A DNA stretch of 64,000 bases from positions 754,501-818,500 of the forward strand of contig NZ_CP042466.1 in NCBI RefSeq assembly GCF_008330225.1, in the 5' to 3' direction. The stretch is from Geobacter sp. FeAm09 (GTDB lineage Bacteria; Desulfobacterota; Desulfuromonadia; Geobacterales; Pseudopelobacteraceae). This document shows, one piece after another, positions 1 to 64,000 of the stretch. Position 1 is the stretch's first letter, and the number at the start of each line of letters is the position of its first letter. The translations under genes and the position numbers were made by a program. Below the pieces are notes generated by a model that did no database searches, was not told the DNA's origin, and was given only the letters and a program-made list of their open reading frames with translations.

Positions 1-503
1 GATTCCACGTTATGCCAGTACCCCTCATCGTCCCTGATGTTCTTGCAGTTGGCGCAGATCGGCAGCAGCCCTTCCAGCCTCGTGATCCGGGACTCCTGGG
101 CCTGGCGGAGCGCCGTGCGGGCCTCGACCCGGTCCGTGGTGTCGATGCAACTGCCGATATACCCGCCAAAGGCGCCGTCGTCGAGATAAAAGGGGGTGCC
201 GCGGTCCAGAATCCAGCGATAGACACCGTCATGCCGCTTGAGGCGGTATTCCATCTCGAAGGCCAGACGCTTGCCGAAATTGTCCAGGTAGATCTCAAGG
301 CAGCGGTCCAGGTCGTCGGGATGGACCCCTTCGGCCCAGCCGTTGCCCTGTTCCTGCGCCATGTCCCTCCCGGTGAATTCGAGCCAGCGCTGGTTGAAGT
401 AGTTGCACAGCCCGTCGGTCCCGGCCCGCCAGATCATGATGGGGGCCCGCTCGACCAGAATCCGGTACTCCTGGGGGGTGATGACGCTTGCGTTCTGTTC
501 CAT
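1..503 (-). CDS. PAS-domain sensory protein, 3' end cut by window edge
   Basis: The visible 167 residues begin at an ATG preceded by GGAGG seven bases upstream. They form one PAS fold (about residues 10-125) with the usual PAC-like ending (YRWILDRGTPFYLDDG). After it comes the segment LLPICANCKNIRDDEGYW, the stereotyped cysteine-containing tail found after PAS domains in many Geobacter proteins. Such tails often end the protein soon afterwards, but an output domain beyond the edge cannot be excluded. The gene starts 27 bases after the stop of the sigma-54 response regulator and is probably the last cistron of that operon. A sensory role is inferred from the fold; the ligand is unknown. Confidence 0.75.
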   Translation of the reverse strand, partial: MEQNASVITPQEYRILVERAPIMIWRAGTDGLCNYFNQRWLEFTGRDMAQEQGNGWAEGVHPDDLDRCLEIYLDNFGKRLAFEMEYRLKRHDGVYRWILDRGTPFYLDDGAFGGYIGSCIDTTDRVEARTALRQAQESRITRLEGLLPICANCKNIRDDEGYWHNVE

Positions 504-529
504 GTGCGAGCCTCCGTCGCCGGGGTGCC

Positions 530-1953
530 TTAGCCGCCCGGTTGCCGCATCTTCAGGCGCTTGGAGAGCGCCGGTTGGGATATGCCCAGAAGCCGTGCGG
601 CCAGGGTCTGGTTGCCGTTGGCCCGGTCCAGCGCCTCCATGACGAGAAAGGCGGCGGCGTCGCTGAACGTGGGCAGTTCGTCGAACCCGGCAAAGGGGTT
701 CTGTCGGGGCTCCGGGGCGACCGCTCCCCCCCGCCCTGTTTCTGGGAGCGCTCCACGGCCCTGATGAACGACTCCATGGAGAGCATCCGGTCCCGGTGTA
801 CGCTGACGGCGTCGTAGACCATGGCCTTGAGTTCCCGCACATTGCCGGGGAAGGTGTAGGTGGCGAGGAACGGGGCCAGCCCCTTGGGAGGGGTCGGCTT
901 CTTTTTGCCCAAGGCCCGGGCCGACTCTTCCAGGAAATGGTCCAGCAGCAGGGGGATGTCCCCGCGCCGTTCCCGCAGCGGCGGCACGTGAAGCTGGTGG
1001 GTCCGCAGCCGGTAGTACAGGTCCCGGCGGAAGGTCCCGGCCGTCTCCTTGGCCGCCAGGTCCTGGTGGGTGGCGACGATGATGCGGGCCTTGAGCCGCT
1101 TCGGCAGGTCGCACCCCAGGGGGAAATACTCCCCCTCCTGGAGCAGCCGCAGCAGTTTCACCTGGGAAGGGATGCTCAGGTCGCCGATCTCGTCCAGGAA
1201 CAGGGTGCCGTCGGCCGCCTCCTCCACCATACCGCGCCGCACCTGCTCGGCGCCGGTGAAGGCTCCCCGCACGTGGCCGAACAGGGTGTCGGCGAAAACC
1301 GTGTCGTCCAGCCCGGCCACGTTCACCGTCACCAGCTTGCCCCGGCAGCCGCTCAAGGCGTGGACGGCCCGGGCGACCAGTTCCTTGCCCGCGCCGCTCT
1401 CGCCGGTGATCAGGAGCGGCTGGGGGCTTTTGGCCACCGCCTCGGCATAGGTGAAGACCGCCTGCATCCCCCGGTCGTTGGTGACGATGGCGCTGAAGGC
1501 CTCGGGGTGCCGGACCTCGGGAGAGCCGAAACGGCTGGCCATCTCCCGGTGGTCCCGCTGCAACTCCTGCATGCGCACCGCCCGAAGCACGCCGTTTACC
1601 ATGCGGTCCTCGTCGTCGGTCTTGACGAAATAATCGAACGCCCCCCGCCGCATGCAATTGACGGCGGTCTCCACCTGGTTCAGGCCGCTGATGACGATGG
1701 AGGCGATCTCCGGGTGCCGCTCGGCGATCTGCTCCAGAAGCTCATCCCCCGACAGGTGCGGCATGGTAAGATCCAGCAGCACCAGGCCGATCCGCCCCTG
1801 GTCCAGGATGGCCATGACCTGGCGGCTGTCGTTGCAGGTGGCGATGTTGGTGATGCCGGCGCAGGTCTCCAGGGTCAGGGAGAGGGAACTGAGCCAATCA
1901 GGCTCGTCGTCCACCAGGAGGATGCCGAAATCGGGATAGAGGGGCTCGCTCAC
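530..1953 (-). CDS. Sigma-54-dependent response regulator (NtrC family), frameshifted near the 3' end
   Basis: An N-terminal receiver domain (phosphoacceptor Asp in LVLLDLTMPH, about residue 61) is followed by an AAA+ sigma-54 activator domain with Walker A GESGAGKE, the GAFTGA loop and Walker B TLFLDEIGDL. The start is a GTG overlapping the kinase stop, with AAGGAG eight bases upstream. The frame is lost at a run of seven C (726-732; G on the coding strand). One added G joins it to the downstream frame, which encodes a normal Fis-type helix-turn-helix ending LGISQPALSKRLK and a stop at 530; the corrected protein is 474 residues. It should activate a sigma-54 promoter in response to the adjacent kinase. 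The break is probably a homopolymer miscount, although slippage cannot be excluded. Confidence 0.85.
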
Positions 1954-3737
1954 AGGGTTTGCTCCTTCCGGTACTCGGGCAGGGAGAGGGTTACGGTAGT
2001 TCCGCTGCCCGGGGTCGAATCGAACTCCAGGGTGCCGCCGTGTTCCTTGACGATCCCGGCCGATACGGAGAGGCCGAGGCCGGTCCCCCCCATGTCCCGC
2101 TTGGTGGTGAAGAACGGGTCGGTCAGGCGCGGCAGGTTCTCGGGAGAGATCCCGCTCCCCTCGTCATGCAGGCGGAGCATCACCATGCCGCGGGCCGCGT
2201 CATGGAGGGTGGCGAGCTCGATGCCCCGCCCGGGGTCCGGCAGCGCCTGGCAGGCGTTGATGATCAGGTTCACCAGCACCTGCTCGATGCGCTGGGCATT
2301 GCCCCGGATCGCGGGGAGCCTCTCGGCGTACCTGGCGCCGAACCGGCTGGTCGCCTTGCGGATGGAGGGTTCCACCAGCCGCACGGCGGCCTGGGCCACG
2401 GCGTTGAGGTCGATGGTGTCGTTGAAGGCGGTGTCGTCGCGCCGGGCAAAGTCCTTCAGGTCGTCCACGATCCGCTTGATGCGCTTGCCCGCGTCCTGGA
2501 GCTTTTCCAGGCTGCGGGGCATCTCCTCCCGCATGCGCGAATAGGGGAGCCCGCCGCAGGTGAAATTGCCGTTCTCCTGGTAGTACCGTTCCAGCACCTT
2601 GGAGGCGTCCTTGAAAAACCGCCGGAGGATCGGCACCTCCAGCAGGATCAGGCCGGTGGGGTTGTTGATCTCGTGCGCCACGCCGGAGACCAGGACCCCC
2701 AGGGCGGCCATCTTGTCCGCCTGGACCAGTTGCTGCTGGTTGAGACGCAACTCCTCCTCGGCATGGCGCCGCTCGGCGATCTCCCGGGTCAGGTCGGCGG
2801 TGCGCAGGGCCACCTGGCGGTGCAGGGTGCGGGACCAGAGGGCGAAACCGCCCAAGAGGAGCACCAGCGGAATCCCCACGATGGCGGCGTACCGGGTGAC
2901 GGTGGCCCACTCCACCCGGTTGGGTTCCAGCACGCCGAGCCACTTTTCATAGATTGCCTGGTATTGCCCGGTCTTCCTGAGGATGGCCAGCCCTTCGTTG
3001 AAGCGGGAGATCAGTTCCGCATTGCCCCGGTCCACGGCGTAGCAGTAACGGTGGGTGGCCACGTTGCGGACCACCGGAATCAGGTTGGTCAACTTCAGCT
3101 CGCGGATGATGTACATCCCCGGCACGATGGCGACGATGGCGTAATCGGTCTTGCCCGCGGCCAGAAGGCGCAGGGCGTCGGCCGGCGTGGCGGTCAGGAT
3201 CAGCTTGCCGCTGAACCCCTTGCGCACCAGGTAGTCATGCATGATGCCGCCCCGGTGCACCGCCACCTCCTTCCCTTCGATCTCGTCGAGGGAGTTGATC
3301 ATGGGGGATTCCCGGCGGGCGAATACGGCGTGGTTCACGATGGTATGGGGGAGGGAGAAATCCACCTCCCGGGAACGCTCCTCCGAGTAGGACATCCCCT
3401 GGAGCACGTCCACCCGGCCGGTCTGGAGGGCGTCGCGCATCTCCGACCAGCCGCCGAGGCGGAACTCGACCTTCATCCCCATGACGTCGGCGATGGCGCG
3501 GGTCAGCTCCACGTTGTAGCCCGAGGGCTGGCCGTTCTTGTCGATGAACTCGTAGGGAGGGTACTCCCGGTCCCCGCCGACGATGATCACCTTGTGGGGG
3601 TTGGCCTGGAGGGTTTCGGCCAGGGCGGCGCCGGAAAGCAGGCAGGCGGCGAGTGCTGCGGCCATGAGGAACAGGGCGCCAAGCCGGTGCGGGGCGGGCA
3701 TGCGGTTGCGCAATGGCACTTTTTTTCCCAAGGTCAC
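1950..3737 (-). CDS. Sensor histidine kinase with periplasmic solute-binding (SBP_bac_3) input domain
   Basis: A 595-residue protein: signal sequence, a family 3 solute-binding domain (about 45-270, resembling polar amino-acid binding proteins), one membrane segment near residue 285 (IVGIPLVLLLGGFALW), a short coiled coil, then a histidine kinase core with the H-box GVAHEINNPTGL and ATP-binding motif GTGLGLSVSAG. The chosen GTG start has GGAG eight bases upstream, inside the end of the PilZ gene; an ATG at 3701 is the alternative. It lies directly upstream of, and overlaps by four bases, the sigma-54 response regulator, its likely partner. The input is probably a small amphipathic solute sensed in the periplasm; which one cannot be told. 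Confidence 0.9.
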   Translation of the reverse strand: MTLGKKVPLRNRMPAPHRLGALFLMAAALAACLLSGAALAETLQANPHKVIIVGGDREYPPYEFIDKNGQPSGYNVELTRAIADVMGMKVEFRLGGWSEMRDALQTGRVDVLQGMSYSEERSREVDFSLPHTIVNHAVFARRESPMINSLDEIEGKEVAVHRGGIMHDYLVRKGFSGKLILTATPADALRLLAAGKTDYAIVAIVPGMYIIRELKLTNLIPVVRNVATHRYCYAVDRGNAELISRFNEGLAILRKTGQYQAIYEKWLGVLEPNRVEWATVTRYAAIVGIPLVLLLGGFALWSRTLHRQVALRTADLTREIAERRHAEEELRLNQQQLVQADKMAALGVLVSGVAHEINNPTGLILLEVPILRRFFKDASKVLERYYQENGNFTCGGLPYSRMREEMPRSLEKLQDAGKRIKRIVDDLKDFARRDDTAFNDTIDLNAVAQAAVRLVEPSIRKATSRFGARYAERLPAIRGNAQRIEQVLVNLIINACQALPDPGRGIELATLHDAARGMVMLRLHDEGSGISPENLPRLTDPFFTTKRDMGGTGLGLSVSAGIVKEHGGTLEFDSTPGSGTTVTLSLPEYRKEQTL

Positions 3738-3741
3738 GTTG

Positions 3742-4140
3742 CTATCTCCAGCGGCTCCGGTCCGTGTTGATCCCCAGGCGGGCGTACAGGCGGGAGGAAT
3801 CCCGGCCGGTCGCCGTCTCTTCCCGGGCCGCCCGCTCCACAATGGCCGCCAGGACGGATTCCAGCGCGGCGTCCGATTCGGCAAACCGCAGGCCGATCAG
3901 GCCAAATCCGTTGTGAATGACCTGGGCCGGCACCTGGGCCGGGGGGGCGTCGCCCCCGAGAGGCAGCACCAGCACGCACCGTTCCCCCTGGCGAACCGCT
4001 TCGCAGTCCGCCTCGTCCAGCCCGACCAGCGCCCCGTGCGGGGAAATGTTCTCCACATGGCAGGGGAAACGCTGGTTTTGGTACAAAAGCGCCCCATTGG
4101 CCACAAAAACGATCCGGCGGGACGCTCTCTTTTCACGCAT
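3742..4140 (-). CDS. PilZ domain protein (c-di-GMP binding)
   Basis: A 132-residue single-domain protein. The N-terminal KRASRR supplies the arginines of the PilZ RxxxR motif, and NISPHGALVG matches the D/NxSxxG motif, so c-di-GMP binding is expected from family knowledge. The ATG at 4140 is preferred to one 24 bases upstream because GGAGAGG sits seven bases before it. The stop is four bases before the GTG of the histidine kinase, so the two are translationally linked. This places a second-messenger receptor in the same transcript as a two-component system, perhaps to adjust its output; that link is inference. Confidence 0.8.
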   Translation of the reverse strand: MREKRASRRIVFVANGALLYQNQRFPCHVENISPHGALVGLDEADCEAVRQGERCVLVLPLGGDAPPAQVPAQVIHNGFGLIGLRFAESDAALESVLAAIVERAAREETATGRDSSRLYARLGINTDRSRWR

Positions 4141-4362
4141 AGGACGGCCTCTCCACGGCACCAACTCACAGCGGTCCGGTCATACGGGGATGCAGTTTCT
4201 CACAAAATCCGGACAAGGACAATAAATTGATTATACCACCTTTCCGCCGGTCCGCCATGGCCACCGACGACGCAAAGAACGATGGCCGCCGCACGTACAA
4301 CCTGCTATAGTGTGAGGCAGGGGCTGGAGTGCGGCACCATGGACGACGACAAGGGGGTTGAC

Positions 4363-4707
4363 ATGCTGAGGATGGCGCTGACGGCGGCACTGCTCGTGTC
4401 TTCAAGCGGAGCGTATGCCCTGAACAACAACGACCTGATCCGGTTGAACCAACAGGTGGCCCGGCAGCAGGCGCAGCAGCAGCCGGAGGTGGAGGAGATG
4501 CTCCGGCCGGTGCAGCAGGCGGAATTGCGGCACCGGGACTCCGTGCAGGAGCAGGTGTGGCGTCAGCAGCGGAAGCTGTTCAGCCGGGAGCGCTACCTGC
4601 AGGAGGTGATTCTGGAGCAGCAGCGCCGGAAGGACGCCCGCAGGCTTGGGGAAGACCGGCTGCGGGACCTTCTGATGCAGCGCGAACAGGCCCCCCTGTT
4701 TCCCTGA
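4363..4707 (+). CDS. Small secreted Gln/Arg-rich hypothetical protein
   Basis: A 114-residue protein beginning MLRMALTAALLVSSSGAYA, a clear Sec signal peptide, with AAGGGGG five bases before the ATG. The mature part is strongly charged and Gln-rich (VARQQAQQQPEVEEML) and is predicted to be helical throughout, perhaps a coiled coil. No catalytic or metal-binding motif is visible and the family is not recognised. It stands alone between the PilZ operon, which points away, and the converging HD-GYP gene. The start could be one of two ATGs a little upstream, but only this one places the signal peptide at the N-terminus. A role in the periplasm or envelope is all that can be inferred. Confidence 0.6.
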   Translation: MLRMALTAALLVSSSGAYALNNNDLIRLNQQVARQQAQQQPEVEEMLRPVQQAELRHRDSVQEQVWRQQRKLFSRERYLQEVILEQQRRKDARRLGEDRLRDLLMQREQAPLFP

Positions 4708-4900
4708 CCGCACGGGTTCCTGGGGAATAGAGATCATCGTGCGGGTCTGCCCCGTCCACGATGAAATTCTGCCCGTGACGAACCCGGCCTGGGGGGCACC
4801 AGGTAGACGACCCTGCCGGCGGTGTTTTTAACGCCCTGCCTCCTCTGCGCGTCCTGAAAAAAACTGTGCCAGCGTGCTCCGTCCCGGTGTCGGGCGCCCC

Positions 4901-6915
<2,015 letters not shown>

Positions 6916-6926
6916 GCCGGCCGCGC

Positions 6927-7553
6927 CTAGCGCACAATGACCTCAACGCGCCGGTTTCTGGGTTCAGCAACCCCGTCGGGCGTTGGGATCAGGGGGTTGC
7001 CCTTGCCATGGGAGGAGACGGTCAGACGTTGGGGATCGACCCCCTTCTGGAGCAGCAGACCCCTGATCGCCAGGGCACGTTCGTGGGCAAGCCTGTCGTT
7101 GAGCTGGACCGAGCCGACCGCGTCGGTATGCCCGCTGATGGTGATGCTGATGGCGTTGCGCCGCTTGATGGCGGTGAGGATAGCGGGGATGGCGGCCTGG
7201 GACTCGGCCACCAGGCAGGTCCTGCCCGTTTCGAAAAAGAGGATGAATTTTTCCGAGGGAAGCGGTTCGACCGCCAGCGCCTCGGCGAAGGTGGCGGCAA
7301 GGTAGCCGGGGGTGGCCGCAGCCGGGGACGTGGGCGGATTGGAGCCGGAGACGACGGTCATCTCCTGGGCGCGTTCCAGCAACTGTTTTCCCCCCGCGGT
7401 GGCCACCTCCGCCTTGCCCACATGTCCGTCCGGGTCAGGCATCAGGACGACCGTCCCCCGGGAGGCGCAGCCTCCCCCCAGGGCAAGGAGCGCCGCCGTG
7501 AGCAGGCCTGCCAGGATGGTCGCCGGCCAGGTATGGCCATGGCGGCGCGGCAC
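6927..7553 (-). CDS. OmpA-family peptidoglycan-binding lipoprotein
   Basis: A 208-residue protein with a signal sequence ending in a lipobox (LLALGGGC), so it is probably anchored by a lipidated cysteine. The C-terminal half is an OmpA-like peptidoglycan-binding domain: ISGHTDAVGSVQLNDRLAHERA and SSHGKGNPLIPTPDGVAEPRNRRVEV contain the conserved Asp/Arg and NRRVE elements. No ATG fits; the GTG at 7553 overlaps the FecR stop (TAGTG), implying translational coupling. It probably tethers or senses the cell wall together with the FecR and CHASE2 proteins encoded on either side. Confidence 0.85.
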   Translation of the reverse strand: MPRRHGHTWPATILAGLLTAALLALGGGCASRGTVVLMPDPDGHVGKAEVATAGGKQLLERAQEMTVVSGSNPPTSPAAATPGYLAATFAEALAVEPLPSEKFILFFETGRTCLVAESQAAIPAILTAIKRRNAISITISGHTDAVGSVQLNDRLAHERALAIRGLLLQKGVDPQRLTVSSHGKGNPLIPTPDGVAEPRNRRVEVIVR

Positions 7554-7995
7554 TATTCCTGAACCTCGACCAACAGCCTGGTCCCCCGAACGGCAATGGT
7601 CGCCTCGGGGATTTCCAGCCGGATGGCGTTGGGGGCCAGTTTCGCCATGAGCCCGGAGAGATAGACAAAGGTGCCCTTGGCCATGCGCACCAGGAACGTG
7701 AATTTGCCCTCTTTGGGGTCGAAGACGTACTCCTTCAGGGAAAGTTCGCTGTTGGGGCCCAGGGACAGCGTCGTGTCGTCCGCCAGGACAATGCCCAAAG
7801 AGCCGTCCTTTGCGGTTCTGACCACATCGCCCCGATACACCGCCCCCCGACTGCGGCAGGCTGGGCAAGGTTGCCCCGGAGGAAAGATGCGGATCCCTTG
7901 AGGGTTTGAACATGGCCGATCACATCCGTCTGTGTGGCAAAGGCCGACGAGGCGGCGAATATGAGGAGGAGAAGTCCGAAGAACGGCATTTTCAT
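7553..7995 (-). CDS. FecR-domain periplasmic protein, frameshifted
   Basis: A 147-residue protein if one G is restored. The N-terminal frame encodes a signal peptide (MKMPFFGLLLLIFAASSAFA) and TDVIGHVQTLKGSASFLRG. The frame is lost at the run of six C at 7843-7848; adding one G on the coding strand continues into AVYRGDVVRTAKDGSLGI and the FecR signature (LEIPEATIAVRGTRLLVEV). AGGGAG lies six bases before the ATG. FecR domains of this stand-alone, secreted type occur beside CHASE2 and OmpA genes in many proteobacteria, and their biochemical role is not established. It is the first gene of a three-gene minus-strand operon, divergent from a riboswitch-controlled outer-membrane protein. Confidence 0.8.
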
Positions 7996-8098
7996 TGTGC
8001 GTCTCCCTTTTCCGCAGTAATTCGGTCTGTTAACGACAGTACCATTATAAACAAAGATTCGTCAAAAGAGGGACAAAAAAAGAACGTGCCCCCGGCCA

Positions 8099-8128
8099 TT
8101 GACATTCGGCGTTTCATGTGCATAAAAT
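8099..8128 (+). promoter_or_regulatory. Sigma-70-type promoter for the riboswitch-outer-membrane protein transcript
   Basis: TTGACA at 8099-8104 and TAAAAT at 8123-8128 are separated by 18 bases. The predicted start near 8135 would place the riboswitch about 25 bases into the transcript. No experimental support. Confidence 0.6.
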
Positions 8129-8140
8129 AACCCCTATCGA

Positions 8141-8155
8141 ACATAAGCGTTATGT
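8141..8155. promoter_or_regulatory. 15-bp perfect inverted repeat at the start of the riboswitch transcript
   Basis: ACATAAGCGTTATGT has two 6-base arms around GCG. It falls just after the predicted transcription start and just before the aptamer, a position suited to a repressor operator or to a small 5' hairpin. The similar half-site ATAAC also occurs upstream of dcuB, but the arms differ enough that a common regulator is not claimed. Confidence 0.45.
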
Positions 8156-8161
8156 GGTAGT

Positions 8162-8241
8162 CGATAATACTCAACCATCCGCGAGGATGGGGCGGAAAGC
8201 CTACAGGGTCTCACCGAGACAGCCGGGTTGCCGAAATATCA
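8162..8241 (+). promoter_or_regulatory. GEMM-I riboswitch, probable GEMM-Ib (3',3'-cGAMP) subtype, copy 1
   Basis: The aptamer shows all GEMM-I elements in order: a hairpin CCATCC-GCGA-GGATGG with a GNRA tetraloop, the conserved GGCGGAAAGCC junction, a second hairpin around GGGTCTC-ACC-GAGAC, and the closing GCCGGGTTGCCGAA. It closely resembles the Geobacter RNAs shown to bind cyclic AMP-GMP. It has AATAC at the place where Vc2-type c-di-GMP aptamers carry the ligand-contacting G20, and the A there is the published selectivity signature. It is identical over 80 bases to copy 3 at 23108. The subtype assignment rests on remembered alignments. Downstream lies an intrinsic terminator and the beta-barrel gene. 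Confidence 0.88.
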
Positions 8242-8266
8242 TGGATATCCGGCAAGCCGGTTTTTT
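8223..8266 (+). terminator. Riboswitch expression platform: intrinsic terminator
   Basis: The 3' strand of the aptamer (CCGGGTTGCCG) can pair with CGGCAAGCCGG, with a single mismatch, followed by six T. Because the terminator uses bases needed for the folded aptamer, ligand binding should prevent termination, making this an ON switch. Confidence 0.8.
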
Positions 8267-8334
8267 CATTTCATCCCGACCCGTTGCCCACGGCAAGTGA
8301 TGGACAAAAACACTATTCCCTAAAGGAGACCATC

Positions 8335-8937
8335 ATGAAGAAGACCATCTATTCCTGCTGTTTGGCCTTGTCGCTATTTCTGGCCGTCAACCCCGCCATG
8401 GCGGGCGATATCAAGGGTAGGCTCGGCGTCACCGGCAGACTCGGCTTTCTGGTCCCGGCCGACAGCGAGCTGTCGGGGCGCAACGCCAGCACCGACACCG
8501 CTTTCGTCGGGGGCGGCGGCTTTATCTACGGCATAACCAACAACATCGCGGCGGAGCTCGACATCACCCATACCGACTACGATGTCCACGGCTTCGGTGA
8601 AGGCGGCAACGCCGAAACCACCAATTTCTCCCTGGGCGCCCAGTACCGTTTCGACGTTACGGTCCCCCAACTGACCCCCTATGTGGGCGCCGGCCTGGAT
8701 ATCCTGATCAACGATTTCAGCTACTCCGACGGGACCAAGACCGACGTGGACAACACCGTGGGTGTCCATGTCAGCGGCGGCGTCGACTATTTCGTAGCCA
8801 AACAGGTTGCCCTGAACGCCCAGCTCAAGGCGGTCCTGAGCCCCAACGCCGACATCAACTATCTGGGAAGGAAAGCCGGCAACATAGACCCCATGAGCAT
8901 CTCCACGACCTTTGGCGTGCGATACTTCTTCAACTAG
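8335..8937 (+). CDS. Outer-membrane beta-barrel protein (OmpA/opacity-like, 8-stranded type)
   Basis: A 200-residue protein with a signal peptide (MKKTIYSCCLALSLFLAV, cleavage after AMA) and alternating hydrophobic/glycine-rich strands. It ends in a terminal phenylalanine-type C-terminus (FGVRYFFN), typical of small outer-membrane barrels. AAAGGAG precedes the ATG by six bases. Motifs such as GGGFIYGITNNIAAELDITH resemble OmpW/opacity-type porin-like proteins; the exact family is unclear. Transcription passes through a probable cGAMP riboswitch, so surface composition appears to be tied to second-messenger level. A strong terminator follows 20 bases after the stop, making the gene monocistronic. 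Confidence 0.85.
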   Translation: MKKTIYSCCLALSLFLAVNPAMAGDIKGRLGVTGRLGFLVPADSELSGRNASTDTAFVGGGGFIYGITNNIAAELDITHTDYDVHGFGEGGNAETTNFSLGAQYRFDVTVPQLTPYVGAGLDILINDFSYSDGTKTDVDNTVGVHVSGGVDYFVAKQVALNAQLKAVLSPNADINYLGRKAGNIDPMSISTTFGVRYFFN

Positions 8938-8957
8938 ACGAAACTGTGGCCCCGAAT

Positions 8958-8993
8958 AAAGAAACCCCCGCCGTGCCCGGTGGGGGTTTCTTT
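8958..8993 (+). terminator. Intrinsic terminator after the beta-barrel gene
   Basis: An almost perfect inverted repeat, AAAGAAACCCCCGCC / GGTGGGGGTTTCTTT, with loop GTGCCC. It is symmetrical enough to work from both sides, and the minus-strand lipoprotein gene ends at 9019. Confidence 0.8.
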
Positions 8994-9018
8994 GTAACAG
9001 CGGAAGGACCGGCCCCGC

Positions 9019-9552
9019 TCAGCGCCGGATCGTGTCCCCACCCAGCAGCAGGCTGTACTGCAGATAGGCCTTCAGGCGCTCCGGCGTATTGACCGTCTGG
9101 GCATAGATGAGCCGCTCCATCTCAGTGGCCTCGCTCTGTTGGAGGCCCCGGACGATCTTGAGCATCATGGCGGCGTCCCGGTAAGACTGATCCAGCCCCT
9201 TCGCCTCCTCCGCAGTCCTGGGCGGGGCGGCCATCACATCCTGCATGGCCTTGGCCATGGTCATGAGGATGGTGCGTTTCACGTTCGTCGTATAATTGGC
9301 ATAGATCCAGATATGCACGTCGTCGCGGATACCGCTGCCGGCGGTATCGATCCCCGCCAGGGTGGCGTTGTTGGCCGCCGCGTCCGGCACGGGCGGCAGG
9401 TGGGGGTTCATCTCCGCCACCGTGGGGACGACGGGTGCGATCTTTTTTTCAGGCCGGTAGACGAGGTCGCCCATACAGGCGGCGAGACAGCACACAAGCC
9501 CAGCCGATACCATCAGCCCCACCATATGTGCGCTCTTTTCCATAGCCGCCAT
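9019..9552 (-). CDS. Hypothetical lipoprotein with NGIRDDV-type motif
   Basis: A 177-residue protein with a signal sequence and lipobox (VCCLAAC) near residue 26. The mature part contains VPDAAANNATLAGIDTAG followed by SGIRDDVHIWI, a pattern seen in uncharacterised secreted proteins of delta- and gammaproteobacteria in which an acidic, calcium-site-like GxRDD motif precedes a helical domain. The rest is helical with no catalytic residues recognised. GGGGAGC lies before the first ATG; two internal ATGs are possible starts. It converges on the beta-barrel gene across a shared terminator. Function unknown. Confidence 0.6.
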   Translation of the reverse strand: MAAMEKSAHMVGLMVSAGLVCCLAACMGDLVYRPEKKIAPVVPTVAEMNPHLPPVPDAAANNATLAGIDTAGSGIRDDVHIWIYANYTTNVKRTILMTMAKAMQDVMAAPPRTAEEAKGLDQSYRDAAMMLKIVRGLQQSEATEMERLIYAQTVNTPERLKAYLQYSLLLGGDTIRR

Positions 9553-9767
9553 CTCTGCTCCCCGTCCGCAGGTTTACGTCAATTTGCCTGTTATTAATGC
9601 ATGCCGCCCTTTCCCCCTCGGCTGAAAGCCGGCGAAGTATTTTGCATCACCTCCGGGATCGTTGCAAGGGCAAACATGGGGCGTACCCAAAAGGCGGCCC
9701 CTTTTGCGTGCCCCCTTGACCGCAGGAGCGGGTTTGGACGAAAATGAGGGCACGAGGAGAACATGCG

Positions 9768-10205
9768 ATGCCGGACTATATCGTCACCTGCACATCATGC
9801 GGCGCAGCCAATCGCATCCCCGCCGACAAGGAGGGGAAAAGGGGGCGGTGCGGCACCTGCCGCGCCACCCTTCCGCCGCTGTACCACCGCCCGCAGCAGC
9901 TTACGGAACAGACCTTCGACGCCTTCGTGCAGAACTATCCGGGGCCGGTCCTGGTGGAGTTCTGGGCCCCCTGGTGACCGCACTGTGTCTCATTCGCACC
10001 GGCGGTGCGGACAGCAGCGGAACGACTCGCGGGAAAGGCGGCGGTCTGCCAGGTGGATACCCAGCAGAACCCGGCCCTTGCAGCACGGTTCGGCGTGCGG
10101 GGCATACCGGACGTCGTGCTGCTGCGCAACGGCAGGGCCGCCTCCCGGCTCGCCGGGGCCCAGAGCGTTGAGGCCTTGCTGGCCTGGTTCCACCAGCAGC
10201 AATAG
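9768..10205 (+). CDS. trxC: Thioredoxin 2-like selenoprotein (UGA-encoded Sec in the active site)
   Basis: Read through one in-frame TGA (9975-9977), this is a complete 145-residue thioredoxin 2: an N-terminal zinc ribbon (Cys 8, 11, 28, 31) and a thioredoxin fold with EFWAPW-U-PHC, later GVRGIPDVVLLRNG (the cis-Pro loop) and a normal C-terminus. The TGA replaces exactly the first active-site cysteine of the usual WCxxC, and the resolving Cys73 is present. The reading frame is continuous on both sides, so this is not a frameshift. A SECIS-like hairpin follows. Preferred start: ATG with GAGGAG eight bases upstream. The predicted product is a cytoplasmic dithiol-selenol oxidoreductase. A nonsense mutation is the alternative. 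An automated caller would give two fragments (about 9744-9977 and 10005-10205). Confidence 0.85.
9978..10012 (+). promoter_or_regulatory. Predicted bacterial SECIS element
   Basis: Immediately after the UGA, bases 9995-10000 (CGCACC) pair with 10004-10009 (GGTGCG) around a three-base loop GGC. The loop guanine lies 23 bases after the UGA. This matches the published bacterial SECIS pattern: short apical loop with an early G, stem of at least four pairs, roughly 16-37 bases from the UGA. Because bacterial SECIS elements overlap coding sequence, the hairpin also constrains the codons that follow the active site. Confidence 0.7.
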
Positions 10206-10324
10206 GGTGCGGTGCGGCGAGCTCACCGTAGCGGTTCCGGTGATTTGGCACCTGGCACGGTCCCGGTTACGTAATGGGAGCCCCTGCCCGGGTCCGCTCA
10301 TCGCCGCAAGGCCCGAGCCGGCGG

Positions 10325-10768
10325 TCACTCCGTCGGCGCCTGCTCCAGGACGACGAAATCCCTGGAGACGGCAAAGACATCATCGACGTACACCTTGACC
10401 TGGTGTGTGCCCACCCCCAGTACGGACGCCTGAATACCGGACCAGACATTGAGGGGCGGAAGGCTCGACTCAATATTCATGGCACCTTGGGACACCAACC
10501 GCCCCCCCGTATACCAGCGGTACGTCATGACATGGGGGCCCCCCTCCTGCTCCGGGTCATCCCACGAGAACGAGGTGACGACGTAAACCTTCCCCCCACG
10601 GGCGAACGTATCGGTAACCCCGGTCGGCCCCTGCATTTTTGACACATTCTTCGCGAGAAAACATCTGGTGACGTTCTTTTCTCCAAGCGCCACACTCCCC
10701 CACGAAGCGCAGCCTCCCAGAAGCGACACAAGTCCCGACACTACGATGAGTGAGCGTATAATCCCCAT
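10325..10768 (-). CDS. Hypothetical lipoprotein
   Basis: A 147-residue protein with a short signal sequence and lipobox (SLLGGCASWG). The mature part looks beta-rich, with RGGKVYVVTSFSWDD and a late segment VLGVGTHQVKVYVDDVFAV. That arrangement resembles small immunoglobulin-like or jelly-roll domains with an aromatic strand (YRWYTGGRLVSQG). No enzyme motif is seen and the family is not recognised. The Shine-Dalgarno sequence is weak (AAGAGA). The gene converges on the selenoprotein gene, with about 120 bases between their ends and no clear terminator there. An envelope-associated role is likely from lipidation alone. Confidence 0.6.
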   Translation of the reverse strand: MGIIRSLIVVSGLVSLLGGCASWGSVALGEKNVTRCFLAKNVSKMQGPTGVTDTFARGGKVYVVTSFSWDDPEQEGGPHVMTYRWYTGGRLVSQGAMNIESSLPPLNVWSGIQASVLGVGTHQVKVYVDDVFAVSRDFVVLEQAPTE

Positions 10769-10914
10769 ACATGATCTCTTTCAGACGTGTTTGCCGACCG
10801 GACAAAAAAAGGCCGGAACCTTTGCGGGGAACAGGCCTGAACAAAATATGCGTTCGAGTTTCCAGCCACCCGGGCATACCCCGGAGCAGCAGCATCAGTT
10901 TAACATGGCACGTC

Positions 10915-11139
10915 TCAGGCCAGGGAGCTCTCCAACTTCTTTGCCTTGTCGAAAAAGTCCTGGGCTTTTTTCTGCCCCTGTTTCAGGTTGTTGAGCAGAA
11001 TAACGTGATGGGTCATGTCGGTGGGGGAGAGGCGCTCCGCATATTCCGCCGAGGTGTCGAACAGGCCGCGCAGCATTAAAAATGCCTTGCGCATGTCCTT
11101 CAATTCTTTTACCGGTACCGCTACTGTTGTTTCTTCCAC
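10915..11139 (-). CDS. Small hypothetical cytoplasmic protein
   Basis: A 74-residue, charged, helical protein (VPVKELKDMRKAFLMLRG, then NNLKQGQKKAQDFFDKAKK) without signal peptide or membrane segment. A GTG start is chosen because GGAGG lies five bases before it; an ATG twelve bases upstream has no ribosome binding site of its own. The amphipathic repeats suggest a helical bundle. No family recognised. It is separated by about 150 bases from the lipoprotein gene downstream and may be expressed alone. Confidence 0.5.
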   Translation of the reverse strand: MEETTVAVPVKELKDMRKAFLMLRGLFDTSAEYAERLSPTDMTHHVILLNNLKQGQKKAQDFFDKAKKLESSLA

Positions 11140-11389
11140 GCGTTCCTCCATAGGGGTGTTTTTTGGGCTATGACGTTTCTGCGATACGTTCCTGCGCCGC
11201 TACCAGGGCCGCCTCCCTCGGCAACGGGCAGTACAGCCTCTCCCTGAACCATCTCCATGAAGCGTTAGCGCCAATTAACTCTACCTATACCATCTCTCTT
11301 CGTTTTTATCCAGATCAAGTTGGATAAGCACGGTTTTCCCTCCGGCCCCTCACCGTGGCTTGAAAACAGAGTCCTTCCCGGCGTGCCGG

Positions 11390-12421
11390 TCATTTTGCCG
11401 GCTCCGGCGCAGTCGCGTGCCGGGATGGCAGCACCAGCCCCGGATATGGCTGCATCTTCCCCGAGTCGAGCACGGAGCGATACTGATCCCGATACTTTTG
11501 CAGATACACGGTATCGAACTTCTCCGTTCCGAGTACAAGTGGATTGGCCTCACCCGGCTTACGGGCGCGAAGCGGCGCAAACGTAGCCTCCTGGGAATGA
11601 ACGCCCAACCCCGCATCACATCCGGCCGCCGCGGCAAACGCCTTGAAATACTCGATTGAGGATTTGTACAGCCGGGCTTCATGCGGGGTCGCCCAGACCG
11701 CAGATCCGCCCATGATGCCGACCACATGGGGCTCGCCGTGGTCCGTTACGGGAATAATGAAAGACATGCACCCCGCGCTATGCCCCGGCGTAGCCACAAC
11801 CTGAAAGGTCGTAGCCCCCACCTTGATCTTCATCCCGTCGCTCAGATAAATGTCAACGGATTGGGGCCGAGGGCCGAGATAGGCAAACTCCATGGGGACG
11901 GTTTGGAGCATATTCCAGCCGATGAGACTCAAGGCAACCTTGGCATTGGGGCACACATGCTTCTTGAGATACTGGACGCCGCCATAGTGATCGAAATGTT
12001 CGTGAGACAGGAGTATCAGCTTGATGCGGGACGGGTCGAGCCCCAGCTTTTTCATATCAGCCGTCATGAGGGCGGCATCCGTAGCACCGCAACCGGTGTC
12101 GAGCATGACCAAACCGTCACCGGTATCGACTACGAACGCACCTACGGCAGTCGTGCCGACGAAGTAGAGATTATCGAACAACTGTACCGGGGCTATGGAG
12201 GTAAAGGGCGGGGCAAAGGGGCCTAGGGATCGGGTGGAGGTTGTCTCAGGCGGATGGGCAAGAGGGGCGGCCGCTCCGGGCACCGGAAGTGCGGCGGCCG
12301 CTTCGGCGATGGTAAGCGCGTCACCAGCTGCCGACGCCGGCAGCCCCTGGGCTGCAGCGCCGGATAGGTAGATGGCTGCCACGATAATGAGTGGAACAAA
12401 GAAACCGGTGGCTCGTTTCAT
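11390..12421 (-). CDS. Secreted metallo-beta-lactamase-fold hydrolase
   Basis: A 343-residue protein starting MKRATGFFVPLIIVAA (AAAGGAAG upstream), with a signal peptide and an Ala/Pro-rich linker before the hydrolase domain. The zinc-binding motif HxHxDH is intact (SHEHFDHYGG). It is followed by TPGHSAGCMSFIIP with the metal-binding His, and by MGGSAVW near the expected later ligands. The order resembles subclass B3 beta-lactamase-like proteins and related secreted hydrolases. Substrate cannot be inferred; a beta-lactamase is possible, but so are lactonases or esterases. It stands alone, about 260 bases from the squalene-hopene cyclase gene. Confidence 0.8.
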   Translation of the reverse strand: MKRATGFFVPLIIVAAIYLSGAAAQGLPASAAGDALTIAEAAAALPVPGAAAPLAHPPETTSTRSLGPFAPPFTSIAPVQLFDNLYFVGTTAVGAFVVDTGDGLVMLDTGCGATDAALMTADMKKLGLDPSRIKLILLSHEHFDHYGGVQYLKKHVCPNAKVALSLIGWNMLQTVPMEFAYLGPRPQSVDIYLSDGMKIKVGATTFQVVATPGHSAGCMSFIIPVTDHGEPHVVGIMGGSAVWATPHEARLYKSSIEYFKAFAAAAGCDAGLGVHSQEATFAPLRARKPGEANPLVLGTEKFDTVYLQKYRDQYRSVLDSGKMQPYPGLVLPSRHATAPEPAK

Positions 12422-12679
12422 GTTTCGTTTTCTTCCTTTAAAGGTGATCGCACGGAAAACGGAGTGCAGCTCTTCTGGGCTTGATTCTTCTGTAATGGCT
12501 GGGCCAGGAAACGAGTCCAGTATCATCACATAGCATGCGTGTAGCAAAAATCACAGCATAAATCCGGGAGCGGAAGCAGGGGGAAATCAGGGGGAGTGCG
12601 CCTGCCAGAGGCTCTTCGGCCTCGGCAGACGCACAGTTCGAGGTAGCGCGATAGGGCTATTGCGTCGGCTGGCGGAACA

Positions 12680-14827
12680 TTATTGCAGTTTGAGCCAGGA
12701 TACCCCGCCCATATATCTTCTGCGTACCGCGTCCTGCACCGTCGGCGCTCCTCTGCGGCGCCGCAGGTAGGCCCCCAGGGCCCACACCGGGAAGAAGAGC
12801 CGGTAGCCGTGGTAGCGCAGGTAGAAGACCCTCGGGAAGCCGGTCCCGGTAAAATGTCGTTCCTCCCAGCCGCCGTGGTAACGATCCACCAGGTACTGCA
12901 CGCCCCGCTGGACCTCGGGACGCTCCGTTTCCCCGGCGGCCATGAGCGCCAAAAGTGCCCATGCGGTCTGGGACGGGGTGCTGGCCCCGCTGCCGGCCAA
13001 TGACGGGTCGTCGTAGCTGGCGCATGTCTCCCCCCAACCGCCGTCCCCGTTCTGGCACCCCACGAGCCACTCCACCGCCTTCCTGACATACGGTTTTTGC
13101 ATGTCCTCCCCGACCTGATGCAGGCCGGAGAGCACGGACCAGGTGCCGTAGATGTAGTTGACCCCCCACCTGCCGAACCAGCCCCCGAACGCCTCCTGTT
13201 CCTGCTTCAGGTAGGCGATCCCCTGGGCGATCGGGGGGAATTCCGGGCCGTAGCCGAGCGTGCCCAACATTTCGATACAGCGCCCCGTGAGATCGGAGGT
13301 GCTGGGGTCGAGCAGGGCGCCATGATCGGCAAAGGGGATATCGTTCAGGTACAGGTAGTCGTTGTCGATATCGAAAGCGCCCCAGCCGCCGTCGGAATTC
13401 TGCATCCCGATGACCCACCGGACCGCCGTGGTGATCTTTTCCCGGTACTCCTCCCGCTCCAGCGCCCCGGCCCGGAAAAGCCCCATCAGGACTTTGGAGG
13501 TGTCGTCGACATCGGGGTACAGGGTGTTTTCGTACTGAAAGGCCCAACCGCCGCACGCCAGGTCGGGGCACTTGCCCGACCAGTCGCCCGGCGTGGCGAT
13601 CTGGCGGTCGAAAAGCCACTTCATGGCCTCGTCCACGGAGAACAGATTCCGCGGTATCCCTGTTTCCACCAGGGCCGACAGGCTCAGGCAGGTGTCCCAT
13701 ACCGGGGAGTTGCACGGCTGGCACAGGCTGAAATGGTCATCCCGGGCCGTCGCCGCATGCCGCGACGGGAGCAGGTCCGGGGCCGCCGAAGAACGGTCGA
13801 TGCCCCCCGCAAAGGGACTAGGGGGCGGGGCGTCGGGCACGGGCGTCCGGTGAACCAGCAGGTCGTCGAGGGCCGCGATTCCGCGCACGTAATCGGGATC
13901 GTCCTCCCGGCAGCCGAGGGTTTTCAACGCCATGACCGCATTGGCCATGGCGGGGTAGATGGCCCCGATGCCTCCCTCCCCCTGCATGCGCTCGCGGGTC
14001 CATTGTTCGGCCAGGCGCAGGGCGCGGGCACTGACCCGTGCGGGGATGTGGTGCATGGTCCGCTTGAGAATGCGGTCGAGGACGATGAAGACGTTCTTCC
14101 GCCAGGCGCGGTGCCGGAAGTGGTCCAGATTGCCCAGCATATCGGGAGGGGTGCTGAACAGTTCGGCGATCCCCTCGTCGTGGCGCAGCGCACAGACCGG
14201 CTGTTTCGCATAGAGGATCAGCAGCGGCACGATGACCGTTCTCGACCAGTAGGATATCTTGCTGAGATGGAAAAAGAACCAGCGCGGGAGCAGCATGATC
14301 TCTATCGGCATGGCGGGAGGCGTATGCCAGGGGACCTGGCCGAAGAGGGCGAGGGTGATCCTGGTGAAGACGTTGCAGCGCGCCGCGCCGCCGAGGGCGA
14401 GGATGATCTGCCGGGCTCGCACCATGTGCGGCGCGTTTTTGTCGTGGCCGAGCAGTTTGAGGGCAAAATAGGCTTTTACCGAAGCACTGATGTTGGCGTT
14501 GCCGTCCACGGCGTATAAGGGCCAACTGCCGTCCGGCAGTTGGCGGTCGAGGAGATAGGAGGAGAGGCGGGAAGCCGTTGCGTCGTCGATGCTGCGGCCG
14601 AGAAACCGCTGCAGCATGACGTATTCCGCCGGGATCGTCACATCCGCTTCCAGTTCGAACACCCAGTGCCCGTCGTCATTCTGCAATGAGGCGAGTTGAT
14701 GGGCGGCCTTTTCCAGCACCGCCTCGACGTGGAGGAAGGTGTCGGCGGAGCCCCCCGCTTCCGCCTGTTTGGCGCTCCTGCCCCCTTCTATGATATTCAG
14801 TTTCGTTTTCGTTTTGCTATGGATCAT
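12680..14827 (-). CDS. shc: Squalene-hopene cyclase
   Basis: A 715-residue enzyme that cyclises squalene to hopene/hopanol, the committed step of hopanoid synthesis, acting at the inner membrane as a monotopic protein. The protonating DxDD motif is present (PDVDDTSK, around residue 437). Several QW repeats are visible (QNDDGHWVFELE, LPDGSWPLYA, QNSDGGWGAF, QNGDGGWGET), and the C-terminal GTGFPRVFYLRYHGYR is typical. Length is slightly greater than the usual 630-680 residues. The ATG at 14827 has GGAGGGA five bases upstream. An inverted repeat identical in its arms to one at the neighbouring tetR start lies 37 bases upstream, so repression by that TetR is likely. Confidence 0.96.
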   Translation of the reverse strand: MIHSKTKTKLNIIEGGRSAKQAEAGGSADTFLHVEAVLEKAAHQLASLQNDDGHWVFELEADVTIPAEYVMLQRFLGRSIDDATASRLSSYLLDRQLPDGSWPLYAVDGNANISASVKAYFALKLLGHDKNAPHMVRARQIILALGGAARCNVFTRITLALFGQVPWHTPPAMPIEIMLLPRWFFFHLSKISYWSRTVIVPLLILYAKQPVCALRHDEGIAELFSTPPDMLGNLDHFRHRAWRKNVFIVLDRILKRTMHHIPARVSARALRLAEQWTRERMQGEGGIGAIYPAMANAVMALKTLGCREDDPDYVRGIAALDDLLVHRTPVPDAPPPSPFAGGIDRSSAAPDLLPSRHAATARDDHFSLCQPCNSPVWDTCLSLSALVETGIPRNLFSVDEAMKWLFDRQIATPGDWSGKCPDLACGGWAFQYENTLYPDVDDTSKVLMGLFRAGALEREEYREKITTAVRWVIGMQNSDGGWGAFDIDNDYLYLNDIPFADHGALLDPSTSDLTGRCIEMLGTLGYGPEFPPIAQGIAYLKQEQEAFGGWFGRWGVNYIYGTWSVLSGLHQVGEDMQKPYVRKAVEWLVGCQNGDGGWGETCASYDDPSLAGSGASTPSQTAWALLALMAAGETERPEVQRGVQYLVDRYHGGWEERHFTGTGFPRVFYLRYHGYRLFFPVWALGAYLRRRRGAPTVQDAVRRRYMGGVSWLKLQ

Positions 14828-14862
14828 GTCTTTCCCTCCGTCGGATAACACGGCTATTCTAA

Positions 14863-14877
14863 ATTAACCGTGTTAAC
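14863..14877. promoter_or_regulatory. TetR operator upstream of squalene-hopene cyclase
   Basis: TTAAC-CGT-GTTAA (14864-14876). The arms TTAAC-N3-GTTAA are the same as those at the start of tetR (15508-15522). The site lies between the tetR stop and the shc start, where it would block the shc promoter. Confidence 0.65.
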
Positions 14878-14894
14878 TTCATGGGCAAAAAAAA

Positions 14895-15515
14895 TTACGG
14901 GGCGTGACCCCTCAGGAGTCCGTCTATCAGGGTCTCGGCCATGAGCGCGGTATCGGGCATGGGGAAGTCCCTGGTGAAGATGATGCTGGCCACCAGGCCG
15001 TGCATGGCGCTCCAGAACACCATTGCGAGCATGGCGTCGTCGCATTTTTTCAGAACGCCGCACCGCATGCAGTCGTTGATGAGCTCAAGGATGGCCCGGT
15101 ACGAGCGCAAGGCGACCGTATCCCGCGTCATAAAGCTGTCCGGCGAGCCGTAGACCACTGGGCTGGTGAAAAACACCGTCTTGTAGTGCTCGGGATGGGA
15201 GACGCCGAACAGGATGTACTGGTGGAGGACGAGGCGGAGCGCCTTGCCCGGGTCGGGCTCGGCCTGCCTGATCTCCACGATGGCCTTGAGAAAGGACGCA
15301 TAGAGATCTTCGCAGATGTAAAAGAGCAGGTCGTCCTTGTCGCGGAAATAGAGGTAGATCGTGGTCGGGGAATGCTCGATCCGGGCGGCCAACTTGCGCA
15401 TGGAGAACTGGGAATACCCCTCCTGGGAAAAGAGTTCCCGCGCTGCGGCCAGGATCTCCGCGCGGAATTGTTCCTTGTGCTGTATGCGCCGTTCTTTCAA
15501 ACCCACTATTAACAC
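14895..15515 (-). CDS. TetR/AcrR-family transcriptional repressor
   Basis: A 206-residue regulator. The N-terminal helix-turn-helix reads FSMRKLAARIEHSPTTIYLYFRDKDDLLFYI, a textbook TetR DNA-binding domain. The C-terminal ligand domain (TVFFTSPVVYG, AMHGLVASIIFTRDFPM) resembles the TetR_C_33 type often linked to lipids. The start is uncertain: GTG at 15515 or 15506, both within or next to a 15-bp palindrome, and no good Shine-Dalgarno sequence is seen. It sits directly upstream of shc in the same direction with a second copy of the operator between them. Autoregulation and control of hopanoid synthesis are inferred; the ligand is unknown. Confidence 0.88.
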   Translation of the reverse strand: MLIVGLKERRIQHKEQFRAEILAAARELFSQEGYSQFSMRKLAARIEHSPTTIYLYFRDKDDLLFYICEDLYASFLKAIVEIRQAEPDPGKALRLVLHQYILFGVSHPEHYKTVFFTSPVVYGSPDSFMTRDTVALRSYRAILELINDCMRCGVLKKCDDAMLAMVFWSAMHGLVASIIFTRDFPMPDTALMAETLIDGLLRGHAP

Positions 15516-15522
15516 CGTTAAT
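15508..15522. promoter_or_regulatory. TetR operator overlapping the tetR start
   Basis: ATTAACACCGTTAAT, a perfect palindrome with 6-base arms around ACC. It covers the predicted start codon of tetR and so fits autorepression. See the matching site at 14864. Confidence 0.7.
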
Positions 15523-15653
15523 TGAAATTACCAAGAGTAGTGAATGTAGTAACACATCGAAATCCATATGGCAAGAAAAGGAACTGCCTCCCCGCTTCGC
15601 CATCCCGGACGGCGCCTTTCCCCGGAGGGTAGGGCGCCGGGACCCGGGGAAAG

Positions 15654-15682
15654 AAAAAAGGGGGCACGCACATGCCCCCCTC
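15654..15682 (-). terminator. Intrinsic terminator downstream of marR
   Basis: On the minus strand GGGGGGCA-TGTGC-GTGCCCCC is followed by TTTTTTC, about 60 bases after the marR stop. It separates marR from the tetR/shc unit. Confidence 0.75.
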
Positions 15683-15742
15683 ATATCTGTACCGCCATGG
15701 CCGGCCGGAACGGCTTCGCCTCCCGCAGACCGGGGGCAAAGC

Positions 15743-16183
15743 CTACCCCTTGGCGATCTTGTCGCTCAGGCCTTGATTTATCTGGTAGAGAATCTTTTTG
15801 AACACCTCGACCTCATCGTTCGTCAAAGAGGTCGTCAGTTCCACGAACAGTTGCTGGTCCAGCGGCTTGAGCTGGCGCGCCAGCTGGTCACCCAGTTCCG
15901 TGACCAGCAACACATAGGAACGGCGGTCCGTCGGGTGATCGGCCCGCTTCACCCACCCTTTTTTTTCCAACTGGTCCAGAAGTTTCGTAATATTATTGGG
16001 ATCTTTTTCCGTTATGGTGGACAGCTCGCGCTGCGATATCCCGTGGTAATCCACCAGCTTGCTCAGAATGGACCATTGCTCCGACGTGATGCCGTAAGCC
16101 TTGAACCGCATGTTGAACAACTGGCTGAACTTCCTCGCGACGGCGTTGATAACATAGCCCAGCGCATCATCAGCGTCTATCAT
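15743..16183 (-). CDS. MarR-family transcriptional regulator
   Basis: A 146-residue winged-helix regulator. The recognition region GISQRELSTITEKDPNNITK and the wing ending ADHPTDRRSYVL are characteristic of MarR, and the flanking helices form the dimer interface. It stands alone with a terminator downstream. The AT-rich 76-base region between its start and the next hairpin probably contains its promoter and possibly its own operator, but no clear palindrome was seen. Targets are not evident; the nearby tetrahaem/FAD-reductase operon and the tetR/shc unit are both candidates by position only. Confidence 0.9.
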   Translation of the reverse strand: MIDADDALGYVINAVARKFSQLFNMRFKAYGITSEQWSILSKLVDYHGISQRELSTITEKDPNNITKLLDQLEKKGWVKRADHPTDRRSYVLLVTELGDQLARQLKPLDQQLFVELTTSLTNDEVEVFKKILYQINQGLSDKIAKG

Positions 16184-16354
16184 GTCCCCCCCCTCAAAAC
16201 ATACGCCTGCACACAGTATCTAATGATATAATTTTAAGCGTAATAAAATCAAGTATATTCTACAATTGTTTATGGGCGGGATCGTCTGGAGCCCGTCGGA
16301 GCGGACCTCGCCGGACCGGGGCGTAAGCACGTTGCCCCGCGGGGCCGACCGTAC

Positions 16355-16400
16355 AAGAAAAGGCCCCCTTTTTCGCAATCTTCAGAAAAAGAGGGCCTTC
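16355..16400 (-). terminator. Intrinsic terminator after the 47-residue gene
   Basis: On the minus strand GAAGGCCCTCTTTTTC pairs with GAAAAAGGGGGCCTTTTC, ending in a T-rich tract. It lies 63 bases downstream of the small gene's stop. Confidence 0.75.
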
Positions 16401-16462
16401 ATGTTTTCCGGGAGCCGCCAGGCTTTGCGGACCTGGCCATGGTGCGGCGCATGGCAGCCTGA

Positions 16463-16606
16463 TCAGTAGATGAAAGACTGGGCGTCGTAATTTCTCATAT
16501 CGACTTCGGAAGCGGCATTTGACTTCTCGGTCCAGCCATAGGCCAATGTGCACAGAACGGTCAAAAAGAAACAAGCAAGGATCAGTATCGTGGATTTCGC
16601 TTTCAT
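16463..16606 (-). CDS. 47-residue single-pass membrane or secreted peptide
   Basis: The peptide begins MKAKSTILILACFFLTVLCT, a strongly hydrophobic segment that may be a signal peptide or membrane anchor, and ends DMRNYDAQSFIY. AGGAG lies six bases before the ATG. It is downstream of the FAD-reductase/tetrahaem/tatA operon on the same strand, but a terminator and over 250 bases separate them, so it probably has its own promoter. A dedicated terminator follows, which supports it as a real gene. No family recognised. Confidence 0.6.
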   Translation of the reverse strand: MKAKSTILILACFFLTVLCTLAYGWTEKSNAASEVDMRNYDAQSFIY

Positions 16607-16957
16607 AATGGTTACTCCTCTCATAGATGGTTGAATATGTTTGACTTCCAATCGGTTACGGGATGAATCCCTCGCTAGGCAGACTACCCGGAATAGTTAC
16701 CACCGAACAGCATCTTCACCTCCCCGCCCATTGAATCCTCTCAATGTACTTATTGATATACTACGTGTACGTATTATATGTCAAGCATATTTTGTAGACG
16801 CGATACAAAAAAGATATTTCCGGAGGCGGGCAATGGCGGGGAGGCAAGGTGTGGGCCCTGCGATCATCTGGTGCGGGACGAAAAAGGGCCGACCGCAAAG
16901 GTCGACCCAGTTTTTTGTGAAATCCAGTTTATACAGCGGCAGGCTTGGAGGCAGCGA
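16607..16957. other. Intergenic region upstream of the 47-residue gene
   Basis: No gene is visible. The tatA-side terminator (16880-16909) lies in it. Closer to the small gene are an AT-rich stretch around 16745-16800, suitable for a promoter, and a leader of about 130 bases with local inverted repeats such as GGGATGAATCCC (16661-16672). No known riboswitch class was recognised. Confidence 0.4.
16880..16909 (-). terminator. Intrinsic terminator downstream of tatA
   Basis: GGGTCGACC pairs with GGTCGGCCC (one G-T pair) around TTTGC, followed by five T on the minus strand. A T6 tract on the other side makes it look bidirectional. Confidence 0.75.
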
Positions 16958-17131
16958 CTAACTCTCCCCCTTGGGGGTAAGCTCGATCTGGTCCTTGCCG
17001 TCGGCGGCCTTCTTGAAATTGCTGATGGCCTTGCCGACCGAGCTGCCGATCTCCGGCAGTTTGCCCACGCCGAATATCAATATGACAATAGCCCCGACAA
17101 TGAGTAGTTCGGGAATGCCGAAACCGAACAT
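16958..17131 (-). CDS. tatA: TatA-type twin-arginine translocase subunit
   Basis: A 57-residue protein: N-terminal MFGFGIPELLIVGAIVILIF with the short membrane helix and hinge (GVGKLPEIG), then the amphipathic helix SSVGKAISNFKKA and a charged tail. This is the full TatA pattern. AGGAG is seven bases upstream of the ATG. It follows genes for a tetrahaem cytochrome and a flavoprotein with a twin-arginine signal, so this copy is probably dedicated to, or boosted with, export of that flavoprotein. TatB and TatC are not in the window. Confidence 0.92.
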   Translation of the reverse strand: MFGFGIPELLIVGAIVILIFGVGKLPEIGSSVGKAISNFKKAADGKDQIELTPKGES

Positions 17132-17187
17132 AATGCGCTCTCCTTTCCTTGTGTAGCCCCTGATGGGTTTCCCGGGTCGTGTACAAG

Positions 17188-17231
17188 CCGAACCGGACAT
17201 GTCGGCTGAAGGACGGCCGTGTCCGGTTCGG
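17188..17231 (-). promoter_or_regulatory. Strong hairpin between tetrahaem cytochrome and tatA
   Basis: A perfect 12-bp stem (CCGAACCGGACA / TGTCCGGTTCGG) with a 20-base loop lies 15 bases after the tetrahaem stop. There is no good T tract on the minus strand, so it is more likely a partial terminator or an mRNA-stabilising element that lowers tatA output than a full stop. Confidence 0.55.
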
Positions 17232-17246
17232 TTTCACGCCCGTGGT

Positions 17247-17636
17247 TTATGGAACAATGAAGTCGAATCGTTCATGGCAGGGGAGACAGAAATTCTCCGA
17301 CTTCTTGTGCTGGTGGTGGCACAGGTTGCAATCGCCTTCCGTACCGTAGTGGCGGTTCTCATGCGGGTTGCGCGGCTGGACGTTGGCCGTCTTCTGGGCC
17401 AGTTTTGCCGTCTCTCCGTGGCAGCTCACGCACGTTGCCATCGGCACCGCGCCGGGGGTCTTGGCTTTGCCGTGGCACTGGGCGCATTTGACGCCCTTTT
17501 GCGCATGCAGTTTGCCCAACTCGCCGTCTTTCGCCTTCGGCGCAGTCGCGGCAAAGGCCCCCGCCGTCAAAAGCCCCCCCAGAAGCACAACCAGTGAAAT
17601 GGCACACAAGAACGTTTGTATGGTTTTGTTCTTCAT
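17247..17636 (-). CDS. Small periplasmic tetrahaem cytochrome c
   Basis: A 129-residue protein with a signal peptide and four CxxCH haem sites (CAQCH 51, CVSCH 69, CNLCH 103, CLPCH 117), plus extra histidines for the second axial ligands. The spacing almost equals that of the cytochrome domain of the fused flavocytochrome in this window (48, 71, 103, 117). It is therefore probably the separate electron-donating subunit of the Tat-exported FAD reductase encoded upstream. The arrangement parallels the two-protein methacrylate and related periplasmic reductases of Geobacter and Shewanella relatives. Electrons would come from the quinone pool through an inner-membrane cytochrome not encoded here. 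Confidence 0.92.
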   Translation of the reverse strand: MKNKTIQTFLCAISLVVLLGGLLTAGAFAATAPKAKDGELGKLHAQKGVKCAQCHGKAKTPGAVPMATCVSCHGETAKLAQKTANVQPRNPHENRHYGTEGDCNLCHHQHKKSENFCLPCHERFDFIVP

Positions 17637-17718
17637 CTTTTCTCCTCTCGTAAATAGGTGACTTTAGTGGTGCCGGGAACGGCAGCAGCCGTTCCCGATC
17701 TTTCAGGATGCTTCCGGA

Positions 17719-19371
17719 CTACAGCTTCGCCACGTGCTTTCCGGTCAGGTAGCCGAAGGTGTAGCAACGCCCCAGGGAGAGCCCGAAGACGGTGAGCGGA
17801 TAGTCCACCCCGCCGTAGAAGCCGCCGCCCAGGTTGCCGATCACATACAGCCCCTTGATCGGCTTGCCGTCGGCATTGAGGGCCTGGTGGTCGTCGTTGA
17901 TCAGCATGCCGGAGCAGATCGTGGAGACGCGCACCCGGCGATGGATGCCGTAGAACGGGGCCTTCAGGACCGGGACCAGGCGGTCGGCGGGCTTGCCGAA
18001 ATCGCTGTCCTGGCCGGAGGCAACCACCTCGTTGTAGCGTTTGACCGTCGCAACGAACGTGGCCGGGTCGACTTCCAGCTTCTTGGCCAGCTCTTCCAGC
18101 GTGTCCGCCACGTGGGTGTTGATAAGCGACGGGAAGACCCCTTTCTTGGGGCCCGGAACGTCGGGCATGTAGTTCTTCAGCCCTTCGGGCGGAACCAGCT
18201 TGCCCGGCCAGGTCGCGGCCTGGGTCATGTAGTCCGAATCGAAGACCTGCGAGTAGTGGCCGGCGTTCTTTTCATCGCGCAGGTAGTTGTTGAGCAGCGA
18301 CATCTCCACGGTCTCGTTGACGAACCGTTTCCCCTGGCGGTCGACGGCCAGAAACGGCATGTCGCACATGGTGGCCGGACCGGCGTCGAAGTCGTGCAGC
18401 ATCTTGGTGTGGCCGATGGGCTCGATCACGCCGCCCGCCCAGTAGGCCATGGCAAAACCGTCGCCGGTGCGGTCCATCTGCTTGCGCCCGAAGTTCTTCA
18501 GGTCGGGGATGAAGTATTCGCACATGGCCTTGTTGTTCTGGTAGTCGCCGGTCGCCAGGATGACGCCCTTCTTGGCCAAAAACTTCGTGTATTTGCCGTC
18601 CCGCCCCTTGGCAATCACGCCGATCACTTCACCGGACTTGGTCTGGACCAACTGCACGGCCGGCATGTTGAAGAAAAACTTGACCCCGGCCTTCTCGGCG
18701 GTCTTGGCCAGGTGGCGCATGCCGTCGCCCGTGGTATAGGGCTTCGGACCGAAGAACGAGGTGACGTAATTCAGGGTGTAGCCGTTGACCTTGCGGATGG
18801 CAACCTGGGGGCCGCTTCCCTGGTCCACGACCGGCGAGCCGGCCTGTTTGGCGCGATCGATGACCCATTTGACCGCCTCCCCGGAGTTGTAGGCCCACTG
18901 CCTGATGAGCGACGGGCTGCAGCGGTGGGCGCTGTCGGCGATGAGCCGTGCCACCAGTGCCTCCACGCCGGCCTTGTCGCTCTTTGCCAGATCGATGCCG
19001 GAACCGGTATTGCCCTGGGAAATCGGCATGGGGTGCTTCTGGACCACCGCAACCTTCGCGCCGTTCTCGGCGGCGGAGAGCGCCGCCGGGACACCCGCGG
19101 CGCCCGCACCGACCACCACGACGTCGAACGTCACCGTATGCGCGATCTCCTTGTCCGTGATCGGCTTCGGCTTCGGCATGAAATTGAGCGTCGCGCCACC
19201 GTCCGAACTCTTGGCGAACTGCCCGCCTTTTTCCACCGCCGCCTCAGCATCCTTCGCGGCAAAACCGCCGAGACCCAGCAAGCCGGCGCCGGCGGCGCCC
19301 ATTGCCGTGCGGGACAGGAAGCTCCGCCGTGAGATGCCCTGTTCGAGCACATGCTTAGTGTACTGATCCAT
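17719..19371 (-). CDS. Tat-exported FAD-dependent reductase (flavocytochrome c flavin-subunit family)
   Basis: A 550-residue flavoprotein. The N-terminus has a twin-arginine signal (ISRRSFLSR, Arg15-Arg16, then a Gly/Ala/Leu-rich core). The FAD-binding motif VVVGAGAAGVPAALSA starts near residue 85, and the FAD_binding_2 fold ends with GNLGGGFYGGVDYPLTV. ATG start with GAGGAGA five bases upstream. In fumarate reductases the catalytic Arg lies in ELTTRDKAS; the equivalent stretch here is NETVEMSLLNNYLRD, and the substrate-binding NRLGGN is replaced. A different substrate is therefore expected: an unsaturated carboxylate such as an acrylate, methacrylate or cinnamate type is plausible but unproven. 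It is transcribed with a tetrahaem cytochrome and tatA from a consensus sigma-54 promoter. Confidence 0.88.
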   Translation of the reverse strand: MDQYTKHVLEQGISRRSFLSRTAMGAAGAGLLGLGGFAAKDAEAAVEKGGQFAKSSDGGATLNFMPKPKPITDKEIAHTVTFDVVVVGAGAAGVPAALSAAENGAKVAVVQKHPMPISQGNTGSGIDLAKSDKAGVEALVARLIADSAHRCSPSLIRQWAYNSGEAVKWVIDRAKQAGSPVVDQGSGPQVAIRKVNGYTLNYVTSFFGPKPYTTGDGMRHLAKTAEKAGVKFFFNMPAVQLVQTKSGEVIGVIAKGRDGKYTKFLAKKGVILATGDYQNNKAMCEYFIPDLKNFGRKQMDRTGDGFAMAYWAGGVIEPIGHTKMLHDFDAGPATMCDMPFLAVDRQGKRFVNETVEMSLLNNYLRDEKNAGHYSQVFDSDYMTQAATWPGKLVPPEGLKNYMPDVPGPKKGVFPSLINTHVADTLEELAKKLEVDPATFVATVKRYNEVVASGQDSDFGKPADRLVPVLKAPFYGIHRRVRVSTICSGMLINDDHQALNADGKPIKGLYVIGNLGGGFYGGVDYPLTVFGLSLGRCYTFGYLTGKHVAKL

Positions 19372-19525
19372 ACCACTCTCCTCGTTCGTTGTGTCGTGAG
19401 CCATTCCTCTTACCTCCTCTGAGTTGTCTTCAACCATCAAACTGCCCTCCTCACTCTGGTTATGCCGCTGCAAAACGGTAAACGGGCGCCCGCTTGTATT
19501 GCCGTAACGAGACAATTCCATGGTA

Positions 19526-19542
19526 GAGCAATGCGCGTGCCA
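19526..19542 (-). promoter_or_regulatory. Consensus sigma-54 promoter for the FAD-reductase operon
   Basis: On the minus strand the sequence is TGGCACGCGCATTGCTC. It matches TGGCACG-N4-TTGCW in every defined position, with exactly ten bases between the GG and GC. Transcription would start near 19515, giving a leader of about 145 bases before the flavoprotein ATG. Confidence 0.88.
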
Positions 19543-19614
19543 CTCGTAGTAACATGCTGATATTGATGGATTTGATAAAATTATTATTTTTTCATAAATA
19601 CTAAATAGATAATA

Positions 19615-19652
19615 TATTCCAAAAATGCTAATATATTAGCATTTTTGGAATA
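19615..19652. promoter_or_regulatory. 38-bp perfect palindrome, probable activator binding site
   Basis: Two 19-base arms (left arm TATTCCAAAAATGCTAATA) meet without a spacer. It is very AT-rich in a GC-rich region. It lies 73-110 bp upstream of the sigma-54 promoter, the usual distance for an enhancer-binding protein, and 58 bp before the divergent activator gene, so it could serve activation of the operon and autoregulation. Confidence 0.7.
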
Positions 19653-19709
19653 ATAAACGTGTAATGCACTGCAATGATTGAATTTAATAAAGCCAATGGG
19701 GTTGACAAA

Positions 19710-22700
19710 ATGTCACTGAACAAACTGTGGTTTGAGCTGGAGGAATGGGAGAAGGAAATCCTGCTGTACCTGGCCCAGGGCATTTCACCGGTCTCCATCG
19801 ACCTGCTCTGCATGTTGTCGGCGCGCTCCCCCGTGGAAATACTCACGGTGATGGACAAACTCAAAAAGAAAAAGGTCGTCTGCGAGAAAAAGGAATGTCC
19901 CAAGGGCACCTATTTCCTCTGTGAAAGCCAACTGGGGGAACAGATCCGGGAATACGTCCCGGAGGAGGCCATGCGGGAAGCCGTGTGCGCCATGATCAGG
20001 ACCTACCATCAATTTCTCGACGAGGGGCACGACAAGGACCTCGCCCTGGCGAAACTGTACCTGGAAAACGGCGAATGCCCACAAGGGCTGAGCTACGTAA
20101 GAAACGCCGCCGACTTCTTCCTCCAGACCGACCAGCCGGACAAGGCGCTGGCCTATTACGACTACCTGGTGCGCACCGTTGCCGCTGCCGGCCTGAACGC
20201 CGGCAATGCGGAGTTCTACCTGTCCGGCTTCATGGGGAAGATCGAAACCACGGGGCAATGGATCCCGGTGGACGAGATCGTCTCCCAGGTGTTCGAGGCC
20301 TGCGCGGTGGCCCGGCGTTACCGGCAGTGGCAGTTCCTGGCGCGGGCGCAGTTCGAGCTGATCTGGCGCCTGCTCCTGCAGGGCGACATCAAAAAGGCGG
20401 CCCACTATGTTTCCGCGACCATGAAGCTGGCCGAAAGATTGGCCGACAAGCGGATGGTCAAGATGGCGGCCATGTGGCAATGCGAGATCCACCGCTGGCG
20501 GGGCGAAGTGGCGGAGGGGGTCCGGCGCTACGAGGAGTCGGTGGAGAAGCTGGAGACCTTCGGGGACGACAAGCCGTCGCTGTGGGCCGGGGCGGCGCTG
20601 GGGCTGAGCTACGTCATCTCCGGGCGGGCGGCCCAGGGGTTGGGGATGATCGAGGCGGTGCGGCTCAAGACCAACCTGCTCAACATCATGTCCCGGCGGC
20701 TGGTGGTGTTCGTCGACCGGATGCTCATCGTATCGCTGCTCGAGATCCGCAGGCTCGACGAGGCGAAGGCCTACGTCGACGCCATGCTCACGCTGCCGGA
20801 CAGGCTGCTCGGCTTCTACATGCTGCGCGAACTCTGCCTCTACCGCGCCTACTTCCTGTGCGGCGAGGGCAAGTACCGGGAGGCGTTCGATTACCACGTA
20901 AAGGCCACGGAGTACATGCGCTACGGCGGCTTTGTCCAGCAGAAGTTCCCCTGGAGCTTCGAATACATGGACATTCTGGAAAAGCAGGGGTTCATCCATG
21001 GGGAGATGAATTACGACGGGGAGGTGGAGCGGGTCCTCAGGGGGCACGACATCTACATGAAGGGGGTCGGGCTGCGCTACCGGGCCCTGCGCAGCCTGGA
21101 GCGGCACGAGCCGTGTGAAAAGGTGTTGGCGGACCTGCACGGAAGCGAGAGCCTTCTGGAGCGGGCCGGCGCCGAGATCGAACTGGCCCGGACCCGGATC
21201 GCCCTGGGGCGCGCACACCTGAAAACGGGCGACGCCCAACACGCCCAGAGCTACCTGGAAAAGGCGTGGATGGTGTTCTCCAAGATCGACATAGAACTGT
21301 TCCCCAAGGAGTTGCTGGCGACCCTCCCCCTGGAGAAAAAAAATGAAATAGTGTTCAACAGGATCATCGCCATCAACAAGTCCCTGGGAAATATCAGGGA
21401 AAAGAGCACCTTCCTCAATCAGGTGATCAGTGCGGCGCTGGATTTCACCATGACCACCCGCGGGGCGCTTTTCAGCATAGGGAGGGACCGGGAACCGTGT
21501 GTCGTGGCCAGCAGAAATATGGATCCGCTGTTCTTCACGACAAGGCAATTCAAGCTTATCAAGAAAGTCGTGGCCCTGACCGCCCGGACGACAGCGGAGC
21601 GGATCGTGCCGGGGCCCGGCGCAACGGACGCCGTGGCAGAGGATGCCCTGGCGCAAAGCGGCACCACATCGTTCATCTGCATGCCGGCACGGCAGAACGA
21701 GGCCATGCAGGAATACCTGTACCTCGACAACAAATTCACCGAAGGTGCGTTCAGTACAAGCCAGCTTCTCTATCTGCGGCTTCTGTGCAGCCAGATGGCG
21801 GTGGGGCTGTCCAATATCGAGGCCTACGAGGCGATCCGGGAGACGAAAGACCGCTACCAGGACGAGGCGGTCTTCTACAAACGGGAGATGGGGATCGACA
21901 ACCCCATCGAGACCATCGTCGGCACCTCCACGGGGATCACCACGGTCAAGGAGGCGATCCGCCAAGCCGCACCCACGGATATCTCGGTGCTGGTCATGGG
22001 GGAAACCGGCGTGGGCAAGGAGTTGGTGGCCAAGGCCATCCACAACCTGAGCAACCGCAAGGACGGCCCCTTCATCCCGGTCAACCTGGCGGCCATCCCG
22101 TCCGAGCTCTTCGTCAGCGAGCTCTTCGGCCACGAGAAGGGGGCCTTCACCGGGGCCGGGGACCTGTACAAAGGGCGCTTCGAACTGGCCCACGGCGGGA
22201 CCATCTTCCTGGACGAGATCGGCGACCTGCCGCTGCACGTCCAGGTGAGGCTGCTGCGCGTCCTCCAGGAGGGGAGCTTCGAGCGGCTCGGGAGCTCGAA
22301 AGCGATCCGTTCCGACTTCCGGGTGGTGGCGGCCACCAACAAGGACCTGGCGCGGGAGGTGGAAAAGGGGACGTTCCGCCAGGACCTGTACTACCGGCTG
22401 AACGTCTTTCCGATCCAGGTGCCGCCGCTGCGCGAGAGGCTGGAGGACATCCGCCCCCTGGCCCAGCATTTCCTTGTGGTATCGAGCCAGAAGATGCGCA
22501 AGAAGCTGCAGCACATCCCCGCCGACGAGCTGCGCAAGCTGATGAATTACAACTGGCCGGGCAATGTTCGGGAGTTGAAGCACACGGTGGAGCGGGCGGT
22601 CGTCCAGTTTACCAGCGGCAGGATAAGCTTTACGGGGGTTGAGAATGCCCCGGCGGACGCCCTGCCGGAGGGGGGCTCCTTCTGGGCGCCCTTGGCCGAC

Positions 22701-22844
22701 ATGGAGCGGGAGTATATCGAAAAGGTGCTGAACGCCACGCGCTGGCGGGTCAACGGCCCCAAAGGCGCGGCGCTCATCCTCGGACTGAAGCCGGTGACGC
22801 TGTTTGCCCGCATGAAAAAGCTGGGGATCAGCCGGAATAAATAG
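19710..22844 (+). CDS. Large sigma-54 activator with TPR-like and GAF sensory regions
   Basis: A 1044-residue protein. About residues 1-560 form a helical, TPR-like region preceded by a winged-helix-like N-terminus (VSIDLLCMLSARSPVEILTV). A GAF-like domain follows (STFLNQVISAALDFT to near residue 720), then the AAA+ activator domain with GETGVGKE, GAFTGAG and GGTIFLDEIGDL, and a C-terminal Fis-type helix-turn-helix (GAALILGLKPVTLFARMKK). There is no receiver domain, so it probably senses a ligand directly. The start at 19710 has GGGG seven bases upstream; an ATG at 19674 is possible. It is divergent from the FAD-reductase operon with its sigma-54 promoter and is almost certainly that operon's activator. 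Confidence 0.93.
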   Translation: MSLNKLWFELEEWEKEILLYLAQGISPVSIDLLCMLSARSPVEILTVMDKLKKKKVVCEKKECPKGTYFLCESQLGEQIREYVPEEAMREAVCAMIRTYHQFLDEGHDKDLALAKLYLENGECPQGLSYVRNAADFFLQTDQPDKALAYYDYLVRTVAAAGLNAGNAEFYLSGFMGKIETTGQWIPVDEIVSQVFEACAVARRYRQWQFLARAQFELIWRLLLQGDIKKAAHYVSATMKLAERLADKRMVKMAAMWQCEIHRWRGEVAEGVRRYEESVEKLETFGDDKPSLWAGAALGLSYVISGRAAQGLGMIEAVRLKTNLLNIMSRRLVVFVDRMLIVSLLEIRRLDEAKAYVDAMLTLPDRLLGFYMLRELCLYRAYFLCGEGKYREAFDYHVKATEYMRYGGFVQQKFPWSFEYMDILEKQGFIHGEMNYDGEVERVLRGHDIYMKGVGLRYRALRSLERHEPCEKVLADLHGSESLLERAGAEIELARTRIALGRAHLKTGDAQHAQSYLEKAWMVFSKIDIELFPKELLATLPLEKKNEIVFNRIIAINKSLGNIREKSTFLNQVISAALDFTMTTRGALFSIGRDREPCVVASRNMDPLFFTTRQFKLIKKVVALTARTTAERIVPGPGATDAVAEDALAQSGTTSFICMPARQNEAMQEYLYLDNKFTEGAFSTSQLLYLRLLCSQMAVGLSNIEAYEAIRETKDRYQDEAVFYKREMGIDNPIETIVGTSTGITTVKEAIRQAAPTDISVLVMGETGVGKELVAKAIHNLSNRKDGPFIPVNLAAIPSELFVSELFGHEKGAFTGAGDLYKGRFELAHGGTIFLDEIGDLPLHVQVRLLRVLQEGSFERLGSSKAIRSDFRVVAATNKDLAREVEKGTFRQDLYYRLNVFPIQVPPLRERLEDIRPLAQHFLVVSSQKMRKKLQHIPADELRKLMNYNWPGNVRELKHTVERAVVQFTSGRISFTGVENAPADALPEGGSFWAPLADMEREYIEKVLNATRWRVNGPKGAALILGLKPVTLFARMKKLGISRNK

Positions 22845-22899
22845 AGCGGCCTTGGCGTATGCTCCTCGCCGGTTTTATGGAGGGAACGCCAGAATAGAA

Positions 22900-22928
22900 T
22901 TGACAAGCCTCTCCGGACCTGATAGAAA
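22900..22928 (+). promoter_or_regulatory. Sigma-70-type promoter upstream of the tandem riboswitches
   Basis: TTGACA (22900-22905), 17 bases, TAGAAA (22923-22928). The start would fall near 22935, about 18 bases before the first aptamer. No promoter-like sequence was found between the two aptamers, so one transcript should carry both. Confidence 0.55.
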
Positions 22929-22952
22929 AGCCGAAAATTTTTCAGGGATAGA

Positions 22953-23032
22953 CGACAATACTCAACCATCCGCAAGGATGGGGCGGAAAGCCTATAGGGT
23001 CTCACCGAGACAGCCGGGTTGCCGAAATATCA
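22953..23032 (+). promoter_or_regulatory. GEMM-I riboswitch, probable cGAMP subtype, copy 2 (first of tandem pair)
   Basis: Same architecture as copies 1 and 3, differing from them at three of 80 positions: GACAA for GATAA at the base of P1, a GCAA instead of GCGA tetraloop, and CTATAG for CTACAG. All three changes keep the structure. The A at the G20-equivalent position is retained, so cGAMP preference is predicted. Confidence 0.88.
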
Positions 23033-23060
23033 CGTGATATGCGGCAATCCGGCTTTTTTT
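23013..23060 (+). terminator. Terminator of riboswitch copy 2
   Basis: GCCGGGTTGCCG from the aptamer's 3' strand pairs with CGGCAATCCGGC (one G-T pair), followed by seven T. This is mutually exclusive with the folded aptamer, so ligand should relieve termination. Confidence 0.8.
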
Positions 23061-23107
23061 GTGCCGCACCGCGCTGCCCGCCGACGGCAGTACAACCAGG
23101 TGGTACA

Positions 23108-23187
23108 CGATAATACTCAACCATCCGCGAGGATGGGGCGGAAAGCCTACAGGGTCTCACCGAGACAGCCGGGTTGCCGAAATATCA
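23108..23187 (+). promoter_or_regulatory. GEMM-I riboswitch, probable cGAMP subtype, copy 3 (second of tandem pair)
   Basis: Identical over 80 bases to copy 1 at 8162-8241, fifteen kilobases away. It starts 48 bases after the T tract of the first unit. Being downstream of another complete riboswitch-terminator unit, it forms a serial gate on the same transcript. Confidence 0.88.
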
Positions 23188-23216
23188 CGCCAGATATGCG
23201 GTAATCCGGCTTTTTT
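23168..23216 (+). terminator. Terminator of riboswitch copy 3
   Basis: GCCGGGTTGCCG pairs with CGGTAATCCGGC (two G-T pairs), followed by six T. The stem is weaker than that of copy 2, suggesting the two gates differ in tightness. Confidence 0.75.
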
Positions 23217-23309
23217 GCGCCCGGACCCGAAATGTGCGGGGACAATCCCGGTTGGAGGATCTGTCGCCGGTACACCCTACAGACCAGTGAGAAAGGTAGT
23301 GCATCGCCC

Positions 23310-24632
23310 ATGCGTCCAGTCGTCGCCCAGTCGCCCTTCTTGTCCAATTGTTTTCGCCTTGCGGCGCTTTGGGTCTTCATCGCGGCTCTCCAGGGGTGCG
23401 CCGCGGTAAAAGGTGCCCAGGAAAATTCCTGGCTTGCTTCGGGCCCGGTTGAAAAGGAGGTCGAACGAAACCGATTCCCGGTTGCCAAAGGAGACGACGT
23501 CATCGGCCGGCTGGCTGCCGTCAGGCTTGAAAAGGGGGATACGCTGCCGGATGTCGCCCGGCACTTTGGCCTGGGGATCAACGCCATCAGCGCCGCCAAT
23601 CCCGGGGTGGACGTATGGGCGCCCGAGGTCGGAAAACGTATCGTCCTGCCCCTGAGCTTCATCCTGCCGAACGCTTCGAGAAAAGGCATCGTGGTCAATC
23701 TGGCCGCCATGAGGCTCTTTCACTATACCGGGGAGGGCACATCGCCGGTGGTGACGACCTATCCGGTCGGGGTGGGGACCAAAGAGCGGCCCACGCCCCA
23801 AGGCCAGATGCGCGTGGAGCGCAAGGCGGCCCGGCCGACCTGGCATGTGCCCGCTTCCATTGCGGCGGATCACCGGAAGAAGGGGGATATCCTGCCCGCG
23901 GCAGTGCCGCCGGGGCCGCAGAACCCCCTGGGGGAATACGCGCTCTATCTGAGTAAAGCGGGCTATCTGATCCACGGCACCAACAAGCCGGCCAGTATCG
24001 GCCTGAAAGCGACCAACGGCTGCATGCGGCTCTACCCGGAAAACATCAAGGCGCTCTTCGGCGATACCCCGGTCGCCACGCCGGTCGCCATCGTCAATCA
24101 GCCCTACCTCATCGGCCAACGCGATGGCGTGCTGTACCTGGAAGCCCATACGCCCCTGGAAGACTCGGGCGCCGGCGAGTTGCAGAAAGTGTACGAGCGG
24201 TTGAAAATCATCGAAAAGAAGTCAGGGCGCACGCTCGACTGGGAAAAGATCAGGCAGGTTCAGACCGAAGCCCGGGGGATTCCCGTCCCCATCTTCGAAA
24301 TGGGCCCGGGGAGCGGGGGAGGGCTGCCAAAAACCGTGGAGGTGGAGCATCCGGCCACCCTGTACGGCAAACCGGAACAGCCTGAACTGAACATGGCGGC
24401 GTGGTATGTGCTGGCTGCCGATGTGCATGACGAGATCGACGCCCGGAGAATCGCCGCCATCATCAACCACCAGGGGCCGCCGATCCCGGCGCAGGTGCTG
24501 CCAAAGAGCAAGAGCTACCGGGTTATCGCCGGCCCTTTCGGCACTGTTGGCGAGGCCAGGGAGGCGACCAGGCGCCTGAAAATGGATTTGGATATGGACG
24601 GTATCGTGATTGAACCGGTCGGGACGCTGTGA
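23310..24632 (+). CDS. L,D-transpeptidase lipoprotein with LysM and SPOR-like regions
   Basis: A 440-residue protein. An N-terminal signal sequence with a lipobox (ALQGC) is followed by a LysM domain (RLEKGDTLPDVARHFGLGI, SAANPG). A YkuD L,D-transpeptidase domain comes next with the His and Cys motifs IHGTNKPASIGLK and TNGCMRLY, and then a C-terminal SPOR-like repeat (YRVIAGPFGTVGEAREA). It should form or exchange peptide cross-links, or attach lipoproteins to peptidoglycan, in the periplasm. The ATG has only a distant AAAGG; other starts are possible. Two serial riboswitches precede it and a Braun-type lipoprotein gene follows 81 bases later, a probable enzyme-substrate pair. Confidence 0.9.
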   Translation: MRPVVAQSPFLSNCFRLAALWVFIAALQGCAAVKGAQENSWLASGPVEKEVERNRFPVAKGDDVIGRLAAVRLEKGDTLPDVARHFGLGINAISAANPGVDVWAPEVGKRIVLPLSFILPNASRKGIVVNLAAMRLFHYTGEGTSPVVTTYPVGVGTKERPTPQGQMRVERKAARPTWHVPASIAADHRKKGDILPAAVPPGPQNPLGEYALYLSKAGYLIHGTNKPASIGLKATNGCMRLYPENIKALFGDTPVATPVAIVNQPYLIGQRDGVLYLEAHTPLEDSGAGELQKVYERLKIIEKKSGRTLDWEKIRQVQTEARGIPVPIFEMGPGSGGGLPKTVEVEHPATLYGKPEQPELNMAAWYVLAADVHDEIDARRIAAIINHQGPPIPAQVLPKSKSYRVIAGPFGTVGEAREATRRLKMDLDMDGIVIEPVGTL

Positions 24633-24713
24633 ACCGGGTTTATGAAGCAGGGCCTTATTTGGACAGGCACCTGTTGAAACAGGGCAAACCAACAAAAAAG
24701 GAGGCAGTCGGAG

Positions 24714-25016
24714 ATGAAAAAAAGTATGGTACTGGTAGCAATGATGTTGTTCCCCGCCATGACGCTGACGAGTTGTGCAACAACCGGTGACCTGGAGAAA
24801 ATGCAGGCACAGCAGAAACTGATCGATGCGAAGGCCGATCAGGCATTGCAGGATGCGCAGGCTGCCAAGGCGGCGGCCGATGCGGCCAAGTTGAAGGCGG
24901 ATGTTGCCACGGCCCGCGCCGAAGAAGCGACCAAGGAGGCAGAGGCGCGGGAAAAGATCGCCGATGAAAAGGCGAAAAAAGCCGATGCGGTTTTCCAGAG
25001 GTCCATGAAGAAATAG
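24714..25016 (+). CDS. Braun-type (Lpp/OprI-like) alanine-rich lipoprotein
   Basis: A 100-residue lipoprotein with lipobox MTLTSCATTG, followed by an uninterrupted alanine-rich coiled coil with heptad spacing (QALQDAQAAKAAADAAKLK) and a C-terminal Lys-Lys. Lpp family members end in the lysine that L,D-transpeptidases join to peptidoglycan. With such an enzyme encoded just upstream and another just downstream, this protein is probably covalently wall-linked and tethers the outer membrane. AAAAGGAGG precedes the ATG. It shares the riboswitch-controlled transcript and is followed by a terminator. Confidence 0.85.
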   Translation: MKKSMVLVAMMLFPAMTLTSCATTGDLEKMQAQQKLIDAKADQALQDAQAAKAAADAAKLKADVATARAEEATKEAEAREKIADEKAKKADAVFQRSMKK

Positions 25017-25042
25017 GTCGATTCCTGATGACTGCTGAGGAT

Positions 25043-25080
25043 AATGAAATGGCAGGGTCTCACACCCCTGCCGTTTCATT
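25043..25080 (+). terminator. Hairpin terminator after the Braun-type lipoprotein gene
   Basis: A 15-bp stem (AATGAAATGGCAGGG with CCCTGCCGTTTCATT, one G-T pair). The T tract is only moderate, so some read-through to the next gene is possible. Confidence 0.7.
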
Positions 25081-25140
25081 ATTCGCCACGTACGCTAGCG
25101 GAGCACGATGGTCCCGGTGCATCCGCCAGGAGGTGAGGAG

Positions 25141-26154
25141 ATGAGGGAACCGAGAGCCTGCCCAATCATACGGCCTGATGGTTTCAGACGTTCTTCGGCA
25201 TATGCGGGCGGGAAAAGGGGGCGGAGAAGGGGACGCCTCTTCCTGTTCCTTGCCGCCATGGTATTAGCGCCGATGATGATGGCCGGCTGCGGCGGCATGC
25301 AGGGAGGGTTTCGCGACAGGGCCGCCTTTGCAGAGGCCAATGACCTGTTCAGCCAGGGGAAGTACCAGGCATCTCTGAACAAATACGGCCAGCTTATGGA
25401 AAAAGAGCCCGCAGCGAGGGATCGGATTCTGTTTGAAATGGGTATCATTTATGCCCACCCCAAAAATGAACAAAAGGATTATCCGAAATCCCTGGACTGC
25501 TTCCAAAAGATCATCAGGGAATATCCCGGGAGCGACTACCGGCACAACAGTGAGGTCATGGTCTTTACCATTAACAACGTGGTTTTCAAGGACCGGTTGA
25601 TTGCCGAGCAGCACGCGCGAATAGAGGCTCTTCATCACGAGGCGAAACGTGGGGAGGATGAAGCTGCTGCACTGCAACGGAGGATACGGCTGCTCGAACA
25701 GAATGTTCTGGATTTTGCGGCCAGGAAACGGTCGGTAGACAGGATCGTGATTGAAAAGAAGGAACGGCGGCTGATGCTGCTCTCAAAGGGCGAGGTGCTC
25801 AAAACCTACAGGATAGCCCTGGGGGGAAACCCGGACGGCCCCAAGGAACGGCGGGGAGACAACAAAACACCTGAGGGCACCTACGTCATCGACGGAAAGA
25901 ACAGGAACAGCCAGTACCACCAATCCCTCCATATCTCCTACCCGAACGAGCGAGACAAAAAACGGGCGAAAGAACTGGGTGTCTCCCCCGGCGGCGACAT
26001 CATGATCCACGGAATCAAGGCGGGATTCTCGTGGGTTGGCGCCCTTCAGGCAAACAATGACTGGACAAAGGGGTGCATTGCCGTAACGGATGAAGAGATC
26101 GAGGAGATCTTCAAGCTGGTGTCACTCGATACGGTTGTGGAGATACGGCCGTAG
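25141..26154 (+). CDS. Second L,D-transpeptidase (YkuD) lipoprotein with TPR-like region
   Basis: A 337-residue protein. A long basic N-region precedes a hydrophobic core and lipobox (MMMAGCGG). A TPR-like helical region follows (AFAEANDLFSQGKYQASLNK) with a coiled coil near residue 170. The catalytic domain has IMIHGIK and TKGCIAV, the His and Cys motifs of YkuD enzymes (ErfK/YafK-like). The ATG is preceded by GGAGG. It sits 124 bases after the Braun-type lipoprotein and may attach or, like DpaA, detach such lipoproteins; which of the two is not determined. Its stop is three bases from the end of the converging radical SAM gene. Confidence 0.88.
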   Translation: MREPRACPIIRPDGFRRSSAYAGGKRGRRRGRLFLFLAAMVLAPMMMAGCGGMQGGFRDRAAFAEANDLFSQGKYQASLNKYGQLMEKEPAARDRILFEMGIIYAHPKNEQKDYPKSLDCFQKIIREYPGSDYRHNSEVMVFTINNVVFKDRLIAEQHARIEALHHEAKRGEDEAAALQRRIRLLEQNVLDFAARKRSVDRIVIEKKERRLMLLSKGEVLKTYRIALGGNPDGPKERRGDNKTPEGTYVIDGKNRNSQYHQSLHISYPNERDKKRAKELGVSPGGDIMIHGIKAGFSWVGALQANNDWTKGCIAVTDEEIEEIFKLVSLDTVVEIRP

Positions 26155-26156
26155 GG

Positions 26157-27683
26157 CTACCCACGCCGCCCACCCGCCCCACTGGCAAAGAACGCGGCGT
26201 GGTTGGAGGTGAACAGGGGCGGGTCGTTCCGTACGATCGCCGCTACGGCCGGGTGGCGTTTGAACTCCTTGTCCAGAAAGCCCCGCACCTGCTTGCGGTC
26301 CCAGCCGTTGGGATGGCGGAACGCGGTGTAGAGGGACAGGTCCCCCTCGTAGAACGTGCCCTCGCCGTAGCCGGCCGCCTCGTCGCCGCAGATCGGCATG
26401 TTGAAGATGGCCAGGTTCATGAAGGTGACGGCCTCGTGGTGGCGCACCACGAATTCCAGGGTACGCCGCGCCTCGGCCTCGGTCTCGGCCGGGGTGCCGA
26501 AGAGCAGGTACAGGTAGACCCCGATCCCCGCCGCATGCAGATTGCGCAGCACCACCGACGCCTCCCCGAGGTCGATCCCCTTGTCAAGCCTGTCCAGCAC
26601 CCCCTGATCGCCCGATTCCAGCCCCAGCTTGAGCATCACGCAGCCTGAACGCCTCAGGGCGCGGCAGAAATCCGGGTCGGCCAACTCCGGGCCGAAGCGG
26701 GCGAAGCCGTACCAGGGGGCGCCGGGCGGATCGGCGGCCACGGCCCGCAGGAAGGCGGGGCTTACGGCGTTGTCCAGCAGGTGCAGCAACACCGGCCGGG
26801 TCTGGGCGGCGAGGGCGTGCAGGTCGGCCAGGGCCTCGCCGACCGGCAGCGGCGTGTAGCGGTTCCCCTCGGCCCGCTCCGGGCAGAAGGAGCAGCGGTT
26901 CCAGTAGCAGCCACCGGCGGCGCTGTAGGGGAGGATGAAGCCGGGCGCGAGATAGTCGCGCATGGGCAGCAGGGTGTAGTCGGGCCTGACCCGTCCCCGG
27001 TCCGGGGCGGCGGAGCCCAGGAGTTCCAGCAGGGGGAGCTCCCCCGGTCCCGCGATCAGGTGGTCCACCAGCCCGCCGAAGGGGTTTTCCCACCCCGGCC
27101 GGCGCAGCCACGAGGTGACCAGGCCGCCCCCCAGGACGATGCGCAGGGCGGGGAAGCGTTTCCGCACCTGGCCGATCATGGCGAAGGTGGTGAGCGCCTG
27201 GCTCAGGTAGTTGAGGGAGAAGCCGACCGTGGCCACGCCGTCGAGCCATTGCTCGAAGCCGGCGCTGAACCAGGGATAAAAGGGGTTCTGCTCGGGGTGT
27301 CCGGCGCTGAAGAGCAGGTCCGCGCTCCGCAGGGGGGAGAGCCGGACGTGCTGGTAGTCCGCCAGCCCCACCACCGCGCCGCTTGCCCGGCCCGCCACGG
27401 CCAAGAGGCGGTTCAGGTCGTTGACGGCCCGGCTGTAGCGGTCGGGGGAGCGGTACAGGTCGCCGCCCCGCAGGTCGGCCAGGTGGCGTGCGCGCCCCTT
27501 GGCGGCCCGGCGACTCCAGGTGTCGCCGGCCGCGCACGGCTGTCCCAGCAGCCAGAGCAGGCCCTCCAGGTTGGCGTCCAGCACCCGGCAGGGGAGGCCG
27601 CGGCCATGCAGGGCGGCCGCCAGCTGGGCGATGCCGGCCGGCGGCTCGCACGGCTTGGCTGTGGGAGGAAAGATAAGGAGCAT
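26157..27683 (-). CDS. B12-binding-type radical SAM protein
   Basis: A 508-residue protein. The N-terminal part starts MLLIFPPTAKPCEPPAGIA, typical of the cobalamin-binding/Rossmann half of this superfamily, though the usual DxHxxG cobalamin motif is not evident. The radical SAM half has the cluster motif GGCYWNRCSFCPE (cysteine spacing 4 and 2), later MLKLGLESGDQGVLDRLDKG and YLYLLFGTPAETEAEA. Possible roles are methylation or peptide/lipid modification; the substrate is unknown. The start is uncertain (ATG 27683 or 27713, neither with a good ribosome binding site). Its promoter region is shared with the dcuB control region. Confidence 0.82.
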   Translation of the reverse strand: MLLIFPPTAKPCEPPAGIAQLAAALHGRGLPCRVLDANLEGLLWLLGQPCAAGDTWSRRAAKGRARHLADLRGGDLYRSPDRYSRAVNDLNRLLAVAGRASGAVVGLADYQHVRLSPLRSADLLFSAGHPEQNPFYPWFSAGFEQWLDGVATVGFSLNYLSQALTTFAMIGQVRKRFPALRIVLGGGLVTSWLRRPGWENPFGGLVDHLIAGPGELPLLELLGSAAPDRGRVRPDYTLLPMRDYLAPGFILPYSAAGGCYWNRCSFCPERAEGNRYTPLPVGEALADLHALAAQTRPVLLHLLDNAVSPAFLRAVAADPPGAPWYGFARFGPELADPDFCRALRRSGCVMLKLGLESGDQGVLDRLDKGIDLGEASVVLRNLHAAGIGVYLYLLFGTPAETEAEARRTLEFVVRHHEAVTFMNLAIFNMPICGDEAAGYGEGTFYEGDLSLYTAFRHPNGWDRKQVRGFLDKEFKRHPAVAAIVRNDPPLFTSNHAAFFASGAGGRRG

Positions 27684-27825
27684 GGGGCCATTATGATGAA
27701 TCGCGGGCGTCATGGCAAGCCGCAGGTTCTCCCCCTCCTTGACAAGGAGGACCATCCGGGGCCTCAAGGGGCCAGGGGGGGGCCCAAAGTGCCGCCGGGG
27801 GAGGAGCGGCGGAGCGCAAACCCCC

Positions 27826-27840
27826 ATAACAAATGGTTAT
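27826..27840. promoter_or_regulatory. Operator repeat A upstream of dcuB
   Basis: ATAACAAATGGTTAT, matching ATAACC-N3-GGTTAT with one difference in the left arm. Its centre is 19 bp from repeat B. Confidence 0.55.
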
Positions 27841-27843
27841 ATC

Positions 27844-27860
27844 CATAACCCGCGGTTATG
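27844..27860. promoter_or_regulatory. Operator repeat B upstream of dcuB
   Basis: CATAACCCGCGGTTATG, a perfect inverted repeat with 7-base arms. Its centre lies about 160 bp upstream of the sigma-54 -24 element. Confidence 0.65.
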
Positions 27861-27914
27861 TGGGGTGGTATCTCGTTGAAATGACAATGTCTACGGCGTG
27901 GTGCGCCACGTACC

Positions 27915-27931
27915 CATAACCTCAGGTTATG
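27915..27931. promoter_or_regulatory. Operator repeat C upstream of dcuB
   Basis: CATAACCTCAGGTTATG, the same 7-base arms as repeat B. Its centre is 71 bp from B, close to seven helical turns, and about 88 bp upstream of the -24 element. Confidence 0.65.
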
Positions 27932-28009
27932 CCGGTTGCGTAGCGCGGATCATGGCGGTTTGGTTAATATTTTTAATTATTACACTATGTTGTAATAACT
28001 TTGCATTGC

Positions 28010-28026
28010 TGGCATTGCCTGTGCTT
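28010..28026 (+). promoter_or_regulatory. Sigma-54 promoter of dcuB
   Basis: TGGCATTGCCTGTGCTT: GG and GC are exactly ten bases apart, and the flanks agree with TGGCAy-N5-yTGCw. Start of transcription near 28036. Confidence 0.7.
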
Positions 28027-28096
28027 TAGCAGGGGATAGAGTTTAACGGCGGATCAGGTGAATCCACTCATCCATCCCTCAAAGTGGAGGTTCGTC

Positions 28097-29425
28097 ATGG
28101 CAATGTTCTGGATCCAATTTGTGCTCGTACTAGGTGCCGTGCTCATCGGTATCCGCAGAGGCGGCGTTGCCCTCGGCATGATCGGCGGCCTGGGCGTATC
28201 GCTTTTGGTGCTTGGTTTCCGCAGCGCTCCCTCCGAACCTCCCATCGCCGTCATGCTGATCATTCTGGCGGTGGTCACGGCGTCGGCGACCCTCCAGGTG
28301 GCGGGCGGCCTGGACTACCTGGTGCAGTTGACCGAGCGGATGCTGCGCGCCCACCCCAAATACGTGACCGTGCTGGCGCCGCTCTCCACCTTTTTCCTGA
28401 CGGTCTGCTGCGGCACCGGCCACGCCGTCTACGCCCTGCTTCCGGTCATCTCCGACGTGGCCCTCAAGACCAAGATCCGTCCCGAACGCCCCATGGCCAT
28501 CTCCAGCGTCGCCTCCCAGATGGGGATCACCGCCAGCCCGGTTGCGGCGGCCGTGACCTTCTTCCTGGGATTTGCCGCCAAGGCCGGCCACCCGGTCACC
28601 CTGATCGACATCATCATGGTCACCATGCCGGCCGGGGTCATCGGCGTCCTGGCCGCAGCCGCCTGGAGCTTCAACCGCGGCAAGGACCTGGACAAGGACC
28701 CCGAGTTCCAGGCACGGCTCCAGGACCCTGACTTCAAAAAGGCGCTGGATGCCGATGTCACCACCCTGGGCAAGGAGATCTCCACCACCGCGAAGATCTC
28801 GGTGCTGTTGTTCTTCGCCGGCGTCGGCTCCATCATCCTCTTGGCAAGTTGTCCCCAGCTGCTCCCCCTGGGTATGGACAAGAAGCCGATCGCCATGACC
28901 ACGGTGGTCCAGTTCGTCATGCTGGCCTACGGCGCCTTCATCATGTTCACCGCTAACGTCAAGGCCAAGGATATCGCCCACTCCAGCGTGTTCATCGCCG
29001 GCATGATCGCGGTCGTCTCCATCTTCGGCATCGCCTGGATGAGCGATACCTTCATCACCGCCAACAAGAAGTTTCTGGTGGAGAACATCGGCATCATGGT
29101 CAAGATGGCCCCCTGGACCTTTGCCATCGCCACCTTCTGCATCTCCGCCTTTGTGAAGAGCCAGGCCGCCACCCTCGCCATCACGCTTCCCCTGGGCCTG
29201 GCCCTGGGGCTGCCGATCCCGCTTTTGCTGGGCCTGATGCCGGCCAGCTACGCCTATTTCTTCTTTGCCTTCTACCCCAGCGACCTGGCCGCCATCAACA
29301 TGGACCGCACCGGCACGACCCATATCGGCAAATACCTGCTCAATCACAGCTTCATGATCCCCGGGCTGATCGGCGTCTTCGTCTCGACCGTGGTGGCCTA
29401 TACCATATCGCAACTGATGTTCTAG
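28097..29425 (+). CDS. dcuB: Anaerobic C4-dicarboxylate transporter (Dcu family)
   Basis: A 442-residue inner-membrane protein with 10-12 hydrophobic segments, starting [18 protein letters not shown] (GGAGG six bases upstream). Family signatures include [40 protein letters not shown] and the late [19 protein letters not shown]. Dcu transporters exchange fumarate, malate or aspartate for succinate under anaerobic conditions. A sigma-54 promoter and three operators lie upstream; fumarase and fumarate reductase genes follow. The symbol follows the closest well-known paralogue; DcuA and DcuB cannot be separated by eye. Confidence 0.93.
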
Positions 29426-29508
29426 GCCGCAATCGCCATGCGCGGCCCCGGGCCGCCTCTTTGCCCCGAACACGGCGGATCACAATGGAGTTGATCGCTT
29501 CTATTTGG

Positions 29509-29544
29509 AAAGGTGGGCACACGAAACGTGCCCGCCTTTTTTTT
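29509..29544 (+). terminator. Intrinsic terminator between dcuB and the fumarase gene
   Basis: AAGGTGGGCAC pairs with GTGCCCGCCTT around ACGAAAC, followed by a long T tract. It lies 62 bases before the fumarase start, so fumarase expression needs read-through or its own promoter. Confidence 0.8.
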
Positions 29545-29566
29545 GCCTGAAAACGGAAGATCACCA

Positions 29567-29584
29567 GCAATGGCATGCCATTGC
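29567..29584. promoter_or_regulatory. 18-bp perfect palindrome just upstream of the fumarase gene
   Basis: GCAATGGCATGCCATTGC lies 22 bases before the fumarase ATG and just beyond the dcuB terminator. It could be an operator or a hairpin near the ribosome binding site. Confidence 0.5.
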
Positions 29585-29606
29585 ATACCACGAGAGGAGG
29601 AAGTTG

Positions 29607-31376
29607 ATGTCACTCAGCAGAAGGGATTTTCTCAAGAAGAGCGCAACCGTGTCGGCCGTGTCGGCCGCAACCCTGATGGGACTGGCCACGACCCAGGCAA
29701 TGGCTGCCTCGGATGCACCGGCGGAGGAGCCGAAGGTCGCACCGCGGAAGGGGGACCGCAAGGCCCCGGCCTTCAAGGTCCAGGACCCGTATCCCCTGGG
29801 GCCCGATACGACCACATACAACCTGCTCACCAAAAAGCATGTCTCCGTGGTCACGGTCAACGGCAAGGAGATGCTCCAGGTCGATCCCAAAGCGCTCACC
29901 CTGCTTGCCAATACCGCCATGCGGGATGTGAGCTTCATGCTCCGGCCGGCCCATCTGGAACAGGTCGCCGCCATCCTCTCCGACCCCGAGGCCTCGGCCA
30001 ACGACAAGTACGTGGCCACCACCATGCTGCGCAATGCGGAGGTGGCCGCCCAGTTCCAGTTGCCCATCTGCCAGGATACCGGCACCGCCACCATCTACGC
30101 CAAAAAAGGGCAGCGGGTGCTGGTGGGGGGCAACGACGAACAATACCTCTCCGCCGGGGTCTATGAAACCTATACGGAAGAAAACCTGCGCTACTCCCAA
30201 ACCATCCCCTTGGACATGTACCAGGAGGTGAACTCGGGCAACAACCTGCCGGCCCAGATCGACATCATGGCCACCACCGGCATGGAATACAAGTTCCTCT
30301 TCGTGGCCAAGGGGGGCGGGTCGGCCAACAAGACCATGCTCTACCAGGAGACCAAGGCGGTGCTCAACCCGGCCAGCCTGGAGAAGTTCCTGGTGGAGAA
30401 GATGAAGAGCCTGGGGACCGCGGCCTGCCCTCCCTACCACCTGGCCTTCGTCATCGGCGGCACCTCGGCCGAGGCGTGCCTGAAGACGGTGAAGCTGGCC
30501 TCCACCAAATACCTGGATACGCTCCCCACCAGCGGCAACAAGGCGGGACAGGCCTTCCGCGACCTGGAACTGGAGAAGAAGCTCCTGGCCGCGGCCCACA
30601 CCTGCGGCTACGGCGCCCAGTTCGGCGGCAAATATTTCGCGCTGGACGTGCGGGTCATCCGCCTGCCGCGCCACGGCGCCTCCTGCCCCATCGGCATGGG
30701 GGTCTCCTGTTCCGCCGACCGCAACGTCAAGGCTAAGATCAATAAGGACGGCATCTGGCTCGAAGAGTTGGAGCGCAATCCGGGCCGCTTCCTGCCGGCC
30801 GCTTTCCGCACCAAGGCCGAGGCGGGCGTCGCGATCGACCTCAACCGCCCCATGAAGGAGATCCTGGCCGACATGACCAGGTATCCGGCCGGCACCCGGC
30901 TCTCCCTGAGCGGCACCATCATCGTGGCCCGGGACATCGCCCACGCCAAGTTCAAGGAACGGCTCGACAAGGGGCTGGGGCTGCCCGACTACCTGAAGCA
31001 CCACCCGGTCTATTACGCCGGCCCGGCCAAGACCCCCCAGGGGATGGCGTCCGGCTCCTTCGGCCCCACCACGGCGGGGCGCATGGACTCCTATGTGGAC
31101 CTGCTCCAGTCCCGGGGCGGCTCCATGGTCATGATCGCCAAGGGGAACCGCAGCAAGCAGGTGACGGACGCCTGCAAGAAGCACGGCGGCTTCTACCTGG
31201 GTTCCATCGGCGGCCCGGCGGCGATCCTGGCCAAGGAAAACATCAAGAAGGTGGAATGCCTCGATTATCCCGAACTGGGGATGGAGTCGGTCTGGAAGAT
31301 CGAGGTCGCCGATTTCCCGGCCTTCATCCTGGTGGACGACAAGGGCAACGACCTGTACAAAAAAATACTGGGCTAA
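29607..31376 (+). CDS. Class I (iron-sulfur) fumarase with a twin-arginine export signal
   Basis: A 589-residue enzyme interconverting fumarate and malate. The catalytic part matches FumA/FumB-type fumarases: [18 protein letters not shown] (Cys155), [20 protein letters not shown] (Cys274) and [17 protein letters not shown] (Cys368), the expected ligands of the 4Fe-4S cluster. It also ends in the usual C-terminal domain ([20 protein letters not shown]). Unlike ordinary fumarases it begins [17 protein letters not shown], followed by a hydrophobic core and AMA, a standard Tat signal. ATG preceded by GAGGAGG. A folded Fe-S enzyme is a suitable Tat cargo, so periplasmic location is predicted. It lies between DcuB and periplasmic fumarate reductase and would convert malate to fumarate outside the inner membrane. 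Confidence 0.93.
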
Positions 31377-31406
31377 GCCCACGACAGACATAAGGAGAAA
31401 ACGCAC

Positions 31407-33212
31407 GTGAAACGCTTCAATTTGAAAACAGTCCTGTTGGTAGGCGCGGCGCTGGCCCTGCAGGTTGCCGCCGTGTGGGGCGCCGCGCCCCGAACGTCCG
31501 GGGCCGGAAACGCCCTCGCCGATCTGCACACTGCCCTGGGGGTCACCTGCGCGTCCTGCCACGGCACGGCCAAGGTCGCGGCGGTGGACGACAGCGAGCG
31601 GTCGATCAACGTCACCTGCGTCGGCTGCCACGGCAACCTGGATGCCATGGCGGCACAGGCCAGGGCCGGCAGTCACGTCAATCCCCACAAGTCCCATCTG
31701 GGCGACATCAACTGTACCGTGTGCCACATGGGGCATGTGCAGTCCAAGGCGTACTGCACCAACTGCCACGCCTTTGCCATGAAGATCCCCGCCGGGGACC
31801 CCGTGCCGCAGAAACCGGCGCCCAAGGCCGCCAAAAAGGCTGCTGTGAAGCAGCGGGTCGAACGGGCCGACGTGGTGGTCATCGGGGCCGGGGCGGCCGG
31901 CATGACCGCGGCGATCACGGCCCATGACGCCGGCGCCAGGGTCATCCTGATCGAAAAACAGCCGATCACCGGCGGCAACAGCATGCTGGCCGCCGGCGGC
32001 ATGAATGCGGCCGGGACCCGTTTCCAGAAGGCCAAGGGGATTGCCGATTCGGTGGAGCTCATGTACCAGGATACCATGAAGGGGGGCGGCAACATCGGTG
32101 ATCCCGCCCTGGTCAGGGTACTGGCCAAAGAATCGGCCGGTTCCGTCGACTGGCTGACCTCCCTGGGTGCCGACATCAGCGATGTGGGGAGGATGGGGGG
32201 CGCCAGCGTCAACCGCACCCACCGGCCCAAGGGGGGCGCGGCCGTGGGCGCCCATATCGCCGGCGTGCTGAAGAAAAATGCCGTCCAGCGGCGGATCGAC
32301 ATCCGCCTCAACAGCAAGGTGGTCAAGCTGATCGAGGACAACAAGGGACGCATCACCGGGGTGCAGGTGGAAGGGAAGCACAGCGGCCTCTACACCATCA
32401 AGGCCAAGGCCGTGGTGCTCACCGCCGGCGGCTTTTCGGCCAATGCGGACAAGGTGGCCTTTTACCGCCCCGAATACAAGGGGATGACCACCTCCAACCA
32501 GCCCGGCGCAACGGGCGACGGCATGGACCTGGGCGCCAAGGCGGGCGGCGAGCTGAAGGACATGAAAGAGATCCAGATCCATCCCACCGTGGCGGCCGGC
32601 AGCCGGATCCTGATCACCGAAGCGGTGCGGGGCAACGGCGCCATCCTGGTGAATCACGAAGGCAAGCGCTTCGTGAACGAGCTGACGACCCGGGACAAGG
32701 CCTCGGCCGCCATCCTGGCCCAGACCGGCAAATCGGCCTACCTGGTGTTCGACGAGGGTATCCGCAAGAGCCTCAAGCAGATCGACGGCTATTTTCACCT
32801 GGAACTGGTGAAGGAAGGCGCCACCATCCAGGAGCTTGCCGCCGCCATCAACGTCCCCGCAACGGTCCTCGAAGCGACGGTGGCTTCCTACAACGCCGCC
32901 TTTGACGGGAAAAGCGATCCCGACTTCAAGCGCCCCGACATCCCGCGTCCCATCAGGACGGCCCGGTATTACGCCATCGAGGTCAAGCCGGGGGTGCACT
33001 ACACCATGGGCGGGCTGAAGATCAATGCCGACGGCCAGGTCCTCGCCGCAAGCGGCACACCCATGGCCGGCCTGTTCGCGGCGGGCGAGGTGACCGGCGG
33101 GGTGCACGGCAACAACCGCCTGGGCGGCAACTCCATTTCCGAGACCATCACCTTCGGGCGGATTGCCGGCGCCAGCGCCGCCAAACTCGTGAAGGGCGGG
33201 GCGAAGAAATAG
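31407..33212 (+). CDS. fccA: Periplasmic flavocytochrome c fumarate reductase (tetrahaem-FAD fusion)
   Basis: A 601-residue protein like Shewanella Fcc3. Signal peptide (about 26 residues, Sec type), then a tetrahaem domain with CASCH 48, CVGCH 71, CTVCH 103 and CTNCH 117. The FAD domain opens at VVVIGAGAAGMTAAI. All catalytic residues of the family appear in context: HRPKGG (substrate His), ELTTRDKAS (the proton-donating Arg), VHYTMGG (His) and GGVHGNNRLGGNS (Arg). It reduces fumarate to succinate in the periplasm. It starts 30 bases after the fumarase stop, presumably in the same transcript, and a strong terminator follows. Confidence 0.96.
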   Translation: MKRFNLKTVLLVGAALALQVAAVWGAAPRTSGAGNALADLHTALGVTCASCHGTAKVAAVDDSERSINVTCVGCHGNLDAMAAQARAGSHVNPHKSHLGDINCTVCHMGHVQSKAYCTNCHAFAMKIPAGDPVPQKPAPKAAKKAAVKQRVERADVVVIGAGAAGMTAAITAHDAGARVILIEKQPITGGNSMLAAGGMNAAGTRFQKAKGIADSVELMYQDTMKGGGNIGDPALVRVLAKESAGSVDWLTSLGADISDVGRMGGASVNRTHRPKGGAAVGAHIAGVLKKNAVQRRIDIRLNSKVVKLIEDNKGRITGVQVEGKHSGLYTIKAKAVVLTAGGFSANADKVAFYRPEYKGMTTSNQPGATGDGMDLGAKAGGELKDMKEIQIHPTVAAGSRILITEAVRGNGAILVNHEGKRFVNELTTRDKASAAILAQTGKSAYLVFDEGIRKSLKQIDGYFHLELVKEGATIQELAAAINVPATVLEATVASYNAAFDGKSDPDFKRPDIPRPIRTARYYAIEVKPGVHYTMGGLKINADGQVLAASGTPMAGLFAAGEVTGGVHGNNRLGGNSISETITFGRIAGASAAKLVKGGAKK

Positions 33213-33288
33213 ACTCAGGTCCAGGGGAAACGAAGGAGTTTTTCTGTTCCCGCCTCGGGGACGATGAAGAACAACCCGTCTGACAGGG

Positions 33289-33321
33289 GAAAGGGGGCGG
33301 CCGCCAGGCCGGCCCCTTTTT
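33289..33321 (+). terminator. Terminator after the fumarate reductase gene
   Basis: AAAGGGGGCGGCC pairs with GGCCGGCCCCTTT (one mismatch) around GCCA and ends in five T. Confidence 0.8.
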
Positions 33322-33353
33322 CGTGGCGGTGCCACGTGCCGGGTGGGGCGGGC

Positions 33354-33392
33354 AAAAAAATGCCCCGCGATCAGGAGGGAATCGCGGGGTGC
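33354..33392 (-). terminator. Distal minus-strand terminator
   Basis: On the minus strand GCACCCCGCGAT pairs with ATCGCGGGGCA and is followed by seven T. It faces transcription arriving from the right and backs up the terminator at 33511. Confidence 0.75.
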
Positions 33393-33510
33393 CGTATGGG
33401 CCAGTCGTGTTATGGAGAGTAGACGATGGGATTTTCATTTCGGTTACAAAAAAGTTGCAGTGTCATGATTTTTTTCTGTAACAGGTACCACCGTGTGACC
33501 ATGGGGGACA

Positions 33511-33551
33511 ATAAAAAAGCCGCTCATTGCCGAATTCGGGTAATGGGCGGC
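33511..33551 (-). terminator. Terminator of the 128-residue hypothetical gene
   Basis: On the minus strand GCCGCCCATT pairs with AATGAGCGGC around an inner CCGAATTCGG, followed by six T. It lies 34 bases after the gene's stop. Confidence 0.8.
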
Positions 33552-33585
33552 ACTGGGGTTCACCGGCCGGCAGAGGCCGCGGGTG

Positions 33586-33972
33586 CTATTCCTTGCCTTG
33601 GGCGGTTTCCGCCGCTTTCTGGGTTGCCGGCTCCGTCGCTTCTTCCGCCGGGCTGGCCGTTTGGGGTGCAGCCGCAGCAGCCTGCGCCACCTGGTGGGTT
33701 TGTGGGAGCGGTGCGGCCGTTGTTGCTTTGATATTCAAGTAGCCATCGACCGTTTTCACGTCCACGCCCATCTTCTGGGCAATCTGTGCCGGGGTCTGTC
33801 CGGCCAGTTTCAGTGATTTGGCAAGAGCCGCACCGGTGAGTTCCACGGTATCGTGTTTGGGTTGTGACGGTTCCGGTGCCGAAGCAGCGGGTGCCGCGGA
33901 TGCTGCGGGCGTCAAAGCCGTACCCTGTGTTTGCGGTGATACGACATTCCCTGAAATCCCATTGATGTCCAT
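33586..33972 (-). CDS. Ala/Pro-rich hypothetical protein with short helix-turn-helix-like core
   Basis: A 128-residue protein (ATG with AGGAGAG six bases upstream). The N- and C-terminal parts are low-complexity Ala/Pro/Thr/Gln. A short conserved-looking core in the middle reads TVELTGAALAKSLKLAGQTP followed by AQIAQKMGVDVKTVDGYL, which has the shape of a helix-turn-helix. Similar small proteins beginning MDINGI.. occur in Geobacter relatives but I cannot name a function. A direct-repeat site shared with the two-component operon lies about 108 bases upstream, so it is probably a target of that response regulator. Two terminators follow it. Confidence 0.65.
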   Translation of the reverse strand: MDINGISGNVVSPQTQGTALTPAASAAPAASAPEPSQPKHDTVELTGAALAKSLKLAGQTPAQIAQKMGVDVKTVDGYLNIKATTAAPLPQTHQVAQAAAAAPQTASPAEEATEPATQKAAETAQGKE

Positions 33973-34079
33973 AGCCACTCTCCTTTTTCCTTGATATGGT
34001 CGCAAAAGCTGCGCACGTCATGGTGCCAATCACCACATGATCGGCGCAACGATGCCTGGAGTGACAATATATACGAATA

Positions 34080-34096
34080 CTTAGCTGAAACTTAGG
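34080..34096 (-). promoter_or_regulatory. Direct-repeat response-regulator site upstream of the 128-residue gene
   Basis: On the minus strand CCTAAGTTTCAGCTAAG. It matches the site at 39020-39036 at 14 of 17 positions and contains two CTAA-type half-sites 11 bp apart, the spacing used by OmpR/PmrA-type regulators. Confidence 0.6.
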
Positions 34097-34169
34097 GGGC
34101 GTGCACATTTTTGTGCTAAGGAAAAAAACCGGGGGGATGAGCAAGGAAGGGGACCGCTGCCAAACGGCG

Positions 34170-35492
34170 TCACCCCGGCGAGCAGACATAGCGAAACCGT
34201 GCCCCGGCGCCATCTTTCCGGTTGCGTAGCGAGACGGTGCCGCCCAGCCGGTCGGCAATGCTGCGCACAATGGCCAGCCCCAGGCCGCTGCCGGTTTCAT
34301 CGGTACCCATGACCCGGTAAAACGGTTCAAAGACCCTCTCCTCCTCGTCATGGGGAATCCCCCGGCCGTTGTCGGTCACCTGAAAGATCACCCGATCTTC
34401 TTCACGGTACAGTTCCACATCGACTATCCCGCCGGCAGGGGTATAGCGGACGGCGTTATCGACGGCGTTGCGCACCAGAATGGCCAGCGCATCGGCCGGA
34501 GCGTTCACGATTGCCTCCTCAAGGCGCTCGCACCCCAGGTCGATCCCCTTGGCCCCGGCCATGGGCATCAGGTCCTCGATCACCTGTAGGATCAGCCGGT
34601 CCAGGCGAAACTCGGCCGCGGGGGAGGCAGCGGCCTGTTGCCGCGCCAGGGAGAGCAATTGGTCCAGGAGCGAACGGGTACGGGCCAGCCCTTCCTTGAG
34701 TTGCCGGAGGCGCTCCTCCCGCTCGTGGGGGCGGTCGCACCGCTCCAGGTTTTCCGCCTGCAGGGTTAGGGCCGTCAAGGGGGAGCGCAATTCGTGGGCG
34801 GCATCGGCTATGAAGCGGCGTTGCTGGGCGAGCGCCTCGTCAAGCCGCCGCATCAGGCCGTTGATGGACGTTACAAATGGCCTGATCTCCTTGGGAACGC
34901 CCCCTTCGGGGAGTGTCGTCAGGTTGGTGTCGTCCCGTTGGTCCAACTGGTGGGAAAGGCCGGTGACCGGCGCGAGCGCGCGCCGGACGATCCAGGCGGT
35001 CAAAAGGCTCAGAAATGGCACCAGCAGCAACACCGGCACCAGGGTGTGCAACCCGCTGTTCCGGGCCGTCTCGTCTCGGACCTCCGTCGGCTGCCCCACC
35101 GCAATCCGCAACCCCGACGGCAGGGTGCGGACGAACAGCCGCCAGGTTTCCCCCCGGCTGTCGATGGTCTGGAAGCCCTCTGGCAGGTTGGGGGGGATCG
35201 CTGGCTGCGTGACCCGGGCAACCGGGCCTGGCGGCACCGGAACCCCCAGAGGGGTGATGATGATCCGCGCATCGGGATCGCGTCGCTCCTCTGCCTTGGT
35301 TGTCCCGGCCCACGGCTCCACGGCCGTGCCGGAGCGTCCCACCAGCAGCGCCACCTGCTGGAGTTGGTCGTCCTGCAGTTCCTGGGCCTCCCGAAAGGCC
35401 AGGAAAAAGGAATATCCGCCGGCTGCCATGCCGCTGACGATCGTGACCAGGGCAATCCAACCGGAAAGCTGTCGATGCAAGGAGATATTCAT
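34170..35492 (-). CDS. Sensor histidine kinase, PmrB/QseC type
   Basis: A 440-residue inner-membrane kinase: two membrane helices (about 10-32 and 150-172) enclose a periplasmic sensor of about 120 residues. HAMP-like and HisKA regions follow with the H-box FIADAAHELRSPLTALTLQ, and the ATPase domain has NAVRYTPAGG and GSGLGLAIV. Its ATG overlaps the response regulator stop (ATGA), so the two are co-translated; another ATG 21 bases upstream is possible. The neighbouring lipid phosphatase suggests control of lipid A or envelope charge, as in PmrAB systems; the actual signal is unknown. Confidence 0.93.
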   Translation of the reverse strand: MNISLHRQLSGWIALVTIVSGMAAGGYSFFLAFREAQELQDDQLQQVALLVGRSGTAVEPWAGTTKAEERRDPDARIIITPLGVPVPPGPVARVTQPAIPPNLPEGFQTIDSRGETWRLFVRTLPSGLRIAVGQPTEVRDETARNSGLHTLVPVLLLVPFLSLLTAWIVRRALAPVTGLSHQLDQRDDTNLTTLPEGGVPKEIRPFVTSINGLMRRLDEALAQQRRFIADAAHELRSPLTALTLQAENLERCDRPHEREERLRQLKEGLARTRSLLDQLLSLARQQAAASPAAEFRLDRLILQVIEDLMPMAGAKGIDLGCERLEEAIVNAPADALAILVRNAVDNAVRYTPAGGIVDVELYREEDRVIFQVTDNGRGIPHDEEERVFEPFYRVMGTDETGSGLGLAIVRSIADRLGGTVSLRNRKDGAGARFRYVCSPG

Positions 35493-36151
35493 GGGTGTCG
35501 ATCCACCATCCATCCCAGCCCCCGCACGTTTCTGATCGCTTCACTGCCGAGCTTTTTACGCACGGAGTGGATAAGGAACTCGACGGCATTGCTCTCGACC
35601 TCCTCGTTCCAGCCGTAGATGCGGGTCTCCAGATCCTGGCGCGACAAAATGGCGCCGGGGCGCACCAGCAGCGCCTGCAACAGCGCGAATTCCCGGGCGG
35701 ACAGGCGGCAGCGCCGCTCGCCGCAGCCGGCTTCCTTGGTCACCGGGTCGAGACACAGGATGCCGTTGGTTAACAGCGTCGCCGCCTGTCCTCCCTTGCG
35801 CCGGGCAACGGCCCGCATGCGGGCCAGCAACTCCCCCGCGGCGAACGGCTTGACCAGGTAGTCGTCCGCTCCCAGATCCAGCCCTCTGATCCGTTCATCC
35901 AGGCCGTCCCGGGCCGTGACGATCAGCACGGCGGTGGCGTCGCCCCGGCTGCGTATCCGCTCTAGCACCACCAGGCCGTCCTCTCCGGGCAGGCCCAGGT
36001 CGAGGAGCATCACCTCGTACTCGCCGGTCTCGACGGCATCCAGGGCCTGGATGCCGTCCCGTACCCAGTCCACGGCATAGGCGGCATCCTTCAACACCTG
36101 CATCGTCGCTTCGCCGATCATCCGGTCGTCTTCAACCAGTAGCACCCGCAT
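35489..36151 (-). CDS. OmpR/PmrA-family response regulator
   Basis: A 220-residue regulator with a receiver domain (MRVLLVEDDRMIGEA, phosphoacceptor in MLLDLGLPG, Lys in DYLVKPFAAGELL) and a C-terminal winged helix (LSAREFALLQALL, VEFLIHSVRKKLG, IRNVRGLGWMV). The ATG has AGGAGA four bases upstream and overlaps the phosphatase stop by one base (TGATG). It pairs with the kinase encoded next. A candidate binding site, two half-sites 11 bp apart, occurs upstream of the operon's first gene and upstream of the 128-residue gene, which suggests autoregulation. Confidence 0.95.
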   Translation of the reverse strand: MRVLLVEDDRMIGEATMQVLKDAAYAVDWVRDGIQALDAVETGEYEVMLLDLGLPGEDGLVVLERIRSRGDATAVLIVTARDGLDERIRGLDLGADDYLVKPFAAGELLARMRAVARRKGGQAATLLTNGILCLDPVTKEAGCGERRCRLSAREFALLQALLVRPGAILSRQDLETRIYGWNEEVESNAVEFLIHSVRKKLGSEAIRNVRGLGWMVDRHP

Positions 36152-36858
36152 CAGGTCTCCTGCAATTCTCCGTGATTGGTCAAATATACCATATCGACCC
36201 GGCGTGGCAACAGCAGTGCCGACAGCGCCAAAGCCGTCAGATAGATCATCCCCCAGGACCAGAGGGTATCGCTCAGGAAATGTCCTCCCTGGGCGATACG
36301 GGCATAGCTCATGAGCAGACCGAAACCGAGGCCTCCCGCCAGCCACCCCGCGGCAAGCGCAGGCCTGGTGCGGCGATAGACGAAAAACGGCGCTGTCAGG
36401 TAGAACGCGGCCGCGCTGTGCCCACTGGGGAAGGAGCGCCCCTGGCCGTCGATGCCCGGTTGCCAGGGGTGGAGAAACTGCCTGGAACCGCCGAATTGCA
36501 CGATCTCACAGGGCCGTGGCCGGCCCCAGTGATCCTTGAAAACGGCATTTACCAACACCCCCGGCCCCAAGGCCAGCAGCAGGACCAGGAACGCTCCCCG
36601 GCGGCGCCATGGGTGCCACGACGGTTTGTAGCTGCCGTAGCAGGCGGCGCACAAGCCGAAGGACGCCAAAACGAGTGCCGGGAAGCGGTCCATGTGATAG
36701 AGCGCCTTCCAGGGGAACTGTTCCCCGACCGGCCACCCGCCGGACCGGTGGAAATGGGACGAGACCGCCAGGTCTGCCCCGGTAGCGGCAATTATGGCCG
36801 TCACTACCGTTAGGAATACTACTGCGAGCAACGCCTCTCGCCACGTGTTCGCCTGCAT
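36151..36858 (-). CDS. PAP2-superfamily lipid phosphatase (LpxE/LpxF-like)
   Basis: A 235-residue inner-membrane enzyme with about six hydrophobic helices. The three PAP2 motifs are complete: KDHWGRPRP, FPSGHSAAAF and ARIAQGGHFLSD, so the active site faces the periplasm. Proteins of this size and motif spacing include lipid A phosphatases, which fits the adjacent PmrAB-like two-component system, but undecaprenyl pyrophosphate or phosphatidylglycerol phosphate phosphatase activity is also possible. It is co-transcribed with the regulator (one-base overlap) and follows a membrane protein gene by 57 bases. Confidence 0.85.
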   Translation of the reverse strand: MQANTWREALLAVVFLTVVTAIIAATGADLAVSSHFHRSGGWPVGEQFPWKALYHMDRFPALVLASFGLCAACYGSYKPSWHPWRRRGAFLVLLLALGPGVLVNAVFKDHWGRPRPCEIVQFGGSRQFLHPWQPGIDGQGRSFPSGHSAAAFYLTAPFFVYRRTRPALAAGWLAGGLGFGLLMSYARIAQGGHFLSDTLWSWGMIYLTALALSALLLPRRVDMVYLTNHGELQET

Positions 36859-36915
36859 GGGGACTCCCGTCTTAATTGGTGTTGTTTCGTGCGATCCGGC
36901 AAGGCCGGCCCCACT

Positions 36916-37683
36916 CTATACCGCAGTATCTGCCCGCTGTCCGGCACGGGCCTGGGCATCCCAGAGTAGCACGGCCATTGCGAACAACAGGCCGGTGCAC
37001 ATGGTACTGACGGAGAGGCCGATATGGAGCTGCTGGTTCTCGGCAATCCAGTCGCCGATAGCCGTCCCGGCGCTACGTACGATGGCGATGGCAAACCAGT
37101 AGTATGCCATGGTGGCAAGCACTCCCCCACGGCCGGCATAGAGCACCACTGCCAGCATTGCCGCCAGGATCAAGGCCGCTGAGCCGCCTCCCAGCGCATG
37201 GGAACAGAGGTCGCCGAAGACGGTGCCAAAGGTGCCGGCCACAAGCATGGTCAGCCAGAAAGTGCCATTGACCTTGGGGGAGCCGGCCTTGCCGGCCACA
37301 TCGTCGTCCCTGTTCCGCGCTGCCGCCCGTGCAGACGCATAGCTGCTCCAGACCAGGCATGACATGGCGAGCGCCAGTATGAGGGATAACAATGTCCGGT
37401 CGAGGTGCATGCCATTGCGTCCCGCCAGAAAGTCGGCGATGTTTGTGGCGCCGGTACGGATGATGATAATGGCACACCAGTAGTAATAATAATGGGCTAT
37501 TTTGTCGGTCTGCTCGATGAGTTTGACCACCCCGAAAATGACTGCCAGCAACACTAAGCCACCGCCAATGCCTAATCCGCTCTCATGGGCGTAATAATCT
37601 CCCAGATTGGTGCCGAAGATGCTTGCCAGGGTGATGGCGGTCCAGTAGTGCCAGCCAATGCTTGGGGTGTGGATAGCTTTCAC
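36916..37683 (-). CDS. Polytopic membrane protein with repeated GTxxGD motifs (COG4705-like)
   Basis: A 255-residue integral membrane protein with seven or eight helices in four repeated units, each carrying a Gly-Thr then Gly/Ala-Asp motif (FGTNLGDYY, GATNIADFLA, FGTVFGDLC, AGTAIGDWI). The same pattern occurs in the gene at 38150, so the two are paralogues. Members of this uncharacterised family are found near two-component systems; a transport role is suggested by the intramembrane acidic residues but is not proven. It belongs to the minus-strand operon with PAP2 and the regulator pair. Confidence 0.75.
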   Translation of the reverse strand: MKAIHTPSIGWHYWTAITLASIFGTNLGDYYAHESGLGIGGGLVLLAVIFGVVKLIEQTDKIAHYYYYWCAIIIIRTGATNIADFLAGRNGMHLDRTLLSLILALAMSCLVWSSYASARAAARNRDDDVAGKAGSPKVNGTFWLTMLVAGTFGTVFGDLCSHALGGGSAALILAAMLAVVLYAGRGGVLATMAYYWFAIAIVRSAGTAIGDWIAENQQLHIGLSVSTMCTGLLFAMAVLLWDAQARAGQRADTAV

Positions 37684-37735
37684 GTTTTCTTTCTCCTTGT
37701 CTTTTTCGACTCGAACCGGGGCGTTGAGCGCCTGG

Positions 37736-38011
37736 TCATTTTCCTGGTTTGGTCAGAGACCGCATGGCGTAGTCGTTCTCCTGCAAGTTGCGGTCAAGGA
37801 GCCTCAGTTCTTCCGGGGTGTAGACCTTTTCTCCCCTGGCGATCTCGGTTTTCAATTTGTTGATCCGCTCTGCCAGACACTCCACCGCACCTGGGCAATT
37901 GTTGCCATACAGTAAGCACCCATTCTTCCCCTCTGGCGGAACAATGGCGAAAGCCGGCACCGTTGCCATGACTACAGCTAAGGCACACATCAAAGCGATT
38001 TTGTTTTTCAT
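37736..38011 (-). CDS. Small secreted protein with two cysteines
   Basis: A 91-residue protein with signal peptide MKNKIALMCALAVVMATVPAF. The mature part has a short loop rich in Gly/Cys (NGCLLYGNNCPGAVECLAER) and a helical tail with a glutamate-rich segment (RGEKVYTPEELRLLDRNL). Three cysteines in 15 residues may form a disulfide. The second in-frame ATG is preferred by spacing from AAGGA. It lies between the two paralogous membrane protein genes in the same operon, which suggests a periplasmic partner of one of them. Family not recognised. Confidence 0.65.
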   Translation of the reverse strand: MKNKIALMCALAVVMATVPAFAIVPPEGKNGCLLYGNNCPGAVECLAERINKLKTEIARGEKVYTPEELRLLDRNLQENDYAMRSLTKPGK

Positions 38012-38149
38012 GAACATGATTCCTTTTGGGGTTTTTAGTCATCTATTTCATGGTTTTCCCCGTGCAGAGATATCTCAGCCCGGTCTCTTTTTCTTTTGGT
38101 TGTACCGCCCCCGCATCCCGGTTGCGGCAGTCGTAAACGTGGCTTTCGA

Positions 38150-38917
38150 TCAATGGCATTTCTGTGCCGCCCTTTGGGGAAAACAGTACAGGCTTGCCAG
38201 TATCAACGTAAGAAGCACTGCCGATGCCGAGTAGCGGCTGAGTGCCAGTCCTCCAGAGCTGTGCGGTTTGTCAAGCAGGTCGCCTACGACCGCTCCGAGC
38301 GGGCGCGTAAGGATGAATGCCGTCCAGAAAAGTGTCGTGCGGGATATGCGTGTCCGGTAGTATGCGCCGACAACAGCCAGCAGCAGCGTAGTGAATACAA
38401 CGATACCCTTTGTGTAGCCAAGCCCGGCGGTATCGGCAGTCCAGTCCCCAAGCGCGGTGCCGAGGGTTTGGGAAAACATGATCGTCACCCAGTAAAAGAT
38501 CTCCGTCTTTTTTGTCCGGACCGTCGCTATGGAGATAGACCCCATGGTGCGATACCAGGTGGTCAGGGAGGCCACGAGTAGGGCAAACAGAATCGACGCG
38601 CCGCCGGCATAGCCAATCCCCAGGGAACGGTCGAAGAAATCGGCCAGTGTGGTGCCCACCATGGTTGTTGCGATGATGGTCGTCCAATATAAAAGCGGGT
38701 GATAGCGCTTGGCCGAGACCTGGGCGGTGACGGCGATGGCAAAAAGCGCGGCGAATAGTGCCGTCCCAACGAGATAGCCCAGATTCATGGACATGGATAC
38801 TGCGTCACCGCCGGTTTCACCAAGGGTGGTGGCGGCGATTTTTATGATCCAGAAGACGAGTACCACCTCTGGAACCTTGCTTCTTTGTTCTGCGCTTTCG
38901 CAGAGTGATGATTTCAT
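38150..38917 (-). CDS. Polytopic membrane protein, COG4705 family
   Basis: A 255-residue membrane protein. The opening KVPEVVLVFWIIKIAATTLGETGGD is the family signature. Three further repeats (VGTTLADFFD, LGTALGDWTAD, TRPLGAVVGDLLD) give a four-fold internal repeat with buried Asp residues, as in the paralogue at 36916. GGAGAG lies five bases before the ATG. It is the first gene of the six-gene operon, and a candidate response-regulator site lies about 103 bases upstream. Function is unknown for the family; metal or solute transport is a guess from the conserved acidic residues. Confidence 0.82.
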   Translation of the reverse strand: MKSSLCESAEQRSKVPEVVLVFWIIKIAATTLGETGGDAVSMSMNLGYLVGTALFAALFAIAVTAQVSAKRYHPLLYWTTIIATTMVGTTLADFFDRSLGIGYAGGASILFALLVASLTTWYRTMGSISIATVRTKKTEIFYWVTIMFSQTLGTALGDWTADTAGLGYTKGIVVFTTLLLAVVGAYYRTRISRTTLFWTAFILTRPLGAVVGDLLDKPHSSGGLALSRYSASAVLLTLILASLYCFPQRAAQKCH

Positions 38918-39242
38918 GTGAGCTCTCCGATGTTTTTGCGTATGCTACCGCTGACGACGACGGGTCTGTTATCTCCCGGAGTTCGTTGCTGCCGGACGAT
39001 GCGACTCTAGGGGGGCAAACTTAGCTGATGATTAGGAGAGGAATTTTTTTCGCAGGAGGGATTTTGACCGTATCTTGTCGACGGTCCGCAGAACCGGTTT
39101 GCGCCCACGGACGGAAAAACGCCGGCCGGGGCGCGAGACAGTTGCCGGAGCGGTGGTAATACTTTACTATAATACTACGCCGGGAAAAAAACTGCCTGTC
39201 GCCGAAGCGTTCTCTTTGGTGCAGGCGAGAGGATTGCGTCCC
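38918..39242. other. Divergent control region between membrane-protein operon and thioesterase
   Basis: No gene is visible. It contains the direct-repeat operator (39020-39036) for the leftward operon and, for the rightward gene, a perfect TATAAT at 39168-39173 without a well-placed -35. The stretch 39050-39160 is GC-rich and unremarkable. Confidence 0.4.
39020..39036 (-). promoter_or_regulatory. Direct-repeat response-regulator site upstream of the membrane-protein operon
   Basis: On the minus strand CCTAATCATCAGCTAAG; half-sites 11 bp apart. It is nearly the same as the site at 34080-34096. Confidence 0.6.
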
Positions 39243-40292
39243 ATGAACGAAAGCGAACAAGAGGGTGCGGCCGTTACCCCGCACGATACGAGATACCTGT
39301 TTGTGCTCCCCTTTTCCACGGACCGCGCGCTGGCTCGGCGTTTTCTGGCCAGCGACCGGCAGATGGTCGGCAACATCCGTTTCGGCAAGATTCTGGAAAC
39401 CCTGGACAAGGTGGCCGAGAACACCACCTTGGCCTACGTCAACCGCTTCTACCCGGACGCCCGGGTAGTCACCGCCGCCATCGACAGCGTCGTGATCCGA
39501 AACCTGGCCGACACGAACCACGATCTGGTCTTTTCCGCCCAGATCAACCATGTGGGGCGTTCTTCCATGGAGGTGGGCATCCGGGTCGAATCCCTGGGGG
39601 TGGGGTGGGGGCACCTTGCCACCTGCTACTTCACCATGGTTGCCCGCTCCACGGATGGAGGGGAGGCCAAAAGCCTCTCCCTGCCGCCTTTGGCGTACAG
39701 CCAGGAGATCGAGGTAAAGCGCTACAAAAAGGCGGAACAGCGGCGCCAGGCCTACCGGGAGAGCCTGGCAAAGGCGGAGGAGATGCCCTCCCTGGACGAG
39801 TACCTGTTTCTCAAGAAACTGCACAAGGAACAGGAGGCGGAGGGGTTCAGCGGCATCCGGGCCGGCCAACTGGTGCTGGAATCGACCCAGCGGGCATACC
39901 CCGAGCAGGAGAACGTGCCCAAGACCGTGTTCGGCGGCTACCTCGTGCGCCGGGCCTACGAGCTTGCGGCCCTGGCCGCGGAGATGGTCGCCCCCGGCAG
40001 GGTGGTGCCGTGCCAGGTGAACCGGATCAACTTCAACCAGCCGGTGTTTCTCGGGGACCAGCTCAAATTCATCGCGCGGGTGGTCTACACGGGCAAGACG
40101 ACCATCACCGTCCAGTCGGATATCGAGCGCTTCAGCCGGGACGCGGGCGACAAGGCCCTGTCCAACTCATGCCTGTTCACGTTCCGTAACGTGGACAGCG
40201 ACCTGCAGCCCCAGCCGGTGCCCCCCATCTACCCGGTGACCTATGCCGAAGATGCGCGCTACCTGAACGCCTACCGCCAGCGGGTGGATTGA
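39243..40292 (+). CDS. Double-hotdog acyl-CoA thioesterase
   Basis: A 349-residue protein made of two tandem hotdog domains. The first (about 25-165) contains FGKILETLDKVAENTTLAYV, the second (about 200-330) NVPKTVFGGYLVRRAYELA; both show the N/D..GG...E pattern of ACOT-type acyl-CoA hydrolases (mitochondrial ACOT9-like). It should release CoA from acyl-CoA in the cytoplasm. GAGAGGA is nine bases before the chosen ATG. It is a single gene; chain-length preference cannot be read from sequence. Confidence 0.8.
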   Translation: MNESEQEGAAVTPHDTRYLFVLPFSTDRALARRFLASDRQMVGNIRFGKILETLDKVAENTTLAYVNRFYPDARVVTAAIDSVVIRNLADTNHDLVFSAQINHVGRSSMEVGIRVESLGVGWGHLATCYFTMVARSTDGGEAKSLSLPPLAYSQEIEVKRYKKAEQRRQAYRESLAKAEEMPSLDEYLFLKKLHKEQEAEGFSGIRAGQLVLESTQRAYPEQENVPKTVFGGYLVRRAYELAALAAEMVAPGRVVPCQVNRINFNQPVFLGDQLKFIARVVYTGKTTITVQSDIERFSRDAGDKALSNSCLFTFRNVDSDLQPQPVPPIYPVTYAEDARYLNAYRQRVD

Positions 40293-40446
40293 CGGTATCG
40301 GGGCCGGCGTCCCCGAATCAGCCGGGAAAACCATCTGCCACTGAGGCGTAGAGACACTCGGGAAGCAGAATCTCTGTGTTTTCTCCGCACCTTTGTGGCT
40401 CGGAGCCTTAACGGCCGTTTCAGGCCTCAACGACCGCGCGGGGTTT

Positions 40447-40986
40447 TTATTGCGCGCCTTTCCCGGCAAAGGCCTTTTTGCCGGATTTCACGAGTTTTCT
40501 GCCCGGGGCGATGGACCAGAGGAACGTGGCCGGTCTCTTGAGGGCCGCTTTATCTCCGTCCTTGCCGATGTCCAACTCCAGGGCCACGCACCCCCCTTTC
40601 TTGAGGGCGACCGGCGTGGCGGTATCCAGCAGGCTCGCCACGAGGGAACCGAGCAGCGGCTCGTGTCCCACGACCATGACCCGCTTCGCCTCCTTCTGGT
40701 GCAGGATGTGGCGGGTGAGTTCCTCCAGGTCGCCGTCCGGCTGGAGCGGCCCGGCGATGACGGTCCTGTTCTTCCGGCAGGCCCGCTGGGCCGCGATCTC
40801 CGCCGTCTGGACCGCCCGTACGAGCGGGCTCGACAGGATGAGGCGCGGTTTGTGTCCGCACCTTGTCACCCGCTCGACGACCTTCCGGACGTCGGCTCTT
40901 CCCCGTTCCGTCAGGTAACGCCACTCGTCGTCGCCCCCGTCCGTCCGCTCCACCGCCTCACCATGTCTCAGAACGTACAAAATCAT
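40447..40986 (-). CDS. sixA: Phosphohistidine phosphatase SixA
   Basis: A 179-residue histidine-phosphatase-superfamily protein. The N-terminus MILYVLRHGEAVERTDGG contains the catalytic RHG; ILSSPLVRAVQTAE and MVVGHEPLLGSLV provide the remaining active-site Arg and His. Size and sequence agree with SixA, which dephosphorylates histidine-phosphotransfer domains or PTS components. The C-terminal extension is basic (GRKLVKSGKKAFAGKG). GGAGGGA before the ATG. Monocistronic and divergent from the partner-switching operon. Confidence 0.88.
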   Translation of the reverse strand: MILYVLRHGEAVERTDGGDDEWRYLTERGRADVRKVVERVTRCGHKPRLILSSPLVRAVQTAEIAAQRACRKNRTVIAGPLQPDGDLEELTRHILHQKEAKRVMVVGHEPLLGSLVASLLDTATPVALKKGGCVALELDIGKDGDKAALKRPATFLWSIAPGRKLVKSGKKAFAGKGAQ

Positions 40987-41289
40987 TGGTCCCTCCTTTG
41001 AGCCGTCATGCGTAAAGTATAGGTGCACCCGGGGTTTTTGCAACCGCACGCTTCGCTGTTACAGATCGGTGACACGGGGCGCCGGGCGGCGTGCCGCCAG
41101 GAAAAACAGGCCATCCCGCCGCAATTCCCCCCTCGTTTGCCCAGGCCGCGGCGCCGGAATGTCGCAAGAAAATTTCCCTGCCGCAACCCGATCGTAGCAA
41201 TTCGCAGGTATGGTATGCCCCAAGCCGGTTCGCCGCGGCAGGCCGCGAGCGGAAAGCAGATACCGCAGGCACATGACGGGATTGGAATT
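40987..41289. other. Intergenic region with no recognised feature
   Basis: These 303 bases between divergent sixA and the phosphatase gene are GC-rich, with short inverted repeats (GCGCCGGGCGGCG near 41080). No promoter, riboswitch or small gene could be supported; both promoters are presumably here. Confidence 0.3.
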
Positions 41290-42492
41290 ATGGCAGGTCG
41301 CGACAACCAACAGCTCCCCACCATCGACGGGGTCATGAGAAACGTCACGCCGGTCTCCTCCGGCATGCCGGTCAGGGAGGTGGCCGCCATCTTCCAGGGG
41401 GCCCCGGACCTGGTGATGATACCGGTCGTGGGCAGCGGCGGGTTCGAGGGGGTCATCAGCCGGAGGGACCTGTTCACCCGCCACCTGTCGCGCCCCTTTG
41501 CCATGGAACTGTTCGGCAAAAAAGCCATCGGCTCCCTGATGGACGGCGCGCCGCCGGTCATCGCCCCAGGCTGCGGCGTGAACGAGGCGCTGGCCACGCT
41601 GCTGGAACACGACCCCGGCCTGGATTCGGATTCCTTTCCGGTCATCAGCGAGGGTGAATGCGTGGGGATCGTGCATGTGGCGGAACTCCTGATGGCCATA
41701 TCCCGCTCCCAGGCCCGCCTGCTCGATACCCTGGAGGCCCTGAACGCCAGGATCCATGAAGAGGTGGAAAAGGCCCGCCAGATCCAGCGCGACCTGCTCC
41801 CCCCGGCGGCCTGCCGCTACGCCGGGCTGGTGCTGGATGCGGTGCTGCTCAACTCCTCGGAGATCAGCGGCGATGTGTATGATTACTTCTTCGTCGGCCA
41901 GGACCGGCTGGGGGTCATGGTGGGGGATGTGAGCGGCCACGGCGTCCAGTCCGGCATGGTGGCCACCGCCGCCAAGGCGGGACTGCACCTGCTTTTGGAC
42001 AATGGCGCGGCAACGCCGGGAAAGCTGCTCGGCGGCATGAACAAGGCGGTGACCGTTACGGCGTCCAACTCCCTGTTGATGACCGCCGTTGTTGCCGTCA
42101 TCGACCGGCAGGCAAACAAGCTGTTCCTCGCCAATGCCGGCCACAATTACCCGTTCCTGTACCGGGCGGCCGACGAAACGGTTGCCATGCTGGACGGAAC
42201 CTCCGGCTTTCCCCTCGGTTTCGACCGGGACAGCGAATACGGCGAGATCGGGATCGATTTCCGGTGCGGCGACCTACTAATCCTCTATAGCGACGGCATC
42301 GTGGAAGCCAGCAGCACGAAGGGGGAGGAGTTCGGCTACGACCGCTTCGCCAGCTATGTCCGGCGGAACGCCGGGCAGAGCCCGGAGGCCTTCCGGCTTG
42401 GGCTGCTCGACGAGGTGCGCGGTTTCTGCGGCGCCGAATCCTTCGAGGACGACGTGACGCTCCTGGTGGTTGCCGCGGAGCGGGCCCCATGA
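41290..42492 (+). CDS. CBS-pair PP2C-type serine phosphatase (RsbU/SpoIIE family)
   Basis: A 400-residue protein. Two CBS domains occupy about residues 8-145 (VMRNVTPVSSGMPVREVAA and SLMDGAPPVIAPGCGVNEA). They are followed by a coiled coil with the IHEEVEKARQIQRDLLP signature of RsbU-like phosphatases and the PP2C domain with SGDVYDYFF, GDVSGHGVQSGM, NAGHNYPFL and the final FEDDVTLLVV. It would dephosphorylate the STAS antagonist encoded two genes on. CBS pairs usually bind adenine nucleotides, so energy state may be the input. The Shine-Dalgarno sequence is weak; overlap with the next gene is four bases. Confidence 0.9.
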   Translation: MAGRDNQQLPTIDGVMRNVTPVSSGMPVREVAAIFQGAPDLVMIPVVGSGGFEGVISRRDLFTRHLSRPFAMELFGKKAIGSLMDGAPPVIAPGCGVNEALATLLEHDPGLDSDSFPVISEGECVGIVHVAELLMAISRSQARLLDTLEALNARIHEEVEKARQIQRDLLPPAACRYAGLVLDAVLLNSSEISGDVYDYFFVGQDRLGVMVGDVSGHGVQSGMVATAAKAGLHLLLDNGAATPGKLLGGMNKAVTVTASNSLLMTAVVAVIDRQANKLFLANAGHNYPFLYRAADETVAMLDGTSGFPLGFDRDSEYGEIGIDFRCGDLLILYSDGIVEASSTKGEEFGYDRFASYVRRNAGQSPEAFRLGLLDEVRGFCGAESFEDDVTLLVVAAERAP

Positions 42493-43097
42493 TCGCCGGA
42501 CTTTTAAAAAACAACAAAGAGAGACCATTGAATATGTTCAGCCTGAACGCCCAGGGCAGGGTCATCTGCTCTCCTGCCCCCCCCATGTCCTTCAGCGGGT
42601 TTCATCTGGTGCACGAATGGCCGGTCCTCTCTTCCGAGGACAAGGAAGAGATCATCGGCCGCGTGGAGCGCATTGTGGAAGGTGACGACCCTTCCCACGA
42701 GTTTTTGCGGCAACGGGCCGCCCTGATGGCGGACGAGATGCTGGAAAACGCCCTGTACGCCGCGCCTCGCGACACGAACGGCAAGCAGATCTACGCCAAA
42801 GGGGAACGGCGCAGCCTCGCCCCCGGTGAGGAAATCATGCTGCGTTGCGCCTTTGACGGCGAAAGGCTCTTCCTGGAGGTGAGCGACAGCTGGGGGCGCC
42901 TTTCCCCCGAAACCGTGCAGGGGTTCCTCGCCATCAACCTGGCCCACGACACTTCCACCGACCGGGCCGGCCGCGGACTCTACTTCATGTGGCAATTCAT
43001 GAAGGATTTCTACGTCAACTTTGTACCCGGCCTGAAGACATCAGTAGGGGGCTACCTCCTGCTTAACCCCGATTCATACGAATATGGAGCGATCTGA
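42489..43097 (+). CDS. HATPase serine kinase / anti-sigma-like partner-switch protein
   Basis: A 202-residue protein. The second half has the GHKL ATPase elements in weak but ordered form: DEMLENALYAAPRD (N-box), EVSDSWGRLSPETV (G1-like) and GRGLYFMWQFMKDF (G2-like). Between the phosphatase (ATGA overlap) and STAS genes this is where an RsbW/SpoIIAB-type kinase is expected. The N-terminal 60 residues are not recognised and may bind the target. An internal ATG at 42534 is an alternative start. Its target, whether a sigma factor or another effector, is not encoded nearby. Confidence 0.72.
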   Translation: MIAGLLKNNKERPLNMFSLNAQGRVICSPAPPMSFSGFHLVHEWPVLSSEDKEEIIGRVERIVEGDDPSHEFLRQRAALMADEMLENALYAAPRDTNGKQIYAKGERRSLAPGEEIMLRCAFDGERLFLEVSDSWGRLSPETVQGFLAINLAHDTSTDRAGRGLYFMWQFMKDFYVNFVPGLKTSVGGYLLLNPDSYEYGAI

Positions 43098-43098
43098 C

Positions 43099-43416
43099 AT
43101 GGAACAGAAATTCAAGATTGAGATCAAAAACGGCAGCATCAGCGACACGGTGCATTTCCACGGCAACATCGACAGCCACGCGGACAGCCACTTCGAAGAG
43201 TTGAACCAGCGCCTGTCCAAGAAGTCGGTGGTCTTCGACTTCAGCGGCGCGGGCCGCATAAATTCCATGGGCATCGCCCTGCTGCTCCGTTCCATCAAGA
43301 GCATCAAGACGGAAAAGCAGGCCGAGGTCAGCATTCAGGGGGCCAGCCAGATCAATACCATGCTCTTCAAGATGACCGGCATCTATCTGCTGGCGCCCGA
43401 GGCGAAGCGGTTATAA
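43099..43416 (+). CDS. STAS-domain anti-anti-sigma factor
   Basis: A 105-residue single STAS domain. The segment VVFDFSGAGRINSMGIALLL contains the serine (INSMG) phosphorylated in SpoIIAA/RsbV proteins, and the C-terminal helix (MLFKMTGIYLLA) is typical. The ATG at 43099 follows the kinase stop by one base; an ATG 15 bases earlier is possible. It completes the phosphatase-kinase-antagonist partner-switching set: unphosphorylated STAS would bind the kinase and free the kinase's target. Confidence 0.9.
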   Translation: MEQKFKIEIKNGSISDTVHFHGNIDSHADSHFEELNQRLSKKSVVFDFSGAGRINSMGIALLLRSIKSIKTEKQAEVSIQGASQINTMLFKMTGIYLLAPEAKRL

Positions 43417-43431
43417 CCAGGAGCCATTGCC

Positions 43432-43581
43432 ATGTGGAACCCCAGGAAGCTTTGGCGGATCTTGGACTATTCGGACCTCGACCGGCAGATCGAAAAGTTC
43501 AGGGAACTGGCCGCAGAATACAAAAAAAGCAACACGAGCTATTACGGCGAATACCTGTCGCACATCCTGTTCGGCGACTAG
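43432..43581 (+). CDS. 49-residue protein at the end of the partner-switching operon
   Basis: It begins MWNPRKLWRILDYSDLDRQI and ends SYYGEYLSHILFGD; acidic and basic residues alternate on one predicted helix. AGGAG lies eight bases upstream of the ATG, and the gene starts 15 bases after the STAS stop, so it is almost certainly translated from the same mRNA. No membrane segment, signal peptide or known motif. A short regulator or adaptor of the switch is a reasonable guess. Confidence 0.6.
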   Translation: MWNPRKLWRILDYSDLDRQIEKFRELAAEYKKSNTSYYGEYLSHILFGD

Positions 43582-43802
43582 GTTCGCCGCGGCGGGCGCG
43601 CATCGCCCCCCCCGGGGGCGCGGCGAAACTGCGCCCGGCCGCAGCCTCTCCCCGGGCTGGCGTATCCCCTTCGCCCGCCCGCCAACGCCGGGCGGCGCCC
43701 ACGGTCCCACCTTAGCCGTCAGCAGAGGCGTTGTATTCACTCCCCGCCCGTGATATATGTACCCATTCGCTTGCGCATATCTTTCTTTGGGGAAGGTGTC
43801 CC

Positions 43803-44759
43803 ATGTCCCTCGCAGATCAGGTCTTGAACGGCGACATCCGTGCCGCGGCGCGCATGATGCGCGATATCGACGATAACCGGCCCCACGCGGTCGAGGAGCT
43901 GAAGCGGCTCTACCCCCACACCGGCAAGGCGTACCTCATCGGCATCACCGGTCCTCCGGGGGCCGGCAAATCGACCCTGGTGGACCAGTTGACCGCCTCC
44001 TTCCGCAAGAAGGGGAAGAAGGTGGGGGTGGTGGCCATCGACCCCACCAGTCCCTTCACCGGCGGCGCCATCCTGGGGGACCGCATCCGCATGAACCGCC
44101 ACGCCTCCGACGAGGGGGTCTTCATCCGCAGCCTGGCCACCCGCGGCGCCCTGGGCGGCCTCTCCCGCTCCACCTCCGACGTGGCGCTGGTGATGGACGC
44201 CCTGGGCATGGAGGTCGTCATCATCGAAACCGTCGGCGTCGGCCAGGACGAGGTGGATATCGTCAAGACCGCCCACACCACCTGCGTCGTCATGGTGCCG
44301 GGGCTGGGAGACGATATCCAGGCCATCAAGGCCGGCATCCTGGAGATCGGCGACATCTTCGTGGTCAACAAGGCCGACCGTGACGGCGCCGACCGCACCG
44401 CCCGGGAACTGACCACCATGCTGGAGATGCGCAACGCCCCGGAGGGAAGCTGGAACCCCCAGGTCCTCAAGGCCGAAGCCCAGCGCGGGGTCGGCATAGA
44501 GGAGTTGGCGGGCGAGATCCTGGCTCACCGGGACTTCCTCTTTACCAGCGGCCGGATCGCCGATTTCGTGCGGGAACGCAACCAGCGGCGTTTCGTGGAC
44601 ATCCTGCGGGACGGCCTCTACCGGCGCGCCGTGGCGTTCATGGAGCGGGACGGGATGTTGGAGCGGGTCGTGAACGGCATGGGCGAGACCACCCTCGATC
44701 CCTATTCGGCGGCCGAGGCGGTCATCTCGCGCATGACGGGAGGCGTGGCCGAACCATGA
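43803..44759 (+). CDS. meaB: Methylmalonyl-CoA mutase-associated GTPase MeaB (ArgK family)
   Basis: A 318-residue G3E-type GTPase. P-loop GITGPPGAGKSTLVDQL, then the ArgK/MeaB segments GAILGDRIRMNRHASDEGVF and FIRSLATRGALGGLSRSTSD, a Walker B region ETVGVGQDEVDIV, and the base-specificity motif NKADRDGA. MeaB loads and protects adenosylcobalamin-dependent methylmalonyl-CoA mutase; the mutase genes are not in the window. GGAAGGTG before the ATG. It overlaps cbiQ by four bases, linking a B12-dependent enzyme's chaperone to metal uptake. Confidence 0.95.
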   Translation: MSLADQVLNGDIRAAARMMRDIDDNRPHAVEELKRLYPHTGKAYLIGITGPPGAGKSTLVDQLTASFRKKGKKVGVVAIDPTSPFTGGAILGDRIRMNRHASDEGVFIRSLATRGALGGLSRSTSDVALVMDALGMEVVIIETVGVGQDEVDIVKTAHTTCVVMVPGLGDDIQAIKAGILEIGDIFVVNKADRDGADRTARELTTMLEMRNAPEGSWNPQVLKAEAQRGVGIEELAGEILAHRDFLFTSGRIADFVRERNQRRFVDILRDGLYRRAVAFMERDGMLERVVNGMGETTLDPYSAAEAVISRMTGGVAEP

Positions 44760-45523
44760 GACACCTGCAACGACAGGATACCACGGGTGGGGTTGCCGCG
44801 GCTGTCGATCCGCGCATCCGTCTCTTGGCCGCCGGCGTGCTGCTGGCACTGGTCGTCAGTTCCTCGGGGGCGCTCTTCCCCTGGGCCGTGGCGGCCGTCT
44901 GCCTGCCGGCGGCGCTGGTGCAGGGCATGGGGCTGCGGACGCTCCTGGTGCGCCTGCTGCATCCCCTGTTCATCGCCGCGGTGGTCCTCCTCCTGAAGTC
45001 GTGCATGGGGGCGGGGAGTGCGGTCGAGTTGTTCAGACTCGGCCCCTTCGGCGTCGCCTTCCATGCAGAAAGCTTCCGGGCCGGCCTGGTGATCGCTTCC
45101 CGCATCATGGGGGCGGTATCGGTGGCGCTGCTCCTGGGGCAGGTGGCGACCTTTACCGAAACCATGGCGGCCCTGGCCTGGCTGCGGGTCCCCCGTCCCC
45201 TGGTGGAGGTGACCCTGTTCGCCTGGCGCTCCCTGTTCATGCTGTACGATGACGCCGCCACGGTCTACACGGCCCAGAAAAACCGCCTCGGCTACTGCGG
45301 CCTGCGCCGCGGTCTCCGTTCCTTCGGCACCATGGCCGGCATGCTGGTCATCCGCGCTTTCGACAACAGCGACGCCATGACCACCGCCATGACCCAGCGG
45401 GGGTACGACGGTTCCCTGCCGCTTCTGCACGACGCCCGGCTGAGCATGGCCCAGGTGGCCGGGCTGGTGGTTTTTGCCGCCGTGGCCACCGCCGCATGGA
45501 GCGTACAGAATTGGCCGCAATGA
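44756..45523 (+). CDS. cbiQ: ECF-type transporter transmembrane subunit (CbiQ family)
   Basis: A 255-residue membrane protein with five or six hydrophobic segments and the cytoplasmic coupling helices with Ala-Arg-Gly-type motifs (MTQRGYDGS near residue 220, FAWRSLFMLYDDAATVYTAQ). This is the T component of an energy-coupling-factor transporter. The partner ATPase gene overlaps the end. The CbiM/CbiN substrate-capturing parts are absent from the window. Cobalt is the likely substrate, given MeaB upstream, but a shared T component for another vitamin or metal is possible. Confidence 0.85.
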   Translation: MRHLQRQDTTGGVAAAVDPRIRLLAAGVLLALVVSSSGALFPWAVAAVCLPAALVQGMGLRTLLVRLLHPLFIAAVVLLLKSCMGAGSAVELFRLGPFGVAFHAESFRAGLVIASRIMGAVSVALLLGQVATFTETMAALAWLRVPRPLVEVTLFAWRSLFMLYDDAATVYTAQKNRLGYCGLRRGLRSFGTMAGMLVIRAFDNSDAMTTAMTQRGYDGSLPLLHDARLSMAQVAGLVVFAAVATAAWSVQNWPQ

Positions 45524-46371
45524 CGCCCCCCCGCCTGAGCGCGCGGATCGCCTCGTTCCGCTACCCCGATGGTACCGTTGCCCTGAGCGACATCAGCCTT
45601 GAGGTGGGACAGGGGGAGTTCTGCGGCATCCTGGGCTCCAACGGCTCGGGCAAGACCACCCTGCTCAAGATCCTGGACGGCATCGTCAAGGAGTATGACG
45701 GCCATGTGCTCCTGGACGGGGAGGAGATCCGTCGGCTTTCCCCCCGGGAGATCTACGGCAAGATGGGGCTGGTGTTCCAGAACCCGGACGACCAGCTCTT
45801 CGCCCATTCGGTGTACGAGGATGTGGCTTTCGGCCCCCGCAACATGGGGTGCGGCGAGGCCGAGGTGGGGCGCAGGGTTTCCGGGGCGCTGGAGGCGGTG
45901 GAGATGGCGGGCCTGGCCCGCAAGGAGATCCAGAACCTGAGCTACGGCCAGAAGAAGCGGGTCTGCATCGCCGGTCTCCTGGCCATGGGGCACGAGATCC
46001 TGCTCCTGGACGAGCCGACCGCCGGCCTGGACCCCATGGGGGAGCACCGGATGATGGAGCTGTTGACCCGCCTGAACCGGGAGTCGGGGGTGACCATCGT
46101 CATGGCGACCCACAGCGTGGACCTGGTGCCGGTCTTTCTCTCCCGCCTGCACGTCCTGAGCAGGGGAGGGCTGATCCGCAGCGGCACGCCGGAGGAGGTC
46201 TTCCATTCCCCGGAGGAGTTGGCGCACGTCAAGCTGCGCCTTCCCTATATCGCCGAACTCATCCACCGGCTGAGGATCGACGACCAGCTTCCCTTCAAGC
46301 GGCTCCCCCTGACCATCGGCGAAGCGCGGCGGGAGATCCTGGAGACCATGGGGGGGCGGGGACCGGCATGA
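45520..46371 (+). CDS. cbiO: ECF/cobalt transporter ATPase (CbiO family)
   Basis: A 283-residue ABC ATPase with Walker A GSNGSGKTTLLKIL, Q-loop FQNPDDQLF, signature LSYGQKKRV, Walker B LLLDEPTAGLDP and switch His (ATHSVD). The ENPDDQ-like Q-loop and the C-terminal extension fit CbiO. ATG overlaps the cbiQ stop (ATGA); an ATG 24 bases upstream is possible. Together with CbiQ it forms the energising module of an ECF importer. Confidence 0.92.
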   Translation: MTPPRLSARIASFRYPDGTVALSDISLEVGQGEFCGILGSNGSGKTTLLKILDGIVKEYDGHVLLDGEEIRRLSPREIYGKMGLVFQNPDDQLFAHSVYEDVAFGPRNMGCGEAEVGRRVSGALEAVEMAGLARKEIQNLSYGQKKRVCIAGLLAMGHEILLLDEPTAGLDPMGEHRMMELLTRLNRESGVTIVMATHSVDLVPVFLSRLHVLSRGGLIRSGTPEEVFHSPEELAHVKLRLPYIAELIHRLRIDDQLPFKRLPLTIGEARREILETMGGRGPA

Positions 46372-46420
46372 TTGCACCGTCAACGGCTATCTCTCACCCG
46401 CTCACTGGCGTTCGCTTAAG

Positions 46421-46569
46421 CTCACAAAGGCACAAAGAACACCAAAAGTACGGCAGGTAAAAAGCAACGGCGTGTGATGATGGTTTTAACCAGAAAAAGT
46501 GCCTTTCCCTGTGCCTCTGCGTCTTGTGGCGGTTGTCCGCCTTTACGGTTTTCTTTGTGCCTTTGTGAG
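46421..46569. repeat. 149-bp MITE-like element with 23-bp terminal inverted repeats
   Basis: The left end begins CTCACAAAGGCACAAAGAA and the right end is its reverse complement, 22 of 23 positions matching. There is no coding capacity. The interior has a second G/C-poor motif (GTGCCTCTGCGTCTTGTGGC) of the kind seen in dispersed intergenic repeats. It lies between cbiO and hldE and might fold into a long hairpin. A degraded relative may be present at 40350-40400. Confidence 0.6.
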
Positions 46570-46638
46570 TTTTGTGAGAGAACGATTCTGAAACTTGAGT
46601 GCCTGCTGTAAGCATTGATCCTGATACAGGGAGTTTTC

Positions 46639-48109
46639 GTGGACCGTAAATCGCTGGAATCGCTGTTTAATCGCATCGGCACCGTCAAATGCCTGGTCTT
46701 GGGCGACCTGATGCTGGACGAATACCTGTGGGGCAAGACCGAGCGCATCTCCCCCGAAGCCCCGGTGCAGGTGGTGGATGTGCTGCGCGAGGAGGTGCGC
46801 CTGGGAGGCGCCGGCAATGTGGTCAACAGCCTGCGGGCCCTGGGGGCGCAGGTGGCGGTCTGCTCGGTCGTGGGACAGGACGACAACGGCGAGGCCCTGC
46901 TGGCGGCCCTCCGGCGCCAGGCGGCCGGCACGGAGGCCGTGTTCCGCGATCCGGGGCGGCGCACCAGCCGCAAGACGCGGGTGGTGGCCTCCAACCAGCA
47001 GATCGTGCGCATCGACCGGGAATCGCGCACCCCCCTCCCCCGGATGTGGAAGAACAGGTCTGCGCCTGGGTGGCCGCCCATGCCGGGTCGTTCGGCGTCA
47101 TCCTGCTGTCCGATTACGGCAAGGGGGTGCTGACCCAACGGGTCATCGAGGCCGCCGTGGCCGCTGCCGCCACGGCCGCCGTCCCCGTGCTGGTGGACCC
47201 CAAGGGGGCGGACTTCGCCCGCTACCACGGCGCCACCATCCTGACCCCCAACCGCAAGGAGGCCGAGGTGGCTTCCGGGGTGGCCATCCGCGATGTGGAC
47301 TCCCTCGCCCGGGCCGCCGGGCTGATCATGGAGACCGCCGGGCTGGAGCACCTGCTCATCACCCGCAGCGAGGAGGGGATGTCGCTCTTCACCCGCCACG
47401 GCGCAGCGGTCCATATCCCCACCGTGGCCCGGGAGGTGTTCGACGTCTCCGGTGCCGGCGACACGGTCCTGGCCACCCTGGCGGTGGGCATGGCCTCCGG
47501 GCTGTCCATGGCCGAGGCGGCCGGGCTGGCCAACGTGGCCGCCGGCATCGTGGTGGGCAAGCTGGGAACCTCCACGGTCGCGCCGGCCGAGATCGTCAAT
47601 GCCGTGGCGCTCGGCCACCACGACAGCGAAGCCAAGATCAAGAACCGGGATGTGCTCGCCGCCATCATCGAGGCCGAGAAGGCGAGCGGCAAGCGAATCG
47701 TCTTCACCAACGGCTGCTTCGACCTGCTGCACGCCGGACACGTCAAATACCTCCAGAAGGCGCGCCGCCTGGGGGATATCCTGGTGCTGGGCCTCAACAG
47801 CGACGCCTCGGTGCGCCGACTCAAAGGCCCCAAGCGCCCCCTCATCGGCGAGGAGGAACGAGCCCATATCCTGGCGGCCCTGGACTGCATCGATTACGTG
47901 GTGCTCTTCGACGAGGACACCCCCCTGGAGTTGATCACGGCGTTGAAGCCCCATATCCTGGCCAAGGGGGGGACTACACCGCCGACGGGGTCGTGGGGAA
48001 GGATGTGGTGGAGGCCTACGGCGGCAGGGTGGAACTGGTGGCGTTCGTGGACGGCAAATCCACCACCAACATCATCGAGCGGGTGCTGGAGCGCTATTCC
48101 GGTACCTGA
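46639..48109 (+). CDS. hldE: Bifunctional HldE (heptose-7-phosphate kinase / adenylyltransferase), two frameshifts
   Basis: HldE makes ADP-heptose for lipopolysaccharide core. The kinase domain spans the first two frames ([32 protein letters not shown], then LVDPKGADF and [15 protein letters not shown]). The adenylyltransferase domain follows with [18 protein letters not shown] and ends in the third frame ([15 protein letters not shown]). The frame is lost at C6 (47030-47035) and again at G7 (47966-47972); one added base at each restores a complete protein of about 490 residues. The start is a GTG with AGGGAG five bases upstream. Since the gene is normally needed for LPS core, sequence error is the likelier reason for the breaks. 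Confidence 0.92.
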
Positions 48110-48196
48110 CCGGAGTTGCATTAGCTGTTTTTTATCCTACAATGAGTGGCAGGGAAAGAATTCCATTTCACTTGAACGGAGCGAACAGGAGTGGTC

Positions 48197-48937
48197 ATGT
48201 CACAACAAGCCGTCACCGATCGGGAACTGTGGATACTGGGAGTGCAAGCGGAGAGCGGTCGGGGGCAGACACTGACGGCATACCTGGGGAGCGGCGGCTA
48301 CAAGAATCGCCTGGAGCACCTGGAAAACGTGGCCTCGGGCCGTCCCCTCGGCATCATCCTCGACATCTCCCCCTTTTCCGACGACGGTTGGGGGCTGCTC
48401 CGCCAGCTCAAGAGCGATCCGGCAACCCGCAACATCCCCATCCTGCCGGTGTTTTTGAGCGAGAAGGGCGCCATCGGGGGCGTTTTCCCGGTGGCCGGCT
48501 TCTTCACCCTGCCGGTGGATGATCATTACCTCCTGGAGCGGCTGGCGGTGTACGGCCTGACCGAGGAGGCCGAGACCTGGGACCTGCAGGCCCTGGTGGT
48601 CTCCCGCTCGGGGGAAGAAAAGCTGGCCAAGGCCGTGGAATCGGTGGGGTTCGAGATCGTCAAGGGGTATACCGGCAAGGAGGCCATGGCGCTCATCTCC
48701 ATCAGGCCCAAGTACCTGGCCTTCACGACCCTGATGCTCCCCGACATGTCGGCCTTCGAGCTTCTGGAGAAGATCCGCCTCTTCCCTTACAGCCGCAATA
48801 CTCCCCTGTTCGTGCTCCTCAAGGACGAGATGAAGGAGGGGGAAAAGAAGGCCATGGCGCGGGAGGTGGCCAACCTGGTGTCCAAGAAGCAGCTTACCTG
48901 CGAGGAGTTTCTGGGATACCTGCGGCGCAGGGAGTAG
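48197..48937 (+). CDS. Tandem degenerate receiver-domain protein
   Basis: A 246-residue protein made of two CheY-like halves. The first (about 10-120) has [20 protein letters not shown], where a receiver Asp could lie. The second (about 130-245) has [20 protein letters not shown], with Thr at the usual acceptor position, so it is probably not phosphorylated. No DNA-binding or enzyme domain follows. AGGAG five bases before the ATG. Likely a protein-protein adaptor in a signalling pathway; partner unknown. Follows hldE by about 90 bases. Confidence 0.65.
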
Positions 48938-49063
48938 GCGGGGCGAATTATCAGGCCTTTCATTGTATAAATGACTACGGTTTGAGTGTCATGGCGTTAT
49001 TGGGTAAGTGGGTATTGCCCCCTAATCGTTGTTTGTGATATGGTTTATGGGGAGGTGAGTGCC

Positions 49064-49228
49064 ATGCTGATCCCCGTGGAATCGGTGCCGAAACATCAAC
49101 GGTGGGCTTGGACCGCCGAGGTCAAACAGGCCATCAGTGCATCACTAACCGACTCAAGGCCGTCCGTGGTGGTCGAATCCGCTGAGGATGCCGGGAAAGT
49201 GGCCGCAAGGTGGTCCGGTGAGGATTGA
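49064..49228 (+). CDS. Small hypothetical protein (54 residues)
   Basis: It begins MLIPVESVPKHQRWAWTAEV and ends KVAARWSGED. GGAGGTGA lies five bases before the ATG, the best support that it is real. It is soluble, mixed alpha/beta, without recognised motifs. A hairpin terminator follows about 80 bases downstream. Confidence 0.45.
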   Translation: MLIPVESVPKHQRWAWTAEVKQAISASLTDSRPSVVVESAEDAGKVAARWSGED

Positions 49229-49309
49229 GATCCGCCCGGCATGGTCGCCTTTACTTCCTCCCCTCTGTTACGGGCAGTGCTCGCGTCCTCACTCTCCACA
49301 TTAAACGCA

Positions 49310-49351
49310 AACAGCCGTTCTCCCATCAGGAAGAACGGCTGTTCTGATTTT
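49310..49351 (+). terminator. Hairpin terminator between convergent genes
   Basis: ACAGCCGTTCT pairs perfectly with AGAACGGCTGT around a 10-base loop, then GATTTTTA. Serves the small gene on the left and possibly the surA-like gene from the right. Confidence 0.75.
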
Positions 49352-49372
49352 TACATCACCCAACGGTAGCGC

Positions 49373-50359
49373 CTACAAAAGCCCCTGTAAATCCTTGATT
49401 TCCACGCTGGCCTTGCTGCGCAACTCCTTAGCCCACTGGCTGAAGCGGTCCTCGGACTTTTTCCGGTAGATGGTGTCCTCAATCTCGTTTTTGACGCTCT
49501 CGAACGGCTTCACCTTTCCCTTGATCCGCTCTTCCAGCTTGATGATGTGGAATCCGGCCGGTGTGGAGACCAGCTCGCTCACTTCGCCCGACTTCAGGGC
49601 CATGATGGTCTGTTCCAGTTCCGGCAGCATGTCCCCCTTCTTGAACACCCCCAGGTCGCCGCCGTCCTTGCGGGCCGCCGGGTCCTCCGAGTAGCTCTTG
49701 GCCAGCCCGGCAAAGTCCTTGCCGCTTTTGGCCTCGGCCAGCACCATCAGGGCGGTGGTCATGGCACGCTTGATCTCCTCGGCCGGGGCCTTGTCGCTGA
49801 TACGGAAGAAGATGTGCCGGGCATGGAAGCTCTCCTCCTCCGTGTACTTGGCAAGGTTGGCCTCGTAGTAGTCGCGCATCTCGGATTCGCCCACCTGGAT
49901 CTTGGAGCGCACCTCGATGCTGACCAGCCTGAGCCGTTCAAGCTGTTCCTGCAACTGGGCCCGGTACTGGTCGTAGGTGATGCCCTGGCTCGCCAGGGCG
50001 CCCAGCAGTGCCTCCTGGGAGGGAATCTTGTTCTGCCGCTTCACATCCTCGATGGCCTGGCGGATCTCGTCGTCGCCGATCTTGATGTTCAGTTCCTTGG
50101 CCTTCTGCTCCACCAGTTTTTTCTCGATCAACTGGTCCAGGACGGTGTGGCGGATCTTGCTGCGGCCGGCGTCGTCCAGGGGCGATTTCTGGTCCGCTTC
50201 GCGCAAGGCCGGCTGGGCCTCGCGGTTGATCTCGTATAGGGTGATGATGTCGTCGTTGACGATGGCGGCAATGGCGTTGATGACCTTGGCGTGGGCGCCT
50301 GCGGGCGCCAGAAACAGAGAGATGAGCAACAGGGCACAGGTGTATCGTCTCATGGGCAT
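49373..50359 (-). CDS. surA: SurA-like periplasmic peptidyl-prolyl isomerase/chaperone
   Basis: A 328-residue protein: signal peptide (YTCALLLISLFLAPAGAHA), a SurA N-terminal chaperone domain (INAIAAIVNDDIITLYEINR, VLDQLIEKKLVEQKAKEL) and one parvulin domain (FHARHIFFRIS, EDPAARKDGGDLGVFKKGDM, TPAGFHIIKLEERI). SurA assists outer-membrane protein folding; this version has a single parvulin domain instead of two. Either of two ATGs (50359, 50353) may be used. It lies downstream of another parvulin gene, separated by a terminator-like hairpin. Confidence 0.88.
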   Translation of the reverse strand: MPMRRYTCALLLISLFLAPAGAHAKVINAIAAIVNDDIITLYEINREAQPALREADQKSPLDDAGRSKIRHTVLDQLIEKKLVEQKAKELNIKIGDDEIRQAIEDVKRQNKIPSQEALLGALASQGITYDQYRAQLQEQLERLRLVSIEVRSKIQVGESEMRDYYEANLAKYTEEESFHARHIFFRISDKAPAEEIKRAMTTALMVLAEAKSGKDFAGLAKSYSEDPAARKDGGDLGVFKKGDMLPELEQTIMALKSGEVSELVSTPAGFHIIKLEERIKGKVKPFESVKNEIEDTIYRKKSEDRFSQWAKELRSKASVEIKDLQGLL

Positions 50360-50379
50360 GGGTCGTCTTTCGTCAGGGA

Positions 50380-50413
50380 AAACGAGAAAGGGCGGGCAGA
50401 GCCCACCCTTTCC
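50380..50413 (-). terminator. Hairpin terminator or attenuator between two parvulin genes
   Basis: On the minus strand GGAAAGGGTGGGC pairs with GCCCGCCCTTTC (one G-T type mismatch) around TCT, followed by TCGTTTT. It lies between the lipoprotein isomerase stop and the surA start, so it could reduce read-through. Confidence 0.65.
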
Positions 50414-50462
50414 GTTACTGGAATAATGATACGGGGTAATGGTCCGGGCCGGTCACGGGTGG

Positions 50463-51404
50463 CTATTTGCCGGGGGCGGCCGGGGCAGCGGGGGCAGCCG
50501 GAGCAGCGGCGGGTTTGCCGTCGCCCTTGGCGCCGCCGATGGTGTTCAGGACGTCTTCCTTGATGTTGATCTTGGCGCTTTTCTTCAGCTCGTCCTTGAT
50601 CTTCTGGAAGACCTCCTGCTGTTTGCTCGGCATGATGGCGGCCTTGATCTGGTCCTTGACCTCTTCGAAGGGGCGCACGCCGGCGGCGCGCTTGCCGGTC
50701 AGCTTGATGATGTGATAGCCGAAGTCGGATTTGACCACGTCGGAGACCTGGCCTTCTTTCAGCCCGAGGGCGGCCTTCTCGAATACCGGCACCATGGAGC
50801 CCTTGCCGAACCACCCCAGATCGCCGCCCTGTGCCGCGGACGAGTCAACGGAGTTTTTCTTGGCCAGTTCTTCAAACTTGCCGCCGGCCTTGATCTGGGC
50901 CAGGATGTCCTTGGCTTCCTTTTCGGTCTTGACCAGGATGTGGCTGGCCCTCATCTGGTCGCCGGTCTTGAATTTATCCTTGTTCTGCTCGTAGAATTTT
51001 TTCAGGTCTTCGTCGGAAACCTTGGCGTCGGTTTCGACCTTTTTCTTCAGGAACGCCTCCACAATCAGGCGCTTCTTCAGGTCGGCCAGCTTTTCGTCGA
51101 TCTCCGGGCTCTTGTCCAGGCCGTCTTTGGCAGCCTGCTGCAGGATCAACTCGCGGATCACCATGGTGTCCATCATTTCCTTGCGCCCCTGGGGGGTGTC
51201 GGCCATGCTCTTGAGGTACTCGGGGAGGTTCTTCAACTCGCGGGTGAAGTCACCGGTGGTGATGGTGCTGCCGTTGACCTCGGCCACGACCGGCCCTTCC
51301 TTCTTGGTTTCCGACGGTGCTCCTGTTGACCCCTTCTGGCAGCCGAACAGGGCTGCCAGACAGAGGGCTGCGGCGATGGTTTTGGTGCTGGCGATAACTT
51401 TCAC
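50463..51404 (-). CDS. Parvulin-type peptidyl-prolyl isomerase lipoprotein (PrsA/PpiD-like)
   Basis: A 313-residue protein beginning at a GTG with AAGGAG five bases upstream. Signal with lipobox LAALFGC, then an N-terminal helical chaperone region (EVNGSTITTGDFTRELKNLP) and one parvulin domain (MRASHILVKTEKEAKDILAQ, AAQGGDLGWFGKGSMVPVFE, SDFGYHIIKLTGKR). The C-terminal tail is a Pro-Ala repeat. Lipid-anchored periplasmic foldase, similar to PrsA/PpiC proteins. It precedes surA in the same direction; Geobacter genomes often have many such parvulins, perhaps for exported multihaem proteins (inference). Confidence 0.88.
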   Translation of the reverse strand: MKVIASTKTIAAALCLAALFGCQKGSTGAPSETKKEGPVVAEVNGSTITTGDFTRELKNLPEYLKSMADTPQGRKEMMDTMVIRELILQQAAKDGLDKSPEIDEKLADLKKRLIVEAFLKKKVETDAKVSDEDLKKFYEQNKDKFKTGDQMRASHILVKTEKEAKDILAQIKAGGKFEELAKKNSVDSSAAQGGDLGWFGKGSMVPVFEKAALGLKEGQVSDVVKSDFGYHIIKLTGKRAAGVRPFEEVKDQIKAAIMPSKQQEVFQKIKDELKKSAKINIKEDVLNTIGGAKGDGKPAAAPAAPAAPAAPGK

Positions 51405-51510
51405 GGAATCTCCTTTATCTATTGGGGGGATGAAGTTAGTGAAAACTTCAAAAAAATACCATACACCAAGCGGGGTGTGCAACTCTTTTTGTGCCGCGCC
51501 AGGCGGCTTT

Positions 51511-54087
51511 TCACCCGATCCGGGGCGGCTCCACAAAGCCGGGCGTCGGCATGCCGGTATGGTACCCCTGGGCGAAGTCGATCCCCATTTCCCGCACCGC
51601 CTCGAACAGTTCCGGGTTCTCGATGTATTCCGCAACCGATTGGATGCCGAACTCCTGTGCCAGCACGGCAAGGGTCTTGACGAAGGCCATATCCTTGGGG
51701 TCGTGGAGCATGTTGCGCACAAAGACCCCCTCGATCTTGACGAAATCCACCGGCAGCCGTCGGATGTACTGGAATGATGAAAAACCTGACCCGAAGTCGT
51801 CGATGGCGAACTTGAAGCCTTCGAGTTTCAGATCCTCCACGAAGCGTTCCAGGAGGGTCATGTTCTTGACGGTTTCCCGTTCCGTCAGCTCGAAGACGAT
51901 CTTTTCGTGGTCGATGCCGTAGGTGCGGGTCAGCCTGATGATGGTCGGGATGAATTCGTTGAGGATGAGCGACTTGGGGGAGAGGTTGATGAAGAGCATC
52001 CCCTCGTACCGTTCCGCCCGGGCCTTCTGAAAGACCTTTTCCATGAGGATGTAGTCCAGCTTGCTGATGATGCCGAGGGCTTCGGCCATCTCGATGAATT
52101 CCGCCGCAGGCAGGACCTCGTTCCCGATCTCGATCCTGCAGAGCACCTCGTGGCAGGTGGCGGTGCCATCGGATGTGGCGACGATGGGCTGGAAATAGGG
52201 GGTGACCCGTTTTTCGGCCACCGCCTTGATGAGCATCCGGGAGAGTTCGCCGCTCTTCTTGAAAGCCTCGATCACATCGTCTTCCGTCGGGACGATCAGC
52301 CGGTTTTTCCCCGCGTTCTTGGCCTTGTAGGTCATGTTGTCGGCGAAGATGAACAGGTCCTTTTCGTTTTTGGCGTGGATCGGAAAGATCGCCATGCCGA
52401 TGGAGGCGGTGCCGTGGACCGTGGTGCCGTCCGCGGAGACCACGGCCATCTCCTCCAGGGCCTCCCTGATCCGGTTCGCCACCATGTAGACCTGCTCCTT
52501 GTCCGCCTCCACGACGGCGACGGTGAATTCGTCGCCGCCATAGCGCGCCAGGATGTCTCCCTTGCGCAGGCATTCGTGGATGGTGGCCCCGACCCTGGTG
52601 AGGAACTTGTCGCCGAAGAGGTGGCCGTGGGTGTCGTTGACGTACTTGAAGTTGTCCAGGTCGATCAGCAGCAGGCCGAAGCTGTAGCCGTGCCGCTCGG
52701 CGCGTCCCACCTCGTATCCGAGCAGTTCCCAGAAGACGCGCTGGTTGTAGAGGTTGGTCAGGGGATCGCGGGTGGCGTAGTACTCCAGGTCCTTGGTGTA
52801 TTTGTAGATGGCCTTGATGGAGCCGACCACGTTGAGCATGGTGGTGAGGATGCTGTCGATGACCAGGGAGCGGATCGGGTCGGTGGCCAGTTTGGACTGG
52901 AAGCCGATGCCGACCACGCCGCCGATCTGGGGCGCCTTGAGGAGCAGGGATTTGGTTTGCAGTTCGATCTCGACCCGGTCCAGGTGGAGGGGGGAGTCCT
53001 GGCTGCCGACGATGTTGTGGACCACCTTGATGGAGGCCGGCATGTCGATCTGGACGCGTTCCTCCCTGATCCTGCCGCGGATGATCTCCTCCATGACGTC
53101 CCTGGTTTCGGCGGTGGGGGGATGTTTCCAGAAGATCTCGATATCGAAGATCTCGTCATCCACCTGGAAGATGCAGAACATGGTGTAGACCTGCATGACC
53201 TTGCCGACCTCGGTCAGAAGGTAACCGACCCGCTCCTTCCAGTCCTTGATGGACTCGGAGGTGATGATGAACCGTTCCAGGACCTGGATCTCGAACTCCA
53301 GCATCTCCTTGCCCACGGCGACGTTCCTGATCCGCTCCACGATCTTGCCGAACTCGCCGAAGATGTTGTCCAGCTCGGCAAAACCGGTGTGCTGGTTCTC
53401 CAGTTCCAGGGTGGTGAGGTCGGTGACCCGGTTGACGGTCCGCACCTTGTGGCTGAGCGCCTGGACCGCCGTGCCGATGCGGCGGTTGACATAGCCGGCG
53501 ATCAGGAAGGACATCACCACGGGGAGGGGGGAGAACAGGGCGAAGATGACGAAGATGTCGTGCATCGCCTTCTGCCGGATGGCGCGGAAGTCCTCGGTGA
53601 CCTTCACCACCCCCAGAACCTCCCCGGCGCGGGCGGTCAGGTGGCAGGTCCGGCATTTTTCTTCCGCCTTGAAGGGATAGTACTGGCTGACCAGGTCCCC
53701 GTCCCGCCGGGAGTGGCGCGCGCCCTCGGCAAATACCTGTTGGGCCTCGCCGTCCGTGATCTCGGTTGAAGCGGTGCCGTACTGGCGGTTGATCGCCTCG
53801 CTGCGGAATACCGCGGCCGTGAAGGTTTCGGGAAATGCCTGGCGGAACCGGGCGAGGAATTTTTCTATGTCGGCGCGGGTCCAGCCCTGTTCCATGCCCT
53901 GGTGGATGGAGGTGAAGATCTGCTGGGAGATGGAGTTGGAAAGGTGCCCCAGGGAGCTCTCGAGTTGTTTTTTGTAGATGTAGGTGCTGACGGCCAGGAC
54001 GATCAGGAAGCTGATGCATGATACGGCCAGGCTGGCGATGACGATAAAACGTTTCAGGGTTATGGGGCTGGCTGGATCTTTTTTCAT
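51511..54087 (-). CDS. Membrane GGDEF-EAL protein with a periplasmic haem-c sensor domain
   Basis: An 858-residue protein. Two membrane helices (about 14-36 and 178-200) flank a periplasmic region with one CxxCH site (KCRTCHL, Cys145-His149), a covalent haem. A HAMP-like region and a GAF-like region follow, then a GGDEF domain with YGGDEF intact and LIDLDNFKYVND. Its GHLFGD keeps the Asp that marks c-di-GMP rather than hybrid cGAMP synthases. The EAL domain has EVL in place of EAL but retains FINLSP, ELTERE, IDDFGSGFSS, VKIEG and AEYIEN. Both synthesis and breakdown of c-di-GMP are possible. It is a redox or gas sensor by family analogy. Confidence 0.92.
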   Translation of the reverse strand: MKKDPASPITLKRFIVIASLAVSCISFLIVLAVSTYIYKKQLESSLGHLSNSISQQIFTSIHQGMEQGWTRADIEKFLARFRQAFPETFTAAVFRSEAINRQYGTASTEITDGEAQQVFAEGARHSRRDGDLVSQYYPFKAEEKCRTCHLTARAGEVLGVVKVTEDFRAIRQKAMHDIFVIFALFSPLPVVMSFLIAGYVNRRIGTAVQALSHKVRTVNRVTDLTTLELENQHTGFAELDNIFGEFGKIVERIRNVAVGKEMLEFEIQVLERFIITSESIKDWKERVGYLLTEVGKVMQVYTMFCIFQVDDEIFDIEIFWKHPPTAETRDVMEEIIRGRIREERVQIDMPASIKVVHNIVGSQDSPLHLDRVEIELQTKSLLLKAPQIGGVVGIGFQSKLATDPIRSLVIDSILTTMLNVVGSIKAIYKYTKDLEYYATRDPLTNLYNQRVFWELLGYEVGRAERHGYSFGLLLIDLDNFKYVNDTHGHLFGDKFLTRVGATIHECLRKGDILARYGGDEFTVAVVEADKEQVYMVANRIREALEEMAVVSADGTTVHGTASIGMAIFPIHAKNEKDLFIFADNMTYKAKNAGKNRLIVPTEDDVIEAFKKSGELSRMLIKAVAEKRVTPYFQPIVATSDGTATCHEVLCRIEIGNEVLPAAEFIEMAEALGIISKLDYILMEKVFQKARAERYEGMLFINLSPKSLILNEFIPTIIRLTRTYGIDHEKIVFELTERETVKNMTLLERFVEDLKLEGFKFAIDDFGSGFSSFQYIRRLPVDFVKIEGVFVRNMLHDPKDMAFVKTLAVLAQEFGIQSVAEYIENPELFEAVREMGIDFAQGYHTGMPTPGFVEPPRIG

Positions 54088-54194
54088 TGGCGGGGTCCTG
54101 CAAGGGTGCGGAATATGTGTGCGTTGGAAACGATAAGGGATAATGTATATCCTGTTTGTCCCGAGAATTCAACACGGGACGTCATTATTTTTCA

Positions 54195-57100
54195 TTAAGG
54201 AGGCGGGGCGGGTGGCAGCAGGCGTAGCAGCAGCGTGCGGGCCGCGGCCAGGATGTCCTCGAAGGCGCTGCCGGTGATGGCCGCCACCAGGCGATAGTCG
54301 GGGGTGAACTGGTACCGCTTCGGTTCGTTTTTCATCATGGCGATGATGGTGTCCGGCGGGGCCGGGGTGCGGGGGTGGAAGGAAACGACGATGTTCTTGC
54401 CGTCGTAGTCGATCTGCCGAACCAGCAGGCGCTTCAGGAGGACCCGCAGCTTCATGATCTCGAACAGGTAGGACGTGGCCAGGGGATAGGTGCCGAAGCG
54501 GTCGCTGACCTCGTTCTGCACGTCCAGCACGTCTTCCTCGTTCTCGGCCTGGGTCAGCTTCTTGTAGATCACCAGGCGCTGGCCGGTATCCTTGATGTAC
54601 GCCTCGGGGATGAAGGCCGGCACCTTGAGGTTGATCTCCGGCTCGACCCGTTCGGTCATCTCCTCGCCCCGCAGGCGGCAGATGGTCTCCTCCAGCATCT
54701 GGTTGTACAGTTCGAAGCCGATCTCCACCACGGTGCCGGACTGGCGGCTCCCCAGCATGTCGCCCGCCCCGCGGATCTCCATGTCGTGGGTGGCGATGCG
54801 GAAGCCGGCCCCCAGTTCGGAGATGTCCTGGAGGATGCGCAGGCGTTCCCGGGCGTCGCCGCTGATGGAGCCCTCGCCCGGTACGAGCAGGTAGGCGTAG
54901 CCCCGTTGGGTCGAGCGCCCCACCCGGCCCCGCAACTGGTAGAGCTGGGACAGGCCGAATTTGTCGGCGTGGTCCACGATCAGGGTATTGGCGTTGGGGA
55001 TGTCCAGGCCCGATTCGATGATGGTGGTGCAGAGGAGCAGGTTGGTCTCCCCATGCATGAAGCCGAGCATGACCTTTTCCAGGTCGTGTTCGTTCATCTG
55101 GCCGTGCCCCACGCCGATCCGCGCCTCGGGCACGATGGCCGAGAGCTGTTCCAGGCGCTTGGCGATGGTCTGCACCCGGTTGTGGACGAAAAAGACCTGC
55201 CCTCCCCGGCGCAGCTCGCGCATGACCGCCTCCCGGATCAACTCCTCGGAGAAACGGGCTACGAAGGTCTTGACGGCCAGGCGGTCCACCGGCGGGGTGT
55301 CGATGATGGACAGGTCGCGGATGCCCATCATGGACATGTAGAGGGTGCGGGGGATCGGGGTGGCGGTCAGGGTCATGACGTCCACCACGGCCCGGAAGGC
55401 CTTGAGCCGCTCCTTGTCCTTCACCCCGAAACGCTGCTCCTCGTCGATGATCAGAAGCCCCAGGTCCTTGAAGGCCACATCCTTTTGCAACAGGCGGTGG
55501 GTGCCGATGATGATGTCGATGGCCCCTTTCTTGAGGCGCTCCAGGATCTCCTTCTGCTCCTTGGGGGTGCGGAAGCGGGAGATGACTTCCACCGTGACCG
55601 GGTACTCCTTGAGCCGCTCGTGAAAGGTCTCGTAGTGTTGTTGGGCCAGGATGGTGGTCGGCACCAGGATGCCCACCTGCTTGCCGTCCAGGGCGGCCTT
55701 GAAGGCGCCCCGCAGGGCCACCTCGGTCTTGCCGTACCCCACGTCGCCGCACACCAGCCGGTCCATGGGGCGGGAGTTCTGCATGTCGGCCAGCACGTCC
55801 TGGATGGCGGAGAGTTGGTCCGGGGTTTCCTCCCAGGCGAAGGAGGCCTCGAATTCCCGGTACATCCCGTCCGGGGGGGAAAAGGAAAACCCCTCGCAGA
55901 TCTGGCGCTTGGCATAGATCTCCAGCAGTTCTCCGGCCAACTCCTCGATGTCCTTTTTGGCCTTGCCCTTGGCCTTTTCCCACGAACTCCCCCCCAGCTT
56001 GTCCAGGGTGGGCTGGCTCCCCTCGGGCCCTACGTAGCGCTGCACCAGCCCCAGGCGGTCCATGGGGAGGTAGAGCTTGTCGCCGCCGGCGTACTCCAGG
56101 AGCAGGAAATCGCCGCCGATGCCGGCGATGTTGACGTGTTGAAGCCCCCGGTACAGGCCGATGCCGTGGTCCACGTGCACCATGTAGTCGCCCGGCTTGA
56201 GCTCGGCCAGGGAGGCCAGGATCTGTTTCTTGCGTACCTCGGAGATGCCCCGTCGCTTGACCCGCTTGCCGAACAGCTCCTCCTCGGCCACCAGGGCCAG
56301 GCGGGAGGAGGGGAGGCGAAAGCCGCGGGAGATCTCCCCCAGGACCATGGTTACGGCGGCGGGGGCGGCGGCGACGGTCTCGGAAAAGGTCGCCTCGCTG
56401 ATGATGCAGGGGATGGCGTAGGGGGCCAGCAGTTCCTTGAGCCGCTCCGCCTGGGGGCGCTGGTGGCAGGCGACCAGGACGCGGAAGCCCTGGTCGAGCC
56501 AGCCGCGCAGGGTCTGGGAGAGGGGGGCCAGGGCGTGGGTGGTCTCCTTGGAGACGGAGACCCGCAGGCCGGTATTGTCCTCGCAGGGGATGGCGATGGT
56601 CGTGGCTTCTCCCCCGTCGTCCAGGGCCAGCCCGGAAAGCTCCAGGCGGCTTTTGCCGGCTATGATGGCGTCCAGTTCCCCGGCGTCCAGGTACAGCTCC
56701 TGCGGCGGCGAATGGGGAACCCGGGCGGCGCGGGCCTTGTCCTCGCCCGCGGCGATCTCGTCGGCGAAGCGGGCCGCGGCCTCGCGCAGTGCCTCGGGGT
56801 CGAGCAGGACCACCGGAGCGTCCGGCGCATAGTCGAAGATCGTCTCCAGGCCGGGGTGCAGGAGCGGCTGGAGGTACTCGATGCCCTGGAAGTAGACGGC
56901 GTTGCGCAGATCCTCGAGGATCAGGCGCCGCCGGTCGGCCGGGATGTCCAGGTCGTCGCAGCATTGCTTCAGCCGGGGCGCGATTGCGTCCAGAACCTCG
57001 TCGGTGAGGAGCAGTTCCCGGGACGGCAGCAGCACCAGTTCCTCCACCGGCTGGAGCGAGCGCTGGGTCAGGGGATCGAAGGCGCGCATGGTCTCCACCG

Positions 57101-57713
57101 TGTCGCCGAAGAACTCGATCCTGACCGGCGTGCTGAAGTTGGGGGGGAAGATGTCCAGGATGCCGCCCCGGACGGCAAAGGTGCCGCGATCGTCCACCAG
57201 GGGGACGCTGGAGTAGCCGAGCCTGATCAGGTTGCCCAAAAGCTCGTCCCGCTCGAACTCCTCGCCGGCCACCAGGTAGCAGGCGACCTGGTTGAAGACG
57301 GCGCGGGGCAGGACCTTTTGCAGGGCCGCCGCCACCGGCAGCACCACCGCCCTGGCCTGGTTGCCGTGCATGCGGGAGAGGGCGTCGAGCCGCGCGCCCG
57401 AGATGTCGGGGTGGGGGGAAGCGGCGGCAAAGGGGGCGCTGTCCCAGGCCGGGAAGGAGAGGGAGGGCGTGTCGCTGCCGAAAAAGGCCAACTCCCGGCT
57501 GAACTCGTCGGCGGCCTCCTGGTCGGCGGCGATGACCAGCAGCCCCCGGGGGGATGCGCCGAGCAGGCCGGCAACCACATAGGCCGCTGCGGACCCCTTC
57601 AGGCCGGTCAGGACGATGCGGCGGTCGCCCCTGCGCAGGGCGGCCAGACAATCGACCAACTGGGACGGCAGGGAGTTTGTTTGGGGAGAGGTCATGGGGG
57701 TACCATCATGCAT
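54195..57713 (-). CDS. mfd: Transcription-repair coupling factor Mfd
   Basis: An 1172-residue DNA translocase, close to the usual length. N-terminal UvrB-like region, RNA polymerase-interaction domain (GDYMVHVDHGIGLYRGLQHV), then helicase motifs: I MDRLVCGDVGYGKTEVA, Ia GILVPTTILAQQH, II LLIIDEEQRFG, III TLTATPIPRTL, VI QLRGRVGRSTQRGYAYLL, and the C-terminal UvrA-contact region. It removes stalled RNA polymerase and recruits UvrABC. Two candidate ATGs (57713, 57695) without a strong ribosome binding site. Confidence 0.97.
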   Translation of the reverse strand: MHDGTPMTSPQTNSLPSQLVDCLAALRRGDRRIVLTGLKGSAAAYVVAGLLGASPRGLLVIAADQEAADEFSRELAFFGSDTPSLSFPAWDSAPFAAASPHPDISGARLDALSRMHGNQARAVVLPVAAALQKVLPRAVFNQVACYLVAGEEFERDELLGNLIRLGYSSVPLVDDRGTFAVRGGILDIFPPNFSTPVRIEFFGDTVETMRAFDPLTQRSLQPVEELVLLPSRELLLTDEVLDAIAPRLKQCCDDLDIPADRRRLILEDLRNAVYFQGIEYLQPLLHPGLETIFDYAPDAPVVLLDPEALREAAARFADEIAAGEDKARAARVPHSPPQELYLDAGELDAIIAGKSRLELSGLALDDGGEATTIAIPCEDNTGLRVSVSKETTHALAPLSQTLRGWLDQGFRVLVACHQRPQAERLKELLAPYAIPCIISEATFSETVAAAPAAVTMVLGEISRGFRLPSSRLALVAEEELFGKRVKRRGISEVRKKQILASLAELKPGDYMVHVDHGIGLYRGLQHVNIAGIGGDFLLLEYAGGDKLYLPMDRLGLVQRYVGPEGSQPTLDKLGGSSWEKAKGKAKKDIEELAGELLEIYAKRQICEGFSFSPPDGMYREFEASFAWEETPDQLSAIQDVLADMQNSRPMDRLVCGDVGYGKTEVALRGAFKAALDGKQVGILVPTTILAQQHYETFHERLKEYPVTVEVISRFRTPKEQKEILERLKKGAIDIIIGTHRLLQKDVAFKDLGLLIIDEEQRFGVKDKERLKAFRAVVDVMTLTATPIPRTLYMSMMGIRDLSIIDTPPVDRLAVKTFVARFSEELIREAVMRELRRGGQVFFVHNRVQTIAKRLEQLSAIVPEARIGVGHGQMNEHDLEKVMLGFMHGETNLLLCTTIIESGLDIPNANTLIVDHADKFGLSQLYQLRGRVGRSTQRGYAYLLVPGEGSISGDARERLRILQDISELGAGFRIATHDMEIRGAGDMLGSRQSGTVVEIGFELYNQMLEETICRLRGEEMTERVEPEINLKVPAFIPEAYIKDTGQRLVIYKKLTQAENEEDVLDVQNEVSDRFGTYPLATSYLFEIMKLRVLLKRLLVRQIDYDGKNIVVSFHPRTPAPPDTIIAMMKNEPKRYQFTPDYRLVAAITGSAFEDILAAARTLLLRLLPPAPPP

Positions 57714-57825
57714 GGCGGTTTGCTGCGGTCATGCTGGCGTCGGCTCGTTGGAAACGTCGTGCGCGGGAGACGCTTCGCCGTGCCGCCGTGTCAGCATCCG
57801 CGTGTCGGCGCGCCTGTCCGCCGGG

Positions 57826-58392
57826 TCATTTTTTCAGACCGGCCTTGATCTTGGGTTTGCCGTTTTCCACCACCACCCGGAAAACCAGGTCGTCGGTCCC
57901 CAGTTTCCCTTTGATGGCCGGCTTCTGTTTCTCGATGGCCGCCCGGATCTGGTCGCGGCTGATGGTGTCCGTCGGCAGGTTGCAGCTTTTGCGGGCTTCG
58001 CAGTATTCCCGGTAGACCCGTTCCACCTGGCTGTCCGCCCCGGCCGGCCCCAGCCGGTCGGCCCCGGACCTTGCCGGCGAAGCGGAGCCCCGCTGTCTTT
58101 GATGCAGGTCGCTGATGAAGCGGTCGCGGGAATATTTCCCTTCCTCCATGAGCCGGAGGATGCGGTTCCAGTGTTCCCGGTAGGTGTTGAGGCGGGCGAC
58201 CAGGGTGGCGAACTTGTGCTTGAGCATGGTGTTGCTGATGGGCGTGCCGGTATAGCGGCGCACGGCCTTTTCCACCTCGCCGCGCAGGGGGAGCGGCTCC
58301 CGTTTCTCCAGGCCGGAGAAATACTGCTCGTAGCGCAGGACGAGATCGGCCAGCATCTGTTCGAGGGTGGTGAAATCCTCGGCAATCCCCAT
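57826..58392 (-). CDS. MXAN_5187 C-terminal-domain family protein
   Basis: A 188-residue soluble protein. The N-terminal half is helical (DLVLRYEQYFSGLEKREPL, NTMLKHKFATLVARLNTYRE), and the stretch LKHKFATLVARLNTYREHWN is the recognisable core of the MXAN_5187_C family of delta-proteobacteria. A basic, low-complexity linker leads to a C-terminal module (KLGTDDLVFRVVVENGKPKI) with an unknown fold. No catalytic motif. AGGGGT lies six bases before the ATG. It is downstream of a shared control region with ppsR. Function unknown. Confidence 0.7.
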   Translation of the reverse strand: MGIAEDFTTLEQMLADLVLRYEQYFSGLEKREPLPLRGEVEKAVRRYTGTPISNTMLKHKFATLVARLNTYREHWNRILRLMEEGKYSRDRFISDLHQRQRGSASPARSGADRLGPAGADSQVERVYREYCEARKSCNLPTDTISRDQIRAAIEKQKPAIKGKLGTDDLVFRVVVENGKPKIKAGLKK

Positions 58393-58552
58393 GCAACACC
58401 CCTATCCCGTATCCCCATGGCCGTCCCGGGCCCGCCCGGCAAAAAGCGGGGCACGGACCATCCCTGCGGTCCATATACCGCAACTAGACAAAATATAATC
58501 AAACACCCCATATGTAAAGTGTTATTAAGATTATTTTCGTAAACAAAAACTC

Positions 58553-58581
58553 TTGACATATTACTGTGCTGGCTATATTTA
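58553..58581 (+). promoter_or_regulatory. Sigma-70-type promoter of ppsR
   Basis: TTGACA (58553-58558), 17 bases, TATTTA (58576-58581), in an AT-rich stretch 53 bases before the gene. The leftward gene at 58392 must have its own promoter in the same region. Confidence 0.6.
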
Positions 58582-58633
58582 ATTAGAAAAATCGTCTTTA
58601 AACTAATGAGACTGGCAAGGTTGCGGCGAGATA

Positions 58634-59443
58634 ATGAAAACGATCTACGTCCTTTCCGACTCAACCGGCGAGACGGCCGAACGGGTGATCAAGGCGGCTC
58701 TTTCTCAGTTCTACGAAGAGGATGTCAAGGTCAACCGCGTGTTCCAGATCCGTTCCCAGAACGATCTGCAACAGGCCTTGGCCATAGTGGTGCGCGAACC
58801 GGGGATGCTGGTCTATACCCTGGTGGACCCGCACCTCTCCGAGGCGGTCGAGCGGGTCGCGGAGGAGCACGGCCTTATCGCCGTGGACCTGCTGAGCAGC
58901 CTGATCTACAACCTGTCGCGCTATCTGGGGACCCCTTCTCGGGAGATTCCCGGCCTGTTGCACCGTATCGACACCGACTACCACAAGCGGATCGAGGCGG
59001 TGGATTTCACGGTCAAGCACGACGACGGCCAGGAGCCCCGGTACCTGTACAAGGCCGATCTGGTCCTGGTGGGGGTTTCCCGGTCGTCCAAGACCCCTCT
59101 TTCCATGTATCTGGCCCACAAGGGGTACAAGGTGGCCAACGTGCCGCTGGTGAAGGGGATCGAGCCGCCGGTGGAGCTGTTCCAGATCGACCAGACCAAG
59201 ATCGTGGGTTTGATCATCGACGCCAAGCGCCTGGTGGAGATCCGCACCTCCCGCCTGCTCAACATGCGGCAGAGTCCCCGCGGGAGCTATGCCGATTATC
59301 AGCAGGTGGAGGACGAGGTGGCGTACTGCAGGAAACTGTACCGGCAGCACCCGGAATGGATGACCATCGATGTGACCAACAAATCGGTGGAGGAGTCGGC
59401 GTCCGAGATCATGCGGCGCCGGGATGAGCCGCCCCTCTATTGA
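58634..59443 (+). CDS. ppsR: Pyruvate phosphate dikinase / PEP synthase regulatory protein (DUF299)
   Basis: A 269-residue bifunctional kinase/pyrophosphorylase. It starts MKTIYVLSDSTGETAERV and has the family P-loop VLVGVSRSSKTPLSMYLA, the DFTVKHDDG segment and the C-terminal DVTNKSVEESASEI. It inactivates PEP synthase or PPDK by ADP-dependent threonine phosphorylation and reactivates it by phosphorolysis, controlling gluconeogenic flux from pyruvate. The target enzyme is not in the window. Confidence 0.95.
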   Translation: MKTIYVLSDSTGETAERVIKAALSQFYEEDVKVNRVFQIRSQNDLQQALAIVVREPGMLVYTLVDPHLSEAVERVAEEHGLIAVDLLSSLIYNLSRYLGTPSREIPGLLHRIDTDYHKRIEAVDFTVKHDDGQEPRYLYKADLVLVGVSRSSKTPLSMYLAHKGYKVANVPLVKGIEPPVELFQIDQTKIVGLIIDAKRLVEIRTSRLLNMRQSPRGSYADYQQVEDEVAYCRKLYRQHPEWMTIDVTNKSVEESASEIMRRRDEPPLY

Positions 59444-59507
59444 AGGGGTCTCCTGCGCGTTTTTCCACGTTATATGTACCGGGTCGATACTATATGGGAG
59501 GTGCAAC

Positions 59508-60179
59508 ATGAACATTCTCGTGGTTGAAGACGAAAAAAAGGTCGCCAGCTTCATCAAGCGCGGCCTCGAGGACGACAACTACAAGGTTGCGGTGGCCTAC
59601 GACGGCCTCGATGGCTTCAGGCAGGCCCGGGACGGCGACTACAATCTGGTCATCATGGATATGATGCTGCCCAAGAAGGACGGCATGACGGTGGTCAGGG
59701 AGCTGCGGGAGGCGGGAAACCGCGTGCCGGTGCTGATGCTGACCGCCCGGGACAACATGGAGGACATCGTCTCCGGCCTGGACGCCGGGTCCGACGACTA
59801 CCTCACCAAGCCGTTCGCCTTTGCCGAACTGCTGGCCCGCGTCCGTGCCCTTCTGCGGAGGGGCGAGCAGGACCGGGGCGCCGAGATCCGTTTCGCCGAC
59901 CTGCGGCTCGACCCGGTCAGCCACAAGGTGTGGCGCGGCAGCAAGGAGATCGACCTGACGTCCAAGGAGTACGGCCTCCTGGAGTACCTGATGCGCAACC
60001 CCAACACCGTCCTCTCCCGGGCCATGATCGCCGAGCACGTATGGGACTACGCCTTCGACAGCTTTACCAACATCATCGACGTGTATGTCAACTACCTGCG
60101 CAAGAAGATCGACAAGGATTATGCCAACAAGCTGATCCACACCGTGCGCGGGCAGGGATACATCCTGCGGGAGGGGTAG
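59508..60179 (+). CDS. OmpR-family response regulator (CopR/CusR-like), orphan
   Basis: A 223-residue regulator: receiver with DEKK acid pocket, phosphoacceptor in NLVIMDMMLPKKDG and Lys in DDYLTKPFAFAELLAR, then winged helix (LTSKEYGLLEYLMRNPNTV, VYVNYLRKKIDKDY, IHTVRGQGYIL). GGAGGTG six bases before the ATG. No kinase gene is adjacent; instead an HtrA protease gene follows after 129 bases, so control of envelope stress functions is plausible. It resembles CusR/CopR-type metal regulators in sequence, but that is not sufficient to assign a metal. Confidence 0.92.
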   Translation: MNILVVEDEKKVASFIKRGLEDDNYKVAVAYDGLDGFRQARDGDYNLVIMDMMLPKKDGMTVVRELREAGNRVPVLMLTARDNMEDIVSGLDAGSDDYLTKPFAFAELLARVRALLRRGEQDRGAEIRFADLRLDPVSHKVWRGSKEIDLTSKEYGLLEYLMRNPNTVLSRAMIAEHVWDYAFDSFTNIIDVYVNYLRKKIDKDYANKLIHTVRGQGYILREG

Positions 60180-60308
60180 CAGGGGAGACTTGATTTTTGG
60201 CGGTCGATGGATTATTTTTCAGGAAAACGGATCAAGGGCGGCGTCGTGGCTGGTAAGACGATCCGCCCTTGTCAGTTGTCAACCCTGCAAAATATCGGAG
60301 GTCAGAAC

Positions 60309-61727
60309 ATGTCCACACCATTCGTGTCCACTGTCCGTCTTCTGGTCGCCGGCCTGATTGCCGCCCTGGCAATCCCGGCCATGTCCATCGCCAAGCCGAT
60401 CGGTCCCGATTTTGTCGAGCTGGCGAAACGGCTCAAGCCGACCGTCGTCAACATCCGGACCACCAAGAACATCAAGCCGCGGCAACGCGCACGGCACCCC
60501 CAATTCCAGCAGAACCCCTTCAACAATTTCTTCGACGATTTCTTCGGCCGCTATTTCGACGAGACGCCCCAACAGCGGCCGCGCCGTGAACAGGCCCTGG
60601 GCACCGGTTTCATCATCAGCGCCGAAGGGTACATCCTGACCAACAACCACGTGGTCAGCGGCGCCGACGAGGTGATGGTCAAGCTTTCCGACGGCCGGGA
60701 AATCAAGGGAGAGCTCAAGGGGAGCGACGAAAAGCTCGACCTGGCCCTGATCAAGATCAGCGAGAAGGAGAAGCTGCCGGTTGCCGAACTGGGCAACAGC
60801 GACAACCTTGAGGTCGGGGAGTGGGTCATGGCCATCGGCAATCCCTTCGGCCTGGCCCAGACCGTCACGGCCGGGATCGTCAGCGCCAAGGGGCGCGTGA
60901 TCGGCAGCGGCCCCTATGACGACTATATCCAGACCGACGCCTCCATCAACCCGGGCAACTCCGGCGGGCCGCTCTTCGATGTCAACGGCAAGGTCATCGG
61001 CATCAATACCGCCATCATCGCCGGGGGCCAGGGGATCGGCTTTGCCATCCCCATCAACATGGCAAAGGACATCGTGACCCAACTGCGCGACAAGGGGAAG
61101 GTCACCAGGGGCTATCTGGGGGTCCGCTTCCAGCCGCTGACCGCAGACCTGGCCAAGTCCTTCGGCCTGGATTCGGACAAGGGGGCCCTGATCGCCAACG
61201 TGGAGAAGGACACCCCGGCCGATAAGGCCGGCCTCAAGGCGGGCGACATCATCCTGGAGTACGACGGCAAGCCGATCACCGAAGGGAATGAGCTCCCCCG
61301 CTACGTGGCGGTCACCCCCATCGACAAGAAGGTCAAGCTGGTGATCTTCCGTGACGGCAAGAAGCAGGAGGTCGGGGTGACCATCGCCCGTCTGAAGGAC
61401 GGCGAGGCCCAGGCCGCAGCCCCCGGCACCACCGAGAGCGCCTCCATCGGCATCGTGGTGCAGGAACTGACCAAGGAGTTAGCCTCCCGCCTGGGAATCA
61501 GGGACAGCAAGGGGCTGATCGTCAGCGAGGTCAAACCCGGTTCCCCCGCCGAGGAGGCGGGGATCTCCGCCGGCGACATGGTCGTCGAGATCAACGGTCA
61601 GCGGCCGGACACCCAGGAGAAATACACCGCCGCGGCGGCCGCCCTGAAAAAGGGCGACGTGGCCCGCCTGCTTCTGAAACGACCCGACGGCGCGATTTAC
61701 TACGTTGCCGTAAGAATCGACCAATAA
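60309..61727 (+). CDS. HtrA/DegP-family periplasmic serine protease
   Basis: A 472-residue protein: signal peptide (LLVAGLIAALAIPAMSIA), trypsin-like domain with the catalytic triad in ILTNNHVVSGADEV (His), DEKLDLALIKI (Asp) and NPGNSGGPLFDV (Ser), and two PDZ domains (GYLGVRFQPLTADLAKSFG; GIVVQELTKELASRLGI). Degrades or refolds misfolded envelope proteins. GGAGG seven bases before the ATG. Follows an orphan response regulator and ends at a strong terminator. DegP and DegQ cannot be separated by eye. Confidence 0.95.
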   Translation: MSTPFVSTVRLLVAGLIAALAIPAMSIAKPIGPDFVELAKRLKPTVVNIRTTKNIKPRQRARHPQFQQNPFNNFFDDFFGRYFDETPQQRPRREQALGTGFIISAEGYILTNNHVVSGADEVMVKLSDGREIKGELKGSDEKLDLALIKISEKEKLPVAELGNSDNLEVGEWVMAIGNPFGLAQTVTAGIVSAKGRVIGSGPYDDYIQTDASINPGNSGGPLFDVNGKVIGINTAIIAGGQGIGFAIPINMAKDIVTQLRDKGKVTRGYLGVRFQPLTADLAKSFGLDSDKGALIANVEKDTPADKAGLKAGDIILEYDGKPITEGNELPRYVAVTPIDKKVKLVIFRDGKKQEVGVTIARLKDGEAQAAAPGTTESASIGIVVQELTKELASRLGIRDSKGLIVSEVKPGSPAEEAGISAGDMVVEINGQRPDTQEKYTAAAAALKKGDVARLLLKRPDGAIYYVAVRIDQ

Positions 61728-61736
61728 ATAGCGACG

Positions 61737-61771
61737 GAGAGGGCGGGCCGAGGGCCCGCCCTTCTCGTTTC
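61737..61771 (+). terminator. Terminator after the HtrA gene
   Basis: GAGAGGGCGGGCC pairs with GGCCCGCCCTTCTC around GAG, followed by GTTTC. Strong stem, modest T tract. Confidence 0.75.
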
Positions 61772-61788
61772 ATCCCCCGGGAGTCATC

Positions 61789-62763
61789 ATGTCCGCTCGT
61801 TACGTCCAGCCGCTCCGTATCCTGGTCCAGTTCTGCTTTCTCGGCTTCATGCTCTGGCTGGGGTTCAGGTTCTACCAGTTCGTCCACTATCTCCGCGTCG
61901 GCGGCGCCTCCGCCCCCGTGCCGCGTCCCGACGGCATCGAAGGTTTCCTCCCCATCTCCGGGCTGTTGGGCCTGGCCGGCTGGTTCAAGGGGTTGGGCAT
62001 CAACCCGATCCACCCGGCAGCGGTGGTGATCTTCCTGACCATACTCGGCGTGTCCCTGCTGCTGCGGCGCTCCTTCTGCTCGTGGATCTGTCCGGTGGCC
62101 ACCATCTCGGAATGTTCCTGGAAGGGAGGGTTCAAGGGGTTCAAGCGCAACCTCCGGCTGCCCCGCTGGCTGGATGTGACCCTGCGCGGCCTGAAATACC
62201 TGCTGATGGCCTTTTTCATCTACTCCATCGCCATCGCCATGCCGGCCGAGGCGTTGCGCGACTTCATCCTCTCCGACTACCACAAGGTTGCCGACGTGCG
62301 GCTGTTGGACTTCTTCCTGCACATCTCCTCCACGGCCCTGGTCATCATCCTGGTGCTGGTGGCGGCTTCCATCATCCTGCGCAACCCCTTTTGCCGCTAC
62401 CTCTGCCCCTACGGCGCGCTCTTGGGGCTTGTGGCCCTGCTCTCACCGGTCAGGGTCACCCGCAACAGCAGCCGCTGCGTCTCCTGCGGGGTCTGCAACC
62501 AGGTCTGCCCCGCCGCTATCGACGTCATGCACAAGCAGAGCGTCAACTCCCCCGAGTGCATCGGCTGCTGGCGCTGCGTCAGCCACTGCCGGGTGGAGAG
62601 CGCGCTCTCCATGCGCGCCGCAGGACGGTTCGCCATCCCCGGCATCGTCTTTGCCCTGCTGGTGGTACTGCTTTTCTGGGGGGGAACCCTGGCGGGCAAG
62701 CTGACCGGCCACTGGCGCACGGTGCTGGATAGCGCCGAGTACGGCAGGCTGCTGGGGAGGTAG
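61789..62763 (+). CDS. NapH/NosR-like membrane iron-sulfur protein
   Basis: A 324-residue inner-membrane protein with five or six helices. Two CxxxCP motifs close to the membrane (CSWICPVAT, CRYLCPYGA) are characteristic of the NapH/RnfH-type domain. Two cytoplasmic ferredoxin clusters follow (CVSCGVCNQVCP and CIGCWRCVSHC). Such proteins pass electrons from the quinol pool or a cytoplasmic donor to periplasmic reductases, or take part in cofactor assembly. No reductase lies next to it, so its partner is unknown; the periplasmic flavocytochromes in this window are possible only by theme. Confidence 0.85.
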   Translation: MSARYVQPLRILVQFCFLGFMLWLGFRFYQFVHYLRVGGASAPVPRPDGIEGFLPISGLLGLAGWFKGLGINPIHPAAVVIFLTILGVSLLLRRSFCSWICPVATISECSWKGGFKGFKRNLRLPRWLDVTLRGLKYLLMAFFIYSIAIAMPAEALRDFILSDYHKVADVRLLDFFLHISSTALVIILVLVAASIILRNPFCRYLCPYGALLGLVALLSPVRVTRNSSRCVSCGVCNQVCPAAIDVMHKQSVNSPECIGCWRCVSHCRVESALSMRAAGRFAIPGIVFALLVVLLFWGGTLAGKLTGHWRTVLDSAEYGRLLGR

Positions 62764-62922
62764 GGGGAGCCGTCCTCGGGGATGCGGGGCTTTCGGCCCC
62801 GCCGGCGCCTAGCCGCCCGGCGTTCCCGCTGCCCGATTACCCCATGGCATAACCGGCAAAAATATGGCATACTGATCGACCGTTTAAGTTATCGTCCGTC
62901 AAGGAAAGGATGCACCTGCACC

Positions 62923-64000
62923 ATGGGAGTCTATGCCAACACCGTCAGCATCACCCAGTACACCATAACCGGCGACCTGCCGAAGAGCGACCAGTTCCAG
63001 TGGTTTTCCGAAAAGCTGTCCGCCCGCGGGTTCCAGTCCATCGAAAACTCCGCCGAGGAATCCTCCGAAGGATGGACCCTGGTGGATCATCCCGATAACG
63101 CCGCCTTCGAGGCGCCCTCCGATTTCTGGCGGGACAACTACTTGGTATTCTCCCTGCGCCGCGACCAGCGCAAGGTGCCGGCCGCCCTGCTCAAATCCCA
63201 CACCGGCCGGGAGGAGGGAGCCTTCCTGGCCCAGCACCCCAACCTGCGCCGGGCGCCCAAAAAGAAACGGGAGGAGATCAAGGAACAGGTGCAACTGCAC
63301 CTGTTGACCAAGTCGCTCCCGGTCCCCTCCAGCGTGGACGTGGTCTGGGACCTGAAAAGCGGCGTGCTGACCCTGTTCAGTCTGGGGACCAAGGTGCTGG
63401 AGCGCTTCGAGGATCTCTTCCGCAAGACCTTCGAGGGGTTCAGCCCGGTGATCGTCCACCCCATTGCCCGGGCCCGGATGCTGGTGGAGGGGCAGATGCT
63501 GGACAAGCTGGAAGCCGCCAACCTGGCCGGGTCGGATGCGGTGGCGGCCCAGATCCGCGACAACCAGTGGCTGGGGTGGGATTTCCTCCTCTGGCTCCTG
63601 CAGCGGGGGGTCAACGGCGAAGGGGATTTCTCCGTCAGCCGTCCGGGGCATTTCGGCACCGGCGAGCGGTTCTCCGCCTGGATCGACGACCGGATCCAGT
63701 TTCAGGGGGGAAGCGAGGAGGGGAGCATCCAGAAGGTCACCGTCTCCGGTTCCCAGGACAGCTACCTGGAGGCGATCTCGGCCCTCAAGGGGGGGAAAAG
63801 GATCACCAGCGCCACCATCTGCATGGAAAAGGACGAAAACCCCTGGAGATTGACCCTCAAGGGAGAGACCTTCGGTTTCGCCTCCCTCAAGTGCCCCCAG
63901 GTGCGCATCGAAAAGGACGCCACCGTGGACCAGATGAGCGAGCGGGAGGCGGTCTTCTACGAACGCATGTTCCTGCTGGAACAGGGCGTTCAGCTCTTCG
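62923..64000 (+). CDS. rdgC: RdgC-like recombination-associated protein, 3' end cut by window edge
   Basis: At least 359 residues are open from the ATG at 62923 to the window end, without stop. The N-terminal and central parts match RdgC-type proteins: DNYLVFSLRRDQRKVPAALL, KKKREEIKEQVQLHLLTKSL and DVVWDLKSGVLTLFSLGTKV. RdgC forms a ring around DNA and limits RecA. The visible protein is longer than the 303 residues of E. coli RdgC, as is usual for the delta-proteobacterial form. The Shine-Dalgarno sequence (AAGGA) is 12 bases away. Confidence 0.72.
   Translation, partial: MGVYANTVSITQYTITGDLPKSDQFQWFSEKLSARGFQSIENSAEESSEGWTLVDHPDNAAFEAPSDFWRDNYLVFSLRRDQRKVPAALLKSHTGREEGAFLAQHPNLRRAPKKKREEIKEQVQLHLLTKSLPVPSSVDVVWDLKSGVLTLFSLGTKVLERFEDLFRKTFEGFSPVIVHPIARARMLVEGQMLDKLEAANLAGSDAVAAQIRDNQWLGWDFLLWLLQRGVNGEGDFSVSRPGHFGTGERFSAWIDDRIQFQGGSEEGSIQKVTVSGSQDSYLEAISALKGGKRITSATICMEKDENPWRLTLKGETFGFASLKCPQVRIEKDATVDQMSEREAVFYERMFLLEQGVQLF

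Follow-up and report, generated by a model that had tools for sequence, protein, structure and literature searches.

A zinc-ribbon thioredoxin gene of Geobacter sp. FeAm09 with an in-frame TGA that is almost certainly read as selenocysteine

Thioredoxins attack disulfides through the first residue of the active site, and one gene of Geobacter sp. FeAm09 carries a TGA codon at exactly this position, which raises the question of whether the codon is read as selenocysteine (Sec) or ends the protein. The gene lies in a window of 64,000 nucleotides, the whole stretch of DNA analyzed here, taken from a complete chromosome of 4.1 Mb (positions 754501-818500). The host belongs to the Oryzomonas group; its nearest named relative is Oryzomonas japonica, the homologue of which shows 94% protein identity. 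The gene and its parts, in window coordinates, are as follows.

9754..9759 (+): Shine-Dalgarno-like GAGGAG, recognized from the sequence, 8 nt before the ATG at 9768
9768..10205 (+): putative Sec-thioredoxin coding sequence, 145 amino acids with TGA taken as Sec, from ATG 9768 to a TAG stop, supported by orthologues
9789..9860 (+): N-terminal zinc ribbon with two CxxC pairs (C8, C11 and C28, C31), PF21352, E 6.7e-08
9894..10190 (+): thioredoxin domain, residues 43-141, PF00085, E 2.6e-26
9975..9977 (+): in-frame TGA, codon 70, predicted Sec70, the first residue of UPHC
10107..10109 (+): cis-Pro codon (P114, in the GIP loop), without variation in alignments A1 and A2

The active site reads EFWAPW-TGA-PHC, and the TGA is the sole internal stop. 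Beyond it, the frame continues for 75 residues without a frame shift, through the GIP loop that holds the cis-proline, to the TAG ending at 10205. The initial annotation had proposed both that the TGA replaces exactly the first active-site cysteine and that the frame runs on to a normal stop, and both proposals were borne out. In the N-terminal part, the Pfam model Zn_ribbon_Thio2 (PF21352) matches residues 7-33 above its cut-off, and all four zinc-ribbon cysteines are invariant in alignment A1. An AlphaFold model of the protein has a mean pLDDT of 93, and in Foldseek its top matches over the full length are thioredoxin 2 crystal structures (PDB 7ysi, 2ppt, 3p2a and 7d6l; E 1e-13 to 1e-16, with 33-35% identity in the Foldseek alignments), which likewise combine a zinc ribbon with a thioredoxin domain. 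The protein scores 107.5 bits with the NCBIfam TrxC equivalog model, below the cut-off of 125. Judged from these matches, 9768-10205 (+) encodes a zinc-ribbon thioredoxin of the Trx2/TrxC type that falls outside the NCBIfam equivalog model and is predicted to bind zinc. The usual Trx2 active site is Cys-Gly-Pro-Cys, whereas UPHC is found here. Pro-His between the active-site residues is shared with DsbA; however, the layout is that of a zinc-ribbon Trx2. Identity with DsbA was rejected, as the protein matches PF00085 and not the DsbA domain PF01323, and Pro-His alone is insufficient for such an assignment.

A search of 141 Geobacterales genomes with a match threshold of E 1e-25 revealed 89 homologues, 76 of which contain exactly one in-frame TGA and 12 of which contain no internal stop. 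The remaining one (genome G450, locus L197) has two TGA codons and a TAA and is apparently decayed. Homologues of the order share 47-94% protein identity, and the TGA occupies the identical codon in all those read; an initial set of 57 related genomes gave the same picture, with almost every close homologue carrying it at this codon. The rows lacking TGA carry TGC or TGT where read, and this column holds only TGA, TGC or TGT; thus, the check for Cys or TGA in relatives showed a conserved TGA that is replaced only by cysteine codons. Three loci were missed by the motif pattern used for the active-site rows; L187 and L206 were read separately as UPHC, and L127 was left out. No homologue was found at E 1e-25 in 57 of the 141 genomes, some of which are incomplete. 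Taken together with the 12 homologues without TGA, this indicates that neither the protein nor its Sec is indispensable. In a phylum-wide sample of 395 genomes, the homologues outside Geobacterales are Cys proteins, mostly with CGPC, the exception being a family designated f59.

Regarding the signal for Sec insertion, a hairpin was found directly downstream of the TGA.

9993..10011 (+): bacterial SECIS hairpin TTCGCACC-GGC-GGTGCGGA, with core stem 9995-10000 / 10004-10009 and loop 10001-10003

The hairpin follows the pattern TT-CGCACC-GGY-GGTGCG-AA, starting 15 nt past the TGA, with the core stem starting 17 nt past it. The published bSECIS model, as quoted in one report, calls for a loop of 3-9 nt with G in the first two loop positions, a stem of 4-16 bp, 16-37 nt from UGA to loop, and a minimum free energy at or below -7.5 kcal/mol (PMC13188914). 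The present hairpin agrees with this model, having a 3-nt GGC loop, a 6-8 bp stem, 23 nt spacing and -10.3 kcal/mol. Within the hairpin, third codon positions are nearly fixed (GCA in 25/27, CCG in 27/27 and GTG in 27/27), unlike most of those around it, which vary. The six core pairs are intact in 47-48 of 48 distinct Sec rows, the loop is always GGN, and three Sec rows carry a compensatory C-G to T-A change in the core. The mean hairpin energy of the Sec rows is -10.5 kcal/mol, and -9.7 for the 18 coding bases, as against about -2.5 kcal/mol after synonymous recoding of the same 18 bases (300 trials, lowest -4.0). The 12 distinct Cys rows of the order have a mean of -3.3, and one core pair is kept in only 3 of the 12. 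The SECIS is therefore conserved at silent sites, and its conservation tracks Sec. A search for the same core elsewhere in the genome yielded none, this hairpin being the one exact match.

The enzymes and the tRNA for Sec synthesis and insertion are encoded in the same genome, where all four of selA, selB, selC and selD were found.

C1:554035: selA
C1:870435: selD, which itself has one in-frame TGA
C1:3514452 (+) and C1:3339800 (-): two copies of selB (side loci L155-L157)
C1:1276813 (-) and C1:3341800 (-): two tRNA-Sec genes, 86/94 bases identical (side loci L155-L157)

With this machinery, the conserved TGA and a SECIS hairpin that tracks Sec, the earlier proposal of Sec at the attacking position gained firm support, and the UGA at 9975-9977 is almost certainly read as selenocysteine. 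Two or three tRNA-Sec matches were obtained in several other Oryzomonas genomes as well. The selB copy near C1:3339800 loses its frame within eight consecutive C near the 3' end, and the usual C-terminal sequence resumes in a different frame; this reflects either a homopolymer error or a genuine frameshift. In genome G010, the Sec-thioredoxin gene is followed after about 40 bp by a tRNA-Sec gene on the opposite strand (L010 1966-2063 (-)). In G027, selB and tRNA-Sec were not above the cut-off, and the Sec-thioredoxin gene is present only as a fragment.

Phylogenetic analysis placed all the Geobacterales rows in one group (support 99), inside which Sec and Cys were exchanged three times, giving an 11-row Cys clade and two lone Cys rows, L008 and L029; the tree has few columns and modest support, and the direction of change is taken from nesting and not from a rooted reconstruction. 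The 11-row clade has a disrupted hairpin, and drift has reached even the encoded amino acids (e.g., FAPAVR to FEPAVR). The two lone rows, which are nested among Sec proteins, keep the hairpin and are most simply read as recent changes. One genome of each Cys lineage (G033, G001 and G044) still has selB and tRNA-Sec, and thus Sec was lost from the thioredoxin and not from the organism. The decay of the SECIS in the Cys clade and its retention in the two lone rows form a clean natural experiment on Sec retention, within a comparative record from one order, in which the protein exists in 76 Sec and 12 non-TGA versions. These natural Sec/Cys pairs, which differ little elsewhere, would be suitable for measuring the effect of Sec in a UPHC or CPHC site. 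Family f59 (L153 and L154, from genomes G151 and G253) comprises zinc-ribbon thioredoxins with an in-frame TGA at the same codon and, behind it, a SECIS-like hairpin whose loop contains GG; however, the motif is UGHC, the dipeptide being Gly-His, and the hairpin sequence is unrelated. Given its separate place in the tree, f59 represents an independent, second origin of Sec in zinc-ribbon thioredoxins, elsewhere in the phylum.

The dipeptide between the two redox residues was the other peculiarity pointed out in the initial annotation, which compared it with DsbA-type active sites. Its presence was confirmed, as UPHC occurs in 54 of 54 Sec rows of Geobacterales, but a specific tie to Sec did not hold: the Cys rows are CPHC in 12 of 13 cases, with one CTHC. 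A coupling of Pro-His with Sec was rejected, given that the Cys revertants keep Pro-His and the Sec form of f59 has Gly-His. Since Pro-His is carried by all the Sec rows and by nearly all the Cys rows, it is a clade-wide trait that originated no later than the clade itself and persists where Sec has been lost. According to two reports, changing CMPC to CPHC raised the potential of an archaeal thioredoxin by 66 mV, the mutant at -221 mV still being far more reducing than DsbA (PMC4395160), and Patrx2, a cytoplasmic thioredoxin with CGHC, has a potential of -170 mV and isomerase activity (PMC12830090). By analogy with these proteins, an active site with Pro-His should be more oxidising than one with Gly-Pro. 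The foremost alternative is, therefore, a selenoprotein that acts mainly as an oxidant or disulfide isomerase instead of a reductase owing to its DsbA-like dipeptide, and the raised potential of the archaeal mutant, the isomerase activity of Patrx2 and the persistence of Pro-His in the Cys rows, which makes it probably functionally relevant, all point in this direction. Nevertheless, a signal peptide is not apparent at the N-terminus by eye, the architecture is that of a zinc-ribbon Trx2, the archaeal CPHC mutant is far from DsbA in potential, and Sec in an active site should lower the redox potential again, so that such a role is unlikely.

On sequence grounds, namely the gene itself, a UGA at its nucleophile codon, a SECIS downstream, a complete Sec pathway and selection on the full-length protein, the gene very probably encodes a selenoprotein thioredoxin with SelB-dependent Sec. 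SelB on the hairpin would deliver Sec-tRNA-Sec to the UGA, yielding the 145-residue protein instead of a 69-residue fragment. In the chemistry known for thioredoxins, the Sec70 selenolate would attack substrate disulfides and Cys73 would resolve the mixed selenosulfide, after which the Sec-Cys bond could be returned to the reduced state; the simplest candidate for this step is the genome's one clear NADPH-type thioredoxin reductase, the only thioredoxin reductase above the cut-off. As the cell also has one ordinary Cys TrxA with the motif CAPC, the Sec protein is most likely an extra thioredoxin, and it is probably faster or more specialized than TrxA. A quite improbable variant is that it serves as a dedicated partner with an unusual potential, lowered by Sec and raised by Pro-His, for a pathway special to metal-reducing anaerobes; if so, examples could be the handling of selenium or metal(loid)s, or maintenance of the nuo complex, next to the operon of which the gene lies in some genomes.

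The selenoprotein reading also has to be weighed against other fates of the UGA. It may act mostly as a stop, giving a 69-residue zinc-ribbon product, or be decoded as Cys or Trp, with Sec inserted only some of the time, as selenium allows; the open frame ahead of the TGA does contain a complete zinc ribbon, and Sec insertion competes with termination. However, the region after the TGA is under protein-level constraint, with PHC, the cis-proline and W140 all invariant in the alignment, which indicates that the full-length protein is what selection sees, and the silent-site conservation of the SECIS speaks against this alternative as well, leaving it highly unlikely. A pseudogene or a sequencing error, in which a Cys codon mutated to a stop, has in its favor the in-frame stop and the decayed look of the G450 relative with its TAA and second TGA, but is effectively ruled out by the order-wide conservation of a lone TGA in 76 homologues of many genera, with intact frame and SECIS.

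Selenium thioredoxins of Geobacter have been known since about 2005-2007, and the present gene is a further, well-supported case. In the parts of the literature covered, G. sulfurreducens, G. metallireducens and G. uraniumreducens are each credited with a thioredoxin selenoprotein (Zhang 2006, PMC1794560), and GSU3446 is described as the G. sulfurreducens thioredoxin selenoprotein in a three-member TGA cluster (Fujita 2007, PMC1914089), this 2007 paper being the only one found on GSU3446. Lists of known prokaryotic selenoproteins also include Trx with UxxC and give a biochemical reference for it (PMC9312934, PMC13188914); the experimental reference is Kim et al. 2015, the title of which states a catalytic advantage of Sec (PMC9312934). 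The protein of that study, compared by description only, likewise has Sec as the first active-site residue. It is reportedly a protein of Treponema denticola. Graded SECIS decay after reversion, a second origin with UGHC and Pro-His as a clade trait were not found in the passages covered by a non-exhaustive search.

As to the gene neighborhood, the Sec-thioredoxin gene immediately precedes a nuo (complex I) operon in four Geobacterales genomes (L161, L167, L168 and L170). The Geobacter Sec-thioredoxins come from different species of the same bacterial group and are members of the same family with an in-frame TGA predicted as Sec; judged from group, family, Sec and the nuo neighborhood of these four relatives, the present gene may be an orthologue of GSU3446, which was compared by description only. 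GSU3446 presumably adjoins the second nuo cluster of G. sulfurreducens. An operon conserved across the order was not found around the gene, the nuo context being limited to the four genomes, and an assignment of function from a conserved operon was rejected for this reason. The neighbors in the window are conserved only in Oryzomonas genomes, and the immediate ones (9019-9552 and 10325-10768) gave no Pfam match. Further upstream, a c-di-GMP-I riboswitch at 8159-8235 (+) lies just ahead of a gene for an OmpW-like outer-membrane protein (8284-8937). On the other side of the Sec-thioredoxin gene, two very similar c-di-GMP-I riboswitches are arranged in tandem at 22950-23026 and 23105-23181 (+), ahead of a long open frame.

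Follow-up and report, generated by a model that had tools for sequence, protein, structure and literature searches.

The perfect 38-bp palindrome at positions 19615-19652 of the window (the whole 64,000-nucleotide stretch of DNA analysed here) is probably, with a likelihood that we put at about 0.77 from sequence comparisons, the promoter-distal member of a pair of upstream activator sites for a TPR-GAF sigma-54 activator that is encoded divergently. Dimers of this activator (or parts of one hexamer) would occupy two CAATATATTG-type dyads centred near -98 and -117 relative to the start predicted for the flavoprotein transcript; their spacing of 19 bp falls slightly short of two helical turns. 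With a ligand bound in the GAF/TPR part, the AAA+ ring would be free to act on sigma-54 polymerase at 19527-19542 and remodel it, and a reductase would be turned on together with its cytochrome. The perfect 38-bp symmetry would be an extension of the distal site, seen only here among the loci examined. We thus infer binding by the activator, activation of the neighbouring reductase and control by a ligand. The features concerned are these:

16958..17200, minus strand: TatA/B/E-like protein, next gene on the same strand as the reductase and cytochrome genes
17247..17636, minus strand: small c3-type (tetraheme-like) cytochrome, putative electron donor
17719..19404, minus strand: Tat-exported FAD reductase (flavoprotein), related to flavocytochrome c/fumarate reductase; open frame from 19521
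19527..19542, minus strand: sigma-54 promoter TGGCAC-GCGCA-TTGCT of the flavoprotein operon, -12/-24 spacing intact
19589..19618, plus strand: possible sigma-70-type promoter of the activator, TTTTCA-18-TATATT, from a consensus match alone (9/12); overlaps UAS1
19610..19619, no strand: UAS1, proximal candidate activator site TAATATATTC, 8/10 to CAATATATTG, centre 72.5 bp from the -24 T
19615..19652, no strand: the 38-bp palindrome; its arms past UAS2 are absent from all homologous loci examined
19629..19638, no strand: UAS2, distal candidate activator site TAATATATTA, 8/10, centre 91.5 bp from the -24 T
19710..22844, plus strand: activator gene, start by homology; open frame from 19674

On the plus strand the order is sigma-54 promoter, palindrome, activator gene. 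The first-pass annotation had described the promoter as consensus, and it does agree at all 11 of 11 defined positions (TGGCAC-N5-TTGCT); its minus-strand orientation assigns it to the flavoprotein operon and not to the activator gene. The flavoprotein probably starts at 19404, where GAGGAGG precedes the start (read by eye), rather than at 19521, as the latter lies at or before the expected start of the transcript. For the activator gene, homology makes 19710 the probable start, not 19674. Sites like its possible promoter, TTTTCA-18-TATATT, number three in the region against 1.1 expected by chance, and it is possible that the activator represses its own promoter.

The activator consists, in order, of an N-terminal winged-helix-like part, a TPR-like superhelix, a GAF-like region, a sigma-54 AAA+ domain (PF00158, 233.8 bits, with the GAFTGA loop present in the translation) and a Fis-type C-terminal HTH (PF02954, 28.5 bits against a cut-off of 22). 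With its AAA+ domain and GAFTGA loop, its Fis-type HTH and the adjacent -24/-12 promoter, it has the attributes of a sigma-54 enhancer-binding protein. Its earlier description as a receiver-less activator with TPR-like and GAF regions holds, on structural evidence more than on Pfam, which gave a sub-threshold TPR match and found no GAF domain. An AlphaFold2 model of residues 1-697 (built from 13 sequences; mean pLDDT 87.3) begins with a winged-helix-like part, followed by a superhelix of helical repeats and an alpha/beta domain near 584-696, and a Foldseek search with it returned TPR proteins among the first matches and the GAF domain 3ci6 further down (TMt 0.68). The best NCBIfam profile is that of FhlA (NF011958), although the score (349.7 bits) falls short of the cut-off of 830, and the best-matching stretch covers residues 664-1043 only. 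It is plausible that the activator and the promoter together constitute a putative ligand-responsive circuit.

The palindrome, TATTCCAAAAATGCTAATA|TATTAGCATTTTTGGAATA, comprises two arms of 19 bases with neither mismatch nor spacer, as had been claimed, and ranks best among the inverted repeats of the window. Its AT-richness is likewise real: 30 of its 38 bases are A or T, compared with 37% A/T in the window as a whole. Such a structure is well beyond chance, for in 5000 dinucleotide shuffles of 19543-19709 the longest spacerless arm was 12, reached in a single shuffle, and the next perfect palindromes in 253,042 scanned bases of the same genome have arms of 9. Across the 4.1-Mb genome the 30-base core has a single occurrence, even when up to three mismatches are allowed; the 32-base core had no exact match in viral contigs, and a search of plasmid sequences gave no match.

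The sensor part of the activator was matched in one of 76 genomes of its own family (at 1e-40), and that one was its own genome, which left no syntenic relatives inside the family for comparison. Elsewhere in the phylum, sensor-part homologues were found in 39 of 395 genomes of other classes at 1e-15, and in further genome sets in 4/5, 3/46 and 17/85; 20, 8 and 12 homologue regions were taken. The genes divergent from these homologues (in L054, L055, L057, L058, L060 and L062) determine a branched-chain amino-acid permease, an acyl-CoA ligase, a PPDK-like protein, an MFS transporter and an M23 peptidase. With neighbours as varied as these, the activator group has no fixed association with reductases.

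When all 1024 ten-base palindromes were scanned through the 250 bp upstream of 16 activators (the window's, those of two paralogous loci of the same genome, A and B, and 13 from other genomes), CAATATATTG ranked first, with 11 of the 16 regions having it at no more than one mismatch; in 200 shuffles the best palindrome of any reached seven regions. The window is not one of the 11, its cores TAATATATTC and TAATATATTA each having two mismatches. Counts made at one per genus omit G279, G256, G224 and G186 (genus already represented; the upstream of G186 is also too short), as well as homologues whose upstreams run into contig ends (e.g. G555 and G556) or that have a different HTH, and those of pairing and promoter distance used 14 regions instead of the 16 of the dyad scan.

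UAS2 is the exact centre of the palindrome and UAS1 straddles its left edge. A single 8/10 match is to be expected by chance in DNA as AT-rich as this (p=0.49), so the case for the window's sites rests on position and pairing. A second core lies 19 bp from the first in the window, in locus B and in G121, G322, G484a and G484b, and 20 bp away in G394. Among pair offsets of 10-60 bp, 19 bp came top in every subset, and with other genomes only it scored 160 against a null maximum of 145. Distances from core to -24 agree closely (72.5 and 91.5 bp in both the window and G484a, 72.5 in A, 73.5 and 92.5 in B, 70.5 and 89.5 in G121, 72.5 and 92.5 in G394, 91.5 in G215 and 74.5 in G484b). This geometry fits 8 of the 14 homologues, compared with a mean of 0.02 and at most one in 300 shuffle sets, for distance windows and a motif set after the data were seen; G322, G401, G196, G403, G547 and G544 fall outside. 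The window's pair at that place was reproduced in a fraction of 0.00015 of 20,000 shuffles. In the whole genome, AATATATT-N11-AATATATT (with up to two mismatches) is found at four places: the window, A, B and one coding-looking stretch. The own-genome hit at 1793743, which reads by eye as coding, was set aside.

Promoter-like elements of the form TGGYAY-N5-TTGAA stand at the conserved distance in L054, L055, L057 and L108 (G121, G394, G215 and G484a, respectively); in these, A replaces the C of the usually invariant -12 GC.

How far is the motif peculiar to this activator family? As a control we took 40 further sigma-54 activators of the same genome, with a motif threshold of at least 8/10. 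Among own-genome activators of the same HTH type, defined by the expression G..GAA..L (also set after the data were seen), 7 of 10 had the motif, as against 3 of 33 others (p=0.00035); leaving out the window, A and B, the figures are 4 of 7 and 3 of 33 (p=0.011). In an initial form of this control, on one strand, the motif was present at 9/10 or better in 2 of 7 usable regions. The comparison showed that the motif follows the HTH type and is not private to this activator family. In all sets taken together, serine at one position of the recognition helix goes instead with CGATATATCG (5 of 8, against 0 of 12 without serine; p=0.0036, a post hoc comparison in which sites of sufficient quality to be counted were present in 20 of 35 rows). 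A change of HTH type is thus accompanied by a change of DNA word, which is what one would expect if the site is read by the HTH of the activator itself. Own-genome activators of the same HTH type (L132-L138) have dyads that are CAATATGTTG or resemble CGATATATCG, with two copies at L135, for example.

The dyad's conservation, its pairing, its distance from the promoter and its link to HTH type therefore support the prediction of an activator site at enhancer distance from the sigma-54 promoter. The first-pass annotation had also suggested that two dimers may bind. This seems likely, but on two dyads of about 10 bp, 19 bp apart, and not on one long palindrome.

It is very improbable that the palindrome is an element of secondary structure, be it a hairpin in the leader of the activator mRNA, an intrinsic terminator or a cruciform. 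A stable RNA hairpin is indeed predicted (-19.6 kcal/mol, z -7.6) and there is a weak terminator-like pattern on the minus strand, but the plus strand has no U-tract and the minus strand no gene end nearby; nor is there any counterpart in 40 other homologue upstream regions (of at least 100 bp each), where the longest arm is 8. The conserved parts are, instead, short dyads at a fixed distance from a DNA promoter element. The leader hairpin or cruciform proposed earlier hence finds no support. An intrinsic terminator was rejected separately, as 4 of the 17 stem pairs are G-C and no match was found on the plus strand.

Genes for a TetR-like protein (14895-15515) and a MarR-like protein (15743-16183) lie in the window, and some TetR proteins use operators of more than 30 bp. 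That the 38-mer is the operator of another regulator, such as one of these, is nevertheless hardly credible: its dyad centre is common to homologues of the activator elsewhere, and the single genomic occurrence of the 30-base core means that neither gene has one upstream, as would be expected if the regulator controlled itself.

The two paralogous loci are controls supplied by the genome itself. The activator of locus A is 89% identical to that of the window, and the flavoprotein-cytochrome block (window 17244-19476; L034, own genome 413795-415564 plus flanks) is 99.91% identical over 2233 bp. This near-identity stops at window 19476, short of the sigma-54 promoter. In locus B, the activator is 76% identical and the flavoprotein is different: the B enzyme scores 453.5 with the flavocytochrome c profile TIGR01813, whose curated score of 285.45 is not reached by the window flavoprotein (154). 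Both loci have sigma-54 sites matching at 10 of 11 positions. The absence of the palindrome from loci that keep both genes had been named as evidence against its role; the 38-mer is indeed missing from A and B, but the dyad at its centre is present in each (ACAATATATTGT in A, CAATATATCG in B), so that the objection touches the long palindrome and not its core.

The activators of the window and locus A are mosaic, with 97-99% DNA identity over codons 51-350 and 73-85% over codons 501-700 (the GAF region and before). Taken with the identity of the reductase blocks, this suggests gene conversion with diverging sensors. The promoters of the window and locus A differ despite the 99.91% identity of the blocks that follow them. 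A near-identical porin-like protein of 398 amino acids is encoded in three copies next to the reductase loci (L034, 692-1888 and 11278-12474; L035, 2824-4020), and the L035 copy had no Pfam or NCBIfam match.

Conservation does not account for the arms of the palindrome. Around 18 sites of other activators, symmetry is pronounced out to ±5; from there to about ±9 the excess is slight (35 symmetrical cases at positions 6-9, with 21 expected), and further out the picture is mixed. Since it fades past about ±9 at these sites, the window's unbroken ±19 is exceptional. The palindrome moreover ends exactly on the axis of UAS1 (19614.5), and consequently its far arm repeats half of UAS1 in mirror image.

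The chances are not far short of even that the arms are a mutational scar, adding nothing to the function of the activator site. Such a scar could have arisen if a nascent strand switched template at an imperfect inverted repeat around UAS2, so that the left flank was copied rightward; the copy would include the right half of UAS1. Only the arms are at issue in this account, which can stand alongside the reading of the palindrome centre as an activator site. It would account for arms that are shared by no relative examined, and is favoured by the outlying position of ±19 among the 18 other sites, by arms of at most 8 in the upstreams of other homologues (40 regions, 250 bp) and by an A5 in the inter-site spacer of locus A like that in the left arm (read by eye). 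Template switching at imperfect inverted repeats makes them perfect, and this conversion of quasipalindromes is documented in Escherichia coli (excerpt of PMC7202029).

A tandem pair of CGATATATCG sites, 18 bp apart and accompanied by a sigma-54-like site (9/11), lies at L066:390-424, downstream of the gene of a distant homologue. Its promoter-distal member is at the centre of a 24-bp perfect palindrome (L066:401-424), as the distal member is in the window, and this weighs against a scar, hinting that extension may recur for a reason. The arms might be functional and compensate for weak cores, whether through additional contacts, through the shape of the DNA or through a third half-site in mirror image (GAATA at +19), selection having favoured tighter binding at a weak pair; we regard this proposal as possible but doubtful. 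The window's cores are both at 8/10, below those of A (10) and B (9), yet its symmetry is the longest, and extended symmetry is found also at G121b (arm 12), G215 and L135 (arm 8) and G403 (arm 7). The arms are not, however, shared by paralogues A (89%) and B (76%), in which the HTH is nearly the same. More speculatively, and improbably on present sequence evidence, the 38-mer may be a fresh super-site, in which a template switch at a degraded tandem enhancer carried one flank and half of UAS1 over the axis of UAS2, created three phased groups of half-sites (at -19, 0 and +19) and restored strong binding. If so, this copy of the operon would be wired differently from its 99.9%-identical twin.

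Whatever the origin of the arms, the paired dyads give a wide group of TPR-GAF sigma-54 activators a specific binding code that lends itself to testing (the motif, its tandem repetition at 19 bp, its distance from the promoter and, in the recognition helix, a candidate specificity residue), and the two near-identical reductase operons, under diverged sensors and enhancers, form a natural pair in which to study gain and loss of enhancer symmetry. Our literature searches found no description of this widespread group, and none of tandem NtrC sites; among the matches listed for CAATATATTG there was no title on a sigma-54 activator, and an FhlA site string did not occur in the papers listed for it.

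How does the locus compare with known systems? Two-component periplasmic flavin reductases such as the methacrylate redox system Mrd/Mcc (PMC4427408, in the part available) resemble it in combining a heme-free, Tat-exported flavoprotein with a separate multiheme cytochrome in one operon; the window flavoprotein differs in scoring 154 against the flavocytochrome c cut-off of 285. The word sigma does not occur in the main text of that paper. Sites of FhlA and NifA (TGT-N10-12-ACA; excerpt of PMC6615313) are, like those of the window, dyads for activators with Fis-type HTHs, but the window's cores are of the CAATATATTG type, without TGT/ACA ends. In Desulfovibrio vulgaris, according to an excerpt of PMC4641369, one-component activators are encoded beside their target operons, with a sigma-54 promoter and upstream dyads, and one AT-rich palindromic site is predicted, for the regulator DVU2275; the window appears to differ in its motif and in the 19-bp tandem arrangement. 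To the quasipalindromes made perfect by template switching (excerpt of PMC7202029), the likeness is that of a perfect inverted repeat derived from an imperfect one, which for the window would be a matter of deduction only. Overall, the locus appears to be a tandem enhancer of a familiar type that carries an unusual extension of its own.

Follow-up and report, generated by a model that had tools for sequence, protein, structure and literature searches.

Why would a bacterial leader carry two nearly identical riboswitch units one after the other, and what could a second copy of the same switch add? The question is raised by a short region of the window, by which we mean the whole 64,000-nt stretch of DNA analysed here. 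A first-pass annotation had described this region as two complete GEMM-I aptamers, each with its own intrinsic terminator, behind a single promoter, and had read the pair as an AND-type or digital gate. The structural part of that description was borne out by Rfam scores and hairpin folds. The gathering score of the GEMM-I family RF01051 (35 bits) was exceeded in the Rfam scan of the window by both tandem units and by a third aptamer; scores with a local model, R1, are given for the tandem units. The features of the leader, and of the third aptamer with its gene, are as follows.

22900–22928, + strand: putative promoter, TTGACA-17-TAGAAA, a TG directly preceding the -10 element, 10 of 12 positions matching the sigma-70 consensus
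22950–23026, + strand: GEMM-I aptamer of unit 1, cGAMP-type (A at 22960), RF01051 43.5 bits, R1 93.2 bits
23012–23060, + strand: intrinsic terminator of unit 1, with the aptamer 3′ strand as 5′ arm, -29.5 kcal/mol, z -6.65, 7 T
23105–23181, + strand: GEMM-I aptamer of unit 2, cGAMP-type (A at 23115), RF01051 42.6 bits, R1 95.1 bits
23167–23216, + strand: intrinsic terminator of unit 2, with the aptamer 3′ strand as 5′ arm, -27.7 kcal/mol, z -5.90, 6 T
8159–8235, + strand: third, lone cGAMP-type aptamer with its own terminator (hairpin -23.2 kcal/mol), RF01051 41.5 bits
8335–8937: gene of a beta-barrel outer-membrane protein downstream of the third aptamer (Pfam OMP_b-brl, 2.5e-16)

The two units are carried by a direct repeat of 86 nt, ungapped and 95% identical, with 155 nt from start to start. 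The aptamers lie 78 nt apart and no gene occupies the gap. Read from the aligned rows, 73 of their 77 nucleotides are identical; the likeness of 77 in 80 positions reported earlier fits a stretch starting at 22953, and over the aptamers themselves it becomes this lower figure. The third aptamer differs from unit 2 at two of 77 positions, while unit 2 differs from unit 1 at four. Over 32 sequences the aptamer helices showed 93.4% standard pairing, which none of 500 shuffles matched and which dropped to 36–56% when the pairing registers of the alignment were slid. Changes on both sides were found for nine of the 19 pairs, so that P2, P3 and the short P1b helix are upheld by compensatory change; helix 3 is without double changes. 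The window aptamers presumably resemble the crystallised cGAMP aptamer of G. metallireducens.

The ligand type was read from a single pocket position, the equivalent of G20 in Vc2 (PMC9262584), which according to PMC9481103 is G in binders of c-di-GMP and A in binders of cGAMP. It is A in both units, in line with the cGAMP type proposed by the first-pass annotation. By this base, both units would be of the GEMM-Ib (3′,3′-cGAMP) type, an assignment that forms part of the serial-switch explanation given below. The genome of the window organism contains 18 over-threshold GEMM-I copies, nine of them with A at this position and the remaining copies that were aligned or read with G. The c-di-GMP-I-GGC family (RF03167), which belongs to the same clan as RF01051, was also considered, since it outranks RF01051 and was kept over it in permissive scans of orthologous loci. 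Its matches in those loci score 39.5 to 54.6 bits, all below the gathering score of 59, and the window units reach only 43.8 and 45.4 bits (as carried in L021) and have A, not G. The family was therefore rejected.

Downstream of the pair lie three genes that would form the regulated operon.

23310–24632, + strand: first gene of the putative operon, L,D-transpeptidase (YkuD) that also has a SPOR domain, PF03734 3.3e-21, PF05036 2.8e-08
24714–25016, + strand: alanine-zipper lipoprotein, Lpp type, PF11839 1.1e-13
25108–26154, + strand: second L,D-transpeptidase (YkuD), PF03734 2.4e-21

The first gene has an alternative start at 23232, and its product also shows a LysM match (PF01476) of 20.7 bits, just under the cut-off of 20.9. 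In G. sulfurreducens, a lipoprotein-transpeptidase operon, GSU0181-0183, is described as cGAMP-dependent and as down 16-fold on gacA deletion (PMC6456294). A literature search by the name of this operon brought, in its listing, nothing further on the leader. Judged from gene content and the description in that paper, GSU0181-0183 is probably the ortholog of the window operon. On the other side of the pair, a 1056-aa regulator of the sigma-54-activator type (19674–22844) ends 55 nt before the promoter-like site. Farther downstream, positions 28058–33212 hold a C4-dicarboxylate transporter, a fumarase-like protein whose N-terminus resembles a signal sequence and an adjoining cytochrome-flavin reductase, a gene group that looks like an exported fumarate-handling set.

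Conservation of the arrangement was assessed with 31 strong orthologs of the first gene and a further 23 drawn from other families; DNA loci were available for 52 of these 54. At least one unit was found upstream in all 52 loci and two units in 37 (20/30 in family f1, 4/4 in f3 and 13/18 in f4). The other 15 loci show a single unit, some perhaps because they are cut by contig ends; the pair is thus not indispensable. Among 80 loci listed with record titles and scanned with R1, which do not include G. sulfurreducens and may share genomes with the 52, two units were present in 16, one in 8 and none in 56. Named carriers of the pair among the loci listed are Citrifermentans bremense, Geomobilimonas luticola, Pelotalea chapellei and Geobacter sp. 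AOG1, and Geotalea toluenoxydans has one unit. For relatives in Nitrospirae, Syntrophaceae and Methylococcaceae among these 80 loci, R1 found no unit upstream of the gene; the Methylococcaceae are among its more distant bearers.

Each terminator hairpin was more stable than all of its 200 shuffles, and in each unit the strand that closes the aptamer is the very strand that forms the terminator 5′ arm, as had been proposed. The second stem had also been called the weaker one; in the window this is true but slight, with a difference of only 1.8 kcal/mol. Of the 35 orthologous pairs that could be measured, 21 have the weaker terminator in second place, 11 have the stronger one there and 3 have two of equal strength (Wilcoxon p 0.010); the other two of the 37 pairs lacked a T run of five recognisable to the script and were dropped. 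A subset of 20 pairs gave 14 weaker, 5 stronger and 1 equal. Because the loci are related, we do not read this as selection acting on the strength of the second gate.

No promoter was returned by a strict sigma-70 scan, and the terminator scan run alongside missed both + strand terminators. The promoter scan came up empty because it accepted only those -10 elements that have T in the sixth position. It was replaced by the best match over 12 positions together with a comparison of orthologs. The best site within 110 nt upstream of unit 2 matches the sigma-70 consensus at 7 of 12 positions, as compared to 10 of 12 for unit 1. In 46 of the 50 orthologous loci with enough upstream DNA, a TTGACA box lies no more than 110 nt ahead of the first or only unit (in the other two of the 52 the upstream DNA is too short); for the second unit the same is true of 2 of 37 loci. 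With TTGACA regularly ahead of the first or only unit and rarely ahead of the second, the premise of a serial gate appears sound. These patterns support one promoter and two serial terminators on one leader, agreeing with the single promoter suggested at first, and the coordinates of the element should be taken as about 22900–23216.

We consider it very likely that the leader holds two GEMM-Ib switches in series, each turning transcription ON; the ON direction, the independence of the gates, the ligand and the role of the operon are what we infer. Transcription would begin at about 22935. If no ligand is bound, aptamer 1 would give up its 3′ strand to pairing with the sequence that follows directly, and RNA polymerase would stop at the U run near 23060. 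With ligand bound, aptamer 1 would keep its 3′ strand and the polymerase would run on to the second, near-identical gate, which would take the same decision near 23216. The L,D-transpeptidase, lipoprotein and second L,D-transpeptidase would then be expressed only from transcripts that have passed both gates. An aptamer 3′ strand that doubles as terminator 5′ arm is described for the pilM and Bc4 ON switches (PMC9262584, PMC4759541).

The independence of the gates is not certain, because the equilibrium fold of the whole leader prefers pairing across the units: the aptamer 3′ strand of unit 1 with the terminator 3′ arm of unit 2, and the reverse. This raises a relay as the foremost alternative, to which we give a slim chance. 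Here, ligand-bound unit 1 would free its terminator 3′ arm (23042–23054), which would capture the 5′ strand of unit 2 (23167–23179). Aptamer 2 and terminator 2 would both be blocked, so that a leader locked when empty would be fully open after one binding event. The lowest-energy fold of the leader contains the cross pairing, and the cross duplex is slightly stronger than that of unit 2 itself (-26.2 vs -24.2 kcal/mol). The 5′ strands are identical in 32 of the 37 orthologous pairs, so cross pairing is always possible there; however, it is also the automatic outcome of near-identical units. In the five pairs with differing strands, arm 1 fits its own strand better in three, the other in one, and both equally in one, a split that gives no sign of selection for cross pairing. 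Local pairing is, moreover, normally favoured during transcription. If true, the relay rule could extend to many tandem riboswitches with near-identical units.

A second alternative is that only one switch functions and the other is a redundant copy from a recent duplication. The high identity of the two units and the single-unit relatives (15/52) would fit such an origin, but the relations among units of different loci do not. When each unit of the 37 pairs was matched to its nearest neighbour from another locus, the two were of equal rank in 83% of cases, against an expectation of 50% (sd 6%), and none of 500 shuffles of the labels within loci reached this value. Likewise, for 57 of the 72 units compared, the same-rank unit of another locus is closer than the mate, with the mate closer for 10 and ties for 5; in family f1, 8 units are closer to the mate, 27 are not and 3 are tied. 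This same-rank likeness across loci argues for an ancestral pair rather than a recent duplication. Both terminators are, in addition, intact. We regard a redundant copy as highly improbable. By this comparison of units, the tandem appears old and maintained and the likeness of its units would come from constraint, perhaps with some exchange between the two.

Scarcely credible is a two-input AND gate whose aptamers prefer different ligands, cGAMP and c-di-GMP: mixed pairs are found in relatives, but here A stands at the selecting position in both units, 73 of 77 nucleotides agree and no nameable binding-site position differs. One ligand is expected for both, and the AND-type reading, judged from sequence, finds no support in this two-input sense.

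For two serial ON switches, the result would be pseudo-cooperative, because both gates would read one ligand. In a model of two independent identical gates, the EC90/EC10 ratio falls from 81-fold to 40-fold at best, with an effective Hill coefficient of at most 1.19. With a leak of 5% and a maximum of 90% per gate, the model turns an 18-fold switch into a 324-fold one, the leak being squared. The pair is thus predicted to multiply the basal leak down, to raise the half-maximal concentration about 2-fold and to make the curve modestly steeper. Since the leak is squared while the Hill coefficient reaches only 1.19, the main benefit would be tightness. The steeper response expected at first is retained by the model in this modest form, and the word digital overstates it.

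The first-pass annotation had also held the tandem arrangement to be noteworthy for this GEMM subtype. The arrangement is not new: tandem GEMM-Ib riboswitches are published for G. sulfurreducens, e.g. upstream of GSU2885 (omcAHG), with RNA-seq over one pair (eLife 2019, PMC6456294). As in the window, two units stand there in series; the operon behind them is cGAMP-dependent, and the species is a different one. At a tandem that does not belong to GSU0181-0183, RNA by the second switch is given as undetectable on gacA deletion (PMC6456294). Bc3-5 of Bacillus thuringiensis (Sci Rep 2016, PMC4759541) likewise lines up several complete ON units, each an aptamer with its terminator, from the same structural class. 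It differs in having three units, in its ligand, c-di-GMP, and in having been measured experimentally, and the triple is reported to be more stringent than a single unit (PMC4759541). A review (RNA Biology 2022, PMC9481103) counts 347 doublets and 12 triplets of c-di-GMP-I, not split by cGAMP subtype, and terms them pseudo-cooperative. The window shares this architecture, with two complete aptamer-platform units of one class before one gene. According to a 2025 survey, c-di-GMP riboswitches tend to be tandem and are enriched in Thermodesulfobacteriota (PMC12452182). The window organism itself has three GEMM-I pairs, and 93 of the 285 RF01051 matches in 16 relatives lie in groups of two or three spaced within 400 nt, 46 such clusters in all. 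The tandem arrangement is ordinary for this order.

The pocket bases were classified in 54 clusters from 22 genomes (46 from relatives and 8 from the window's genus, leaving out the window pair and three genus pairs). There were 40 A-A, 8 A-G, 4 G-G, 1 A-A-G and 1 T-A clusters. In all nine mixed A/G clusters the cGAMP-type unit comes first. Seven genomes hold clusters that end in a canonical c-di-GMP unit, namely six of the eight A-G pairs and the triple:

L153, 1796–2034: mixed tandem
L158, 1728–2014: mixed tandem
L161, 421–669: mixed tandem
L162, 428–776: mixed tandem
L159 and L160, - strand: mixed tandems
L163, - strand: mixed triple

In the mixed tandems the first, cGAMP-type unit has a terminator, and in five of the six canonical pairs the stretch from aptamer to start codon is predicted to fold so that a complementary sequence masks the ribosome-binding site (single folds, no shuffle control). 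This suggests that cGAMP would first gate transcription and c-di-GMP would then gate translation. No cGAMP/c-di-GMP pair appears in the two-ligand tandem table of PMC9481103, and we recognised none in a limited literature search. The mixed pairs, which lie outside the window, are more novel and informative than the window pair. They often stand ahead of FN3-type exported proteins: FN3 was found in the downstream protein at three of four loci scanned, above the Pfam cut-off at L153 and L162 and below it at L158, with none at L161.

In the two other A-G pairs, L192 and L193, the second unit is GEMM-Ib-like with G at the selecting position. Such units also occur at L144 (1360–1437, reverse-complemented locus) and L140 (4–80). 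At L144, L192 and L193 the G unit is second and the first has A. These G units resemble the GGC variant, and may reflect a changed ligand in one of two gates. The tandem L155 (G004:C1:1617838-1618154) begins with a unit whose selecting base is T and whose P2 stem is altered, perhaps a degenerating or changed aptamer.

A possible source of the ligand was sought among the 29 GGDEF domains of the window organism's genome. A Ser nine residues after the substrate-pocket Asn, the position that we take to correspond to S347 of GacA, was found in one domain, 13 of the 29 being unreadable by the motif used.

L226, 1447–2748, - strand: REC-PAS-GGDEF protein with that Ser, GGDEF domain at C1:3472595-3473041 of the organism's own genome

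S347 of GacA is described as the change marking Hypr enzymes (PMC6456294), and the L226 protein is a candidate for such a cGAMP synthase.

The window pair leaves the picture of riboswitch logic unchanged. Provided that the predicted binding holds, the mixed pairs would be naturally occurring RNA devices reading two related second messengers on one transcript. For the Geobacterales, the pair would be a conserved control element of an envelope operon, and it offers a clean natural experiment on the gain from having the switch twice: a lower leak, a shifted threshold or a steeper response.

Follow-up and report, generated by a model that had tools for sequence, protein, structure and literature searches.

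A riboswitch-led Geobacter cassette with a probable role in reversible outer membrane attachment and with co-varying lengths of tether and presumed release enzyme

In Escherichia coli, the lipoprotein Lpp serves as an acceptor through its C-terminal lysine, the L,D-transpeptidases (LDTs) LdtA, LdtB and LdtC attach it to the cell wall, and DpaA detaches it. The genes are scattered and the enzymes, among them DpaA, which lacks an arm, are soluble; mature Lpp is 58 residues long, and no riboswitch takes part. The same functional trio is formed in Pseudomonas aeruginosa by OprI, LdtPae2 and LdtPae3, the last assigned by similarity; there, anchoring goes up in biofilm and ldt deletions impair biofilm formation, and the part of that account available to us describes neither a cassette nor a cyclic-dinucleotide riboswitch (PMC10434034). 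A 2021 survey of DpaA, in which Lpp was counted through Pfam PF04728 only, found Lpp only in some Gammaproteobacteria and suggested another purpose for DpaA in species that lack Lpp (PMC8263019).

In Geobacter sulfurreducens, GSU0181-0183 is an operon of "lipoprotein transpeptidases" with a cGAMP-type riboswitch and a middle gene annotated as murein lipoprotein (PMC6456294, PMC11934962). Its expression is 16-fold lower in a ΔgacA strain (PMC6456294), and since cGAMP control of this operon has been in print since 2019, such control is no new prediction here. The function of GSU0181-0183 was left uncharacterized in that work, whereas for the locus described below, which gene order and description suggest to be orthologous to GSU0181-0183, the genes are assigned, their distribution is mapped and co-varying lengths are reported. 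What is new is the probable function of the cassette, together with a match in length between the tether and the presumed release enzyme.

The locus lies in a window of 64,000 nucleotides from Geobacter sp. FeAm09, by which we mean the whole stretch of DNA that was analysed; all positions are those of the window, and all features are on the + strand. Three genes make up one cassette, for which the sequence-only reading had proposed cGAMP-tuned linkage of the outer membrane to the wall. That proposal is supported in part: sequence and comparison bear out aptamers of the cGAMP type, an acceptor of the Lpp type, an attacher resembling LdtA/B/C and a probable detacher resembling DpaA, while its regulatory element had already been published. 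On balance, the cassette is probably induced by cGAMP and serves to link outer membrane and peptidoglycan covalently and reversibly.

The leader contains two complete GEMM-I aptamers, at 22950..23026 and 23105..23181, with RF01051 scores of 43.5 and 42.6 bits, both above the gathering score, and both with the GEMM-I fold and core sequence. Each has its own terminator followed by a T-run. The stem of terminator 1 (23012..23061, fold -29.5 kcal/mol), a counterpart of which is found in all relatives inspected, shares the 3' strand of aptamer 1, and the stem of terminator 2 (23167..23217, fold -27.7 kcal/mol) shares sequence with aptamer 2. As judged from sequence and folding, terminator and aptamer are thus mutually exclusive, as in an expression platform of the ON type, and the leader is predicted to open when cGAMP is present. 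Both aptamers have A at the position of G20 in Vc2, the change in ligand specificity that defines the cGAMP type (GEMM-Ib). An A at the specificity base together with a T-run terminator occurs in 43 of 43 aptamers inspected, 40 of them from related cassettes and three from the window. Three riboswitch matches have G in the specificity column. One of these, L197, is truncated by the end of its contig, and its column is therefore misread; the other two, L187 and L188, have ATGCT where other aptamers have ATACT, and for this reason a few leaders may be of the c-di-GMP type. Ahead of the first aptamer stands a candidate sigma-70 promoter (22900..22928), assigned by consensus match only, with TTGACA at 22900-22905, a 17-nt spacer and TAGAAA at 22923-22928. 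Its TTGACA is kept in 21 of 22 related loci compared, which argues against transcription solely from promoters downstream of the riboswitches, one of the findings that the sequence-only reading had named as fatal to its proposal.

Of 57 related genomes, exactly the same 23 contain each of the three genes, which there lie next to one another in a constant order, and the trio is found in nearly all loci with enough flank among the best 80 relatives in named genomes. The riboswitch lies directly upstream of the cassette in 23 of these 23 genomes and in five further genomes of the order, and the arrangement is therefore not due to chance. The cassette is also present in Nitrospirota and in other Desulfobacterota, where, outside the Geobacter order, the riboswitch is absent from it. 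It follows that control by cGAMP is no inherent part of the tether function.

The first gene (23310..24632, a start probably preferred, from relatives, over 23232) encodes a lipoprotein with lipid Cys30 and with LysM (PF01476), YkuD (PF03734) and SPOR (PF05036) domains each above cut-off, in agreement with its earlier description as a LysM-YkuD-SPOR lipoprotein behind the riboswitches. Its catalytic Cys238 lies in TNGCMRL, so that the (S/T)xGCxR motif is retained, and its closest relatives are the E. coli LDTs of the LdtA/B/C/E lineage (3e-53 for LdtA). By sequence, it thus resembles the Lpp attachers LdtA/B/C.

The product of the second gene (24714..25016), already described as an alanine-coiled-coil lipoprotein of the acceptor type ending in Lys-Lys, is an alanine-zipper lipoprotein of the Lpp/OprI type, with a lipobox (lipid Cys21), a coiled-coil body, a mature length of 80 residues and the C-terminus ...QRSMKK, the last Lys codon being 25011-25013. 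It exceeds the family cut-offs of NF040598 (69 bits versus 43) and PF11839 (51.7 versus 23.1) and matches E. coli Lpp at 1.6e-7. The terminal lysine is present in 71 of 72 copies, from Nitrospirota to Geobacter, and this lipoprotein is the sole NF040598 protein above cut-off and occurs in exactly the 23 cassette genomes. Between its gene and the third lies a conserved hairpin (25040..25084), in which 8 of 17 pairs have changes on both sides and the covariation score of which is reached by none of 500 shuffles.

The third gene (25141..26154; the start at 25141, behind GGAGGTGAGG, is probably to be preferred over 25108) encodes a TPR-coiled-coil-YkuD lipoprotein with lipid Cys50, a YkuD score of 77 bits, a weak TPR match and catalytic Cys312 in TKGCIAV. 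The expected second YkuD lipoprotein is thus present, but it does not appear to be a second attaching transpeptidase: its nearest relative is DpaA (5e-14, versus 6e-4 for the closest LDT), and since the transpeptidase Arg is missing as well, the notion of two attaching transpeptidases was rejected. The top solved-structure match, by sequence (E 8.6e-8) and by fold, is 8ikr, which is DpaA. The structure model behind the fold ranking, built from ten sequences, is only moderate (mean pLDDT 71, pTM 0.40), and the ranking therefore serves as supporting evidence only. Residues corresponding to DpaA K83, Y109, M133, H135, C143 and A145 are each conserved in 22 of 22 DpaA-like proteins; these include the substrate residues Lys83 and Tyr109 and the Met133 that replaces a carboxypeptidase Trp. 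All 22 have GC[IV]A, with Ala two positions past the Cys, where DpaA amidases have Ala or Asn, and no Arg. In the alignment of DpaA-like proteins, DpaA Tyr131, without which DpaA (Y131A) keeps 4% of its activity, is absent and has Asp or Asn in its place, and Lys130 is absent and has Gly. The third protein also has about 14 additional residues ahead of the catalytic Cys and, at 46.9 bits versus 365, misses the NCBIfam cut-off for the DpaA equivalog. We therefore regard it as a DpaA-like relative and do not file it as DpaA itself. It is likely the detacher, and the suggestion that one enzyme attaches and the other detaches is the best reading of the LdtA/B/C-like and DpaA-like pair.

Among the lipoprotein copies, the length of the tether changes in heptad steps, and after phylogenetic correction it correlates with the length of the coil arm in the DpaA-like enzyme (r = 0.60 by PIC, with a sign-flip p of ~2e-5; r = 0.42 when the three largest contrasts are left out). 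The measure used for the arm parses locus L236 correctly. The correlation between LDT linker and tether length has r = 0.36 and p = 0.1 (n = 40).

Under the proposed mechanism, transcription would start 5' of the first aptamer. When cGAMP is lacking, each of the two riboswitches would make its own terminator, and when it is bound, each aptamer would be stabilised and transcription would pass twice. The lipidated LDT would join the side-chain amine of the C-terminal lysine of the lipoprotein to a DAP in the wall, the reaction that LdtA/B/C carry out on Lpp, and the resulting tether would be an alanine zipper, probably a trimeric coiled coil, that is longer than Lpp. The lipidated DpaA-like enzyme, borne on an arm of TPR and coiled coil that fits the tether, would hydrolyse the tether-wall bond. 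We infer both reactions, together with the direction of the net change and any physiological use. If cGAMP raises the attaching and detaching arms of the cycle together, it would therefore set the supply and turnover of tether, and need not simply produce more tethering.

LysM and SPOR domains bind glycan, and their presence in the first protein would suit an enzyme that is chiefly a 3-3 cross-linker like LdtE, with the lipoprotein as a non-covalent spacer and an operon that strengthens the wall without covalent tethering. LdtE is almost as similar to this protein as LdtA-C (161 versus 170 bits), and Lpp-attaching and 3-3 cross-linking LDTs, which according to PMC10434034 form no separate lineages, cannot be told apart by sequence. 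We nevertheless consider this account unlikely, as the C-terminal lysine is near-invariant, the LDT strictly co-occurs with an Lpp-type protein, and its partner is of the type of DpaA, which is known to act on the bond between Lpp and the wall.

Somewhat less improbable, though still doubtful, is a reading of the third protein not as a detaching amidase but as an L,D-carboxypeptidase like Csd6 or Pgp2, or as a sensor or scaffold without activity: the Arg is absent from DpaA and LD-carboxypeptidases alike (PMC8263019), and Tyr131 and Lys130 of DpaA are missing. Against this stand the invariant catalytic His and Cys and the tracking of tether length by the arm. A carboxypeptidase is made less likely by the residue of the D-Ala pocket (Trp158 of Csd6), which is Met in all 22 proteins as in DpaA, and by the match ranks, where 7o21 (0.014) and Pgp2 (0.016) fall far below 8ikr. 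That the leader senses c-di-GMP, or both signals, in this organism is very improbable. In nine other GEMM-I aptamers of the genome the specificity base is G, and a riboswitch before OmcST is sensitive to both signals (cited in PMC6456294), but A is found in both leader aptamers and in 40 of 40 related ones inspected, and the genome encodes a GacA-like GGDEF protein that has Ser at its specificity site and, among solved structures, matches best the Hypr structure 6d9m (E 9.5e-69; next 1.5e-43).

For the preferred reading, reversible tethering, the correlated lengths allow a more tentative extension. If the membrane-anchored coiled-coil arm of the detacher must fit the tether if the active site is to reach the bond between tether and wall, tether and enzyme would therefore evolve together in heptad steps. 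It is possible, though we would not wager on it, that the cassette is a widespread length-matched tethering machine, placed in Geobacter under a double cGAMP gate and resetting outer-membrane-to-wall spacing or tether turnover on the switch to metal-oxide respiration. In contrast to the 2021 survey, the DpaA-like gene here stands beside a gene of the Lpp/OprI family (PF11839), which provides a candidate Lpp-type tether for Geobacter, Nitrospirota and other Desulfobacterota. The co-varying lengths offer a rare sequence-level handle on the spacing between membrane and wall, and a published but uncharacterized cGAMP operon becomes a testable hypothesis, namely that a second messenger may set the covalent attachment of the outer membrane.

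In the single-contig genome of 4.10 Mb, of which the window is position 754501-818500, three lipoprotein genes lie on the same strand: a LysM-YkuD-SPOR lipoprotein gene (23310-24632), an alanine-zipper lipoprotein gene (24714-25016), whose product ends in SMKK, and a TPR-YkuD lipoprotein gene (25141-26154), after which a convergent radical-SAM gene closes the operon at 26157. All three proteins have a lipobox; in the window copies its Cys is followed by Ala or Gly. The genes are preceded by two aptamer matches to RF01051 (22950-23026 and 23105-23181) that exceed the Rfam gathering score, which confirms the tandem riboswitch, domains and gene order described in the sequence-only reading. Among named relatives, Oryzomonas japonica has the nearest cassette (third protein, 80%).

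That reading also guessed that one YkuD enzyme attaches the lipoprotein to the wall and the other detaches it, and this is the best-supported assignment that sequence comparison offers. For the first YkuD protein, the E. coli matches are LdtA, LdtB, LdtC and LdtE at 1e-49 to 1e-53, with DpaA only at an E value of 0.5; the protein retains the GC-x-R motif. For the second, DpaA is the better match (5e-14, against 6e-4 for the nearest LDT), and the best solved-structure match by sequence, 8ikr, the crystal structure of DpaA (PMC10653827), also tops a fold search that used a structure model of moderate quality. It lacks the transpeptidase Arg, with GCIA where DpaA has GCYA, and a GCYA-type motif without Arg has been named as the DpaA signature (PMC8263019). 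DpaA has no activity after loss of Lys83 and 0.7% after loss of Tyr109 (PMC10653827); both residues are kept in 22 of 22 orthologs of the second YkuD protein, as is Met133, which stands where L,D-carboxypeptidases have a Trp. Tyr131, whose change to Ala leaves DpaA with 4% activity, has no conserved counterpart, and a longer loop than in DpaA leads up to the Cys. Because of these two differences the protein is called a putative DpaA-like relative and not filed as DpaA.

Similarity of the lipoprotein to E. coli Lpp is weak (1.6e-7), and its match to its own family model is strong. Of 72 copies, from several phyla, 71 end in Lys, the exception (L240) being a damaged or partial reading, while the penultimate residue may be K, R, M, L or Q.

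When each protein is used as a query, high-scoring matches to all three occur in the same 23 of 57 related genomes, where the genes are always neighbours in constant order (one genome is split over two contigs); NF040598 exceeds its cut-off in precisely these genomes, at the cassette position. One or two aptamers stand directly upstream of the cassette in all 23, and five further genomes of the order also have an aptamer-led cassette. With about 18 aptamers per 4.1-Mb genome, we estimate that one would fall in the 450 nt before a given gene in about one case in a thousand. Among the best 80 relatives in named genomes, which include Nitrospirota, Desulfobacterales and Syntrophales, the trio is retained in nearly every locus whose flanks are long enough to show it, and five loci have the third gene at the front. 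Cassettes outside the Geobacter group have no such riboswitch upstream, save one weak match (locus L183). The cassette thus has a broader distribution than its cGAMP control, which was apparently added later. One related genome carries a second, partial DpaA-like gene copy about 3 kb downstream of its cassette (G019:C1:3954319-3955011). Weak Lpp-family matches (frames of 132-154 aa) adjoin LDT paralogs (identity about 39-45%), and in one case a DpaA-like gene as well, at G003:C1:176226, G011:C186:13254, G015:C13:26291, G019:C1:4027650, G033:C11:9006, G045:C1:1306091, G046:C26:9906 and G049:C37:135599; they are perhaps a second, different tether module, present also in genomes without the first.

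In the filtered set, the mature tether is 73, 80, 87, 94, 101 or 108 residues long, in steps of seven, with one exception of 90. In the DpaA-like enzyme, the TPR part keeps a length of 63 residues (58 of 59 parsed copies, the remaining one mis-parsed), and it is the coil that varies. Tether and arm lengths correlate with a raw rho of 0.72; independent contrasts give r = 0.60 (sign-flip p about 2e-5), and r = 0.42 (p about 1e-4) when the three largest are removed. In the Geobacter genome L1geo and one Nitrospirota genome tether and arm are both shorter, 80/173 against 87/180 and 90-94/180 in their neighbours. This coupling supports a shared spatial task of tether and enzyme, and with it the proposal that the tether is the enzyme's substrate; the same pattern would arise if both lengths followed the width of the periplasm.

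A conserved covarying hairpin of about 17 pairs (25040-25084), without a clear T-run, sits in the gap between the lipoprotein and DpaA-like genes. Eight pairs are altered on both sides, a covariation reached in 0 of 500 shuffles, and the hairpin is no genome-wide repeat, occurring in three places in the genome. Possible roles are stabilisation of the lipoprotein message or reduced expression of the enzyme.

Aptamers of the cGAMP type (GEMM-Ib) are marked by an A where Vc2 has G20; both leader aptamers have it, as do all 40 inspected from related cassettes. Each aptamer has its own terminator, which by sequence and folding uses the 3' strand of the aptamer as its 5' arm and ends in a T-run in every case. 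This predicted layout is that of an ON switch, and two such units in series would form a double gate. A perfect TTGACA, a candidate promoter element by consensus, stands some 50 nt before the first leader aptamer, both in the window and in 21 of 22 relatives, so that the cassette is probably expressed by transcription that runs through the leader. The genome is also likely to have a source of cGAMP, since it encodes, outside the window, a GacA-like Hypr GGDEF candidate (locus L148, G000:C1:1881963-1882430). This response regulator is the genome's one GGDEF protein that carries Ser at the specificity position (GHLVGS), and among solved structures it matches the Hypr enzyme 6d9m best.

Other aptamers were seen nearby and elsewhere. 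In the window, a third cGAMP-type aptamer with terminator (8159-8235) precedes a gene for a small beta-barrel-like outer-membrane protein (about 8336-8937). In the same genome, one lies upstream of a gene for a CxxCH-bearing secreted protein (L013, G000:C1:1273914-1273990), and a tandem pair precedes a lipoprotein gene whose product has a glycine run after the lipid Cys (L011/L017, G000:C1:3736413-3736714). Two cassette-leading aptamers have ATGCT in place of ATACT (L187 2949-3026 and L188 4-80), which may mean that a few Geobacter genomes have changed to G at the specificity base. In two genomes, of which one is from Nitrospirota, aptamers of the c-di-GMP-I-GGC type lie shortly downstream of the cassette (L171 5211-5291 and L206 7435-7511).

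The proposal that cGAMP controls the cassette is not a new element, since it is already published at the expression level: GSU0181-0183 of G. sulfurreducens, described as 'uncharacterized lipoprotein transpeptidases', drop 16-fold in delta-gacA (PMC6456294), and GSU0182 is annotated as murein lipoprotein (PMC11934962). Orthology with the window cassette is presumed from gene order and description. The attaching and detaching activities and the physiological use of the cassette are predictions; what is added here is the part-by-part assignment of the trio, whose members are obligately associated and widely distributed, and the coupling in length between tether and enzyme.
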